Below are positions 1 to 46,459 of a stretch of 46,459 nucleotides of DNA, in pieces. Position numbers and translations under genes: made by a program. The notes beneath the pieces were generated by a model. It searched no databases. It was given only the letters and a program-made list of their open reading frames with translations, and had not been told where the DNA came from. Each line of letters opens with the position of its first letter. The first letter of the stretch is position 1. The DNA is from an uncultured bacterium (lineage in GTDB: Bacteria > Bacteroidota > Bacteroidia > Chitinophagales > CAIODY01), in NCBI GenBank assembly GCA_903857255.1, contig CAIODY010000118.1:1-46459 (forward strand), written 5' to 3'.

Positions 1-71
1 ATTTTTATACAGCAGGTGTTGGCGATGAAGTTTTCAAAAAATTAGAAGAAGAAAAAACAAATGGAAAATAA
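1..71 (+). CDS. 3' end of an upstream gene (partial, unidentified)
   Basis: The reading frame that starts at base 3 is open to a TAA at 69-71 and would encode a charged tail of 22 residues rich in Glu and Lys, overlapping the first codons of gldG. A second frame (base 1) is also open but stops at 43-45. gldF, the permease partner of GldG, commonly precedes gldG, but I do not recognise a GldF C-terminus in either frame, so the identity is left open. The overlap would imply translational coupling to gldG. Confidence 0.35.
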   Translation, partial: FYTAGVGDEVFKKLEEEKTNGK

Positions 72-1770
72 AAAAGCAAATTTCAGAAAAGGAATATTGT
101 GGTTACTCTTAATAATTACAGGAATTGCTGTTGTAAATGTAGCCGCCAATTATTTTTTTATGCGGTTAGATTTAACTGCTGAAAAAAGATATACACTTTC
201 AAATTCATCAAAAAAAATACTTAAAAACTTAGATGACATTGTTTACATCAAATGTTATTTGAAAGGCGAATTTCCCAGCGGATTCAAGCGTTTGCAGGTT
301 TCAACACAAGAAATGTTAGATGCTTTTACCAGAGTGGGTGGCAATAAATTTCGATTCGAATTTATTGATGTGAAAGAAGGCAGAACTGAACAACAGCAAC
401 AAGATTTACGCAAACAATTAGAAGAAAAAGGCATCAATCCTGTTAAGCTCAATATTCAAAACGATGACAATTTTAAAGAGCAAATTGTTTATCCATGGTG
501 TTTGGTAACCTATAAGGATAAAGAAGTTCCGGTTTTTATTTTGAATAATCAAATGGGCAAAAGCAGCGAAGAACAATTGAACAATTCCATTGCTTTGCTC
601 GAATACAATTTGATTGCCGCCATCGAAAGCTGCATCCAGCCTAAGCGCAAGCACATTGCATTTTCAAATGGTAACGATGAAATGCCAGTTGAAAACATGC
701 AAGATTTCATCCAAACGCTTTCCAAAGATTATGATGTTCATCCTGTCAACATCAATGCTGTATTGAATTTGCCAGCCGATAAAATTGATTTATTAGTATT
801 TGCAAAACCTACTAAAACTTTTACCGAACGAGAAAAATTTAAGATTGACCAGTACATTATGAATGGCGGAAAAGTGCTGTGGTTGCTGAATGCATTGGAT
901 GGTGACATTGATAGTTTGCATCGGCGCAAAGAATATATTGCACCTGATTTCCCATTAAATTTAGATGACCAACTATTTAATTATGGTGTACGATTAAACA
1001 AAGCGTTAGTGCAAGATTACAGTTGTGCACCGCTGCCCATGGTAACAGGTTATGTAAATAATGAGCCACAATATAAAATGTTTCCGTGGCTGTTTTTTCC
1101 AGTCATCATGAGCAATTGCAATCACCCGATTGCAAAAAATCTGGATGCCATTATCACTTTATTTCCATCGTGTTTGGATACTGTTGGGCATCAGAATATT
1201 CGCAAAACAGTTTTATTGCAAAGCTCCAAATACAGTCGTGTCGTGTTTTCGCCGGTGAGCATTGATTTGCGATTGATGAAATTGCAACCGCAACCTTCGT
1301 ATTTTACTAAGCCCAATCAAATTATTTCGGTTTTGTTAGAAGGTGAATTTACTTCGCCTTATGCTGGAAGAATTGACCCAGCCATGGCTTCAGCTATGGA
1401 TTCGATGCACATGAAATTTACCGACCATATAGAAGACAATAAAATGATTGTGGTGGCTGATGGAAATATGGTGAAAAATCCAGTCAATAAAAAGGGTGTG
1501 CAATATCCTTGTGGTTATTATCCATTTACTCGTCAAACCTTTGCTAATAAAGACTTTTTGATGAATTGCGTAAGATATTTAACCGACAATAGTGGTATCA
1601 TCGAAGCCAGAGCAAAAGAAATAAAATTGCGATTGCTAGATGGACCAAAAGCAAAAGACGAAGCCACACAATGGCGATTGATAAATATTTTATTGCCTTT
1701 GGTATTGATTGTTTTGGGCGGAATTATATTCAATTATGTGAGAGAAAAAAAATTCTCATTGAAGCAATAA
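61..1770 (+). CDS. gldG: Gliding motility-associated ABC transporter auxiliary protein GldG
   Basis: 569 residues. The protein has an N-terminal membrane anchor (about residues 11-33), a large extracytoplasmic domain of the ABC_transp_aux type and a second membrane helix near the C-terminus (about 541-560), followed by a short basic tail. This anchor-domain-anchor plan and the LDLTAEKRYTLS start of the soluble part are typical of GldG. In Flavobacterium GldG works with GldF and the ATPase GldA in gliding; in many other Bacteroidota its role is unclear. The ATG at 61 overlaps a possible upstream reading frame. The EamA gene begins 7 nt after the stop, so the two may be cotranscribed. Confidence 0.88.
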   Translation: MENKKANFRKGILWLLLIITGIAVVNVAANYFFMRLDLTAEKRYTLSNSSKKILKNLDDIVYIKCYLKGEFPSGFKRLQVSTQEMLDAFTRVGGNKFRFEFIDVKEGRTEQQQQDLRKQLEEKGINPVKLNIQNDDNFKEQIVYPWCLVTYKDKEVPVFILNNQMGKSSEEQLNNSIALLEYNLIAAIESCIQPKRKHIAFSNGNDEMPVENMQDFIQTLSKDYDVHPVNINAVLNLPADKIDLLVFAKPTKTFTEREKFKIDQYIMNGGKVLWLLNALDGDIDSLHRRKEYIAPDFPLNLDDQLFNYGVRLNKALVQDYSCAPLPMVTGYVNNEPQYKMFPWLFFPVIMSNCNHPIAKNLDAIITLFPSCLDTVGHQNIRKTVLLQSSKYSRVVFSPVSIDLRLMKLQPQPSYFTKPNQIISVLLEGEFTSPYAGRIDPAMASAMDSMHMKFTDHIEDNKMIVVADGNMVKNPVNKKGVQYPCGYYPFTRQTFANKDFLMNCVRYLTDNSGIIEARAKEIKLRLLDGPKAKDEATQWRLINILLPLVLIVLGGIIFNYVREKKFSLKQ

Positions 1771-1777
1771 TTATTAG

Positions 1778-2674
1778 ATGAAAAATCTTTTTCGGGTTCA
1801 CTTGCCTTTGCTGATTGTGAACTTAATTTATGGCATCAATTTCTCCGTAGCAAAGTCTGTCATGCCTAAATTCATTGAGCCTTTGGCGTTTATTGTGCTT
1901 CGGGTTGGCGTATCAGTTTTACTATTTTTTATTGTGCACAGATTTTTTATCAACGAAAAAGTTGAGCAAAAAGATTACCGCAAACTATTGCTCTGTGCGC
2001 TTTTCGGCGTTTACTTAAATCAATCACTTTTTTTCATCGGCATAAAATATACCACACCCATTCATGGTGCATTAATCATGATTGCCACACCAATTTTGGT
2101 TTTAGTTTTAACCCGATTCATTTCAAAAGAACCATTTAATTTATTGAAATCAATTGGTATCAGTTGTGGTGCAGTTGGCGCATTGCTACTGATATTGGGT
2201 GGTAAAGAAATTTCAGGCGGCACCAACACGGTGTTAGGCGATTCGATGGTATTCATCAATGCTTGTTGCTTCGCCATTTATTTAGTGCTAGTGAAACCAT
2301 TGATGCAAAAATACCATCCCATCACTGTTGTGCTGTGGACGTTTACTTTCGGTTTTCTTTTTGCCTTGCCAACAGGTTCTTACGATTTAGCAAAAGTGCA
2401 ATGGCATACCTTCACCCCAACTGTTTGGTGGGCTGTTGCAAGTGTTGTGATTGGCGCAACATTTTTAGTTTATCTGTTAAACAACATTGCGTTGAAACAT
2501 GCTTCAGCGGCTGTGGTTGGCATTTATATTTATGTGCAACCAATTGTAGCAGCCATTGTCAGCATTTATTTCGGGAAAGATAATTTCAGCCTAATTAAAA
2601 TAATTTCGGCTGTGCTAATTTTTGCTGGTGTTTATTTTGTGAATCATGGTGCGATGCAAAGAAAAAGGCTATAG
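1778..2674 (+). CDS. DMT-superfamily transporter (EamA family)
   Basis: 298 residues, about ten hydrophobic segments arranged as two EamA-type halves of five helices. This is the usual size and pattern of drug/metabolite exporters of the inner membrane. The substrate cannot be read from sequence; members export amino acids, drugs or other metabolites. The motif MPKFIEPLAFIVLR after the first helix and the second-half motif ASAAVVGIYIYVQP (the alternating helix 9 region) are typical. It starts 7 nt after gldG and has no terminator before the rpsP promoter region. Confidence 0.85.
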   Translation: MKNLFRVHLPLLIVNLIYGINFSVAKSVMPKFIEPLAFIVLRVGVSVLLFFIVHRFFINEKVEQKDYRKLLLCALFGVYLNQSLFFIGIKYTTPIHGALIMIATPILVLVLTRFISKEPFNLLKSIGISCGAVGALLLILGGKEISGGTNTVLGDSMVFINACCFAIYLVLVKPLMQKYHPITVVLWTFTFGFLFALPTGSYDLAKVQWHTFTPTVWWAVASVVIGATFLVYLLNNIALKHASAAVVGIYIYVQPIVAAIVSIYFGKDNFSLIKIISAVLIFAGVYFVNHGAMQRKRL

Positions 2675-2716
2675 AAATTTTCTTTGTCAATTCCTTTTAA
2701 AATCTAGGAAAAAGGC

Positions 2717-2724
2717 TACATTTG
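2717..2724 (+). promoter_or_regulatory. Bacteroidota-type -7 box upstream of rpsP
   Basis: TACATTTG is an exact match to the TAnnTTTG consensus of the main Bacteroidota sigma factor, 44 nt before the rpsP ATG. I do not see a convincing -33 TTG at the usual 17-23 nt spacing. Confidence 0.5.
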
Positions 2725-2768
2725 CACCTCAAAATTTTTTAAACGCAAAAAAATAATTCGAATTATTT

Positions 2769-3245
2769 ATGCCAACAGCAATTAGATTACAACGTCATGG
2801 TCGCACAAAAGCGCCATTCTACCACATCGTAGTAGCCGACAGTCGCTCACCACGTGATGGTAAATTCATCGAAAAGTTAGGAACGTACAATCCTTTAACT
2901 GTGCCAGCAACTATTGATTTAAACTTGGATAAAGCTATCCATTGGTTAGATAATGGTGCACAACCTTCTGAAACTGCTCATCGTATTTTATCTTACAAAG
3001 GTGTTTTGTACAAACGCCATTTGTTGAGAGGTGTGAAAAAAGGTGTAGTAAAAACAGAAGAAGTGGATGCGAAATTTGCTGATTTTTTAGCAAAACATTC
3101 TAATGCAATTTTATCTGCAAAAGAATCACACAAACATGCAAAAGTGGCTGCTAAGGCAAAAGGAACACAAACAAAAAAAGTTGCTACACCTATTGAAGAA
3201 GTTACTAATGAAGCATCTGCGGAAGAAACGCCAGCTGCTGAATAA
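2769..3245 (+). CDS. rpsP: 30S ribosomal protein S16
   Basis: 158 residues. Residues 1 to about 85 are the S16 fold, beginning [20 protein letters not shown] and including the [19 protein letters not shown] signature. The remainder is a Lys/Ala/Glu-rich, low-complexity C-terminal extension, which is common in Bacteroidota S16 but absent from the roughly 82-residue E. coli protein. Here the gene is monocistronic, between its own promoter and a strong terminator, without the rimM/trmD partners found in many other bacteria. Confidence 0.97.
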
Positions 3246-3264
3246 TTTTTTAAAATTACTTTTC

Positions 3265-3299
3265 AAAAAAAGGAGCTGCAACAAACAGCTCCTTTTTTT
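3265..3299 (+). terminator. Rho-independent terminator after rpsP
   Basis: A stem of AGGAGCTG pairing with CAGCTCCT around a 7-nt loop, flanked by seven A and seven T, lies about 20 nt after the rpsP stop. The symmetric A/T flanks would allow it to work in both directions. Confidence 0.92.
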
Positions 3300-3357
3300 A
3301 TTGCTAAAATAATTAACAACACATTTTATCTTCACCAAAAATTTTCATTTTTGATTT

Positions 3358-4794
3358 ATGAGTAAACGAACAAAAATTGCAGCCATTATTTCTTCGGAAA
3401 AAGCAAACTACGAAACCACAGTAAAAGGTTGGGTGCGAACATTTCGCAACAATCAATTTATAGCATTGAACGATGGCAGCACGAACAATAATTTGCAGTG
3501 TGTAGTTGATTTCCAAAACACCGAAGAAGCACTGTTGAAGCGAATTACAACTGGTGCAGCTTTGAGTTTGACAGGTGAAATTATTCCTTCGCAAGGCAAA
3601 GGACAGAAGTATGAAATGAAAGTTTCTGCCATCGAAATTTTAGGCGATAGCGATGCGGAAAAATATCCATTGCAACCTAAAAAACATTCGTTGGAATTTT
3701 TGAGAGAGATTGCTCATTTGCGTTTCAGAACGAACACTTTCGGTGCAGTGAATCGTGTGAGAAATACGCTGGCATTTGCCATTCATGAATATTTTCAACA
3801 AAAAGGTTTTGTGTATTTGCATACGCCAATCATCACAGCAAGCGACGCAGAAGGCGCAGGACAAATGTTTTCGGTTTCAGTTTTAGATAAAATCAATCCG
3901 CCAAAAAATGAAGATGGTTCAATAAATTTTAAAGAAGATTTTTTCGGAAGAGCCACCAACCTCACTGTTAGTGGGCAGTTGGAAGCAGAATTGGGTGCAA
4001 TGGCATTAAGCGAAGTTTATACTTTTGGTCCAACATTTAGAGCCGAAAATTCAAACACCACAAGGCATTTGGCTGAATTCTGGATGATTGAACCCGAAGT
4101 AGCATTCAATGATTTGAATGATAATATGGATTTAGCAGAAGGCTTATTGAAATTTTGTATTCAGCAAGCACTGACAAAAAATGCGGATGATTTAGAGTTT
4201 TTAAATCAAAGATTGGCTGAAGAAGAAAACCAAAAACCAACGGCAGAACGCAGTGAATTAGGGCTTTTGCAGCGTTTGAATTTTTGTGTTGAAAATGATT
4301 TTGTAAGATTAACTTATACCGAAGCGATTGATATTTTAAAAGATTCAAACCACAACAAGAAAAAGAAATTTCAATACCTGATTGAAGGTTGGGGTGTAGA
4401 TTTACAAAGCGAACACGAAAGATATTTGGTGGAAAAGCATTTCAAAAAACCAGTGATTTTAACTGATTACCCAAGAGACATCAAAGCGTTTTACATGCGT
4501 CAGAATGAGGACGGAAAAACAGTAAGAGCTATGGATATTTTATTCCCTGGCATCGGTGAAATTGTTGGTGGCAGTCAACGTGAAGAGCGTTTAGAATTGT
4601 TAGAAAAACGCATGGATGAAATGCACATTCCGAAAGAAGAAATGTATTGGTACTTGGATACAAGAAGATTTGGCACATGTCCGCATGCAGGCTTTGGGCT
4701 TGGGTTTGAGCGATTAGTATTGTTTGTTACTGGCATGGGAAATATCAGAGATGTGATTCCTTTTCCGAGATTTCCGAAGAGTGCAGAATTTTAA
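3358..4794 (+). CDS. asnS: Asparagine--tRNA ligase
   Basis: 478 residues, class IIb aminoacyl-tRNA synthetase that charges tRNA-Asn. The N-terminal OB-fold anticodon-binding domain (about 10-110) contains [20 protein letters not shown]. Class II motif 2 is [12 protein letters not shown] near residue 221, and motif 3 is [12 protein letters not shown] near residue 444. The insertion with long helices (about 270-340) is the type found in bacterial AsnRS rather than AspRS. The ATG lies only 4 nt after CATTTTTG, a one-mismatch TAnnTTTG box, so the transcript may be leaderless. Confidence 0.96.
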
Positions 4795-4879
4795 AAAATA
4801 GAACGAGAAATTGTTTTTAATCTTGCCTGTATAACGTTATTGCAAAAACCTTCTGCCTTCATTTCTAAATTTTACACTC

Positions 4880-5509
4880 ATGTCAAACATCAATTGGGAA
4901 AAAGAAATTCAGCCATTGCTGAAGAAATATAAAACCACGGCTCATCCACTTAGTTACAACAACTTGTACGAACTATTAGTAAAAGTGGTGCTTTCAGCGC
5001 AGGATTCGGATAAGAACATCAACAAAATTGCACCTGAATTATTTGCTGCTTTCCCTGACATGAAAGCCTTGTCAAAAGCCACAGAAGAAACTTTGATTCC
5101 ATTCATCAGTAAAGTGAGAAATTTTGGTAACAAGGCAAAATGGTTGGTGGGCATTGCGCAACAAATCAAGGACAATAAAAATATTCCACTCACCATGGAA
5201 GGATTGACAGCACTTTCGGGCATTGGCAGAAAATCTGCGAATGTGATTCGCCGTGAAGCTGGCGAAAAACCCGAAGGCATAATTATTGATTTGCATGTGG
5301 TTCGTGTGGCGCCCCGATTAGGCATTACTAAAAATGAAAAACCAGAAAAAATTGAAAAAGATTTGATGGCAGTTCTTCCTCAAAAAGATTGGGATGCCGG
5401 CATGGCGATTTCTTTTTTAGGCAGAGAAATTTGCCGCCCAACCAATCCTGATTGCGCCAATTGCCCGATGAATAAGGTGTGTGAGTATTTTAAAATGAAC
5501 TTGAAATAA
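4880..5509 (+). CDS. nth: Endonuclease III (DNA glycosylase/AP lyase)
   Basis: 209 residues, base-excision repair enzyme for oxidised pyrimidines. The helix-hairpin-helix LSGIGRKSANVI carries the presumed catalytic lysine (K118); the catalytic Asp is D137 in IIIDLHVVRV. A [4Fe-4S] cluster loop is present with C185, C192, C195 and C201 in the canonical C-X6-C-X2-C-X5-C spacing. The family usually has D-T-H at the Asp site; here it is D-L-H, a minor departure. It faces the dehydrogenase gene convergently, with 9 nt between the stops and no terminator visible. Confidence 0.95.
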   Translation: MSNINWEKEIQPLLKKYKTTAHPLSYNNLYELLVKVVLSAQDSDKNINKIAPELFAAFPDMKALSKATEETLIPFISKVRNFGNKAKWLVGIAQQIKDNKNIPLTMEGLTALSGIGRKSANVIRREAGEKPEGIIIDLHVVRVAPRLGITKNEKPEKIEKDLMAVLPQKDWDAGMAISFLGREICRPTNPDCANCPMNKVCEYFKMNLK

Positions 5510-5518
5510 TCATCACAA

Positions 5519-6247
5519 CTAATTTCCTCCATTCATTCTTTCATAAGCAGTTTGCAAATCTGCCTGACTAGCATTTGCCATGGCTTCGCTGAAACCAAAA
5601 GTGAGTTTTGTTTTTCCTTCTTGCAATTGATTGAAAATAGATGCAATGAAGTCGCTCACAGGCGGCGCATAATCATGCAAACCTTTACCACCTAAATCGG
5701 TATTTAATGCTGGTGGAATAATTTCAATCACTTCTATATTTTTTGCTTTCAGCAAACCTTGCATAGCCCAGGTGAAAGAATGGAAAAACGCTTTTGTTGC
5801 GCCATACACTGGTGTTTTGGTTAATGGCACAAATGACAATCCTGAAGTAACATTCATCAAAGTATTTAATTTCGGCAAGTTGATGAACAAGGAAGTAAGA
5901 TGCAAAGGCGCTTCAACATTAATAGCAATTTCTTGTTTTGCTTTTTCAAAAAAATCAGCATCCTCAATCTTCATCCAGTTTTGAATGCCTGCATTGTTCA
6001 CCAACACATTTAAGTCAGCATGTTCGCTGGCAATCCATTGATGCAATGTAATGCGTTCCTGTTCATTTGCCACATCACATTGTTTGATGATTAAGGTTGG
6101 GAATTTTGCTTTGGCTTCTTGCAAAGCTTCCATTCTTCTACCGCAAACAATTACAGTATTGCCTTCTTTAATAAATCTTTCAGTTAAGCCCAAACCTATA
6201 CCTGTTGCGCCACCTGTGATTAATATTTTATTGCCTGATAATTTCAT
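5519..6247 (-). CDS. Short-chain dehydrogenase/reductase (DltE-like)
   Basis: 242 residues. It has the Rossmann nucleotide-binding motif TGGATGIGLG near residues 11-20, the NNAG motif, and the catalytic Y148-x3-K152 pair in VYGATKAFF, with an upstream Ser in the MNVTSGLSF strand. It is a cytosolic NAD(P)H-dependent oxidoreductase of unknown substrate; the overall sequence resembles the group annotated DltE/YqjQ-like. No partner genes suggest a pathway. Confidence 0.85.
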   Translation of the reverse strand: MKLSGNKILITGGATGIGLGLTERFIKEGNTVIVCGRRMEALQEAKAKFPTLIIKQCDVANEQERITLHQWIASEHADLNVLVNNAGIQNWMKIEDADFFEKAKQEIAINVEAPLHLTSLFINLPKLNTLMNVTSGLSFVPLTKTPVYGATKAFFHSFTWAMQGLLKAKNIEVIEIIPPALNTDLGGKGLHDYAPPVSDFIASIFNQLQEGKTKLTFGFSEAMANASQADLQTAYERMNGGN

Positions 6248-6312
6248 GTTGATTGATTTTGATGAATGAGTTGAGTGAAGAAAACAGAATCGAAAGAAAA
6301 AAGTTTTGAAAA

Positions 6313-6953
6313 TTAGTCCAAAATATGAATGTAAAAAACGGTGTCGATAAAGAAAAGCATGTTTGAATTTACGATTACATTTTCATCATGCATATCTTCT
6401 TAAATGATTCTTAATTCAGCATTGTAGTAATCATTTCTTTTTGTGTTTTTGAAACCATTAAACTCCAATATTTTCTTCACATCTTTCAAATCAACAGCAG
6501 AATCTGAAACGATGAAAGGTTGCTTCAATACTGCATATAAATCATCATTCGCTTTTTTGAATCCAAGCAATTCATAAGCAGTAAGTTCAAATAAAGTATT
6601 GTGAATAAGCAAGCTGTTGAAAAAATCTAACCATGTGTTGTAGTAGATTGCATCATTAAATTTCACAACGCTTTTATTGTCGTTGCCAAAATAAATTTTC
6701 GCTTCACCGCCCTCTGTTAAATAACGCTCTTCGGAAATTTTTTCCGCAAGCCAAAGATTATTGGCTTCAATAAATTCGATTAAAAATTGTTTCTGCTCTT
6801 CTTTAATTCTGGAGTGATGCTCGAAGTTTTTTTCAATTTTTGTATTTGTGCTAAAGCTTCGGCATAAGTGATTTCTAACTGTTGTGATAACACTTTGCGG
6901 CTCTGTAATGACAACTCCTTGAATGATATTTTTAATAATTGTTCTGGAATCAT
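6313..6953 (-). pseudogene. Decayed kinase-like gene of the polyvalent-protein kinase type
   Basis: The gene can be rebuilt by hand. It starts at the ATG at 6953 (MIPEQLLKISFKELS...) and runs in one frame to about 6802, where loss of one A on the coding strand shifts it. It continues in the frame with EANNLWLAEK, TEGGEAKIYF, VVKFNDAIYYNTWLDFFNSL and AVLKQPFI, meets an in-frame TAA at 6400-6402, and then resumes without a shift as EDMHDENVIVNSNMLFFIDT to a stop at 6313. HDEN and FIDT sit where kinase-like folds have the catalytic loop and the metal-binding Asp. The similarity to the Kinase-PolyVal family (kinase-like domains of mobile-element polyvalent proteins) is from memory of the motifs. 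The longer uninterrupted frame reaching 7083 starts with a TTG inside a repeat and is not the natural start. One indel plus one stop argues for a real pseudogene. Confidence 0.75.
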
Positions 6954-6968
6954 GATTATTCATTTCTA

Positions 6969-6976
6969 CAAAATTA
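6969..6976 (-). promoter_or_regulatory. -7 box of the decayed kinase gene
   Basis: On the minus strand this reads TAATTTTG, an exact TAnnTTTG match ending 15 nt before the ATG at 6953. It supports that ATG as the original start and suggests the gene was recently functional. Confidence 0.45.
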
Positions 6977-7071
6977 CGAAAATATTTTGCTTTAGAAAAA
7001 CGAGTATTTGGATTGCACACGAGCGAAGCAAACTGATGAACGCCATAAAAAATATTATTTTGTGAAGAAAT

Positions 7072-7188
7072 CCGATTCAGCAACCACCCTGCAAATCCCG
7101 TGCGGCCGGATTATAAATCATTAGCTCATAAGTTCCGAAACTTCGGAACGGATTACAAATCCGATTCAGCAAATCCGCTGCGGCTGGT
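7072..7188. repeat. Cluster of REP-like palindromes
   Basis: The region holds two copies of CCGATTCAGCAA (7072-7083 and 7161-7172), each followed by a related GC-rich tail ending GTGCGGCCGG or CTGCGGCTGG. Between them is an 8-bp palindrome GTTCCGAA/TTCGGAAC with a 2-nt spacer (7132-7149) and a 6-bp palindrome CGGATT/AATCCG with a 3-nt spacer (7149-7163). It is much richer in GC than its surroundings. GGATTTGTAATCC-type words recur as dispersed repeats in Bacteroidota and resemble REP/RAYT-mobilised sequences; no transposase is present here. Confidence 0.65.
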
Positions 7189-7190
7189 CA

Positions 7191-7289
7191 ATAAAAAACA
7201 TTGTTGTAAAACCTAGATTTGAAGATGATGCAAAAAAATTGATTAGAGAAAATAATTTAGAAAATTGCGAATTAATAGTTGTAGAGTAA
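7191..7289 (+). pseudogene. C-terminal remnant of a lost gene
   Basis: An open frame of 32 codons ends at TAA 7287-7289 and has protein-like composition (IKNIVVKPRFEDDAKKLIRE...LIVVE). It begins directly at the edge of the REP-like cluster, has no start codon and is followed by a strong terminator. It therefore looks like the tail of a gene whose body was removed. I cannot identify the family. A weaker stretch ending IKNIIL upstream (to 7065) might be the other side of the break, but that is speculative. Confidence 0.4.
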
Positions 7290-7290
7290 T

Positions 7291-7323
7291 AAAAAAAGCC
7301 TTCAAAAAATTGAAGGCTTTTTT
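7291..7323. terminator. Bidirectional stem-loop terminator
   Basis: GCCTTCAA pairs perfectly with TTGAAGGC around four A, with seven A on one side and seven T on the other. It ends the lipoprotein gene on the minus strand and would have ended the truncated plus-strand gene. Confidence 0.92.
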
Positions 7324-7336
7324 GCAGTAAAATGTT

Positions 7337-7801
7337 CTACCAAGTTTGTTCATAAGCAACACATGTGTTTGCTGTCAAAGTTATATTGTCTGTTGTGGAA
7401 AGAAGTAAATTACCGCTTCCGTCATAAGCTTCCATCTTTTCTGATACACTTTTTGATTTGCTCGTGCCTAAATCAATTGTTGCTGTTACAGTTGAACTTG
7501 CACCACAAGATGGTGCAGCACTCCAAGATTGGCTTGAAACAGGTAAGGTGCCTTGAAACGTACCGTTTAAATAAACTTTAATTGTTGATACGCCGTTAGC
7601 AGCGCAAGAATCTGCCATTGGTTGTTTCCACCAATAAACCACTTTTCCTTGATACTTACAAGAGCCGTCATCTTTTGTAGCACTTGAATTGTAATTAACA
7701 GAATCTTTGTCCATGCAGCCCGAAACATCTTTTTTGCAACTGTAAAGAATAGTTGCAGTAATTGTAATTGCTATAACCGAGAGAATAAATTTGTTTTTCA
7801 T
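7337..7801 (-). CDS. Small secreted lipoprotein, unknown function
   Basis: 154 residues. The N-terminus is a lipoprotein signal ending LYSCKKD (lipobox Cys at about residue 22). It is followed by a GCMDKDSVNYNSSATKDDGSC segment, the cysteine-bracketed 'GC-D-A-NYN-AT-DDGSC' module common in Bacteroidota surface proteins. The rest is beta-rich with three further Cys. It is exported and presumably surface exposed; the exact role is unknown. Confidence 0.75.
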   Translation of the reverse strand: MKNKFILSVIAITITATILYSCKKDVSGCMDKDSVNYNSSATKDDGSCKYQGKVVYWWKQPMADSCAANGVSTIKVYLNGTFQGTLPVSSQSWSAAPSCGASSTVTATIDLGTSKSKSVSEKMEAYDGSGNLLLSTTDNITLTANTCVAYEQTW

Positions 7802-7842
7802 TTTGACTAAATTTTTGTTTTTGAGTTAAGAAATATTTTTTG

Positions 7843-7850
7843 CAAAAATA
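7843..7850 (-). promoter_or_regulatory. -7 box of the lipoprotein gene
   Basis: Minus-strand TATTTTTG matches TAnnTTTG and lies 41 nt before the ATG of the lipoprotein gene. No convincing -33 element at standard spacing. Confidence 0.4.
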
Positions 7851-7897
7851 ATAAAACTTTCATAAAGTTGTTCGTACGGATGACAAAATTTATTCGC

Positions 7898-7913
7898 AGT
7901 AGTTCTACTATTG
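7898..7913 (+). promoter_or_regulatory. Palindrome overlapping a -7-like box before the XRE gene
   Basis: AGTAG-TT-CTACT (7898-7909) is a perfect 5-bp inverted repeat that overlaps TACTATTG (7906-7913), a one-mismatch TAnnTTTG box ending 4 nt before the GTG start. A small helix-turn-helix protein binding here would repress itself; this is inference from position. Confidence 0.4.
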
Positions 7914-7917
7914 TTGT

Positions 7918-8151
7918 GTGCCACAACCTGTAACAAAATCACAACAAAAGACACTCAAAAAATTGGGTGAACGGGTTAATGCAATTCGCAAAGAAAAGGG
8001 CTTAACGCTTGAACAGGTCGCATTTGAGATTGGTAAAGACAGGCAATCAATTCATCGATTGGAAAAAGGAAATTTCAATCCATCTTATTTATACTTATTG
8101 GATGTTTGTAAAGGATTGGGCATAGAATTATCTGACTTGATGAAAGAGTAA
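7918..8151 (+). CDS. XRE-family helix-turn-helix transcriptional regulator
   Basis: 77 residues, a lone HTH_3/Cro-CI DNA-binding domain from about residue 15 to 75. The two recognition helices lie in LTLEQVAFEIGKDRQSIHRLEKG, after a basic N-terminus. The start is GTG; no ATG is available in frame. Size and lack of an effector domain match phage-type or restriction-modification controller regulators, but no such partner genes are adjacent. The palindrome immediately upstream suggests autoregulation. Confidence 0.85.
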   Translation: MPQPVTKSQQKTLKKLGERVNAIRKEKGLTLEQVAFEIGKDRQSIHRLEKGNFNPSYLYLLDVCKGLGIELSDLMKE

Positions 8152-8170
8152 TGCTATGTTTTTTAGCATG

Positions 8171-8206
8171 ACAATTTTCAAATCTTCTCATCTTCAAATT
8201 TTCAAA
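8171..8206. repeat. Low-complexity ATTTTCAAA-type repeat
   Basis: The stretch between the XRE stop and the polA stop is built from variants of ATTTTCAAATCTTC / ATCTTCAAATTTTCAAATTG. It has the look of the short dispersed AT-rich intergenic repeats of Bacteroidota and directly abuts the polA stop codon. Confidence 0.5.
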
Positions 8207-8211
8207 TTGTT

Positions 8212-11061
8212 CTAATGCGCCTCCAACCAATTCAATCCTGTTCCCATTTCGCAATCAGCAGGAACGCCGTTTGGCAATGGTAAAGCGTTTTGCATACACT
8301 CTTTAATAATTGGTTTGATGATTTCAATTTCATCTTTGTGTACATCAAACACTAATTCATCATGCACTTGTAAAAGCATTCGTGATTTGTAATTTGTCAT
8401 TCGTAATTCGTCATTGATTTTAATCATCGCCAACTTAATCATATCGGCAGCAGTGCCTTGAATGGGCGAATTAATCGCGTTGCGTTCGGCAAAAGCTCTG
8501 ATGGTAAAGTTGCCCGAATTAATATCACGAAGCCAACGCTTGCGTCCCATCAGCGTTTGCACGTAGCCATGTTCACGAGCAAAGTTCACCGTATCATCCA
8601 TATATTTTTGAATGCCGCTGAATTGCTTTTTGTAATTGTCAATAATTTCTTTCGCTTCGGTTCTTGAAATCGCTAAATTTTCCGCCAAACCAAAAGCACC
8701 TTGTCCGTAAATGATGCCAAAGTTCACACTCTTGGCTTTGTAACGCATTTCTTTTGTTACTTCACTTTCGGCAACGCCAAACACTTTGGCAGCAGTGGCT
8801 GTGTGAATATCAATGCCATTTTTAAATGCAGCACACATATTTTCATCGCCACTAATTGCGGCAACAATGCGTAATTCAATTTGCGAATAATCGGCACTCA
8901 ACAACACAAAATTTTCATCTCGTGGAATAAATGCTTTTCTGATTTCTCTTCCTCTTGCCGTACGGATTGGAATGTTTTGCAAATTCGGGTCGTTGCTGCT
9001 TAATCGCCCGGTAACCGCAACCGCTTGTGCATAGCTGGTATGCACTCTGCCTGTTCGTGGATTTTTCATCAATGGCAATTTCTCCACGTAAGTATTATTC
9101 AACTTCGTGAACTCACGATACGCCAGAATATCATCCACGATTTGATGTTTCTTCGCCAATTTCAACAACACATCTTCACCCGTAGCATATTGACCAGACT
9201 TGGTTTTCTTGGCTTTCTCATCCAACTTCATTCTGTCAAATAAAACTTCGCCCAATTGTTTTGGTGATGCTAAATTGAATCTGACACCAGCCGCGGCAAA
9301 TACTTTTTCTTCGGCTAATTTTGCTTCACGTTCTAATTCTTTTGCGTAATCATTCAAGAATGTTTCATCAATGCGAATGCCTTCAAACTCCATATTAGCC
9401 AACACTTTCACTAATGGATTTTCAATTTCGTTCAACACTTTTTCTACATTTTTTTCAATCACTAATGGCGCAAAAATATGTTTCAGTTGAAAAGTTATAT
9501 CAGCATCTTCAGCAGCATACTCTTTAATTTTTTCAATTTCCACATCTCTCATGCTGCCCTGATTTTTTCCTTTTTTGCCAATCAATTCGGTGATAGAAAC
9601 AGGCATATAATCCAAGTATTGAGCACTCAACATATCCATGCTGCGCTTGCCTTCGGGCTCGATGACATAATGCGCCAACATGGTGTCGAAAATTTTTCCT
9701 TTCAGTTCCAAACCATACCATTTTAATATCAACATATCATACTTCACATTTTGCCCGATGATGGTTTTAGTTTCATCATCAAACACCATTTTGAATTCGT
9801 GTAAAATATTTTTCGACTCTTCCCAATCAGTGCCAAACGGAATGTAGTAGCCTTCCGTAGCTTTCCAAGAGAATGACATGCCCACAATTTCTACATTGTT
9901 TGCATCAGTGCCTGTGGTTTCTGTATCAAAACAAAATTCAGTTTGCTGCAATAATTGTTGAATTAATTCAACACGTTTTTCTTTGGTATCAATCAAGAAA
10001 TATTGGTGCGTTGTGTTGCCAATATTTTTTGAAGCGAACAAGGTTTTTTCTTCATCGCTAATCAATTCATCATCTTCAATTTCTTTCTTCGGTTTTGGTG
10101 TTGAAGATTTTGCTTGCGTAGCAGCACCAAATAAATCTGTTCCTGCATCTTGTGGTTTAATTTCTTCAGCTGTCATGAAATTATTGCCCAACAAGCGTTT
10201 ACCCAAAGTTTTAAATTCAAGCATTGTAAAAATTTCAGCCAACTCCTCTTTGTTAGGTTCCTCAATAATGGCTTCTTCTAAGTTATAATCAAATGGAACA
10301 TCGGTGATGATTGTCGCCAAATTCTTACTCATCAAGGCTTTATCGGCATTGTCATTTATTTTATCACAAATTTTTCCTGCAATCTTTTTTTCTTTTGCTG
10401 CTTGCAATACACCTTCGATGGTGTGATATTCAGCAATTAATTTCGAAGCAGTTTTTTCGCCAACACCAGGCACACCGGGGATATTGTCCACTGCATCGCC
10501 CATCAATCCTAAAATATCAATCACCTGATTTACATTTTGAATTTGCCACTTTTCGCAAATTTCTTTTACACCCAAAATCTGACGTTCGTTGCCAAATGCA
10601 GGTGGTTTCCAAATGAAAATATTTTCTGAAACTAATTGTCCGTAATCTTTATCGGGCGTTACCATATACACCTGAAAGCCCTGTTTTTCAGCATCTTTCG
10701 CCACATGACCAATCACATCATCCGCTTCATAACCATCTACTTTTAAAATCGGAATTCGCATGGCTTTCAAAATCTGCATGATGTGAGGCACAGCAGCCAG
10801 AATATCTTCAGGCGTTTCCTGACGATTAGCTTTGTATTCAGCGAAAGTTTCATGACGTTCGGTTTTTGCAGCCGTATCAAAGCACACTGCTAAATGTGTT
10901 GGTTTTTCTTTTTTGATTATTTCTAACAAGGTATTCGTGAAACCAAACTGGGCATTAGTGTTGATGCCCGTAGAAGTCATTCTCGGATTTTTACTCAAGG
11001 CATGATAAGCTCTAAAAATTAAAGCAAACGCATCGAGCAGGTATAATTTTTTTTCGTTCAT
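8212..11061 (-). CDS. polA: DNA polymerase I
   Basis: 949 residues with all three domains. Residues 1 to about 290 are the 5'-3' exonuclease (YLLDAFALIFRAYHAL; DGYEADDVIG; LMGDAVDNIPGVPGVGEKTA). About 350-530 is a 3'-5' exonuclease with the D-x-E pair intact (FCFDTETTGTD), so proofreading is predicted active. About 560-949 is the polymerase with motif A LSADYSQIELR, motif B RYKAKSVNFGIIYG and motif C LQVHDELVFDV. Residues 883-895 are encoded by a 39-nt repeat-like word (see the repeat entry) without disturbing the alignment of motif C. It acts in Okazaki fragment processing and repair. Confidence 0.97.
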   Translation of the reverse strand: MNEKKLYLLDAFALIFRAYHALSKNPRMTSTGINTNAQFGFTNTLLEIIKKEKPTHLAVCFDTAAKTERHETFAEYKANRQETPEDILAAVPHIMQILKAMRIPILKVDGYEADDVIGHVAKDAEKQGFQVYMVTPDKDYGQLVSENIFIWKPPAFGNERQILGVKEICEKWQIQNVNQVIDILGLMGDAVDNIPGVPGVGEKTASKLIAEYHTIEGVLQAAKEKKIAGKICDKINDNADKALMSKNLATIITDVPFDYNLEEAIIEEPNKEELAEIFTMLEFKTLGKRLLGNNFMTAEEIKPQDAGTDLFGAATQAKSSTPKPKKEIEDDELISDEEKTLFASKNIGNTTHQYFLIDTKEKRVELIQQLLQQTEFCFDTETTGTDANNVEIVGMSFSWKATEGYYIPFGTDWEESKNILHEFKMVFDDETKTIIGQNVKYDMLILKWYGLELKGKIFDTMLAHYVIEPEGKRSMDMLSAQYLDYMPVSITELIGKKGKNQGSMRDVEIEKIKEYAAEDADITFQLKHIFAPLVIEKNVEKVLNEIENPLVKVLANMEFEGIRIDETFLNDYAKELEREAKLAEEKVFAAAGVRFNLASPKQLGEVLFDRMKLDEKAKKTKSGQYATGEDVLLKLAKKHQIVDDILAYREFTKLNNTYVEKLPLMKNPRTGRVHTSYAQAVAVTGRLSSNDPNLQNIPIRTARGREIRKAFIPRDENFVLLSADYSQIELRIVAAISGDENMCAAFKNGIDIHTATAAKVFGVAESEVTKEMRYKAKSVNFGIIYGQGAFGLAENLAISRTEAKEIIDNYKKQFSGIQKYMDDTVNFAREHGYVQTLMGRKRWLRDINSGNFTIRAFAERNAINSPIQGTAADMIKLAMIKINDELRMTNYKSRMLLQVHDELVFDVHKDEIEIIKPIIKECMQNALPLPNGVPADCEMGTGLNWLEAH
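8377..8415. repeat. Repeat word inside the polA coding sequence
   Basis: Thirty-nine bases composed of alternating variants of AATGACGAATTACGA and AATGACAAATTACAA (coding strand) encode residues 883-895 just before polymerase motif C. Runs of this word are familiar as intergenic repeats in Bacteroidota. Here the word is read in frame. Confidence 0.6.
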
Positions 11062-11130
11062 GGGGTGAAGATAAAAAAGTGTTCAATAAATAAATTTCAA
11101 AAACTTTTTGTCGTTGATTATTTTTATGAA

Positions 11131-11817
11131 ATGAAAAAACTTTTGTCAATCGCTTTAGTGTTTCTGTTATTTTCTTTTTCAAAAAATCAGAAACCAAAAT
11201 TTGCTGTTCGATTTAAAACTCCAAAAATTCTCAAACAATCTTGGAATGATTTTGACAGAACATTTATTCCTAAAAAAGGCGAAACTATTGCTGACGTTGG
11301 AGCTCAAGAACCTTCGCTTGCATTTTATTTGTTGGGTAAGTATGATAGCATAACTGTTGTTACACAAGATATTGATACATCATTTATCAGCGATTATAAA
11401 ATTAATGTCATCAAGAATTTGTATGGAAAGTATGATAAAAAATATTTGACGATGAAAATTCCTTTTGTGTTGGGTAATAAAAACTCAACTAATCTCTCAA
11501 AAAATTATTTCGATGCAATTTTATTGACAAGAGTTTATCATGAGTTTTCTTTTAAATCAGCCACTATAAATGATTTGAGTGCTTGTTTAAAAAAAAATGG
11601 AAAATTGTATGTAACAGAAGATATTGCAACTGAAAAAGGAATCAAACGAACTGATTGTGAGAATGATTATGTTTTGGAAGAAGATTTAGTTCGAGATTTT
11701 ATTGCTGGGAATTTTTTATTTGAAGAGGAGAATGAATTATCGACAACTACCGATTTTTTGGGTAAAGGAAACAAGATTGAAACTAAACAAGTTGTTTTCA
11801 TTTTCAAGAAAAAATGA
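11131..11817 (+). CDS. Secreted methyltransferase-like protein
   Basis: 228 residues from the ATG at 11131; the upstream GTG at 11065 would place a charged stretch before the signal peptide and is less likely. Residues 1-20 form a signal peptide. The rest resembles a class I SAM-dependent methyltransferase: IADVGAQEPSLAFYL at the motif I position, then VVTQDID and DAILLTRVYHEF. The glycine-rich loop is degenerate (GAQEP rather than GxGxG), so SAM binding is doubtful. The export signal also separates it from cytosolic SAM. Related exported methyltransferase-fold proteins occur in Bacteroidota; function unknown. Confidence 0.65.
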   Translation: MKKLLSIALVFLLFSFSKNQKPKFAVRFKTPKILKQSWNDFDRTFIPKKGETIADVGAQEPSLAFYLLGKYDSITVVTQDIDTSFISDYKINVIKNLYGKYDKKYLTMKIPFVLGNKNSTNLSKNYFDAILLTRVYHEFSFKSATINDLSACLKKNGKLYVTEDIATEKGIKRTDCENDYVLEEDLVRDFIAGNFLFEEENELSTTTDFLGKGNKIETKQVVFIFKKK

Positions 11818-11887
11818 GTTCAGTAAACCATTAACAAAATTCAAAATCGCTTAACACTCATGCAATTTAGTTTTGAAAAAAAATCGC

Positions 11888-12722
11888 ATGAAACCAATTC
11901 TTTCAACGCTACTTTTTGTTTTACTGATTTCAAATTTCGCTTTCAGTCAAAAACCTTTAACAATAGATACTTCAAAACAATTTGAAGAAAAAGTTATCCA
12001 GCATTTTATTAACAATGGAGCTTATAAACATTCCTATTATCATCCTGAATGGCGAAAAAAATTTGATTCAGCCATTGCATTGTTGCCCAACAAAGCATTT
12101 CTCTATCAGCAACAAGCAATGCCACTTTACAAGCGTCATAAATACGAAGCTGGCAAACCTTATTTAGATAAAGCAGTTGAACTCAACAAACAAGAATATT
12201 TACCTTATCGTGGGTTTATGAATTGCATTTTTAGAAAAAATTATCACGATGCCATTGTAGATTTTACGGAAGCCAAACGCTTATGGGGCAATGGTTTTGA
12301 GATGGACCATGAGTATGATTTTTACATCGCTTTAAGTTATTTGCAATTGAATAAATTTGATTCGGCAGAAATTTTATTTCAACATTGCATCAATACAGAA
12401 GCTGAAAAATATGGTGCAAAATATGTGCATCAACTCAACTATTTTTATTTAGCCATCACTCAATACGAAATGGAAAATTTGAAGGAAGCTTTAAAAACGA
12501 TGGATTCGTGTTTACAAAAATATCTTAACTTTTCTGACGCTCAATATTACAAAGCGATGTGGCTAAGTAAACTAGATAAAATATGACCCACAACCATTGC
12601 TGCATGAGGCTTATAGCAATTCACGAGATGGTTATTCAATAACCGAAGACAATACTTTTTACGAAATATATCCGTATCAAATGGATGATAGAAATATAAA
12701 ATCGAGTTTGAAAGAAAAATGA
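11888..12722 (+). pseudogene. TPR-repeat protein gene with a frameshift near its 3' end
   Basis: From the ATG at 11888 a signal peptide (MKPILSTLLFVLLISNFAFS) leads into tetratricopeptide-like helices; the frame ends early at TGA 12584-12586. In the neighbouring frame the sequence continues at once as DPQPLLHEAYSNSRDGYS, then ITEDNTFYEIYPYQMDDR, and stops at 12720-12722, 1 nt before the next gene's end. Removing one A from the AAAA at 12578-12581 restores a 277-residue protein. The conserved-looking tail shows the break is recent or a sequencing error. Exported, presumably periplasmic; partner unknown. The TTG at 11873 is an unlikely start. Confidence 0.7.
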
Positions 12723-12723
12723 A

Positions 12724-13623
12724 TTATTCCACAATCAATTTGCCTGATTTAACAATTGCACCAGAAGCGTTGCAAATGCTGAACAAATAAGCACTTTTGG
12801 GTAAATTCAACGCGTTTAAAGAAGCCTTATTATCATTAAGTTGCTGTGAAATAATTTTCTGACCAATTAAATTGAACAAACTGAATTGTAAAATATTATT
12901 ACCAGTTTTTTCAATCGTAAAATTTCCATTACTCGGGTTTGGAAAAATTGAAATCGTGTTGTTGGTTTTAGCTACATCATTTACACCAGTATATGTCCAC
13001 AAGGATTGTCGTTGACCACAACTTACGTTTCCTTTTTTATAAAAAGTGATAATTAAATGCTTATCAACAGTGGTTGCTGCCGAGGTTGAATTATAGTAAG
13101 GGCCACCCAATCCTTTGTAAAAAAGCAATTGTGTATAGCAGGTATAGCTCATGCCGCAAATAAATGGCTGACCATAAACCACCGTCCAAACAGAATCGTT
13201 GCATTGAGATACATCTTCATCAAGCATACTTGATGACAATGCTAAACGACATAAGTTTGCACCTAAACTCGTGGCAGGAAAACTATCTAAATTGTTGTAA
13301 GTAACTGTATCAATGTGTTCAATAACAATTGGCAAATAGCCTACAGGTGATGGGTTGATGGTTCTAACATATTGCCTATTAAAAATGTAGCGAACTGCTG
13401 AATTATTTTGCAAACTTGTTCTACTAATAAATGAATCAACTGTATAAATGGTTACAGTTGGGCTATCAATATTATAATTATCTTCGTCATATTCCTGTTG
13501 GATGACATCCCCAATTTGAAAATCGTACACTACCCTATTGGTAAAACCACTTTGAGCTGCTGCTTTTTCGAAAAATAAAACCCCGAAAACGAACATAAAA
13601 ATGACTATAGTTATCTTTTTCAT
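12724..13623 (-). CDS. T9SS-exported protein of unknown function
   Basis: 299 residues. A signal peptide (about 1-23, ending AAAQS) is followed by a beta-rich body of unknown family with six or so Cys. The C-terminal domain of about 75 residues begins at SIFPNPSNGNFTIEK and includes LFNLIGQKI and SAYLFSI. This is a type A Por secretion-system sorting domain, which directs export through the type IX system and surface attachment. It ends 1 nt from the reconstructed end of the convergent TPR gene. Confidence 0.8.
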   Translation of the reverse strand: MKKITIVIFMFVFGVLFFEKAAAQSGFTNRVVYDFQIGDVIQQEYDEDNYNIDSPTVTIYTVDSFISRTSLQNNSAVRYIFNRQYVRTINPSPVGYLPIVIEHIDTVTYNNLDSFPATSLGANLCRLALSSSMLDEDVSQCNDSVWTVVYGQPFICGMSYTCYTQLLFYKGLGGPYYNSTSAATTVDKHLIITFYKKGNVSCGQRQSLWTYTGVNDVAKTNNTISIFPNPSNGNFTIEKTGNNILQFSLFNLIGQKIISQQLNDNKASLNALNLPKSAYLFSICNASGAIVKSGKLIVE

Positions 13624-13697
13624 TGTGTAAATCTAACTTTTATAATTGTTAAAAACAAATAGACGCAAAAAAAGAACAAATGGTTGCATCATAAAGT

Positions 13698-14327
13698 TCA
13701 TTGCATTATTTCAACTACTTGTTTTACTTCGGCAATAGAACTTATACGATAATTCAAACCCGATTGGATTTCTTTGCACAAAAAATTCTTTCGCAATTTT
13801 TTATCCAACCTAAAAATTTTGGAATTGTTGTGCAACACAAAATGAGTTCCCAAAGCCAAATCGCTCACATGTTTTGATGGAATTGCATTGTGCTGATTTA
13901 ATGTTTTCATCAAATGTACATCGCTGCAACTGCTGGCTTTTGGATTGCTCATGTATAAAATCAGAGCACGTTGAACATCGGCTGGAAAAATTTCAACATC
14001 GTGTAATATAGGCTGCATCAGCACTTTAAACTCTTGCTTCCATTCTTGCCCGTGGTCAGCCACTTTAAATCCGTGTTTTAAAAATGTGGTAAGATGCGCC
14101 AATTCATGCACCAGCGTAATTAAAAACGCATATTTATTAAGCGCATTGTTAATCGTTATTCGATGTTGTTCACCTTTTCGTGGCACTCGATAATCGCCAA
14201 ATTTACTTTGCCTATTCCACTTAATTGTTAAATGAACTTTATAATGAGCAATCAATGAAGCCACGTATGGGCTTGCTTTTGCAGGAATATGTTTCGATAA
14301 AACATTTTCTAACTGAATTAATTGCAT
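13698..14327 (-). CDS. SprT-like zinc metalloprotease domain protein
   Basis: 209 residues, cytosolic. The zinc-binding HELAH (in LITLVHELAHLTTFLKHG, about residues 69-86) is followed by H in ADHGQEWKQEF, giving the HExxH plus third-His pattern of SprT/Spartan-like peptidases. The C-terminal third lacks an obvious zinc ribbon. Substrate unknown; Spartan relatives act on DNA-protein crosslinks, but that is not established for bacterial forms. It lies 28 nt upstream of the ftsH stop on the same strand, so it may be the last gene of the rsfS-ftsH transcript. Confidence 0.78.
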   Translation of the reverse strand: MQLIQLENVLSKHIPAKASPYVASLIAHYKVHLTIKWNRQSKFGDYRVPRKGEQHRITINNALNKYAFLITLVHELAHLTTFLKHGFKVADHGQEWKQEFKVLMQPILHDVEIFPADVQRALILYMSNPKASSCSDVHLMKTLNQHNAIPSKHVSDLALGTHFVLHNNSKIFRLDKKLRKNFLCKEIQSGLNYRISSIAEVKQVVEIMQ

Positions 14328-14355
14328 ATCAATTTATCCATTTAAAATAATGATA

Positions 14356-16476
14356 CTAAGATACAGAAGGTGTGTTTTCCACTGCTGGCACATCTGTTGA
14401 TGACGGCATTGGCGTTGCAATACTTACATCATCTTCCAATTGCAAAATGTGTTTTATTTCATAAGGTCGTTTGCCAATCAAACGTTCCAAATCAGCTTGA
14501 AACAACACTTCTTTGCTCAATAATTCCTGTGCAATGGTTTCTAATTGTTCACGTTTTTCAGTCAATAATTTTTTTGTGGTTTGAAAAGCATCATCAATCA
14601 TTTTGCGAACTTCTTCATCAATCATCTGTGCAGTATGCTCTGAATAAGGCTTTTGGAAACCATATTCATTATTCGGGTCGTAAAACGAAATATTACCAAC
14701 ACGACTATTCATGCCATAATTAGTAACCATGCTGTAAGCCAATTTAGTGATGTGTTGCAAATCACTTTGTGCACCAGTGCTAATTTTTTTAAACACAATT
14801 TCTTCCGCAGCTCTGCCACCTAATGACATACACATCGTATCAGTCAATTGCTCAATGGTGTATAAATATTGTTCCTTCGGCAAATATTGTGCATAGCCCA
14901 AAGCCGCCACACCACGAGGCACAATGGTTACTTTTACCAATGGGTCAGCATGTTCTAAAAACCAACCACATACCGCATGCCCAGCTTCGTGATAAGCCAC
15001 AATCTTTTTTTCTTCGGGCGAAATAATTTTATTTTTCTTTTCCAATCCACCAATTGTTCTATCAATAGCGTCTTGAAAATCTTTCATATCAATCGTTTCT
15101 TTGTTTTTCCGAGCAGCTATCAAAGCCGCTTCATTACACACGTTGGCAATTTCAGCACCAGCAAAACCAGGTGTTTGTTGCGCCAATCTTTGTGCATCAA
15201 TTTCGCCTGATAATTGCTTACCTAATAAATGTACTTTAAAAATTGCTTCACGTCCTTTTACATCAGGTTTATCTACACTGATTTGTCTATCAAATCTGCC
15301 AGGGCGCATCAATGCTGAATCTAACACATCAGGGCGATTGGTGGCTGCTAATAAAATAACAGCTACATCCGTTCCAAATCCATCCATTTCAACCAATAAT
15401 TGATTCAAAGTATTTTCACGTTCATCATTGTTTTGAACCATGCCTTTTCCACGAGCTCTACCGATTGCATCAATCTCATCAATAAAAATGATGCAAGGCG
15501 ATTTTTCTTTTGCTTGGCGGAATAAATCACGAACACGTGATGCACCAACACCTACAAACATTTCAACAAAATCAGAACCACTGATAGAGAAAAACGGAAC
15601 TTGTGCTTCGCCTGCAACAGCTTTAGCCAACAAGGTTTTACCAGTTCCTGGAGGTCCAATCAATAAAGCACCTTTCGGAATTTTACCACCGAGTTTGGTA
15701 TATTTTTTTGGATTTTTTAAAAAGTCAACAATTTCTTTTACTTCTTCTTTTGCTTCATCCAACCCAGCCACATCATCAAACGTGATTTTTATTTTTTCAT
15801 CTTTATCAAACAAAGTTGCTTTGCTTCTGCCAATATTAAAAATACTCGCCGGTCCGCCGCCAGCACCACCAATTCCACCTCTTCCACGGAAGAACATCAT
15901 GAATAAAAATATCATGATGAAAATGATGGGGAGAATGCTGAAAATATTTTCCATCCAACTCGTTTTGTTGGTAAAATCTAATTGAATCTTATCGTTGTCG
16001 CTCCATGTTTTCATAGCGTCATCCAATTGTTTCTGAAAAACACCAGGTGTGCCAATATTAAAATGAAAATGCGGACCATTGTTTTCAGTACCAAATTGTG
16101 TATGCGTCAAATCCTTATAGGCAGCCTTTTTCAACGAATCTTTCTTGATATAAATTTCAGCATCCTCTTTATTGATAACCACAATTTTTTCTACATCATG
16201 CGTAGGCAATAATTTATTGAAAAAATAACTCGTTTCAATTTCTTTCGATGAACTTTTTGAACCAGTTATTTCTAATGCAATCAATCCTAAAATTAAAATA
16301 GCATACACCCAATAGATGTTGAATTTAAAACCACCTTTTGGTTTTTTACCTAATGGCTCATCATCTTGCGGAACATTATTCACAGGCGGTTTCGGCTGAT
16401 TATTGGCAGCTTGTTTTGTATCTGTGTTTTCTTGTTGTTGGTTGTTTTTTTCCTCAACCTTTCCCTCGTTTTCCAT
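14356..16476 (-). CDS. ftsH: ATP-dependent zinc metalloprotease FtsH
   Basis: 706 residues, membrane-anchored AAA+ protease that degrades misfolded membrane and regulatory proteins. A polar Gln/Asn/Pro-rich N-terminus of about 50 residues precedes transmembrane helix 1 (about 53-70). A periplasmic domain and helix 2 (about 175-195) follow. Walker A GPPGTGKT lies near 267-274, Walker B is [12 protein letters not shown], and the SRH contains [19 protein letters not shown]. The zinc site HEAGH is at about 496-500. The short Pro/Ser tail is not conserved. Downstream of rsfS with 55 nt between them, the common Bacteroidota order. Confidence 0.97.
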
Positions 16477-16531
16477 TTTTATTTTTGTTGAATTATCTTT
16501 TTAATTTTTTAAAATAGAGCTATCAAAATGT

Positions 16532-17014
16532 TTAATCAAACACTTTCTTTTCAGCATCGCTCCACAAATCTTCTAAGCGATAAAAATCGCGAATATCTTT
16601 TTTGAAAATATGCAACACCACATTCACATAATCAACAATCACCCATTCCAAATTCTCGAAACCTTCGGCGTGCCAAGGTTTTTCGCCAATTTTTTTTCTC
16701 ACATCTTCTTCGGCATTATCAGCAATCGATTTGATATGCGTATTCACATCGCCCGAGCAAATGATGAAATAATCTGCCACCGAATCTTCAATGTTCGATA
16801 AATTAAGGCTTACGATATTGTTTGCTTTTCTATCTCGAATAGCCTCAATAATTGCATCGTGCAGCAACTCAACATTTTTTGTTGAAGTTTGTTTTGCTTT
16901 TTTAATTTTTGAAGCTTGTGAAGTTGATTTTTTTGCCGCCGATTTTTTAGTGGCAACTTTTTTTGCAGCTGCCTTTTTTACGGCAGGTTTTTTAGTGGAA
17001 GGTATCTTAGCCAA
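16532..17014 (-). CDS. rsfS: Ribosomal silencing factor RsfS with a lysine/alanine-rich N-terminal tail
   Basis: 160 residues. From about residue 48 onward it is RsfS/RsfA (Iojap-like; DSVADYFIICSGDVNTHIKSIAD, PWHAEGFENLEWVIVDYVNVVLHIF), which binds L14 and blocks subunit joining. The first 45 or so residues are almost entirely Lys, Ala, Ser and Thr in AAAKK-like units, reminiscent of histone H1-type tails. The start is TTG at 17014 with an in-frame TAA immediately upstream; there is no in-frame ATG before the core, so the exact start is uncertain but the tail is open and compositionally coherent. Confidence 0.88.
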   Translation of the reverse strand: MAKIPSTKKPAVKKAAAKKVATKKSAAKKSTSQASKIKKAKQTSTKNVELLHDAIIEAIRDRKANNIVSLNLSNIEDSVADYFIICSGDVNTHIKSIADNAEEDVRKKIGEKPWHAEGFENLEWVIVDYVNVVLHIFKKDIRDFYRLEDLWSDAEKKVFD

Positions 17015-17096
17015 TTACTTTTTTGTTTGAGAGTGAAAATTTTAAAATAAATTTAGCCCGTAAAATTAAGGAAAATTAATCTACAGCAGCAACTTT

Positions 17097-17861
17097 ATGT
17101 TCAACCAATCTTTACCTAACCATAAAATAATTTGGTTGAATGAAACCGAAAGTACCAACCTTTATGCCAACAGCATTTTAAAAGAGAACCCTGCCGATGA
17201 AACTGCCATTGTGGCTGCCTTTCAGACTAAAGGTAAAGGACAACATACAAATAGTTGGGTGAGCGATGCAGGCAAAAATATTTTGATGAGCCGCATTGTT
17301 TACCCAGTTTTCTTGAAACCCGATGAAATTTTTTTTCTTAATAAAGTGGTAACAAAAGCCATTCTCGATTTTTTGCAAACTGAATTTTCGATTTCGGCAA
17401 AAATAAAATGGCCCAATGATATTTATGTTGGCGACAAAAAAATTGCTGGTATTTTGATTGAAAATGCGGTGATGGGAAGCCACATCAAACATGCCATTAT
17501 TGGTATCGGATTAAACATCAATCAAGAAAATTTTGGTGAATTGTTGAAACAAAAATGCACGTCAGTCAAATTGATTTCTGGAAAAGAATTTATCGTAAAT
17601 GAATCTGTCATTCAATTGCTACATCATTTGCATAACTGCTACGAAATGTTGATTGGAAAAAGGTTTCAGGCTTTGACCGATTTTTATTTAAAACATCTTT
17701 ACCGATTAAATGAATCCCGTTTTTTCAAAGTAGATTTCGAAAAAGTAGAAGGAACAATTGTAGGAGTGAATCACAAAGGAAAATTAATTGTGTTGATAGA
17801 TGGTGAATTCAAAACTTTTATGAATAAAGAAATTGAATACCTCATTCACGACTCAAATTAG
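17097..17861 (+). CDS. birA: Biotin--[acetyl-CoA-carboxylase] ligase
   Basis: 254 residues, transfers biotin to the carboxylase carrier lysine through biotinyl-AMP. WLNETESTN opens the catalytic domain; the TKGKGQHTNSWVSD loop corresponds to the GRGR-type biotin/ATP loop, with Lys for the first Arg; IKWPNDIYV and KIAGILIEN are the other signatures. There is no N-terminal winged-helix domain, so this is the monofunctional, non-repressor form. A short C-terminal SH3-like domain follows. It is divergent from rsfS and convergent with the next TPR gene, only 2 nt apart. Confidence 0.95.
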   Translation: MFNQSLPNHKIIWLNETESTNLYANSILKENPADETAIVAAFQTKGKGQHTNSWVSDAGKNILMSRIVYPVFLKPDEIFFLNKVVTKAILDFLQTEFSISAKIKWPNDIYVGDKKIAGILIENAVMGSHIKHAIIGIGLNINQENFGELLKQKCTSVKLISGKEFIVNESVIQLLHHLHNCYEMLIGKRFQALTDFYLKHLYRLNESRFFKVDFEKVEGTIVGVNHKGKLIVLIDGEFKTFMNKEIEYLIHDSN

Positions 17862-17863
17862 GT

Positions 17864-18622
17864 CTACCCCCACTTGTTTAATAATTTTTTCGCTTCCACA
17901 ATAATGCTGAAATCATCTTGTGTATTGGGTTTTGAAGCAATCACAATTTTTAATTCAGCCACAGCATCTGCAATTTTATTAGCGTCGTGTAACGATTTTG
18001 CTAAATCGAATTTGTACAATAAATAATCAGGACGAAGTGCGATTGCTTTTTGCAAAAACGTACACGATTTATTAATGTCAGCAGCTGGCAATCCACCGAA
18101 AAGCATATTCACAGCGGCTTTTTCCAAAAAATTCAAATTGTAAACTTCATAATTCCATTTGCCTAACAAATGATAACCGCCTGCATGATGAGGGTTAAGC
18201 TGAATACATTTATCGCCCAATTCTTTTATTTGCTTGCTCAATCTTACTTTTTCTTTTGAAGAAGAAATTAAAGCAATTCGCCCCAAAGCCACACCCATCA
18301 CATAATTCGCTTCTGCATCGTTCGGAAATAATTGCAATGCACGTTCAGCAAAAATTTTTGATGATTCATAATAGGCGTTCCGTTTCTCAACATTCGTTTG
18401 TCGATTACCTTCTTTATCAGCATAAAACGCAGCCAATGTAAGTGCCTCTACATTAGTATTGTCGGCTTGTACAGCCTTCACCAATATCGGATACGCATCT
18501 GTTTCCTTCATTTGTTTTATTAAATCTTTTGCTTGCGAAAGCAATTCAATTTGTGTTTGAGCAAATAGATTTGAACTGATGGAAAACAAAAAAGTGATGA
18601 ACAAAAACTTCAAATTTTTCAT
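17864..18622 (-). CDS. Exported TPR protein, unknown function
   Basis: 252 residues. A signal peptide (MKNLKFLFITFLFSISSNLFAQ) is followed by several tetratricopeptide-like helical pairs, for example NVEALTLAAFYADKEGN, AERALQLFPNDAEANYVMGV and CIQLNPHHAGGYHLLGKWNYE. Probably periplasmic or outer-membrane associated, a scaffold for protein-protein contact. The architecture resembles the RMD1/regulator of microtubule dynamics-like TPR proteins seen in Bacteroidota, but I am not certain of the family. Confidence 0.7.
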   Translation of the reverse strand: MKNLKFLFITFLFSISSNLFAQTQIELLSQAKDLIKQMKETDAYPILVKAVQADNTNVEALTLAAFYADKEGNRQTNVEKRNAYYESSKIFAERALQLFPNDAEANYVMGVALGRIALISSSKEKVRLSKQIKELGDKCIQLNPHHAGGYHLLGKWNYEVYNLNFLEKAAVNMLFGGLPAADINKSCTFLQKAIALRPDYLLYKFDLAKSLHDANKIADAVAELKIVIASKPNTQDDFSIIVEAKKLLNKWG

Positions 18623-18685
18623 AAATAAATTAGTGGAAATTTTAAAAATGTAACGCCTAAATTTACATCGTAAAATTACAACACA

Positions 18686-19045
18686 ATGAAAAAAGTGGTG
18701 GTTATTGGCGCATCAACCAATGTTGAACGATATTCAAACAAAGCCATAAAATTGTTGAGAGCTTACGGACATGATGTGGTTGGAGTGGGCTTAAAAACTG
18801 GAGTGGTGGCTGATGTTAAAATTCAAACTAATTTACCATTTGTCGAAAATACGGATACAGTTACTTTGTATGTTGGCAAAAAAAATCAGCCAGCTTTTTA
18901 TGATTATATTTTGCGATTAAAACCACAACGTGTGATTTTTAATCCAGGTGCTGAAAACGAAGAATTAGAAAATTTGTTAGCCAAAAATAATATTGCGTTT
19001 GAAGAAGCTTGCACGATGGTCATGCTTTCTACTGGGCAGTTTTAA
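18686..19045 (+). CDS. CoA-binding protein (YccU-like)
   Basis: 119 residues, a single Rossmann-type CoA_binding_2 domain. KKVVVIGASTNVERYSNKAIKLL is the nucleotide-binding strand-loop-helix, and VIFNPGAENEELENLL and FEEACTMVML are the later conserved strands. It is cytosolic, of unknown physiological role. It is followed by zapA after 12 nt, so the two are probably cotranscribed. Confidence 0.85.
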   Translation: MKKVVVIGASTNVERYSNKAIKLLRAYGHDVVGVGLKTGVVADVKIQTNLPFVENTDTVTLYVGKKNQPAFYDYILRLKPQRVIFNPGAENEELENLLAKNNIAFEEACTMVMLSTGQF

Positions 19046-19057
19046 CCAACTAATGCT

Positions 19058-19339
19058 ATGAGTGAATTGAAATTAATTGACGTAAAAATTGCTGATAGAA
19101 CTTATCCTTTGAAAATAAAATCGGCTGATGAAAATCGAGTGAAACAAGCTGCTGAAAAAATCAATCAGCAATTAAAGGAGCTTCGCGAAAAATACGACGC
19201 TCGTGATATGCAAGATTACTTAGCCATGATTTTGATGTTGCAATTAAATTCATCTGTTGCGCCTGAAATGCCTATCAGTATTGATTTTTCAGAACAATTA
19301 AAAGAAATAGAAAAACATTTATCAGCCATGTTGCGATAG
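19058..19339 (+). CDS. zapA: Cell division protein ZapA
   Basis: 93 residues. The N-terminal strand pair KLIDVKIADRTYPLKIKS followed by ADENRVKQAAEKINQQLKELREKYD matches the ZapA fold, with a helical coiled-coil C-terminus. ZapA binds FtsZ and bundles protofilaments at the division ring. In many Bacteroidota zapA sits beside pheT and rny; neither is in this window. Confidence 0.85.
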   Translation: MSELKLIDVKIADRTYPLKIKSADENRVKQAAEKINQQLKELREKYDARDMQDYLAMILMLQLNSSVAPEMPISIDFSEQLKEIEKHLSAMLR

Positions 19340-19346
19340 TTTTTTT

Positions 19347-20261
19347 CTAAAAAGTTAAATACGGTTCAATCTTTTTAGCTTCTTCTTCAGTAAACATTTT
19401 TGTCTTCATCAAATCATTCATAGATGAAAAATTACCATGATTTTTTCTGTAATTAAAAACGGCATTTGCTTTTTGATAATGCAAATAAGGATGTTTTTTT
19501 AACTCATCAATAGTTGCTGTATTTACATTTATTTTCTTTACAAAACTGTTGTCAACCCTCAATCTACTTACGTTTACAAGCAGCATCGAATCTTTAAATC
19601 CCCACACTTCTTTCAATTGTTCAACCGAAAAAAATCCACCTAACAGGTTTCTGTATTTAATAATTCTGTTCGCAGTTTTCATTCCAATCAAAGGCAACGA
19701 ATCAAATTGCAAACTATCGGCTGAATTAATTTCCACTATACTTTTTCTTCTCGGCACATAACCATTCGTTGTTGATGTCGAATTAGATTCAATGATTTTT
19801 TCTACTATATTAATTTGAATAAACGGTGCAATTTTTTCAAACCATTCCTCTTTCATTCCCCACACTTTTTTCAGGTCTTCGGGCTTTCTAAATTTGCCGC
19901 CTTTTTCTTGATAATGCGAAATGGTTTTGCAAAATTTTTCGGGCAACCCAATTTTTAGCCAATTATCAAATGAAAAACTATTAGGGTCGAAAGGCTTATC
20001 AATATTGATTTCTATTGTTTTTTGAGCATAATTTTTTTCGGAAATTGTTCCATTATCTTCATTTTCATCTGTTGTTTGTTTCGATGAAAAAGTAGTTTCA
20101 TTTTTTGCCTTTCGTTTTATTTCGTTGATGCCAACTGCATTATCAGTTGTTTCGAATTTTGGCAAAACAAAAAATTTGACAACAGCAATTATTAAGATAA
20201 TAGCAACCAACAATAGAATTGCATTTCTGTCTCTTTTGTTAAAATTAAAATAGTCGTCCAC
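19347..20261 (-). CDS. Membrane-anchored helix-hairpin-helix (ComEA-like) protein
   Basis: 304 residues from the GTG at 20261; a TTG at 20276 would add five residues. A short cytosolic segment precedes one transmembrane helix (AILLLVAIILIIAVVKFFVL). After a linker come at least three helix-hairpin-helix units: around SFDNWLKIGLPEKFCKTI, INSADSLQFDSLPLIGMKTANRIIKYR and VNTATIDELKKHPYLHYQKANAVFNYR. This is the ComEA/HHH_3 type that binds double-stranded DNA in competence proteins. The role in Bacteroidota is not settled. No other competence genes are nearby. Confidence 0.78.
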   Translation of the reverse strand: MDDYFNFNKRDRNAILLLVAIILIIAVVKFFVLPKFETTDNAVGINEIKRKAKNETTFSSKQTTDENEDNGTISEKNYAQKTIEINIDKPFDPNSFSFDNWLKIGLPEKFCKTISHYQEKGGKFRKPEDLKKVWGMKEEWFEKIAPFIQINIVEKIIESNSTSTTNGYVPRRKSIVEINSADSLQFDSLPLIGMKTANRIIKYRNLLGGFFSVEQLKEVWGFKDSMLLVNVSRLRVDNSFVKKINVNTATIDELKKHPYLHYQKANAVFNYRKNHGNFSSMNDLMKTKMFTEEEAKKIEPYLTF

Positions 20262-20318
20262 AATTTTTTTCTGCAATTAAAAAAAGAAAAAAATATTGAG
20301 GTAGGTGATAAATAGTGT

Positions 20319-20358
20319 AAAAAAAATAGGACAACCTTTTTTGGTTTGCCCTATTTTT
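20319..20358 (-). terminator. Terminator after the lipoprotein gene
   Basis: On the minus strand, GGGCAAACC and GGTTGTCC form an imperfect stem around a six-base A loop, followed by TA and a run of T. It lies about 20 nt after the stop of the minus-strand lipoprotein gene. Confidence 0.75.
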
Positions 20359-20377
20359 AAAATAATTTTTTAGTCGC

Positions 20378-20836
20378 TTAATCTTTTGCTGGAACCAAAG
20401 TCATGGTGACAGATTTTCCGCTCGGGTCCTTTTGTGTACTTACAAATTTATCATTAGAAAGTGTAACAATAGTCATCATTTCTTCTTTGCTTTCCTTGCC
20501 ATCTTTCATCTCTTTTGTAGTCAATGATTTGCCATCATCACTGATTTTAAATGTACCTTCTGATTTAGCAAAACCCATATCAACAGTGAATTTTCCTTCT
20601 TTTGTAAAAGTGAAAGATGATTTCTCAATCATTTGCGTCATCATAGCATTATACATGTTTCTTTGAGTAGTGTCCATCTGTGCAATCATACTGTCTTGCC
20701 CTGGCATTTCCATTTTTTCGAGCTTCCATTTTTTTGCAATCAACTCCATGTTTTTATTGCCACATGAAATAATTGCAAACACAAAAAATAATGCAATAGA
20801 AAAAATTAAAACTGATTTTGAAATTTGTTTGTTCAT
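20378..20836 (-). CDS. Lipocalin-like lipoprotein, unknown function
   Basis: 152 residues. The lipoprotein signal ends FAIISCGNKN, with the lipobox Cys at about residue 25. The mature part begins with KKWKLEKMEMPG and has a series of short beta strands (SFTFTKEGKFTVD, EGTFKISDDGKSLTTKE, KFVSTQKDPSG). This is the pattern of small Bacteroidota lipocalin-like lipoproteins. Outer-membrane or periplasmic; ligand unknown. It has its own terminator downstream and so is probably monocistronic. Confidence 0.7.
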   Translation of the reverse strand: MNKQISKSVLIFSIALFFVFAIISCGNKNMELIAKKWKLEKMEMPGQDSMIAQMDTTQRNMYNAMMTQMIEKSSFTFTKEGKFTVDMGFAKSEGTFKISDDGKSLTTKEMKDGKESKEEMMTIVTLSNDKFVSTQKDPSGKSVTMTLVPAKD

Positions 20837-20925
20837 AAAAAATTGTGGTGGGTTTGTTTATAGATTTCAAAGCAAGCAAACGAAATTCATCTTTCCAAGA
20901 AAGGGAAATTTATTTTATTCACACC

Positions 20926-22443
20926 TTATAAAGAATGGGAACTATTCAGTATTTCTTCCACAATTTTTCTATCGATGCTCAATCGTGGCACTTTGTGTTG
21001 TCCACCAATTTTGTCTTTTTGTTTTAACCAATTATAAAATGTGTCAGGCTTCAAAGCATGAATAATAGGCATTTGCAGCGCAATGTCTTTCTGACGTTTG
21101 GCTTCATAATCTGAATTTATTTTTTGCAAATGCTCATCCAAAATCTGAGTGAACTGTGAAATATCGGTGGGTTGTTTTTCAAATTCAATCAACCATTCAT
21201 GTCCACCTTTGTGTTGGTTGGTTAAAAAAATTGGCGCAGCCGTGTAATCTTTTATCACTGCATCAGTTGCCTTGCTAGCCACAGCCAGAGCCTCATCGGC
21301 ATTATGCACCATTAATTCTTCACCAAAAGCATTGATGTAATTTTTTGTTCTGCCAGCCACTTTTATTTTGAATGGATAAACAGAAGTGAATGTAATTGTA
21401 TCGCCAATTTTATAACGCCACAAGCCGCCATTGGTGCTAATGACGAGCGCATATACTTTTCCGATTTCCACTTCATTCAATTGCAAAGTGTTTGGATTTT
21501 CATCCTCCATATTTTCCAATGGAATGAATTCGTAGAAAATTCCGTAATCCAACATCAACAACATATCATCAGCATTGGGTTCAAACTGAATTCCAAAAAA
21601 TCCTTCCGAAGCATTATAGGTTTGATAATAATTCATCTGATTGCCTTGAATCAGTTGCTGGAAGTGGGTTTTGTAAGGTGTGAAACTTACGCCGCCATGA
21701 ATGTATAATTCTAAATTTGGAAAAACTTCCAACAAATTTTTCTTGCCTGTGCGTTCTAAAATTCTTTGAATCAGAACCAATGTCCAGGTCGGAACACCTG
21801 CAATGTGCGTAATATCTTGCGGCAGCACAGTGGCAATCATCATTTCAATTTTCTTTTCCCAATCATTCATCAATGCTACATCCAAATCGGGTGTTTGAAT
21901 TACGCTGCCGAGCCATGGCATATTTTGAATCAACACGGCTGATAAATCACCGAAACTTGCTTGTTCATTGAGTGGATTCATTTGATGTGAACCACCCATC
22001 ACCAAGCCTTTGCCGCTAAATATTTTTGTATCGGGATGGTTGTTGCAATAAATCGTGAGTACATCTTTTCCGCCTTTGTAATGGCAATCATCCATTGATT
22101 CTTGTGAGATGGGAATGAACTTGCTTTTATCGCTGGTGGTGCCGCTTGATTTGGCAAACCAAATAATATCGCTATGCCACAACAAATTTTGTTCGCCTTG
22201 CATCGTGCGCTGAATATAGGGTTTCAGCGATTCATAATCTTGCAGTGGAACTCGTTTTTTAAAATCTTCTATCGATTCAATTTCATCATAATGAAATTTT
22301 TCGCCCCATTCTGTTGTAGCTGCCAATGAAATTAAATTGCCCAACACCTGTTCCTGACATTCCAAAGGCTCGTCCATAAATCGTTGTATTTGGTCGAGCC
22401 GCTGTTTGAAAAACCAAGAAATAATGGAGTTGAAAAATGACAA
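20926..22443 (-). CDS. GH3 auxin-responsive promoter-family protein (acyl-adenylate/amide synthetase fold)
   Basis: 505 residues. The protein aligns by motif to the GH3 family. KSSGTTSDKSKFIPIS (about residues 92-107) is the adenylate-forming P-loop, YNASEGFFG is the ATP/AMP motif, and GLWRYKIGDTITFTS is the later conserved segment. Plant GH3 enzymes conjugate amino acids to hormones. The bacterial members are widespread in Bacteroidota, and their substrate is not known. It stands alone, with a 320-nt gene-free region upstream. Confidence 0.88.
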   Translation of the reverse strand: MSFFNSIISWFFKQRLDQIQRFMDEPLECQEQVLGNLISLAATTEWGEKFHYDEIESIEDFKKRVPLQDYESLKPYIQRTMQGEQNLLWHSDIIWFAKSSGTTSDKSKFIPISQESMDDCHYKGGKDVLTIYCNNHPDTKIFSGKGLVMGGSHQMNPLNEQASFGDLSAVLIQNMPWLGSVIQTPDLDVALMNDWEKKIEMMIATVLPQDITHIAGVPTWTLVLIQRILERTGKKNLLEVFPNLELYIHGGVSFTPYKTHFQQLIQGNQMNYYQTYNASEGFFGIQFEPNADDMLLMLDYGIFYEFIPLENMEDENPNTLQLNEVEIGKVYALVISTNGGLWRYKIGDTITFTSVYPFKIKVAGRTKNYINAFGEELMVHNADEALAVASKATDAVIKDYTAAPIFLTNQHKGGHEWLIEFEKQPTDISQFTQILDEHLQKINSDYEAKRQKDIALQMPIIHALKPDTFYNWLKQKDKIGGQHKVPRLSIDRKIVEEILNSSHSL

Positions 22444-22764
22444 GGTAAATGCGGAATTTGCTGCAAATCTATTTGAAGTTTGTTATTATTTTTTAAAAAA
22501 CTACACCAGTACGAAGCAATCCAAACATTTATTTCCCCAATCTTATCACGAATTGACTCGTACCTAAACCTTTTCGGTAGCAGCCGCAGCCTCATCGGTA
22601 CGTACTGATAGCTTAACGGCTACTGCCAAAACCATTTGGGCTGAAGTCTAAAGTGATAGACAGCAACCCGAAACGCATGGCTAAAGCCACAGTTGTTTGG
22701 GTTAATGCCAAAATAGATAGGCTACAAAAAACACTGTTTTTCCTTAGCTTAATTTACCTTTTAG
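22444..22764. repeat. Gene-free stretch with degenerate GGCTAAAGCC-type repeats
   Basis: No plausible gene. It holds four related quasi-palindromic units: GGCTACTGCC (22618), GGGCTGAAGTC (22638), GGCTAAAGCC (22679) and GGGTTAATGCC (22699). They are joined by GC-richer spacers than the surroundings. Such units are known as dispersed repeats in Bacteroidota. The upstream region of the GH3 gene (about 22444-22560) shows nothing I can name. Confidence 0.45.
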
Positions 22765-24507
22765 TTATTCCTTTACAAATTTCCCATTGCTTTCCTTGCC
22801 GTTTATATCAGTGGCTTTGAGGAAGTAGATGCCTGAAGGATAGTAGTAAGTATTCAGTCGTAAGTCATAAGTGGAAAGTGGGGTAATGATTACCTTCATT
22901 GTTTGTCCTACCACATTGGTAACTTCTATTGTATTGACTAATGACTTATGACTAATGACTATTGACTCATTAGCTGGATTTGGATATATCATTAATTGTT
23001 CCTCATTCATCGTTGCTGAAATACCAGTTGTAATCACAATTGGCGCATAATCATTTTGATTTTCCACAGCACCAATATCTACTCGATTGTTAAAAATTCG
23101 TGGTTGATTATAAAAATCTGTTTCGCCAGCCAGTACGGTGAAAGCTGCATCGCCGCTATCTTTTGCCAAGCTGTTGTTGTAGATATGAAAATCAGGAACT
23201 GAATCGTAAGGATGCACAAATGATGGGTCGGCATAATAACTATGCAAATCAACATTGCTGATGAGCTTGTAATAACCAAAGCTGTAATTGCCACCATTAC
23301 CATCCCACGAAAAATTCAGGTTCGATGGATTGATAAACGGCGAACAGTATAAATTATAGTCCATCGCATTGTGCTGAAAACCTACACCATAAAACCATGC
23401 ATAAACAAGTTGGTTGCTGTTGTTGAAATAGAAAATATTGTTGTTGATAGTGGAGCTATCAAACGGAAATAAAACAATTTCATCGCCATTATTCAAGGCA
23501 TTGTTTTCATAAAAAGTGTTGTGATGAATATTGCAATAATGAATTCTGCCAGTGCTGTTGGTGTAGTTGTAAACACCCATTGCCAGCCCTTCCTGATAAT
23601 TTTGATAAACTAAATTTTCTCTGAAAATTATTCCATCAGTTCGTGCAAAGTTGGAGTAAGCCGTAATGTTTATTCCCACATCGCAATGATGAATTTTGTT
23701 TTTTTCAATCAAGCAATTTCTTGCGCCGCTGATTAAAATTCCTTGCCGGTAATTGCCTGGCGATTGATTGTAAATATCATGGATTTCATTTTTCAACACA
23801 TGAATATCATGCACAAAATCAAACACCGAACGGCTGGTACTATCACTGCCAACCAAAGCAATAGCTTGCGATGTGATGTGGTGAAATAAATTGTTTGAAA
23901 TAGTGCATTGGTAAACATTGCCAGCCATACCAATGCCTTGATTCATTTTGAAATTGCTGCTGCCAAATGTACAGCTATCAATGGTTACATCGTGCAAACC
24001 AGCACTGGTGGTATCGTTGCCATACACTGCAATACCCGTTGAATTGTTATTGAGCAATTGTGTAAATGTGCATTGTTTGATTTCTACAAACTGCGATTTG
24101 TTGCCAATGATTAATGCTGGCGACCAAGCTGCTGTTGTACTATCGTGATAAGAGAAATGAATGCCTTTTAGTTTGATGTAAGCTGCGCCATAAATCAACC
24201 ACATTCCCCAACCCGAAGTGCCTGCACCTTCCAATGTTACGGTATCATTTTGATAATTCTGAAACGTGATATAATTATTGGGCAAGCCAGTTACCAAATT
24301 GGTTACATGCTCATTATAAGTGCCTTTCAAAATGTTTATGGTTGAACCAGCCGCTGCCGATGTAGCAGCTTTTTGAATGGTTTTCCAAGCGGTGCTAATA
24401 GATGTTCCATTGTTGGTATCATTACCCGAAGTGCTTACATAGTAAGTGGTTTGAGCCGATGCGATAATTGAAAACAAGAAACAGAAAATGAAATAAACAG
24501 CTTTCAT
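22765..24507 (-). CDS. Right-handed beta-helix protein with T9SS sorting domain
   Basis: 580 residues from the ATG at 24507; a TTG three codons upstream is less likely. A signal peptide ends IIASAQTT. The mature start TTYYVSTSGNDTNNGTS...AWKTIQKA is typical of DUF1565/pectate-lyase-like parallel beta-helix proteins. Many short strand repeats follow up to about residue 480 (CLIEKNKIHHCDVGINIT and similar). The end is a type A Por sorting domain (LMIYPNPANESIVIS...YPSGIYFLKA). Probably a surface or secreted carbohydrate-active or adhesive protein. The catalytic residues of lyases cannot be assigned. Two stretches of the sorting domain are encoded by repeat-like DNA. Confidence 0.82.
   Translation of the reverse strand: MKAVYFIFCFLFSIIASAQTTYYVSTSGNDTNNGTSISTAWKTIQKAATSAAAGSTINILKGTYNEHVTNLVTGLPNNYITFQNYQNDTVTLEGAGTSGWGMWLIYGAAYIKLKGIHFSYHDSTTAAWSPALIIGNKSQFVEIKQCTFTQLLNNNSTGIAVYGNDTTSAGLHDVTIDSCTFGSSNFKMNQGIGMAGNVYQCTISNNLFHHITSQAIALVGSDSTSRSVFDFVHDIHVLKNEIHDIYNQSPGNYRQGILISGARNCLIEKNKIHHCDVGINITAYSNFARTDGIIFRENLVYQNYQEGLAMGVYNYTNSTGRIHYCNIHHNTFYENNALNNGDEIVLFPFDSSTINNNIFYFNNSNQLVYAWFYGVGFQHNAMDYNLYCSPFINPSNLNFSWDGNGGNYSFGYYKLISNVDLHSYYADPSFVHPYDSVPDFHIYNNSLAKDSGDAAFTVLAGETDFYNQPRIFNNRVDIGAVENQNDYAPIVITTGISATMNEEQLMIYPNPANESIVISHKSLVNTIEVTNVVGQTMKVIITPLSTYDLRLNTYYYPSGIYFLKATDINGKESNGKFVKE
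22846..22971. repeat. AGTCATTAGTCATAAGTC-type repeats inside the sorting-domain coding region
   Basis: Two blocks, about 22846-22880 and 22932-22971, are built from short variants of AGTCATAAGT / GACTTATGACTAATGACT in opposite orientation. Both are read in frame in the sorting domain (STYDLRLNTYY and ESIVISHKSLVN). Words of this type are usually intergenic. Confidence 0.5.
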
Positions 24508-24565
24508 AGCTAACAAATTATTTCATTAAAGTTAAAACAAAAAAAATAAAAAGAGGAGTGAAAAA

Positions 24566-24856
24566 CTATTGCGCTTCTTCGTCTTTCTCCACTTTTAGCG
24601 AAGTAACTTTTTTGTAGAGTGATTGTAGCTCATCTGAAAATTCAATATCAGTCATGTTCACGGTGTTGATGATATCAATGAGGCAATTGATTTTATTTTC
24701 GAGCGTATAAAATTTATTGATAACTACAATTCTTTTATCTTCGAGCAAGCAATGCCCTGCGCTGAAATTTCCTTTTTCGTAGCGAACAATATATCGGGCT
24801 TCTTCAAAAATGCCTTCTAATTTTTTTAGGGTGTTTTGGTTGTATTTAAAACTCAT
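24566..24856 (-). CDS. Conserved small protein of unknown function
   Basis: 96 residues, no signal peptide or membrane helix. It resembles a small protein I recall as conserved in Bacteroidota: FKYNQNTLKKLEGIFEEARYIVRYEKGNFSAGHCLLEDKRIVVINKFYTLENKINCLIDI. It mixes beta strands with two helices and ends in a charged tail. Cytosolic; function unknown. It is divergent from the outer-membrane barrel gene and close to lptB. Confidence 0.7.
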   Translation of the reverse strand: MSFKYNQNTLKKLEGIFEEARYIVRYEKGNFSAGHCLLEDKRIVVINKFYTLENKINCLIDIINTVNMTDIEFSDELQSLYKKVTSLKVEKDEEAQ

Positions 24857-24919
24857 TTGAAATTGACAATAGTTTGATGGTTGATTTTTCAGTATTTTTA
24901 CGCCACAAATAAAGCTGTA

Positions 24920-25564
24920 ATGAAGAAGATTATACTCATCATGTTATGCACATTTCCACTTTTCACTTTTGCTCAAAGTGAAAAGAAAAATTTCTTTGAA
25001 GGTGGATTGTTGTTAGGTTTAAATCCATCACAAGTAGATGGTGATGCACTTTATGGATTTCACAAGTTAGGCTTAAATGCTGGTGCTTACGGCGCATTTC
25101 CACTTTATCAGCATGCGTTATATTTCAATTTTGAGTTGTTGTATTCAGAAAAAGGAAGTAAAAGTGCTTATGCTGAAATTAATGGCGACCCTAATCAAAG
25201 TTATACTTTGCAATTGCGTTATGCTGATATTCCGATGTATTTACAATATCGTGATAAAGATGGCAAAACCAGATGGGGATTGGGTTTGAGCTATGGTAGA
25301 TTATTTAGTGCCAATGAAACGATTGATTTTTTAGCAGACCCAGATGTGTTGAATGAGTACAAAAAACGTGATGTTTGTTGGTTAGCCGATTTTCAATTTT
25401 TTGCTACCAAACACATTGGTTTTAATATTCGCTACTCTTATTCGTTGCTATATATTCGGAACTTTGTGGGTTGGCAGTACAATGGTTCTTTCTCTTTAAA
25501 TCCGCCTTATGGCACTAATCAGTATAACAATTTCTTGACAACAAGAATTGTTTATACTTTCTAA
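24920..25564 (+). CDS. Outer-membrane beta-barrel protein (PorT-like)
   Basis: 214 residues from the ATG at 24920 (an upstream ATG at 24881 would precede the signal peptide with a poor sequence). The signal peptide [19 protein letters not shown] is followed by alternating hydrophobic strands, such as [32 protein letters not shown] and [14 protein letters not shown], ending with aromatic F. This is the outer-membrane barrel domain 2/PorT family pattern. Substrate or partner unknown. Its stop overlaps the stop of lptB by 4 nt in convergent orientation. Confidence 0.78.
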
Positions 25565-26307
25565 TCAGTTACTTCTGTTTTCTTTTTTTTGAGTTCAAAA
25601 TTTTTACCGAGATAAACTTTTCTAACTACTTCATCGGCTGCTAACTCTTCGGCAGAGCCTTGTTTCAGTATTTTTCCTTCAAACAATAAATAAGCTCGGT
25701 TAGTAATGGACAATGTTTCTTGCACATTGTGGTCGGTAATTAAAACGCCAATGCCCTTATTGGTCAGCTTTTCAACAATTTGTTGAATGTCTTCTACTGC
25801 AATTGGGTCAATGCCTGCAAAAGGTTCATCGAGCAAAATAAATTTTGGATTTACTGCCAAAGCCCTTGCAATCTCAGTTCTCCGGCGTTCGCCACCGCTT
25901 AATACATTACCAGTATTTTTACGAACATGAGTTAATCGAAATTCATTTAATAATTCTTCCAGCTTTTCCTTTTGTTCCGATTTATTTAGTTCGGTCATTT
26001 GCAAAATCGCCATCACATTATCTTCAACAGATAATTTTCGAAATACTGATGCTTCTTGTGGTAAATAACCAATGCCCAATTGTGCTCGTTTATACATGGG
26101 CATCTTTGTAATGTCCATATCATCAAGCATTACAGTGCCTTCATCGGGTTTCACCAACCCAACTGTCATATAAAATGTAGTTGTTTTTCCAGCGCCATTT
26201 GGTCCTAACAAACCAACTATTTCACCTTGATTTACTTCCACCGAAACATCATTCACCACTTTGCGTTGGCGATAAGTTTTCATTAAATTGTGTGTATGTA
26301 AAAGCAT
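25561..26307 (-). CDS. lptB: LPS export ABC transporter ATP-binding protein LptB
   Basis: 248 residues. Walker [10 protein letters not shown] (about 35-43), Q-loop LPQEASVF, signature [15 protein letters not shown], Walker [15 protein letters not shown] and the H-loop LITDHN are all intact. The [16 protein letters not shown] segment and overall length are typical of LptB, which powers LPS extraction by LptFG at the inner membrane. The tRNAs upstream on the same strand have their own terminator, so lptB probably has its own promoter in the 26308-26346 gap. Confidence 0.95.
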
Positions 26308-26346
26308 AATGAGTTACAAATGAACTAAACATTTTTCATTTAAACG

Positions 26347-26382
26347 AAAAAAGCGACTTTCAATTAACTTGAAAATCGCTTC
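26347..26382 (-). terminator. Terminator after the tRNA pair
   Basis: On the minus strand AGCGA-TTTTCAA pairs with TTGAAAG-TCGCT around a short loop, followed by a T run. It lies just 3' of tRNA-Val and would end the tRNA-Glu/tRNA-Val transcript before lptB. Confidence 0.8.
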
Positions 26383-26392
26383 TCTTTTTTTG

Positions 26393-26467
26393 TGGGAGCT
26401 ACTGGGTTCGAACCAGTGACCCTCTGCTTGTAAGGCAGATGCTCTGAACCAGCTGAGCTAAGCTCCC
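26393..26467 (-). tRNA. tRNA-Val (UAC)
   Basis: 75 nt on the minus strand. The acceptor GGGAGCT pairs with AGCTCCC, with A as discriminator. D-arm GCTC/GAGC, anticodon stem TCTGC/GCAGA with loop CTTACAA (anticodon TAC), and T-arm with TTCGAAC are all complete. The CCA end is not encoded. Confidence 0.97.
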
Positions 26468-26515
26468 ATTCTTGGGTTGCAAAAGTAAAATCAAATCGCT
26501 TTTGCAATTTTTTCG

Positions 26516-26587
26516 TACCACGTACGGGAGTCGAACCCGTCATTCCTCCGTGAAAGGGAGGCGTCTTAGCCGATTGACCAACGCGGC
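26516..26587 (-). tRNA. tRNA-Glu (UUC)
   Basis: 72 nt on the minus strand. The anticodon loop CTTTCAC (anticodon TTC) sits in stem CCTCC/GGAGG, with T-loop TTCGACT. The acceptor GCCGCGT pairs with ACGTGGT and uses two G-U pairs, one at position 1:72. CCA is not encoded. It lies 48 nt upstream of tRNA-Val, probably in the same transcript. Confidence 0.95.
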
Positions 26588-26663
26588 ATTTTTTTTAGGA
26601 CTGCAAAGGTAATTGTTGATTTTTATTTTCACAACTTTTATGAAAATATTTTTAGTCAAAGCC

Positions 26664-26671
26664 TACTTTTG
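26664..26671 (+). promoter_or_regulatory. -7 box upstream of purT
   Basis: TACTTTTG is an exact TAnnTTTG match, 20 nt before the purT ATG. No clear -33 TTG at 17-23 nt. Confidence 0.5.
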
Positions 26672-26691
26672 CTTTTATTAAATAAAAAATA

Positions 26692-27858
26692 ATGAACAAA
26701 AAAATAATGCTACTCGGTAGCGGCGAATTAGGAAGAGAAGTAGTAATTGCCTTAAAACGGCTTGGGCAGTATGTTGTAGCCGTTGATAATTATGCCGATG
26801 CACCTGCTATGCAATTGGCAGATGAGTTTGAAGTGATAGATATGTTGGATGGAAATGCTTTAACTGCAATAGTTTCAAAGCACAAGCCCGATTTGATTGT
26901 GCCTGAAATTGAAGCTATCCGAACTGAAAAATTTTATGATTTTGAACAACAAAATATTCAAGTTGTACCAAGTGCAAAAGCTGCTAATTTTACGATGAAC
27001 AGAAAGTTGATTCGTGATTTAGCAGCAAAAGAATTGGGCTTGCGAACAGCTAACTATCAATATGCAACTACTTTGGAGGAATTTAAAAATGCAGTAAAAA
27101 ACATCGGAATCCCTTGCGTAGTAAAACCTTTGATGAGCAGCAGCGGAAAAGGTCAATCCGTTTTGCGTAATGAAAATGATATGCAAAAATCGTGGGATTA
27201 CGCTTGCAGCGGCAGTCGTGGCGATTTGATGGAAGTGATTGTAGAAGAATTTATTCCGTTTGAAACCGAAATTACTTTGCTCACCGTTACACAAAAAAAT
27301 AGCGCAACATTATTTTGTTCACCCATCGGTCATCGACAGGAACGTGGCGATTATCAAGAAAGTTGGCAGCCGTGTTTAATCAGCGAAAAAGATTTGAAAG
27401 AAGCGCAAACAATGGCAGCAAAAGTAACCGAAGCATTGACTGGTGCTGGCATTTGGGGCGTTGAATTTTTCTTAACAGACAAAGGCGTTTACTTCAGCGA
27501 ACTCTCTCCTCGACCACATGATACAGGTATGGTCACCTTAGCTGGTACGCAAAATTTGAATGAATTTGAATTGCATGCACGTGCTATTTTAGGATTGCCT
27601 ATTCCGCAAATCGAATTACTGAAAAGTGGCGTAAGCGCTGTGATTTTAGCCGATACGGAAAATAAAAATCAACCCACTTATTTTGGAATTGAACAAGCAT
27701 TAGAATTTGAAAAAAGCAATGTAAAAATTTTCCGAAAACCAACCACACGGCTCCATCGCCGAATGGGTGTGGCTTTGGTGTATGATGATTTGCAAAGCGA
27801 TATGAATAATTTACGCAAAAAAGCAAAAACAATTGCTGATTGTGTTAGCGTAAAATGA
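26692..27858 (+). CDS. purT: Formate-dependent phosphoribosylglycinamide formyltransferase
   Basis: 388 residues, ATP-grasp enzyme that makes formyl-GAR from GAR, formate and ATP in purine synthesis. [20 protein letters not shown] is the N-terminal dinucleotide-like fold; [18 protein letters not shown] is the ATP-grasp lysine and glycine loop; [17 protein letters not shown] carries the metal-binding Glu and the RPHDTGM signature that separates PurT from PurK. Full length. A short hypothetical follows after 22 nt but has its own promoter-like box. Confidence 0.95.
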
Positions 27859-27867
27859 TTCGTTTTT

Positions 27868-27875
27868 TATTTTTG
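27868..27875 (+). promoter_or_regulatory. -7 box immediately before a start codon
   Basis: TATTTTTG matches TAnnTTTG and ends 5 nt before the ATG at 27881. If used, transcription would begin at or next to the start codon. Confidence 0.45.
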
Positions 27876-27880
27876 CCGCA

Positions 27881-28285
27881 ATGAAATTATCTGAATTAAT
27901 TAATGAAGCCACTGATGTGGAAATTGCAGTAGTGCCTGAAAGCAATATTGATGGCTCTGTTTCGTGGTTTGTGTATATTATAAATATTGGCGAACAAATC
28001 ATTACCAATGTCATCATTCAATCGAGTGGCGAAGGTGAAATTGACGCCTGGCCCGTAAAATCTAGTGTTTTAAAACATTTTATGGATGAAATATTGCCAG
28101 GCAATTTTGCAAAAGTAGAAATGCTGATTGAAGATGTTTTTATTTTGAAAAATAATTATTGGGTAAGTTTTTATAAAGACGCAATTATTTTCGACAAACA
28201 ATTTTTCTTTGCGCCCAATTCTATTGCAGTAGAAAAATGTGTTGAAATTCCGTCGTTAAATTTGAAAGGGATATTTGCTAAATAA
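27881..28285 (+). CDS. Conserved hypothetical protein
   Basis: 134 residues, no signal peptide or membrane helix. It is beta-rich with alternating strands (WFVYIINIGEQIITNVIIQSSG, VEMLIEDVFILKNNYWVSFYKDAIIFDKQFFF). I do not recognise the family with certainty, though proteins of this type are seen in Chitinophagaceae. Its promoter lies right at the start codon. It is followed by the separate fbaB promoter. Confidence 0.6.
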   Translation: MKLSELINEATDVEIAVVPESNIDGSVSWFVYIINIGEQIITNVIIQSSGEGEIDAWPVKSSVLKHFMDEILPGNFAKVEMLIEDVFILKNNYWVSFYKDAIIFDKQFFFAPNSIAVEKCVEIPSLNLKGIFAK

Positions 28286-28347
28286 AATCAGAATACATTG
28301 AGAAATTGAGTTGCCTCAATCTGTTTATCATCTTCACTATTTTTTTT

Positions 28348-28355
28348 TACTTTTG
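28348..28355 (+). promoter_or_regulatory. -7 box upstream of the aldolase gene
   Basis: TACTTTTG is an exact TAnnTTTG match, 23 nt before the ATG at 28379. Confidence 0.5.
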
Positions 28356-28378
28356 CGCCTCATTTAAAATTCAATCGC

Positions 28379-29437
28379 ATGTCATTTAGCAACATTCAAA
28401 GCATTTTGGGCAATCAAGCCGATTATTTATTAAGCTACAAAACTGATAAAATTAAGAAAGAACAAATTCATCACACAGGCGCAGATGTGATTGACAGAAT
28501 TTTTTCTTTAACAGATAGGAATATTCCAACGTTAAGAAGTTTGCAATCGATTTATGGTCATGGTCGCTTGGCTAACACTGGCTTTATGTCCATCTTGCCT
28601 GTTGACCAAGGCATAGAACACAGTGCTGGTGCATCTTTTGCACCTAATCCAATTTATTTCGACCCTGAAAATATTGTGAAGTTGGCTGTGGAAGGCGGTT
28701 GCAGCGCAGTGGCAACTACTTATGGTGTGTTAGGAATGGTGGCAAGAAAATATGCCCACAAAATTCCGTTCGTAGTAAAAATTAATCACAATGAGTTTTT
28801 GACTTACCCAAATAAGTACGACCAAATTATGTTTGGTACTATTAAAGAAGCTTGGAACATGGGCGCAGCGGCGGTTGGCGCAACTATTTATTTTGGTAGC
28901 GAAGAAAGCAGCCGACAAATTGTTGAAGTAGCAAAAGCATTTGAATACGCTCATCAATTAGGCATGGCAACAATTTTGTGGTGTTACATTCGGAACAATG
29001 GATTTAAAAAAGATGGCGTTGATTACCATGCTTCGGCTGATTTAACTGGTCAAGCCAATCATTTGGGTGTTACCATTCAAACAGATATTATCAAGCAAAA
29101 ATTGCCAACCAATAATGGTGGTTATACAGCAATAAATTTTGGAAAAACTTCTCCAAAAGTTTATACAGAATTAAGCAGCGACCATCCAATTGATTTGTGC
29201 AGATACCAAGTTGCAAATTGCTACATGGGCAGAATTGGTTTGATTAACAGCGGCGGCGAAAGCAAAGGTGCAACTGATTTACAAGAAGCTGTGGCAACGG
29301 CTGTTATCAACAAACGAGCAGGTGGTGTGGGTTTAATCAGCGGACGTAAAGCATTTCAAAAGCCGATGAATGAAGGCATTCAATTATTGAATTCAATTCA
29401 AGATGTTTATTTGGCTAAAGAAATTGATTTAGCATAA
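28379..29437 (+). CDS. fbaB: Class I fructose-bisphosphate aldolase (FbaB/DhnA type)
   Basis: 352 residues. The signatures [44 protein letters not shown] and [16 protein letters not shown] match the archaeal/bacterial type class I aldolase, a Schiff-base TIM barrel that does not need metal, catalysing fructose-1,6-bisphosphate cleavage in glycolysis and gluconeogenesis. I did not assign the Schiff-base lysine. It is monocistronic between its own promoter and a strong terminator. Confidence 0.93.
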
Positions 29438-29460
29438 ATCAAAAATGGAAATCAAAATAA

Positions 29461-29494
29461 ATCCCGACTGAATAATTTCAGTCGGGATTTTTTT
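29461..29494. terminator. Terminator between the aldolase and AraC-like genes
   Basis: A 12-bp perfect stem (ATCCCGACTGAA with TTCAGTCGGGAT) around a 4-nt loop, then seven T, ends the aldolase transcript. On the other strand the T-run is interrupted, but it may also serve the AraC-like gene, whose stop is at its edge. Confidence 0.93.
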
Positions 29495-30327
29495 TATGCT
29501 AATGAATAAGCACTTTTTATGAGTTCTGGCGAGCATTTGAATAAATATTTATCAGGCTGCAAACCATTTATTTTCTTGAACAATTGCTTCCATTCAATCA
29601 AGCTATAATTTAATTTTTGTGCAACCGCATTCATCGATTGTTTTTTTGAAAGCATCAATCTTACCGATTGACGGATAGCTCTGATTTGAATGATTGCCTC
29701 TGGATTTACATTAAAAGATTTAACAGTTGACTCTTCCAAATCAGCGTACGATTCATTCATCATGTCGGCATAAAAAACAACATCATGCTTCATTTCAAAA
29801 TAACTTTCTACTAAAGTTAAAAATGAACTCAATCGTTGTTTATCAGCCACAGTCATGGTGGGTGGCAATATTTCTTTCAATAATAAATTTTGAAATAGCG
29901 ATAAACAAGCATTAAAATATTCTGATGCTTGCAACGATTGTTTAGCACGATGCGGATTTTCAAAATAGCGATTAAGCATATCCACTCGTGCATACAATTC
30001 TAAATGTGTCATGCTATCAAAACTCAATACAGAATTGGGTTTGCAGCACGATAAATAAAATTGTACAACAGATGAAATTGCACCAGGAATTGGTGAAAAT
30101 TCATAAGAATTCACTTTGCAAACATCTTGCGAAATAACGCCCATGTAAACGCCTTTGGGGACTAAATAAACGCCAGGTTGTTTTACTTCAATCATGTTGC
30201 CATCCCAATAAATATAAGATGACTCGGATTGAATGTGAATAAGTCGCCAGTGGTCACTGACGTCAAACGGAATGGCAATCTTGTTGCCAATTCGGTTGAA
30301 TTGATTGGTTGTAAATAAAATGTTCAT
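29494..30327 (-). CDS. AraC-like transcriptional regulator (divergent)
   Basis: 277 residues. The N-terminal half is a beta-rich cupin-like region (SSYIYWDGNMIEVKQPGVYLVPKG). The last 60 or so residues look like an AraC-type double helix-turn-helix: IRAIRQSVRLMLSKKQSMNAVAQKLNYSLIEWKQLFKKINGLQPDKYL. The usual second-helix signature is weakened, so this is a divergent member or a related DNA-binding protein. It diverges from the APC permease gene after 150 nt and may control it; that is an inference from position only. Confidence 0.55.
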   Translation of the reverse strand: MNILFTTNQFNRIGNKIAIPFDVSDHWRLIHIQSESSYIYWDGNMIEVKQPGVYLVPKGVYMGVISQDVCKVNSYEFSPIPGAISSVVQFYLSCCKPNSVLSFDSMTHLELYARVDMLNRYFENPHRAKQSLQASEYFNACLSLFQNLLLKEILPPTMTVADKQRLSSFLTLVESYFEMKHDVVFYADMMNESYADLEESTVKSFNVNPEAIIQIRAIRQSVRLMLSKKQSMNAVAQKLNYSLIEWKQLFKKINGLQPDKYLFKCSPELIKSAYSLA

Positions 30328-30477
30328 AGGGTGAAATAGTATTTATGAATAATGAACAAAGGGAGTTTATCCACAATTCATTGTGCAAAATTATGACAAA
30401 TTTTTAATTTTCCACAATCCAAAAGCATTTTTTTTAAATTCGATGGAAGATTGTACATTCGCAGTCATTTTTAAAAA

Positions 30478-31845
30478 GTGAGTTCAGAAAAATCCACAAA
30501 ACTTATTGGGTTAAACACCGCCACATTTTTGGTCATTGCCAACATGATTGGCACTGGCGTTTTCACCAGTTTGTTTTTTCAAGTTGGTGCAATCCATTCA
30601 GGATTTGCTTTGTTGATGTTGTGGATTTTTGGTGGATTGGCGGCACTTTGCGGTTCATTGGTATATAGCGAATTAGCAACAAAATTTCCACGAAGTGGTG
30701 GTGAATACAATCTGCTATCAGAAATTTATCACCCAGCTATTGGTTTTGTGAGTGGTTGGATTTCAATCACAGTCGGCTTTGCAGCGCCTGTTGCTGTTAA
30801 TTCGATGATATTGGGTGAATATGTACATGGTGTATTACCTGAAATAAATCCGTTGAAAGTTGGGATTGTGGTAGTGATTGTAATTTCAATTATTCATTCA
30901 GTTAGTGTAAAATTTGGAAGTCAGTTTCAAAACTTTTTTACCATCTTAAAATTGATTTTGATTTTCATTTTAATTGCTGGAGGTTTTATCATGGGCAATA
31001 AAGAACATTACCCGATAAATTTTAGTGGCGATGCCTTGAAAGATATGCTGAGTACGCCTTACGCCATTTCTTTGATTTTTGTTTCGTATGCTTTTTCGGG
31101 TTGGAATGCTGCCGCATATTTTGCCAGCGAAATAAAAAATCCGCAACGAAATATTCCACGAGCAATGGTTTTCGGCACTTTAATTGTAACCGTTTTATAC
31201 TTTTTATTGAACTACACATTCTTGCAAAATATTCCTTTCACAGAAATTGGAAAACCTGCCAATGCTGATACAGGGCTGATTGCAGCCATTAATATCTTTG
31301 GCAAAAAAATGGGAACGATTTACGGCATGTTCTTTAGTTTGGCTTTGGTTGCATCTATTAGTTCGATGATTTTTGCTGGACCACGAGTTACACAAGTGAT
31401 GGGTGAAGACTATAAATTCTTTTCCTTCGCAGCCATCAAAAACAATGCTGGTGCGCCTTACGTGGCTACGCTAGTACAAATGACGATTGCACTTTTATTG
31501 ATGCTCACTTCCTCTTACGGTGATATTTTTACTTACATCGGTTTCACTTTAAGTTTGATAACATTGCTCACCGTTTTTGGAATTTTCGTGATTAGAAGAA
31601 GAAAATTAAACGAAACTAATAATTATAAAACGTGGGGTTATCCAGTTGTGCCAATTGTTTTTATTGCATTGGCTTTATGGATGATTTATTTCACCATCAT
31701 TGGTAATCCAAAAGTAAGTTTGATTGGCTTTGCAACAGCATTATCAGGTTTGGTTTTCTATTATTTTTCACCCAAGAAAAAAACTTTTTCTTCCGTAAAA
31801 AAAGAAGATGAACCAACTGAAGAACGTAATTTTGACCGCTTATAA
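30478..31845 (+). CDS. APC-family amino acid permease
   Basis: 455 residues, about 12 transmembrane helices. TATFLVIANMIGTGVFTSL carries the unwound helix-1 GTG motif of amino acid-polyamine-organocation transporters. The second conserved region is FVSYAFSGWNAAAYFASEIKNP, and the charged C-tail is cytosolic. It imports an amino acid or related compound; the substrate is not predictable here. The start is GTG at 30478, with a TACATTCG near-match to the -7 box 16 nt upstream. A lipoprotein follows after 30 nt, probably in the same transcript. Confidence 0.9.
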   Translation: MSSEKSTKLIGLNTATFLVIANMIGTGVFTSLFFQVGAIHSGFALLMLWIFGGLAALCGSLVYSELATKFPRSGGEYNLLSEIYHPAIGFVSGWISITVGFAAPVAVNSMILGEYVHGVLPEINPLKVGIVVVIVISIIHSVSVKFGSQFQNFFTILKLILIFILIAGGFIMGNKEHYPINFSGDALKDMLSTPYAISLIFVSYAFSGWNAAAYFASEIKNPQRNIPRAMVFGTLIVTVLYFLLNYTFLQNIPFTEIGKPANADTGLIAAINIFGKKMGTIYGMFFSLALVASISSMIFAGPRVTQVMGEDYKFFSFAAIKNNAGAPYVATLVQMTIALLLMLTSSYGDIFTYIGFTLSLITLLTVFGIFVIRRRKLNETNNYKTWGYPVVPIVFIALALWMIYFTIIGNPKVSLIGFATALSGLVFYYFSPKKKTFSSVKKEDEPTEERNFDRL

Positions 31846-31875
31846 TTTCTAAAAATAAACACTCAATCAATAAAA

Positions 31876-33042
31876 ATGAAAATGATTTTCAACTTGCTTA
31901 TCGGCATCAGTTTCACCAGTTTGGTGGCTTGCAACAATCACAAGACAGATACAGTTGCTGTGAAAAAAGACACAGCTTATGTTTTTAAAGACAATGCCTA
32001 CAACGAGGCTGCACGATACATTGCAGGGATGCCGCAATTAGAAAAAAATGATTTTGAAACTTTAGAATCGAGAAATGTTTGGGTAAATTATTCAAAGCAT
32101 GTTGATTCGGTTTGGATAATGTACGATACCAAAAGATTGAGTGTAATGCAAAAATGGTACGATGAACAATTTGGAAAATATCGCAAGCAAGAAGCCAATG
32201 TTTTCTATCCTTTCAGCGGACCAGATTGGTTGAATATTTATGAAATTTATCCGAATGGCAACAAATATGTGTTGGCTGGCTTAGAATTAGTGGGCAACGA
32301 AATTCATCCAAAAGAAATGAATGAAAAAGATTTGAATCGTGGATTTACTGAATTAAACAAAGGCTTGAAAACCTTGATTGAACGGGGTTATTTCATCACC
32401 AGTTATATGGGACATGATTTTTACGCTTCTAAATTTACAGGTGTTTTACCGGTGATTTATTTTTTCTTGGCTCGTACAAATTGCAATATTGTTGACCAAC
32501 AATTTATTGGTTTAGATAAAACTGGCGCAGAGCATGTGATTGCAACAGGCATGAAAGATGAATCGAACAAAGACTACACTCGTGGAGTGAAAATTACTTT
32601 TGTAAATCCATCAACAAAAAAATTAGCAATGCTTTATTATTTCAGCGGCGATGTGGAAGACAAAGCCATTGCAGCAGGAAACACAGGCTATGTAAATTTT
32701 GTAAAAAAGAATTTTGAACATACGCAAACATTCATCAAAGCAGCTTCGTATTTGATGCACACACCAACTTTTAGCACTATGAAAAATTTGGTGTTGGATA
32801 AAAGTACTATCATTTTAAATGATGACAGCGGCTTGCCTTTGAATGCAGTAAATGATGGCAAATGGAATTTAACTTACTACGGCGCATTCACTGGTGCAAC
32901 CCGTGATTTTCCTTACATCCACGAAAAAGACAGATTGACTTACTATCAAAATAATGCAAAAACAATTGCGCCAATTCCTTTTGGGACAGGTTATAAATGG
33001 AAATTGAACGAAAGCAATTTGTTGTTTTGTGTGAAGAAATAA
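31876..33042 (+). CDS. Large lipoprotein of unknown function
   Basis: 388 residues. The lipoprotein signal ends TSLVACNNHK (Cys at about residue 19). The rest has no recognised domain; conserved-looking segments include NVFYPFSGPDWLNIYEIYPNGNKYVL, GYFITSYMGHDFYASKFTGVLPVIYFFLART and TFSTMKNLVLDKSTIILNDDSGLPL. It is exported and lipid-anchored, probably facing the periplasm or surface. Its tie to the upstream permease is only by proximity and shared strand. Confidence 0.65.
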   Translation: MKMIFNLLIGISFTSLVACNNHKTDTVAVKKDTAYVFKDNAYNEAARYIAGMPQLEKNDFETLESRNVWVNYSKHVDSVWIMYDTKRLSVMQKWYDEQFGKYRKQEANVFYPFSGPDWLNIYEIYPNGNKYVLAGLELVGNEIHPKEMNEKDLNRGFTELNKGLKTLIERGYFITSYMGHDFYASKFTGVLPVIYFFLARTNCNIVDQQFIGLDKTGAEHVIATGMKDESNKDYTRGVKITFVNPSTKKLAMLYYFSGDVEDKAIAAGNTGYVNFVKKNFEHTQTFIKAASYLMHTPTFSTMKNLVLDKSTIILNDDSGLPLNAVNDGKWNLTYYGAFTGATRDFPYIHEKDRLTYYQNNAKTIAPIPFGTGYKWKLNESNLLFCVKK

Positions 33043-33067
33043 ATTGTCGAATCATAAAATCAACAAT

Positions 33068-33099
33068 AAAAAAAGGGAAGCAATAACTTCCCTTTTTTT
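33068..33099. terminator. Bidirectional terminator between convergent genes
   Basis: GGGAAG pairs with CTTCCC around a 6-nt loop, flanked by seven A and seven T. It closes the lipoprotein transcript and the algH operon from the other side. Confidence 0.9.
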
Positions 33100-33120
33100 A
33101 TGCAACTATTTATTCTGAAC

Positions 33121-33675
33121 TTAATTCAAACTTGGATGAATGGGATAGTTGCTCATTTGTGCAAAGTCCCCACCCATGCAGATTAGCGACTGTCGCCAAA
33201 TGTTTTCTTCTTTTTCTACAAACATTAAATGTTTGCTCGAATCGCCAACAATCCAAGTAGATTCTTTCATTTCGTTCTGCAATTGTTTGCCTTCCCAACC
33301 GCTATAACCCAAAAAGAATTTGATGCCATTTAAATCAATCAAATTTTCTTCCAACAAAATTTTTGCTGTGTTAAAATCGCCACCCCAAAAAATGCCATCA
33401 GCCACTTCCAATCCACCCGAAATTTGATTGGGCAATGTGTGTAAAAAGTGAAGCCTATCAGGATGTACAGGTCCGCCGTAATAAACTGGAATGTGGGTGC
33501 CTTTTAATGCTGGAAAAAAATCTTCCAACTTATCGGGCAACGAACGATTAATCATAAAACCAACCGTGCCCAAATCATTTTCATGTTCGCAAACAAACAC
33601 CACACTTCGGCTAAAATAATTATCCAGCAAAAACGGGTCGGCGATTAAAAATTTTCCTTTCTCGGGTAAAATCAT
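33121..33675 (-). CDS. YqgE/AlgH family protein
   Basis: 184 residues from the ATG at 33675 (a TTG at 33690 is also possible, but MILPEKGKFLIADPFLLDN matches the family's usual first residues). FSRSVVFVCEHENDLGTVGFMINR, YYGGPVHPDRLHFLHT and FFLGYSGWEGKQLQNEM are the conserved blocks. Function uncertain. It is the last gene of a four-gene minus-strand operon with gaps of 6-23 nt, followed by a terminator. Confidence 0.9.
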   Translation of the reverse strand: MILPEKGKFLIADPFLLDNYFSRSVVFVCEHENDLGTVGFMINRSLPDKLEDFFPALKGTHIPVYYGGPVHPDRLHFLHTLPNQISGGLEVADGIFWGGDFNTAKILLEENLIDLNGIKFFLGYSGWEGKQLQNEMKESTWIVGDSSKHLMFVEKEENIWRQSLICMGGDFAQMSNYPIHPSLN

Positions 33676-33698
33676 AAAAGCAATTTTCAAAAATTATT

Positions 33699-33923
33699 TT
33701 AAGGTTTCCAATTTATTTTATCCACTAATTTTCGGGCATTGGGTACAATTATCAAAGCCACACAATAAGCCACAGGGAAAGCTACAACCCAAGATTGAAG
33801 CCAGTTTACAATAGTTTGAAAATGAAAACCAGAATGCATTAAATTAAAAACAAGCGTCATTGTTCCACTCAAAGGAATGGAGATAAACAAAATCAAAACG
33901 TAGTGGTAATATTTTCTGTTCAC
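33699..33923 (-). CDS. DUF2798 small membrane protein
   Basis: 74 residues with two transmembrane helices (about 8-30 and 43-62). The LILFISIPLSGTMTLVFNLMH and VVAFPVAYCVALIIVP segments match DUF2798 proteins, of unknown function at the inner membrane. The start is GTG at 33923. It is 8 nt downstream of the DUF952 gene. Confidence 0.75.
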   Translation of the reverse strand: MNRKYYHYVLILFISIPLSGTMTLVFNLMHSGFHFQTIVNWLQSWVVAFPVAYCVALIIVPNARKLVDKINWKP

Positions 33924-33931
33924 GATTTTTT

Positions 33932-34288
33932 TTAGATTTTAAATTTTGTTTTTTCTGCCCACAAAAATTTTCTATTTTCATTTTTTACCAAATCAATCTG
34001 CAAAATATTTTCCTTTTCAATCACCCCAAAAATGTGAGGAAAATAATCATTCACCGAGTTGGCAAACTCAAATTTAATTTTCGATTTCATTGCATTTGCA
34101 TCTAAATGCAAAATCAAAATTTCTTTTTCGGCAGCATAATATCTTTTTGCTGTAGCCTCCAATTGTGCGCTGGTACTGGTATGTATAAAACCTTCGGATT
34201 TTAACGAAGCAGTTTCAAAATAATTTTCGTTGGCAAATTGTTGCCAAACTCCTATTGTAGTGATATGAAAAATGATGGGTTGAAACAA
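33932..34288 (-). CDS. DUF952 family protein
   Basis: 118 residues, cytosolic. IIFHITTIGVWQQFA, ASLKSEGFIHTSTSAQLEATAKRYY and FPHIFGVIEKENILQI match the DUF952 fold (relatives of glutathione-dependent or ADP-ribosyl-type folds have been suggested; function unknown). The start is TTG at 34288; there is no earlier usable ATG before the response-regulator stop 6 nt away. Confidence 0.85.
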   Translation of the reverse strand: MFQPIIFHITTIGVWQQFANENYFETASLKSEGFIHTSTSAQLEATAKRYYAAEKEILILHLDANAMKSKIKFEFANSVNDYFPHIFGVIEKENILQIDLVKNENRKFLWAEKTKFKI

Positions 34289-34294
34289 GACTGA

Positions 34295-34681
34295 TTAATG
34301 AATTTTTCCGTCGTGAATTAATTGACGAACAGCGTTGATAACATTTTTAAAAGCCTCTTCATCTTTGTTGAAATAGCGATAAACTCCGTCTTTCACGATG
34401 CTCAACATCAATCCATAATGTTCTTGTCCGCTCAAAAAAATCACTGGCACATGCGGATTTAGTTTTTTCATTTCTTTGAAAATCGAGTAACCATCTTTTG
34501 CTAAATTATGTTCGCCCGACAAATGATAATCCAAAATTACTACATCAGGATTGGCATAAATTTGTTTTATAAAATCTTCGCCGTTGTTGAATGATACTAC
34601 GTTTGAAGGGAAATTATTTTCCAATTCATCTTTCAACATCGTTGAAAACATCGCATCATCATCTACAATAAAAATTTTCAT
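34295..34681 (-). CDS. Stand-alone response regulator receiver protein
   Basis: 128 residues, a single receiver domain with no output domain. The acidic pocket D7-D9 and phosphoacceptor D51 (in VVILDYHLSG) are present; the SG in VIFLSGQEHYG and K in YRYFNKDEEAF fill the Thr/Ser and Lys positions. CheY-like, probably relaying to a partner by contact. It is the first gene of an operon with DUF952, DUF2798 and AlgH/YqgE genes; no histidine kinase is nearby. Confidence 0.9.
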   Translation of the reverse strand: MKIFIVDDDAMFSTMLKDELENNFPSNVVSFNNGEDFIKQIYANPDVVILDYHLSGEHNLAKDGYSIFKEMKKLNPHVPVIFLSGQEHYGLMLSIVKDGVYRYFNKDEEAFKNVINAVRQLIHDGKIH

Positions 34682-34743
34682 GGCATAATATTTTGTGGCT
34701 TAAAAGTAAGTGGTTGAATTCAATTCTGAAAATAAATTTCAGT

Positions 34744-34751
34744 TACATTTG
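34744..34751 (+). promoter_or_regulatory. -7 box immediately before waaA
   Basis: TACATTTG is an exact TAnnTTTG match, ending 6 nt before the ATG at 34758. Transcription would start close to the first codon. Confidence 0.5.
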
Positions 34752-34757
34752 TGAGCG

Positions 34758-36041
34758 ATGTTTTTCTACCAAATTTTCATTCACTTTTATGGAGTTGCTA
34801 TTCGATTAGTTGCATTATTTAATCGAAAAGCTAAATTATTTTTACAAGGCAGAAACGATTGGAAAAGCAGATACAAAGACACTTTGCAAAATATTGAAAA
34901 ACCAATTTGGGTGCATTGTGCATCGCTGGGTGAATTCGAACAAGGCAGACCATTGATTGAAAAAATCAAGCAAGATTTTCCTTCAAAAAAAATTGTGGTT
35001 ACTTTTTTTTCGCCTTCGGGTTTTGAAATTCAGAAAAACTATAAAGGCGCAAATGCAGTGCTGTACTTGCCTTTGGACACACACACAAACGCAAAAGATT
35101 TTTTAGAAATTCTGCAACCACAATTTGTAGTGTTTGTGAAGTATGAATTTTGGTTGAATTATTTGAATGAACTGAATCTCAAAAAAATCCCGACTTATAT
35201 TATTTCAACAAAATTCAGAGCCGACCAAATATTTTTCAAATGGTATGGCGGCATTTTCAAAAATGCTTTGCAACATTTCAAAACCATTTTTGTGCAAGAT
35301 GAAATGAGCAAAAAAATGTTGTGCGAAATTAAAATTGAAAACGTGCAAATAGCTGCCGATACAAGGTTTGACCGTGTTTATCAAAATGCACAAAATATTA
35401 GTTTATCAACTTGGATACATGAGTTTTGCGATGGAAAAAATATTTTAATTGCAGGCAGCACTTGGCAAGCCGATGAAGAAATTTTGCTGCAATGGCAGAA
35501 AAAATATTTGACACAAAACTGGAAAATGATTTGGGTGCCGCATGAAATTTCAAAAACAAAAATCGAGAATTTGAAATCGAAAATTGGCGAAAATGTGTTG
35601 CTGTTTTCAGAAATTGAAAATGCAAAAGTTCCCCTCTCTGATGGAGAGGGGGTAGGGGTGAGGTTGAAAAATGCACAACATTTAATAATTGATACAATAG
35701 GTTTGTTAAGTAAAATTTATTCGGTTGGCAAAATTGCTTACATCGGAGGCGGCTTTGGAAGCGGCATTCACAATATTTTAGAACCAGCAGTTTTTGGATT
35801 GCCAGTTTTTTTTGGACCAAAATTTCAGAAATTTAATGAGGCGATTGATTTGCAAAAGTTGGGTGGTGCATTTTCTTTTCAAAATGAAAATGAGTTTTCA
35901 GAAAAAATAAATTGGCAGATAAAAAACGAAAACGAATTAAATCGAGTAGGAAAAATTGCGAAAAATTTTGTGGAGAAAAATATTGGTGGAACAGAAATTA
36001 TTATGACAGCTTTGCAAACCGACGGCTTACTAACTCCATAA
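34758..36041 (+). CDS. waaA: 3-deoxy-D-manno-octulosonic acid (Kdo) transferase
   Basis: 427 residues, inner-membrane glycosyltransferase (GT30) that adds Kdo to lipid A precursor. An N-terminal hydrophobic segment (about 1-22) anchors it. IWVHCASLGEFEQGRPLI and KIVVTFFSPSGFEI are the N-lobe signatures; AGSTWQADEEILLQW, IWVPHEISKTKI, DTIGLLSKIYSVGKIAYIGGGFGSGIHNILEPAVFGLPVFFGP form the donor half. About residues 292-302 (PLSDGEGVGVR) are an apparent insertion encoded by a palindromic repeat in the linker before the last part. Its 3' end overlaps the convergent gene by 41 nt. Confidence 0.93.
   Translation: MFFYQIFIHFYGVAIRLVALFNRKAKLFLQGRNDWKSRYKDTLQNIEKPIWVHCASLGEFEQGRPLIEKIKQDFPSKKIVVTFFSPSGFEIQKNYKGANAVLYLPLDTHTNAKDFLEILQPQFVVFVKYEFWLNYLNELNLKKIPTYIISTKFRADQIFFKWYGGIFKNALQHFKTIFVQDEMSKKMLCEIKIENVQIAADTRFDRVYQNAQNISLSTWIHEFCDGKNILIAGSTWQADEEILLQWQKKYLTQNWKMIWVPHEISKTKIENLKSKIGENVLLFSEIENAKVPLSDGEGVGVRLKNAQHLIIDTIGLLSKIYSVGKIAYIGGGFGSGIHNILEPAVFGLPVFFGPKFQKFNEAIDLQKLGGAFSFQNENEFSEKINWQIKNENELNRVGKIAKNFVEKNIGGTEIIMTALQTDGLLTP
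35631..35663 (+). repeat. Palindromic repeat read in frame inside waaA
   Basis: CCCCTCTC and GAGAGGGG form an 8-bp perfect hairpin (5-nt loop), followed by GTAGGGGTGAGG. It encodes PLSDGEGVGVR in waaA. The sequence matches a dispersed repeat I recall as common in Bacteroidota intergenic regions. GC content is well above the surrounding gene. Confidence 0.7.
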
Positions 36042-36561
36042 AGGATGCAGCAGCATCAGCATTTTCAGCCCATTTTTCATTTTTATGATTTGAAATTATT
36101 TTTTCAGCTTCAACAAAATTGTTGACTGAATTTATTTGCTCTACCACATTTTTAAAAACATCAGCATTGCCCGAAAATAAATTTTGCACAAAACTAAATC
36201 TATCATTAAAACTGATGGCGGCTTTTAAATCGGCGATGGGCGAATGTTCAAGCTTATCAGCCAATTCTGTTTTTTTATTTTGAACCAAAACTTCATTCAA
36301 ACTTTCTGATTTTTCGTGACTCGAAATTTTCATCGGAATAATTTTTTCTTCTGCAAAAATATTTTTTGTTGGCTCTGAAACTACTGTGGGTTGTGGCTTT
36401 TGTGCGGTCTCATTTTTTTGTGTAGCATTGAAATTTACAACTGCATCATACAAGTTTCTGATTTTTTCCAACGCTAAATCTTTTTCGATGCTTGAATTAT
36501 TTTTCAACATTCGTTCGATACTTGCATTCACATTGCCGAGCAATTCATTTACATTTGCCAT
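36001..36561 (-). CDS. Conserved hypothetical protein
   Basis: 186 residues from the ATG at 36561. It has a helical N-terminal part (NVNELLGNVNASIERMLKNN), a disordered middle and a helical C-terminal half (DLKAAISFNDRFSFVQNLFSGNADVFKNVVEQINSVNNF) with no membrane segment. It resembles small Bacteroidota proteins of unknown function. The 3' end overlaps the waaA coding region by 41 nt on the other strand. Confidence 0.7.
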   Translation of the reverse strand: MANVNELLGNVNASIERMLKNNSSIEKDLALEKIRNLYDAVVNFNATQKNETAQKPQPTVVSEPTKNIFAEEKIIPMKISSHEKSESLNEVLVQNKKTELADKLEHSPIADLKAAISFNDRFSFVQNLFSGNADVFKNVVEQINSVNNFVEAEKIISNHKNEKWAENADAAASFMELVSRRFAKLS

Positions 36562-36590
36562 CAATAAAAATTATTTTTCACAAAGAAAAT

Positions 36591-36669
36591 TAGTGAATGG
36601 TAAATAGTGAAAATTGAATCGAAAATCTTTTCACCACAACCATTTACAATTGACTATTCACCATTCAAT
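36591..36669. repeat. Inverted AATGGTRAATAGTGAA repeat before tdk
   Basis: GTGAATGGTAAATAGTGAAAA (about 36593-36613) is matched, inverted, by TTGACTATTCACCATTCAAT (36648-36667), so the region between the hypothetical gene and tdk can fold back. The second arm ends 2 nt before the tdk ATG. Confidence 0.5.
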
Positions 36670-37242
36670 ATGTTCATCGAACCACAAATACCACACAAAC
36701 ACAAAGGCTGGGTTGAAGTCATTTGTGGCAGCATGTTTTCGGGTAAAACTGAAGAATTAATTCGCCGATTAAAACGAGTAAAAATTGCCAATCAATCTTT
36801 AAAAATTTTCAAACCAGAAATTGACAATCGTTTTTCAGATAAGAAAATTGTATCGCACGATGAAAATTTTATCCATTCTATTTCGATAAAACATTCTATC
36901 GAAATTCTTTCACAAATTGAAAATGTAGAAGTGGTGGGCATTGATGAAGCGCAATTTTTTGATACAGTTTTGCCCGAAGTGGCTAAAAAGCTGGCTTTGC
37001 AAGGCATCAGAGTGATTATTGCTGGCTTGGACATGGATTATTTGGGTGTGCCGTTTGGTGTAATGCCGCAATTGATGGCGGATGCTGAATATGTTACGAA
37101 GGTGCATGCGATCTGTGTGAAATGCGGCAGCATAGCCAATCACAGCCATCGCACGATTAATAATGACGAGCAAATTGTATTGGGTGCAAAAAATAATTAT
37201 GAGCCGTTGTGCAGGCATTGTTTTGCGGATGCAACCATTTGA
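36670..37242 (+). CDS. tdk: Thymidine kinase (type II)
   Basis: 190 residues. A further upstream start (GTG at 36607) would translate the repeat and is unlikely; MFIEPQIPHKHKGWVEVICG is the usual beginning. The P-loop GSMFSGKTE is at about 20-28; VVGIDEAQFFD and DMDYLGVPFG follow; the zinc-binding motifs are CVKCGSIANHSHR and CRHCFAD near the end. It phosphorylates thymidine in pyrimidine salvage. Full length. Confidence 0.95.
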   Translation: MFIEPQIPHKHKGWVEVICGSMFSGKTEELIRRLKRVKIANQSLKIFKPEIDNRFSDKKIVSHDENFIHSISIKHSIEILSQIENVEVVGIDEAQFFDTVLPEVAKKLALQGIRVIIAGLDMDYLGVPFGVMPQLMADAEYVTKVHAICVKCGSIANHSHRTINNDEQIVLGAKNNYEPLCRHCFADATI

Positions 37243-37280
37243 TAGTTTTTCTCGTCATTTAACAATAAGGTAAAATAGAA

Positions 37281-37311
37281 TTTGGTTTTTTCATTAAAAC
37301 CTCTACTTTTA
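37281..37311 (+). promoter_or_regulatory. Promoter of the PKD/T9SS gene
   Basis: TTTG at 37281-37284, a 19-nt spacer, then TACTTTTA at 37304-37311 (one mismatch to TAnnTTTG), 47 nt before the ATG. Both elements are at the usual Bacteroidota spacing. Confidence 0.6.
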
Positions 37312-37358
37312 CAGTCCATTTTTAAAAACAAATCATAAACATAAATTTTATCAAAAAA

Positions 37359-38780
37359 ATGAAAAAAGTAAAAATTACACTTCTTCTTTTGGTAGCAAGT
37401 ATTATTGCTACTTATGCTCAAATCCCTTTCAAATCAAACATTCAAGCTAATATTAAAAAAGCTGAATTGATTAAGTACAAGCAAAATCGTTTTAAGAAAA
37501 TAGCTAACGCACAAAAAGTTGGGGGTGCAAAATCGACACCTACATCAACGTATTACATTGATTATTCTTCTTTATCAGAATATTTTACAGCTGATAATCA
37601 AGGTTACGTTTGGCAATTTAATTCTAATGCTGTTGCGACTAATGTGAATGATTCTTTCACAATAAGCCAAGCAGCAATGGCATTGGCTTATTCTCATCCA
37701 GCAACATCAACACCAGATAGCATTATGGTATTTTCAGATTTTAATGATGTAGCTAATACAACAAAATTTTTCTCCTACCCATCTTCAATAACAATAGACT
37801 CTGTCTATTTATTATTTACTCACGAACACAACAGTTCAGCCATAGATACTATTGGATATAGTATTGTTGGTTTAGGTAATACAGGAGCTCCTCAACCTAC
37901 TACAGTATTAGCTTCGGGTTTTGATACCACAAATCACACTTTATCTCCTGGCGGAAATTGGTTGGGAATGAATGCGACAGCCGAAAAAGATTTTGCCCCA
38001 GCTTATACCACATCTTCTAAGACTGGATTGATGATAACTTACAAGGCACCAAGAATTGATAGTTTTGGAATTTTGGTAGATTATGTTGACGACGGCAACG
38101 GCAATGCACTAAATGCAAGCACCGTACCATTCTGCTTTTATAACTATTTACCATTTATCCCGACTTTAGGTCGTGGTGCTGGAATTACATCAGGTGGAAA
38201 ACCGTTTTATTTACAAGATTGGTCGACTGTAGTTCAGGTTACATTTACGGAACCTTTGAGTGCTTCATTTACTTACCTTCCCGTGGCTCCGCATGCATTA
38301 TCTGCGGTTAATTTTACTGCAACTGCTAATGACAATACAGCATCCTATTCATGGAATTTTGGCGATGGTAGCGCAGCAGGCAGCGGTATGACACCTTCTC
38401 ATACCTATTCTACTGCTGGCACATACAATGTTGTATTAACTGCAACAGCTGGTACAAGCAATACTACATCAAGTCAATCATTGATAGTATTAGCACCAAC
38501 AGGAATAAATGAATTAAGCAATCAATTCTTTACTGGTAAATTATATCCAAATCCAGCCAAATCAGGTGCTGAATTGGTATTGCCAATTGATTTGAATTCA
38601 ACATCCAACATTGCTTCTGTAAAAGTATTCAACACTTTAGGTCAAACAGTGGCTGAATCAACTCAAACAGTTGTCAATAAAGTTGTTTTCAATACAGCAG
38701 GTTTCAAATCGGGTGTTTATTTCTATTCAGTTGAAATTGGTGGACAAAAAACTACTGGTAAATTCACAGTGGTAGAATAA
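37359..38780 (+). CDS. PKD-domain surface protein with T9SS sorting domain
   Basis: 473 residues. The signal peptide MKKVKITLLLLVASIIATYAQ is followed by a beta-rich domain of unknown family and a PKD domain (about 303-375, with YSWNFGDGSAAGSG and HTYSTAGTYNVVLTATAG). The type A Por sorting domain starts near ITSINELSNQ-like text and has GKLYPNPAKSGAELVLP, VKVFNTLGQTVAE and GVYFYSVEIGG. It is exported through the type IX system and probably attached at the surface, perhaps in adhesion or polymer binding. Confidence 0.85.
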   Translation: MKKVKITLLLLVASIIATYAQIPFKSNIQANIKKAELIKYKQNRFKKIANAQKVGGAKSTPTSTYYIDYSSLSEYFTADNQGYVWQFNSNAVATNVNDSFTISQAAMALAYSHPATSTPDSIMVFSDFNDVANTTKFFSYPSSITIDSVYLLFTHEHNSSAIDTIGYSIVGLGNTGAPQPTTVLASGFDTTNHTLSPGGNWLGMNATAEKDFAPAYTTSSKTGLMITYKAPRIDSFGILVDYVDDGNGNALNASTVPFCFYNYLPFIPTLGRGAGITSGGKPFYLQDWSTVVQVTFTEPLSASFTYLPVAPHALSAVNFTATANDNTASYSWNFGDGSAAGSGMTPSHTYSTAGTYNVVLTATAGTSNTTSSQSLIVLAPTGINELSNQFFTGKLYPNPAKSGAELVLPIDLNSTSNIASVKVFNTLGQTVAESTQTVVNKVVFNTAGFKSGVYFYSVEIGGQKTTGKFTVVE

Positions 38781-38802
38781 TTACTGAAATAAATTTTTAA
38801 AT

Positions 38803-38839
38803 AAAAAAGGAAGTGTTTGTATAAGCACTTCCTTTTTTT
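38803..38839. terminator. Terminator after the PKD/T9SS gene
   Basis: GGAAGTG pairs with CACTTCC around a short loop, flanked by six A and seven T. It separates the T9SS gene from the following ATPase gene. Confidence 0.92.
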
Positions 38840-38850
38840 ATTTTTACAAC

Positions 38851-39603
38851 ATGATGACAATTCATTTAAGCAACGTAAATATTTTTCAAGGTAAATCACT
38901 CATATTGAGCGATGTGAATTTGGCTATGCAAAAAGGTGAAGTGGTTTATTTAGTTGGGAAAACTGGTTTTGGAAAAAGTAGTTTGCTAAAAACATTGTAT
39001 GGCGATTTGCCATTGACCAATGGTGAAGGCAATGTAGTTGGTTTTGATTTAAAAAAACTGACTTGGAAAACCTTACCTAATCTGCGCAGAAAATTAGGAA
39101 TCGTATTTCAGGATTTTCAATTATTAAGCGATAGAAATGTGCAAGACAATTTGGTGTTTGCATTAAAAGCAACTGGTTGGACTGATGATACAAAAATAAA
39201 ATCGCGAATTGATGAGGTGATGAATTTGGTTGGGTTAAAAACCAAAGGATTTAAAATGCCTTACGAATTATCAGGTGGTGAACAACAACGTGTGGTGATT
39301 GCACGTGCATTACTGAATTCACCAGAATTAATTTTAGCTGATGAACCAACAGGAAACTTAGACCCTGAAACCAGCGATGAAATAATTCAACTGTTGCAAC
39401 TTATCGCTAAGGAATCAAACACTGCTATGCTGATTGCTTCACATGATTTTATGATGATGCAAAAATTTCCTTCACGAACTATTCGTTGTGAAAATGGAAA
39501 AGTATTTGAAGTAAATCAATCAGCAAATGTAAATTCTTATTCTCCAACTCCAAATGAGTCTGTGATGCAGGATTCATCGAATGTTCCAGATTCTCGTTTA
39601 TAA
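38851..39603 (+). CDS. ftsE: FtsE-like ABC transporter ATP-binding protein
   Basis: 250 residues. Walker [10 protein letters not shown] (about 36-44), Q-loop [13 protein letters not shown], signature [15 protein letters not shown], Walker [14 protein letters not shown] and H-loop IASHD are intact. The [16 protein letters not shown] and [12 protein letters not shown] segments resemble FtsE, which with FtsX controls septal peptidoglycan hydrolysis. No ftsX is adjacent. A C-terminal extension of about 30 residues is not part of the ATPase fold. Another LolD/MacB-type function cannot be excluded. Confidence 0.82.
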
Positions 39604-39627
39604 TTCAATCTTTAAAAATAACCTACG

Positions 39628-40881
39628 ATGAGTATAAAACTGCGTTTGACTGCAATGAGTTTTTTACAGTTTTTTGTTTGGGGCACATGGCTCATCACTA
39701 TTGGCAATTATTGGTTTGGCACCAAACATTGGACTGGCGCAGAGTTTGGCGCAATATTTTCAACTTTAGGCATCTCAGCTATTTTCATGCCTGCACTCAC
39801 CGGAATTTTAGCTGACAAATTTATTAACGCAGAAAAATTGTACGGCACATTGCACATCATAAGTGGAATTGCGCTTTTTTTCTTACCACAAATGAACGAT
39901 GCAACTTCATTTTATTGGGTGATGTTTGCTGCGATGTTATGTTATATGCCTACCATCGCTTTATCCAATTCAGTGGCATACACTATTTTGAAAAATAATA
40001 ATTGCGATGTTATAAAAGTGTTTCCGCCCATTCGAGTTTGGGGAACCATCGGCTTCATTGCAGCCATGTGGCTCACCAATTTATCAGGCAATAAAGCATC
40101 TGCCAACATGTTTTATATCGCTGCATTCTCGGCTTTTGTGTTAGGAATTTATTCTTTCACATTACCCAAATGCACACCTCAAAAATTGATTGCAGAAAAT
40201 GCTTCGTTGGCTGAAAAATTAGGCTTGAATGCTTTCAAATTATTTGGCACTTACAAAATGGCGTTGTTCTTCTTATTCGCTATGTTATTGGGCGCAGCTT
40301 TACAACTAACAAATATGTATGGCGATGTTTTTCTTTCAGAATTTAAAAACAATCCAATCTATACAGATTCCATCATGGTGAAATATTCCACCATCATCAT
40401 GTCCATTTCGCAAATCAGCGAAACACTTTTTATTTTAGCAATTCCATTTTTTTTAAAACGTTTTGGAATTAAAAATGTGATGCTCATCTCCATGCTGGCT
40501 TGGGTTTTACGCTTCGGCTTATTTGCTTTTGGAAATCCATCAGAAGGTTTGTGGATGATAATTTTATCGTGTATTGTTTACGGAATGGCTTTCGATTTCT
40601 TCAATATTTCAGGCTCATTATTTATTGAAACTACCACCGATTCAACCATTCGCAGCAGTGCGCAAGGATTATTTACAACTATGGTAAATGGCTTTGGGGC
40701 TTTCTTTGGCGGATTAGTTAGCGGAATTGTAATTGATAAATTCTTTACACAAAATGGCGTTAGAGATTGGCATCAAATCTGGCTTTCATTTGCTGCTTAT
40801 GCATTGGTGATTGCGATTTTCTTTGCAATAATGTTTAAGCACAAACACAATCCAGAAATAGTTGCTGCAATCCATCACTAA
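39628..40881 (+). CDS. MFS nucleoside transporter (NupG/XapB type)
   Basis: 417 residues, about 12 helices. LRLTAMSFLQFFVWGTWLITIGNYW and the GILADKFINAEKLYG loop between helices 2 and 3 are typical of the nucleoside:H+ symporters; VFPPIRVWGTIGFIAAMW is the second conserved region. It probably imports nucleosides, in keeping with tdk 2.4 kb upstream. It follows the FtsE-like gene by 24 nt and may be cotranscribed. Confidence 0.85.
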   Translation: MSIKLRLTAMSFLQFFVWGTWLITIGNYWFGTKHWTGAEFGAIFSTLGISAIFMPALTGILADKFINAEKLYGTLHIISGIALFFLPQMNDATSFYWVMFAAMLCYMPTIALSNSVAYTILKNNNCDVIKVFPPIRVWGTIGFIAAMWLTNLSGNKASANMFYIAAFSAFVLGIYSFTLPKCTPQKLIAENASLAEKLGLNAFKLFGTYKMALFFLFAMLLGAALQLTNMYGDVFLSEFKNNPIYTDSIMVKYSTIIMSISQISETLFILAIPFFLKRFGIKNVMLISMLAWVLRFGLFAFGNPSEGLWMIILSCIVYGMAFDFFNISGSLFIETTTDSTIRSSAQGLFTTMVNGFGAFFGGLVSGIVIDKFFTQNGVRDWHQIWLSFAAYALVIAIFFAIMFKHKHNPEIVAAIHH

Positions 40882-40892
40882 CAAAAGTTGAT

Positions 40893-40900
40893 TAACTTTG
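40893..40900 (+). promoter_or_regulatory. -7 box upstream of coaBC
   Basis: TAACTTTG is an exact TAnnTTTG match just after the nucleoside transporter stop. The leader it would produce (about 65 nt) contains an 11-bp inverted repeat next to the coaBC start. Confidence 0.5.
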
Positions 40901-40916
40901 AAAAAGAAATAGATGG

Positions 40917-40957
40917 TTCGACAAGCTCACCATGACAGTCATCCTAAGCTTGTCGAA
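40917..40957 (+). repeat. TTCGACAAGCT inverted repeat in the coaBC leader
   Basis: TTCGACAAGCT (40917-40927) and AGCTTGTCGAA (40947-40957) are perfectly complementary across a 19-nt loop. This word (GGTTCGACAAGCTCACCATGACA and its inverse) is a widespread dispersed repeat in Bacteroidota. The stem ends 11 nt before the coaBC ATG, so it could shape translation initiation. Confidence 0.75.
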
Positions 40958-40968
40958 GGACAAATAAA

Positions 40969-42165
40969 ATGAAAAACAAAAAAATAATTCTTGGCATCAC
41001 TGGCAGCATAGCGGCTTATAAAGCGGCTTTCCTAACTCGTTTGCTCATAAAAAAAGGAGCAGAAGTGCAAGTGGTGATGACAGAATCAGCTACAAAATTT
41101 ATTCCTGCTATCACACTTTCTACTTTATCAAAACAAAAAGTTTTGGTCGAATTAATCAATGAACAAAATTGGAATAATCATGTAGAACTCGGTCTGCAAG
41201 CCGATTTGCTGCTTATTGCGCCAGCATCAGCCAACACGATTGCAAAAATGAGTAATGGCATTTGTGATAATTTATTAATGGCAATTTACCTATCGGCAAA
41301 ATGCGATGTAGCATTTGCACCAGCGATGGATTTGGATATGTGGTTGCATCCATCCACACAAAAAAATGTAGCGCAACTGCAATCTTACGGCAATCATTTA
41401 ATTGATGTAGAAGATGGCGAATTAGCAAGCGGTTTGGTGGGCAAAGGCAGAATGGCTGAGCCTGAAACGATTTTAAATTGGGTGGAAAATTATTTCACTC
41501 AAAAAAAAAATCTTGAAAAATTAAGCGGCAAAAAAATTTTAATCACAGCAGGTGCAACGCATGAACCTATTGACCCTGTTAGATTTGTGGGTAATCATAG
41601 TTCAGGAAAAATGGGGATTGCAATTGCTGATGCCGCTGCCGATGCAGGCGCCAATGTTACCTTGTTGTTAGGCGCAACGCATCTTTTGCCGAAAAACAAA
41701 AACATAAAAATTATCAGTTGCACCACTGCACAAAGCATGTTTGAGAATACAACAAAACTGTTTTCAGAAAATGATATTGCCGTGTGTACCGCAGCCATAG
41801 CCGATTATACACCTCTACATGTTTTTGATGAAAAAATAAAAAAGAAAGACGAAGGCATGACTTTAGAATTAAAAAAAACGCCTGATACTTTATCTGCTTT
41901 AGGAAAACTAAAAACCAATAAACAAATTTTAGTTGGGTTTGCTTTGGAAACACACAATGAAATTGAAAATGCTCAACAGAAATTGAAAAATAAAAATGCT
42001 GATTTCATCGTTTTAAATTCGATGCAAAATAAAAATTCAACTTTCGGTTTTGACACTAATCAAATTACGATTGTAGAAGAAAATAAAATCACTGCGTTTG
42101 AATTAAAACCCAAAACTATTGTTGCCACTGACATTCTGAACTACATCACCCAAAATTATTTGTAA
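40969..42165 (+). CDS. coaBC: Bifunctional phosphopantothenoylcysteine decarboxylase/phosphopantothenate-cysteine ligase
   Basis: 398 residues. The CoaC half (about 1-180) is an FMN-binding decarboxylase: ILGITGSIAAYKAAFLTRLL, LLIAPASANTIAKMSNGICDNLL, and FAPAMDLDMWLHPS with the M-D position in place of the usual M-N. The CoaB half (about 185-398) has KKILITAGATHEPIDPVRFVGNHSSGKMG and the later Lys-rich substrate segment. Together they turn phosphopantothenate into phosphopantetheine for coenzyme A. DUF4835 follows after 2 nt, the usual Bacteroidota neighbour. Confidence 0.95.
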   Translation: MKNKKIILGITGSIAAYKAAFLTRLLIKKGAEVQVVMTESATKFIPAITLSTLSKQKVLVELINEQNWNNHVELGLQADLLLIAPASANTIAKMSNGICDNLLMAIYLSAKCDVAFAPAMDLDMWLHPSTQKNVAQLQSYGNHLIDVEDGELASGLVGKGRMAEPETILNWVENYFTQKKNLEKLSGKKILITAGATHEPIDPVRFVGNHSSGKMGIAIADAAADAGANVTLLLGATHLLPKNKNIKIISCTTAQSMFENTTKLFSENDIAVCTAAIADYTPLHVFDEKIKKKDEGMTLELKKTPDTLSALGKLKTNKQILVGFALETHNEIENAQQKLKNKNADFIVLNSMQNKNSTFGFDTNQITIVEENKITAFELKPKTIVATDILNYITQNYL

Positions 42166-42167
42166 AA

Positions 42168-43088
42168 ATGAAAATGATTTTAAGAGTTTTTTTACTGATT
42201 TTACTATTCACTATTCCCCATTCGCTATTCACTTCCGCATTTGCACAAGAATTAAAATGCTCGGTAAAAATAAATACACCAAAGCTGCAAAGCACTGACC
42301 CTAAAGTGTTTCAGACTTTACAAAAAGCCATCTTCGAATTTTACAATAATAGAAAATGGACAGAAGATGTGTTTGATGTTGCCGAAAAAATCGAATTAAA
42401 TGTCATCATTAATGTTACGGATGAATTAGGCAGCGACAAATTTCGTTTGCAAATGAACATTCAATCTTCACGTCCGGTTTTCAATAGTAGTTACAATTCT
42501 ACATTGTTAAATTGGAGTGATAAAGATTTTGTAATTCAGTATGTTGAGTATCAACCTTTAGATTTTTCTGATGACCGGTACATCAGCAATCTCACATCTG
42601 TATTGGCTTTCTATGCTTATTTCGCCATTGGTTTAGATTACGATTCGTTTTCGCCAAAAGGCGGCTCGCCTTATTTTGATAAAGCAAAAAACATTGTAAC
42701 GCTGATGCAAAATTATGATGAAGAAGGGTGGAAACCATTTGAAAAAAATCTGAAAAACAGGTATTGGATAAGTGAAAATTTGAGCAGCAGCAAGAACGAT
42801 GTGTTTCATACGGTGCTTTATAATTATCATCGCAATGGCATGGATGCCATGTATCAAAATGCCGAAAACGGAAGAGCAGCAATAACTACCAGCATCAAGC
42901 AAATTGAAAAAATGTATAACGATAACCCGAATAGCGTTTTGCTGACTTTTTTCTTCGCTTCAAAATCGGAAGAATTAGCCAATATTTATACAGATGGAAC
43001 TCCCCAAGAGCGACAACAGATGAGTGCTTTGCTCAATCGGATTGACCCAGCGAATTCAAAAAAATATACGAAGATTTTAGGAAAGTAA
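42168..43088 (+). CDS. DUF4835 family secreted protein
   Basis: 306 residues. A signal peptide of about 25 residues ends TSAFAQE; part of it is encoded by a repetitive DNA word (see repeat). The mature protein has the DUF4835 pattern: CSVKINTPKLQSTDPKVFQTLQKAIFEFYNNRKWT, LNVIINVTDELG, RPVFNSSYNSTLLNW and FAYYAYFAIGLDYDSF-like text. Almost always next to coaBC in Bacteroidota. Exported; function unknown. Confidence 0.9.
   Translation: MKMILRVFLLILLFTIPHSLFTSAFAQELKCSVKINTPKLQSTDPKVFQTLQKAIFEFYNNRKWTEDVFDVAEKIELNVIINVTDELGSDKFRLQMNIQSSRPVFNSSYNSTLLNWSDKDFVIQYVEYQPLDFSDDRYISNLTSVLAFYAYFAIGLDYDSFSPKGGSPYFDKAKNIVTLMQNYDEEGWKPFEKNLKNRYWISENLSSSKNDVFHTVLYNYHRNGMDAMYQNAENGRAAITTSIKQIEKMYNDNPNSVLLTFFFASKSEELANIYTDGTPQERQQMSALLNRIDPANSKKYTKILGK
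42203..42238 (+). repeat. CTATTCACTATTC-type repeat in the DUF4835 signal peptide
   Basis: CTATTCACTATTC, CCCATTCG and CTATTCAC are near-tandem units encoding about residues 13-23 (LFTIPHSLFTS). The same word type appears in front of tdk. Confidence 0.5.
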
Positions 43089-43145
43089 GTTTTTCTCTGT
43101 CTAAATAATTCGTCTGCATTTCCATAATTACCTTAATTTTAAGCG

Positions 43146-44147
43146 GTGATTCAACTCTTTAAATCTAATAATCCAGCAACAGTTTTTTTGATTGTGCTGT
43201 TAGCAATTTTGCTGCATCTGCCGTATTTGTTGCATCCACAAGCACATCAAATTGTGCCAACCGATATTGGTGGTTATTATTTAATGCAAATAACGAATGC
43301 ACCTTTGCAGAATAATTTATTGTTGGGCGAAATAGTTTTATTGGCGTTAATTATTGTACAAGCTTTGTTGTGGAATACATTTTTATCCAACGTTAGATTT
43401 TTGCCACAACAAAATTTTCTGCCATCATTTGTATTCATTATTTTTTCGGCTGTACTGCCTGATTTCAATGCACTTTCACCCGTTTTTTTTACTACGTTCA
43501 TTTTAATTTGGATGCTGTATAAAATGAATAACATTTATCGAAAAGAAAAACAAACTGGTGCTACTTTCGATTTAGGATTTGCAGTAGGCTTAGCTTCTAT
43601 GTTAGCAGCACACAATATTTTTTTATTGTTTTTCGGAATTTTTGGTTTGGCAATTCTTCGCCCAACTACTTTTAAAGAATGGCTTAATTTTATAATTGGA
43701 ATTTTCATTCCGTTTTTTTTAGTAGGCACTTGGTGGTTTTATACAGGCAGATTTTTTCAGTTTGAAGAAAGCATTATTGGTAATTTAATTTTTAGAAAAA
43801 GCTTTGTAACTAATTTAAATACTGGCTTTTGGGTAGTTTCAAGTGCAACTATTTTGATGATAATTTCCAGCTATTTTTTATTAAGCACTCGTCAATTAAG
43901 CCGCTTGGTATTGATTCGAAAATTTTTCAATGTACTTTTTCATTTGTGCTGGATAACGGCTTTGATGTGGTTTTTCAGTACTGATAGAAGCCTAAATGTA
44001 TTTTATCTTTTAGCAATTCCGCTAAGTTTTTATTTTGCCTATTATCTTTGCATCGAAAAAAAAACATGGAAAGCTGATTTGTGGATAGGAATTTGGATAG
44101 CAGCTATTTTATTTTCACAGTATTTTAATCAATCAAAAATATTCTAA
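43146..44147 (+). CDS. DUF6427-like multi-spanning membrane protein
   Basis: 333 residues, about nine transmembrane helices, starting with GTG at 43146. It begins MIQLFKSNNPATVFLIVLLAILLHLPYLLHP, which matches the start of a family of Bacteroidota membrane proteins (DUF6427) often found next to purine or cell-division genes. Function unknown. purQ follows after 9 nt, so the two are probably cotranscribed. Confidence 0.7.
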   Translation: MIQLFKSNNPATVFLIVLLAILLHLPYLLHPQAHQIVPTDIGGYYLMQITNAPLQNNLLLGEIVLLALIIVQALLWNTFLSNVRFLPQQNFLPSFVFIIFSAVLPDFNALSPVFFTTFILIWMLYKMNNIYRKEKQTGATFDLGFAVGLASMLAAHNIFLLFFGIFGLAILRPTTFKEWLNFIIGIFIPFFLVGTWWFYTGRFFQFEESIIGNLIFRKSFVTNLNTGFWVVSSATILMIISSYFLLSTRQLSRLVLIRKFFNVLFHLCWITALMWFFSTDRSLNVFYLLAIPLSFYFAYYLCIEKKTWKADLWIGIWIAAILFSQYFNQSKIF

Positions 44148-44156
44148 AACATAATT

Positions 44157-44864
44157 ATGAAGTTTGGTGTAGTAGTGTTTCCAGGTTCTAATTGCGACCG
44201 TGATATGATTCATGTTTTGCAAGATGTAATGCAACAAGAAGTGAAAGTTTTGTGGCACAAAGACCACGATTTACAAGGGCTTACGACTGATGATTGCATT
44301 GTGTTGCCAGGCGGTTTTTCTTATGGCGATTATTTACGGTGCGGTGCGATTGCAAAATTTTCACCCATCATGCGAAAAGTGATGGAGCATGCTAACAACG
44401 GTGGTTTTGTGTGGGGCATTTGCAATGGTTTTCAAATTTTATGCGAAAGCGGATTGTTGCCTGGTGCTTTATTACGCAACAACAATCAAAAATTTATTTG
44501 CAAAAATGTGTACTTAACTGCAACACATTCCGAGTCAGCATTAACAAGAAATATTTTACAAGATGATGTTTTGAAAATTCCGATTGCACATGCCGAAGGT
44601 AGATATTACGCCGATGAAGCTACTTTGAAAAATCTGAAAAAGAACGGACAAATTTTGTTTCAATATTGCAATGAAGAAGGTGATGTAACTGCTGAAGCCA
44701 ATCCGAATGGAGCATTACTCAACATTGCTGGCATTTGCAATGAAAAAGGAAATGTGTTTGGCATGATGCCACATCCTGAACGTGCAGCCGAAGAAGATTT
44801 GAATAATATCGATGGCAGAAAATTATTTGAAAGTTTACTCAACTTAAATTTAGTTGAGCAATAA
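44157..44864 (+). CDS. purQ: Phosphoribosylformylglycinamidine synthase subunit PurQ
   Basis: 235 residues, class I glutamine amidotransferase subunit that supplies ammonia for FGAM formation. [20 protein letters not shown] is the N-terminus; the nucleophile Cys lies in [20 protein letters not shown]; the catalytic His-Glu pair is in [13 protein letters not shown]. The separate-subunit form implies purL and purS elsewhere in the genome; neither is in the window. Confidence 0.95.
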
Positions 44865-44918
44865 AATTCAAACAGCAATTATATCTATACGCATTAAAAT
44901 TTCAACAATCAATTTAAC

Positions 44919-46364
44919 ATGATTCCTTTAGTCTTAATTTTAATTCCTCTCATTGGCGGGTTGTTTTTATTGTTGTCGGGCAAAATCGGCAACAAAGCTA
45001 TGGCTGTAGGCTTCAGCACTATCAATGCTTTGATAACCATTGCCGCCGCTTATTTTTATTACACTGATATTCAGTTGGGCGCATTCAATCAAACCGTGAA
45101 TTTATTTGGAATTAAATTCTTATTATCGTTAAATGAATTTGGCAATCAAGGTGGCAATTTATCATTAGCCATGGTGTTGCTTACCAATATTTTGTACCCG
45201 ATAATTTTATTAACCGCTAACAAAAACATTAAAAGCGAAGGCGCATTTTATGGTTTATTGCTGCTCATACAATCAGGATTGGTAGGCGTTTTCACAGCTT
45301 GGGATGTAATTTCATTTTACATATTTTTCGAAATGGGATTGGTGCCAGCTTATTTTTTAGTAGGTATTTGGGGCAGCGGCGATGACAAAGCAAAAATAGC
45401 TTTCAAATTTTTTGTGTACACTTTATTTGGTAGCTTAATTATGTTAGTTGCCATCATTTATTTAGTGAATGCTAGCGGAATGGGCTTCCACACTGATTAT
45501 GGCAGCATTTTTAATACGGCAAGAAATTTAGATTTAAAAACACAAATGGAATTAACAGGTTTTTTCTTGTTGGCTTTTATGATAAAAATGCCAATGGTTC
45601 CATTTCATACTTGGCAACCAAAAACTTATCGAACTGCTCCAACCACAGTAACCATGGTACTTTCAGCCTTGATGGCTAAAATGGGATTGTACGGAATTAT
45701 TCGTTTTGTGATGACCGCTATGCCTGCGGCTTATCATCATTTGCAACCTTACATGATGGTATTAGCCATTGCAGGAATTATTTATGCCGCAGTGATAGCC
45801 ATTCGTCAAGATGATTTAAAATCATTGATGGCTTACTCATCCATCTCACACATGGCTTTGATGGCAGCAGGTATTTTTGCTTTTAATTTATCGGGCTTTG
45901 AAGCATCGGTTTTGCAAATGTTTAATCATGGAATTATTGTAGTAGGATTATTATTTGCAGTTGAATTAATTCATCAACAAACAGGCACTTATAAAATTAG
46001 CGAATTGGGTGGCATCGCAAAAAATGCACCTCGATTAGCCACCTGTTTTTTGATTATGTTATTGGCATCAGTTGGTTTGCCTTTGACCAATGGTTTTGTT
46101 GGAGAGTTTTTATTGTTGAAAGGAATTTTTCAATCAGAAGTTAGATACAGCCACGTTTTGGCGTTGTTCGCTGGGTTAACAATTATTCTCGGCGCAGTGT
46201 ATATGTTGCGTAGTTATCAATATGCTATGTACGGTGAAACAAATGAAGTAACTGTACAAACCAAAGATATTAGCATCACTCAATTATTAATTTGGATTCC
46301 TTTGATAGCAATTGTTTTAGCTTTGGGAATATTTCCAAATTTGTTTTTGAATTTGATTTTTTAA
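44919..46364 (+). CDS. nuoM: NADH-quinone oxidoreductase subunit M
   Basis: 481 residues, about 14 helices, antiporter-like proton-pumping subunit of complex I. ISFYIFFEMGLVPAYFLVGIWG holds the conserved helix-5 Glu; FMIKMPMVPFHTWQPKTYRTAPT and LSALMAKMGLYGIIRF carry the helix-7 and -8 lysines; GLPLTNGFVGEFLLLKGIF contains the helix-12 Glu. All key charged residues seem present. Unlike the standard order, neither nuoL nor nuoN adjoins it: purQ is upstream and a terminator then a tRNA are downstream. Confidence 0.93.
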   Translation: MIPLVLILIPLIGGLFLLLSGKIGNKAMAVGFSTINALITIAAAYFYYTDIQLGAFNQTVNLFGIKFLLSLNEFGNQGGNLSLAMVLLTNILYPIILLTANKNIKSEGAFYGLLLLIQSGLVGVFTAWDVISFYIFFEMGLVPAYFLVGIWGSGDDKAKIAFKFFVYTLFGSLIMLVAIIYLVNASGMGFHTDYGSIFNTARNLDLKTQMELTGFFLLAFMIKMPMVPFHTWQPKTYRTAPTTVTMVLSALMAKMGLYGIIRFVMTAMPAAYHHLQPYMMVLAIAGIIYAAVIAIRQDDLKSLMAYSSISHMALMAAGIFAFNLSGFEASVLQMFNHGIIVVGLLFAVELIHQQTGTYKISELGGIAKNAPRLATCFLIMLLASVGLPLTNGFVGEFLLLKGIFQSEVRYSHVLALFAGLTIILGAVYMLRSYQYAMYGETNEVTVQTKDISITQLLIWIPLIAIVLALGIFPNLFLNLIF

Positions 46365-46387
46365 AAAGCACTAAATAGATTAGAAAT

Positions 46388-46425
46388 AAAAAAAGGCTGT
46401 ATCGTTTTATCGAACAGCCTTTTTT
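46388..46425. terminator. Bidirectional terminator after nuoM
   Basis: AGGCTGT pairs with ACAGCCT around a 14-nt loop, with seven A and six T flanking. It ends nuoM and, on the other strand, the tRNA transcript. Confidence 0.9.
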
Positions 46426-46433
46426 GTTTTTTG

Positions 46434-46459
46434 GGTGAATGATGGGGCTCGAACCCACG
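46434..46459 (-). tRNA. tRNA, 3' part only (probably His)
   Basis: On the minus strand the window edge gives the T-arm (GTGGG, TTCGAGC, CCCAT) and the acceptor 3' strand CATTCAC followed by C. A C at the discriminator position is a hallmark of tRNA-His. The anticodon lies outside the window, so the assignment is an inference. Confidence 0.7.

Follow-up and report, generated by a model that had tools for sequence, protein, structure and literature searches.

Here we asked whether a kinase gene in a Bacteroidota genome is simply a broken gene, as two apparent lesions had suggested, or whether part of the seeming damage is the mark of a second gene carried in another frame of the same DNA. The window, by which we mean the whole stretch of 46,459 nucleotides that was analysed, had been described in the initial annotation as holding a polyvalent-type kinase gene left by mobile or accessory DNA, starting with an ATG at 6953 and recently broken by one missing base near 6802-6804 and by an in-frame stop codon. 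The features that the argument requires are these:

6313-6963, minus strand: stand-alone Kinase-PolyVal gene, interrupted by a stop codon, with a PF18762 match, uninterrupted in two genomes of the same genus
6400-6402, minus strand: in-frame TAA cutting the kinase short of its catalytic motif, absent from the two sister genomes and outside the small ORF
6379-6390, minus strand: HDEN catalytic-loop motif of the kinase, past the stop, aligned with relatives
6340-6351, minus strand: FIDT motif of the kinase, past the stop, aligned with relatives
6780-6953, minus strand: intact, stop-free overlapping ORF of 57 amino acids in the +1 frame, within the 5' part of the kinase gene (profile A1, E = 1.5e-17)
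6969-6976, minus strand: TAATTTTG, fitting TAnnTTTG, 5 nt before the kinase ATG and 15 nt before the small-ORF ATG
7071-7195, no strand assigned: short repeat cluster of low copy number, earlier called REP-like

The identity of the kinase was upheld by the profile search, in which, with one TAA read through, PF18762 (Kinase-PolyVal) matched 6325-6804 of the minus strand at 204.8 bits, the match covering positions 1-159 of a 160-position profile and the curated cut-off being 27 bits; the intact protein of a sister genome scored 209 bits. Kinase-PolyVal has been described as a protein kinase lacking the usual C-terminal subdomain, and stand-alone versions in Bacteroidetes have already been reported (Iyer et al. 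2017, PMC5512222). Two features given there for the family, a glutamate before strand 2 and a conserved glutamine in the last N-lobe strand, were equated by eye with E87 and Q148, both of which are invariant in our alignment of eight kinase sequences. The stop announced near 6400 is present at 6400-6402 and the HDEN and FIDT motifs do lie beyond it in the kinase frame, so that the present product, 187 amino acids long where the gene runs for 216 codons to its native stop, ends short of the catalytic loop and lacks both sets of phosphotransfer residues. Comparison of the locus in close relatives yielded intact kinase copies in the same place in two genomes of the same genus (L002/L004 and L003/L005), with both motifs in frame, and past selection on the kinase frame, as had been claimed, is supported. 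The window differs from these two genomes at 5 and 9 of 651 bases, none of them within the small ORF, and since the TAA is lacking in both of these near-identical sisters it is either recent or an assembly error; the description of the gene as recently broken holds to that extent. A broken kinase by itself is ordinary.

The missing base fared differently. The kinase frame is unbroken from an ATG at 6963 through 6800 without any gap relative to its relatives, and the 849 bases aligned with two relatives of the same genus contain zero gaps, which rules out an indel in the kinase gene. The ATG at 6953, formerly taken as the kinase start, opens instead a separate overlapping ORF, which begins 10 nt into the kinase gene. 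This small ORF (MIPEQLLKISFKELSLQSRKVLSQQLEITYAEALAQIQKLKKTSSITPELKKSRNNF from the ATG at 6953, with its stop codon at 6780-6782) is nucleotide-identical across three genomes of the genus of the window and conserved in further Bacteroidota. The apparent deletion arose because the frame of the small ORF was read as the kinase N-terminus, which forced a switch of frame; an overlapping gene can thus pass for a frameshift.

Neither did the attribution to mobile DNA find support. The window kinase is not part of a large multi-domain polyvalent protein on a mobile element, being a stand-alone gene of 216 codons. Its relatives were sought in plasmid, phage and viral-contig collections and none was found, the viral scan consisting of two peptide patterns only, and none was found for the small protein in the plasmid and phage collections. 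As to the repeat cluster labelled REP-like, a search of its genome at E ≤ 1e-3 gave one further partial match (39 bases). The reading as a polyvalent kinase of a mobile element, damaged by both an indel and a stop, would account for the PF18762 membership and the in-frame stop, but we give next to no credence to it, given a continuous frame that aligns gap-free with its relatives, a kinase next to one and the same SDR gene in all three of the genomes compared within the genus, and the fact that no relative was found in the phage, plasmid and viral collections. Between the kinase locus and a gene that looks polA-like by eye there is a short ORF (7918-8151, plus strand; KLGERVNAIRKEKGLTLEQVAFEIGKDRQSIHRLEKG...), likewise judged by eye to resemble a helix-turn-helix regulator, and a small gene of similar appearance also adjoins the kinase in loci L140 and L142 of the genus that we label g20. 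No Rfam family was detected at gathering scores between positions 5000 and 9000 of the window.

To examine both frames on a wider basis we drew PF18762 loci from a phylum sample, where 12 of 395 genomes had a match, and from genus g20, where 57 of 249 genomes did, and added four more from a genome collection, two of them duplicates. L004 and L005 were left out because they duplicate L002 and L003, L019-L021 because they repeat split hits, and L069 (from genome G558) because its gene is the same as L006. Neither G522, whose 20 bits fall under the cut-off, nor G349/L018, with 53 bits over profile positions 77-159, was counted as a full member, and at this second, partial and remote match, one of the 12 from the phylum sample, the small-ORF profile gave no match. 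The case of G558 deserves a separate remark: it is placed in g20 and its kinase gene is identical at 651 of 651 bases to that of L006, which lies on a contig of the same length titled Lentimicrobium sp.; the gene shared by L069 and L006 resembles the Chitinophagales type, so that a conflict of binning or labelling is likely.

In each of the 67 non-redundant loci that were tabulated, the kinase gene is overlapped at its 5' end by a stop-free small ORF of 47-60 amino acids, and among these loci we found no full-length PF18762 kinase without it. It begins with ATG in 66 of them; at L009, where the kinase is broken too, the codon at the usual start is none of ATG, GTG and TTG. Its frame is +1 relative to the kinase match in 62 of the 67, the other five being cases of a shifted or split kinase or of a remnant. 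Searches with the small-ORF profile, which read through stops and count them, gave 72 copies in 71 of the 249 g20 genomes with 0 internal stops (profile A1), and copies in 14 of the 395 phylum-sample genomes, none with a stop. In L126 (G176) the small ORF continues in frame downstream into a 242-aa open frame, where a deletion is probable.

Synonymous codons were redrawn in 60 of the 67 rows; of those left out, five differed in relative frame and two carried a stop within the overlap. When the small ORF was kept, the kinase frame stayed open with a median probability of 0.0027, and when the kinase was kept the small frame stayed open with a median probability of 0.076. Synonymous differences told the same story. 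The kinase-frame pS inside the overlap was 0.234 in g20 (42 loci, all pairs), and in 250 sampled pairs it was 0.24 in the overlap compared with 0.62-0.74 in 40 of 40 downstream windows of equal length. The contrast was weaker in the 41 closest pairs (0.33 in the overlap against 0.48), a set whose rows had not been realigned and in which two rows stood one codon out of register, as judged by inspecting the starts. After realignment of codons (39 loci, 741 pairs) the overlap gave pS values of 0.03, 0.13, 0.17, 0.19 and 0.21 by divergence class, against 0.25, 0.51, 0.61, 0.70 and 0.78 for the kinase in the same classes, the suppression being present in every one of them. In steps of 10 codons (39 loci) the kinase pS was 0.09-0.37 at codons 1-50 and 0.55-0.78 thereafter, so the suppression spans the overlap of about 50 codons and stops at the end of the small ORF. 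Pairwise identity averaged 61% in the small protein and 65% in the kinase domain; within the overlap, the kinase frame averaged 46%.

The fate of the two frames after damage provides a second kind of evidence. The kinase is broken in 14 of 55 g20 loci, in which the small ORF is stop-free, and mapping the label broken onto the tree requires at least 11 changes on the starred branches. Sixteen g20 copies of the small ORF have no PF18762 match, and within the overlap they carry 46 stops in what was the kinase frame and 0 in the small frame; 12 of the 16 have at least two such stops, L108 and L119 have one, and L106 and L115 have none. For the 12 kinase-less loci with at least two stops, the small frame had a dN/dS of 0.23 and the dead frame one of 2.10. 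In a clade of nine kinase-less copies, whose tree support of 91/97 is weak because only 49 columns were available, the small frame gave 0.16, the former kinase frame 1.94 and the third frame 1.38. The kinase is lost while the small ORF is kept, and not the reverse, with the reservation that kinase-less copies were found by similarity to the small ORF, that decayed small ORFs may be missed and that the small ORF of L009 lacks a usual start. The window itself is in line with this, its kinase being silenced by a stop (unless this is an assembly error) and its small ORF untouched. In both of the kinase-less loci examined for it, a protein of about 90 amino acids (THRDVVPSVINFLSDELFEGDY...) is encoded directly upstream of the solitary small ORF on the same strand; the copy in L145 had no match in Pfam or PADLOC. 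The positions are:

L144, 3912-4190, minus strand: protein of about 90 amino acids beside the solitary small ORF
L145, 3320-3589, plus strand: protein of about 90 amino acids beside the solitary small ORF

Taking together the codon redraw, the suppression of pS and the dN/dS of solitary copies, chance openness of the second frame is ruled out. On these substitution patterns it is close to certain that the overlapping small gene is real, and the same evidence shows that the kinase and the small ORF both encode proteins and that each is under selection at this one locus. The overlapping gene is conserved and, as far as our searches reach, apparently undescribed: the literature search, covering titles and abstract openings and few subscription journals, returned no paper describing this overlap or an out-of-frame nested antitoxin here. 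To our knowledge, out-of-frame nested genes in cellular bacteria are seldom backed by evidence of such kinds, namely a sharp-edged suppression of synonymous change and solitary copies that keep one frame and serve as a natural control.

Both genes could be read from a single promoter. The box at 6969-6976 fits TAnnTTTG, which we take to be the -7 promoter element of Bacteroidota, and such a box lies at most 70 nt upstream of the small-ORF start in 45 of 50 related loci compared with 7% at random positions; it is also present in 8 of the 16 kinase-less copies. The box that the initial annotation proposed is thus present, and its role as a promoter is presumed. A kinase ATG precedes the small-ORF start by 4-22 nt in 46 of 50 uninterrupted loci, with only GTG or TTG in the other 4. 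One could suppose that a programmed -1 frameshift fuses the small ORF to the kinase in one protein, since the small ORF ends just within the kinase domain and a shift of -1 leads from its frame into that of the kinase. A canonical slippery heptamer was found within the last 12 codons in only 16 of 50 loci, however, and this lack of conservation rules out programmed frameshifting as a general explanation; with a kinase frame whose N-terminus is conserved and which starts upstream by itself, and solitary small ORFs selected independently, we regard such a fusion as extremely improbable.

Whether the TAA at 6400 is instead an error of assembly or sequencing, the window kinase being intact, is a question of more limited reach. 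The source genome is a draft in 134 contigs, and of the other four private differences of the window three are synonymous, both of which are compatible with an error. Against it, the 14 broken g20 loci include assemblies of 1-3 contigs (G421, G622, G567), and we hold an error to be very unlikely; the finding of the overlapping gene is in any case independent of the TAA being real.

Searches of families and structures place the small protein apart. Its consensus over 20 members is approximately MNYKISFQERAKLxMExLSKQxPVTLExARxQAQxLKxxSxSKxKKQR, and its structural model shows two longer helices and a basic tail (mean pLDDT 70.8, pTM 0.31). None of the 20 members exceeded a Pfam cut-off, the best match being to a NirdL-like HTH (E 0.012, 15.7 bits against 27). 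For two members NCBIfam gave at best E 0.07, PADLOC nothing and PHROGs at best E 0.039, none of them convincing, and no match was found in the PDB (best E 0.2). By these comparisons the small protein is outside the known DNA-binding or antitoxin families in Pfam (20 members) and PADLOC (two members). The kinase, for its part, had no HipA hit in Pfam, no profile match in the PDB and, like the small protein, no match in PADLOC; a PDB fold search with its AlphaFold2 model gave no hit at E ≤ 0.001, but this model, built on a four-row alignment, is too poor (pLDDT 49.7) for the search to be informative.

The neighbourhoods of these loci were inspected with PADLOC families. A match (E ≤ 1e-10) was present among the three largest neighbours in 4 of 8 neighbourhoods (24 proteins), a small sample in which the choice of the first ten proteins was made by eye and preceded the planning of the control; three of the six loci with a kinase and one of the two kinase-less ones contributed, and the families were Gabija, Avs4, SIR2/ThsA-like and CARF6. 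Control regions gave matches in 2 of 10 (28 proteins), to a subtilase model and to a model of RtcR-type regulators, which we judged to be generic rather than specific to defence. The other four neighbourhoods had no PADLOC-matching neighbour, and one of them sits in a heme operon: the pair of kinase and small ORF of G412 (L143:3387-4013) has a hemC-like gene (by eye) on one side and hemD (PF02602) on the other, in what appears to be a heme biosynthesis operon. One may then think of an anti-phage module acting by abortive infection, in which the small protein would be a regulator or trigger of the kinase and not a classical antitoxin. The excess of such large neighbours over the control regions, the patchy distribution and the frequent breakage of the kinase would agree with it. 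With so few neighbourhoods sampled, half of them lacking such a neighbour, and neither protein matching PADLOC, we consider this clearly unlikely.

A better-surviving alternative is that the small gene is real and has a cellular role of its own rather than that of an antitoxin, the kinase being separate or auxiliary and often dispensable. The clade of nine kinase-free copies under purifying selection, solitary copies that fit an independent function, and a small protein without match to antitoxin families would all be expected in such a scenario. Less easily accommodated are the want of any full-length PF18762 kinase free of the small ORF among the loci tabulated, the patchiness of the small gene (71 of 249 g20 genomes), which is unlike that of a core gene, and the one-sidedness of the loss; we therefore view this alternative as somewhat unlikely.

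A toxin whose antidote is a separate protein would be expected to leave such one-sided decay, and we accordingly propose the kinase as the toxic effector and the small protein as its antidote. That the locus is a toxin-antitoxin-like pair, with a candidate antitoxin nested out of frame in a putative toxin gene, is in our opinion an evenly balanced proposition, and an antitoxin role of the small protein is the leading explanation, which we infer from the one-sided decay and from the small sample of defence neighbours. Two genes share one stretch of DNA and probably one promoter, one for a minimal kinase and one for a small protein of about 50-57 amino acids, encoded in the +1 frame across roughly the first 50 kinase codons. 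Ribosomes choosing between starts 4-22 nt apart behind a short leader could make both products from one mRNA, and ambiguous initiation of overlapping frames has been reported in E. coli (PMC9841429). The kinase would most likely be an intracellular toxin that inhibits growth or aborts infection, and the nested protein would counteract it. The kinase is repeatedly lost and the small gene kept, presumably owing to the cost of the kinase; a toxin can be dispensed with, whereas the antidote could not be lost as long as the toxin lives, and in one clade the small gene has apparently long been kept alone.

We advance more tentatively, and at somewhat less than an even chance, the full form of this proposal: a natural toxin-antitoxin or abortive-infection module whose antitoxin gene would lie wholly inside the toxin gene in another frame, the small protein representing a new family that also occurs solitarily, where it perhaps protects the cell from kinase copies that arrive from outside. 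If toxin and antitoxin frames are indeed nested, many mutations would strike the two genes together. For the Kinase-PolyVal family, which is poorly understood, the finding would supply a partner protein and a directly testable role.

Placing the locus among known systems, the window kinase belongs to the same domain family as the Kinase-PolyVal of PMC5512222, of which the excerpt used here mentions no overlapping gene, while in our locus the part encoding the N-terminus also encodes, in another frame, a second conserved protein. Kinase-PolyVal domains occur in large polyvalent proteins, whereas the window kinase is a free-standing gene. HipA and HipBST kinase toxins likewise combine a protein kinase with an apparent partner protein, but the kinase studied here has no HipA match in Pfam and no profile match in the PDB, and its partner is nested in another frame. 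Among type II toxin-antitoxin modules there are some whose genes overlap, for example those in the mqsRA order discussed in PMC10098735; they resemble our locus in having two small genes under one promoter, of which the toxin-like one is more easily lost and the antitoxin-like one kept. The overlaps in that account join the ends of consecutive genes, whereas here the whole small gene is inside the toxin-like gene. The synthetic 'entangled' toxin genes, as presented in the excerpt of PMC10359631, share with our locus a gene that is wholly contained in a second one but read in a different frame, with a toxin gene (a putative one here) in the pair, and with the difference that those were engineered and the locus in the window is natural and conserved.
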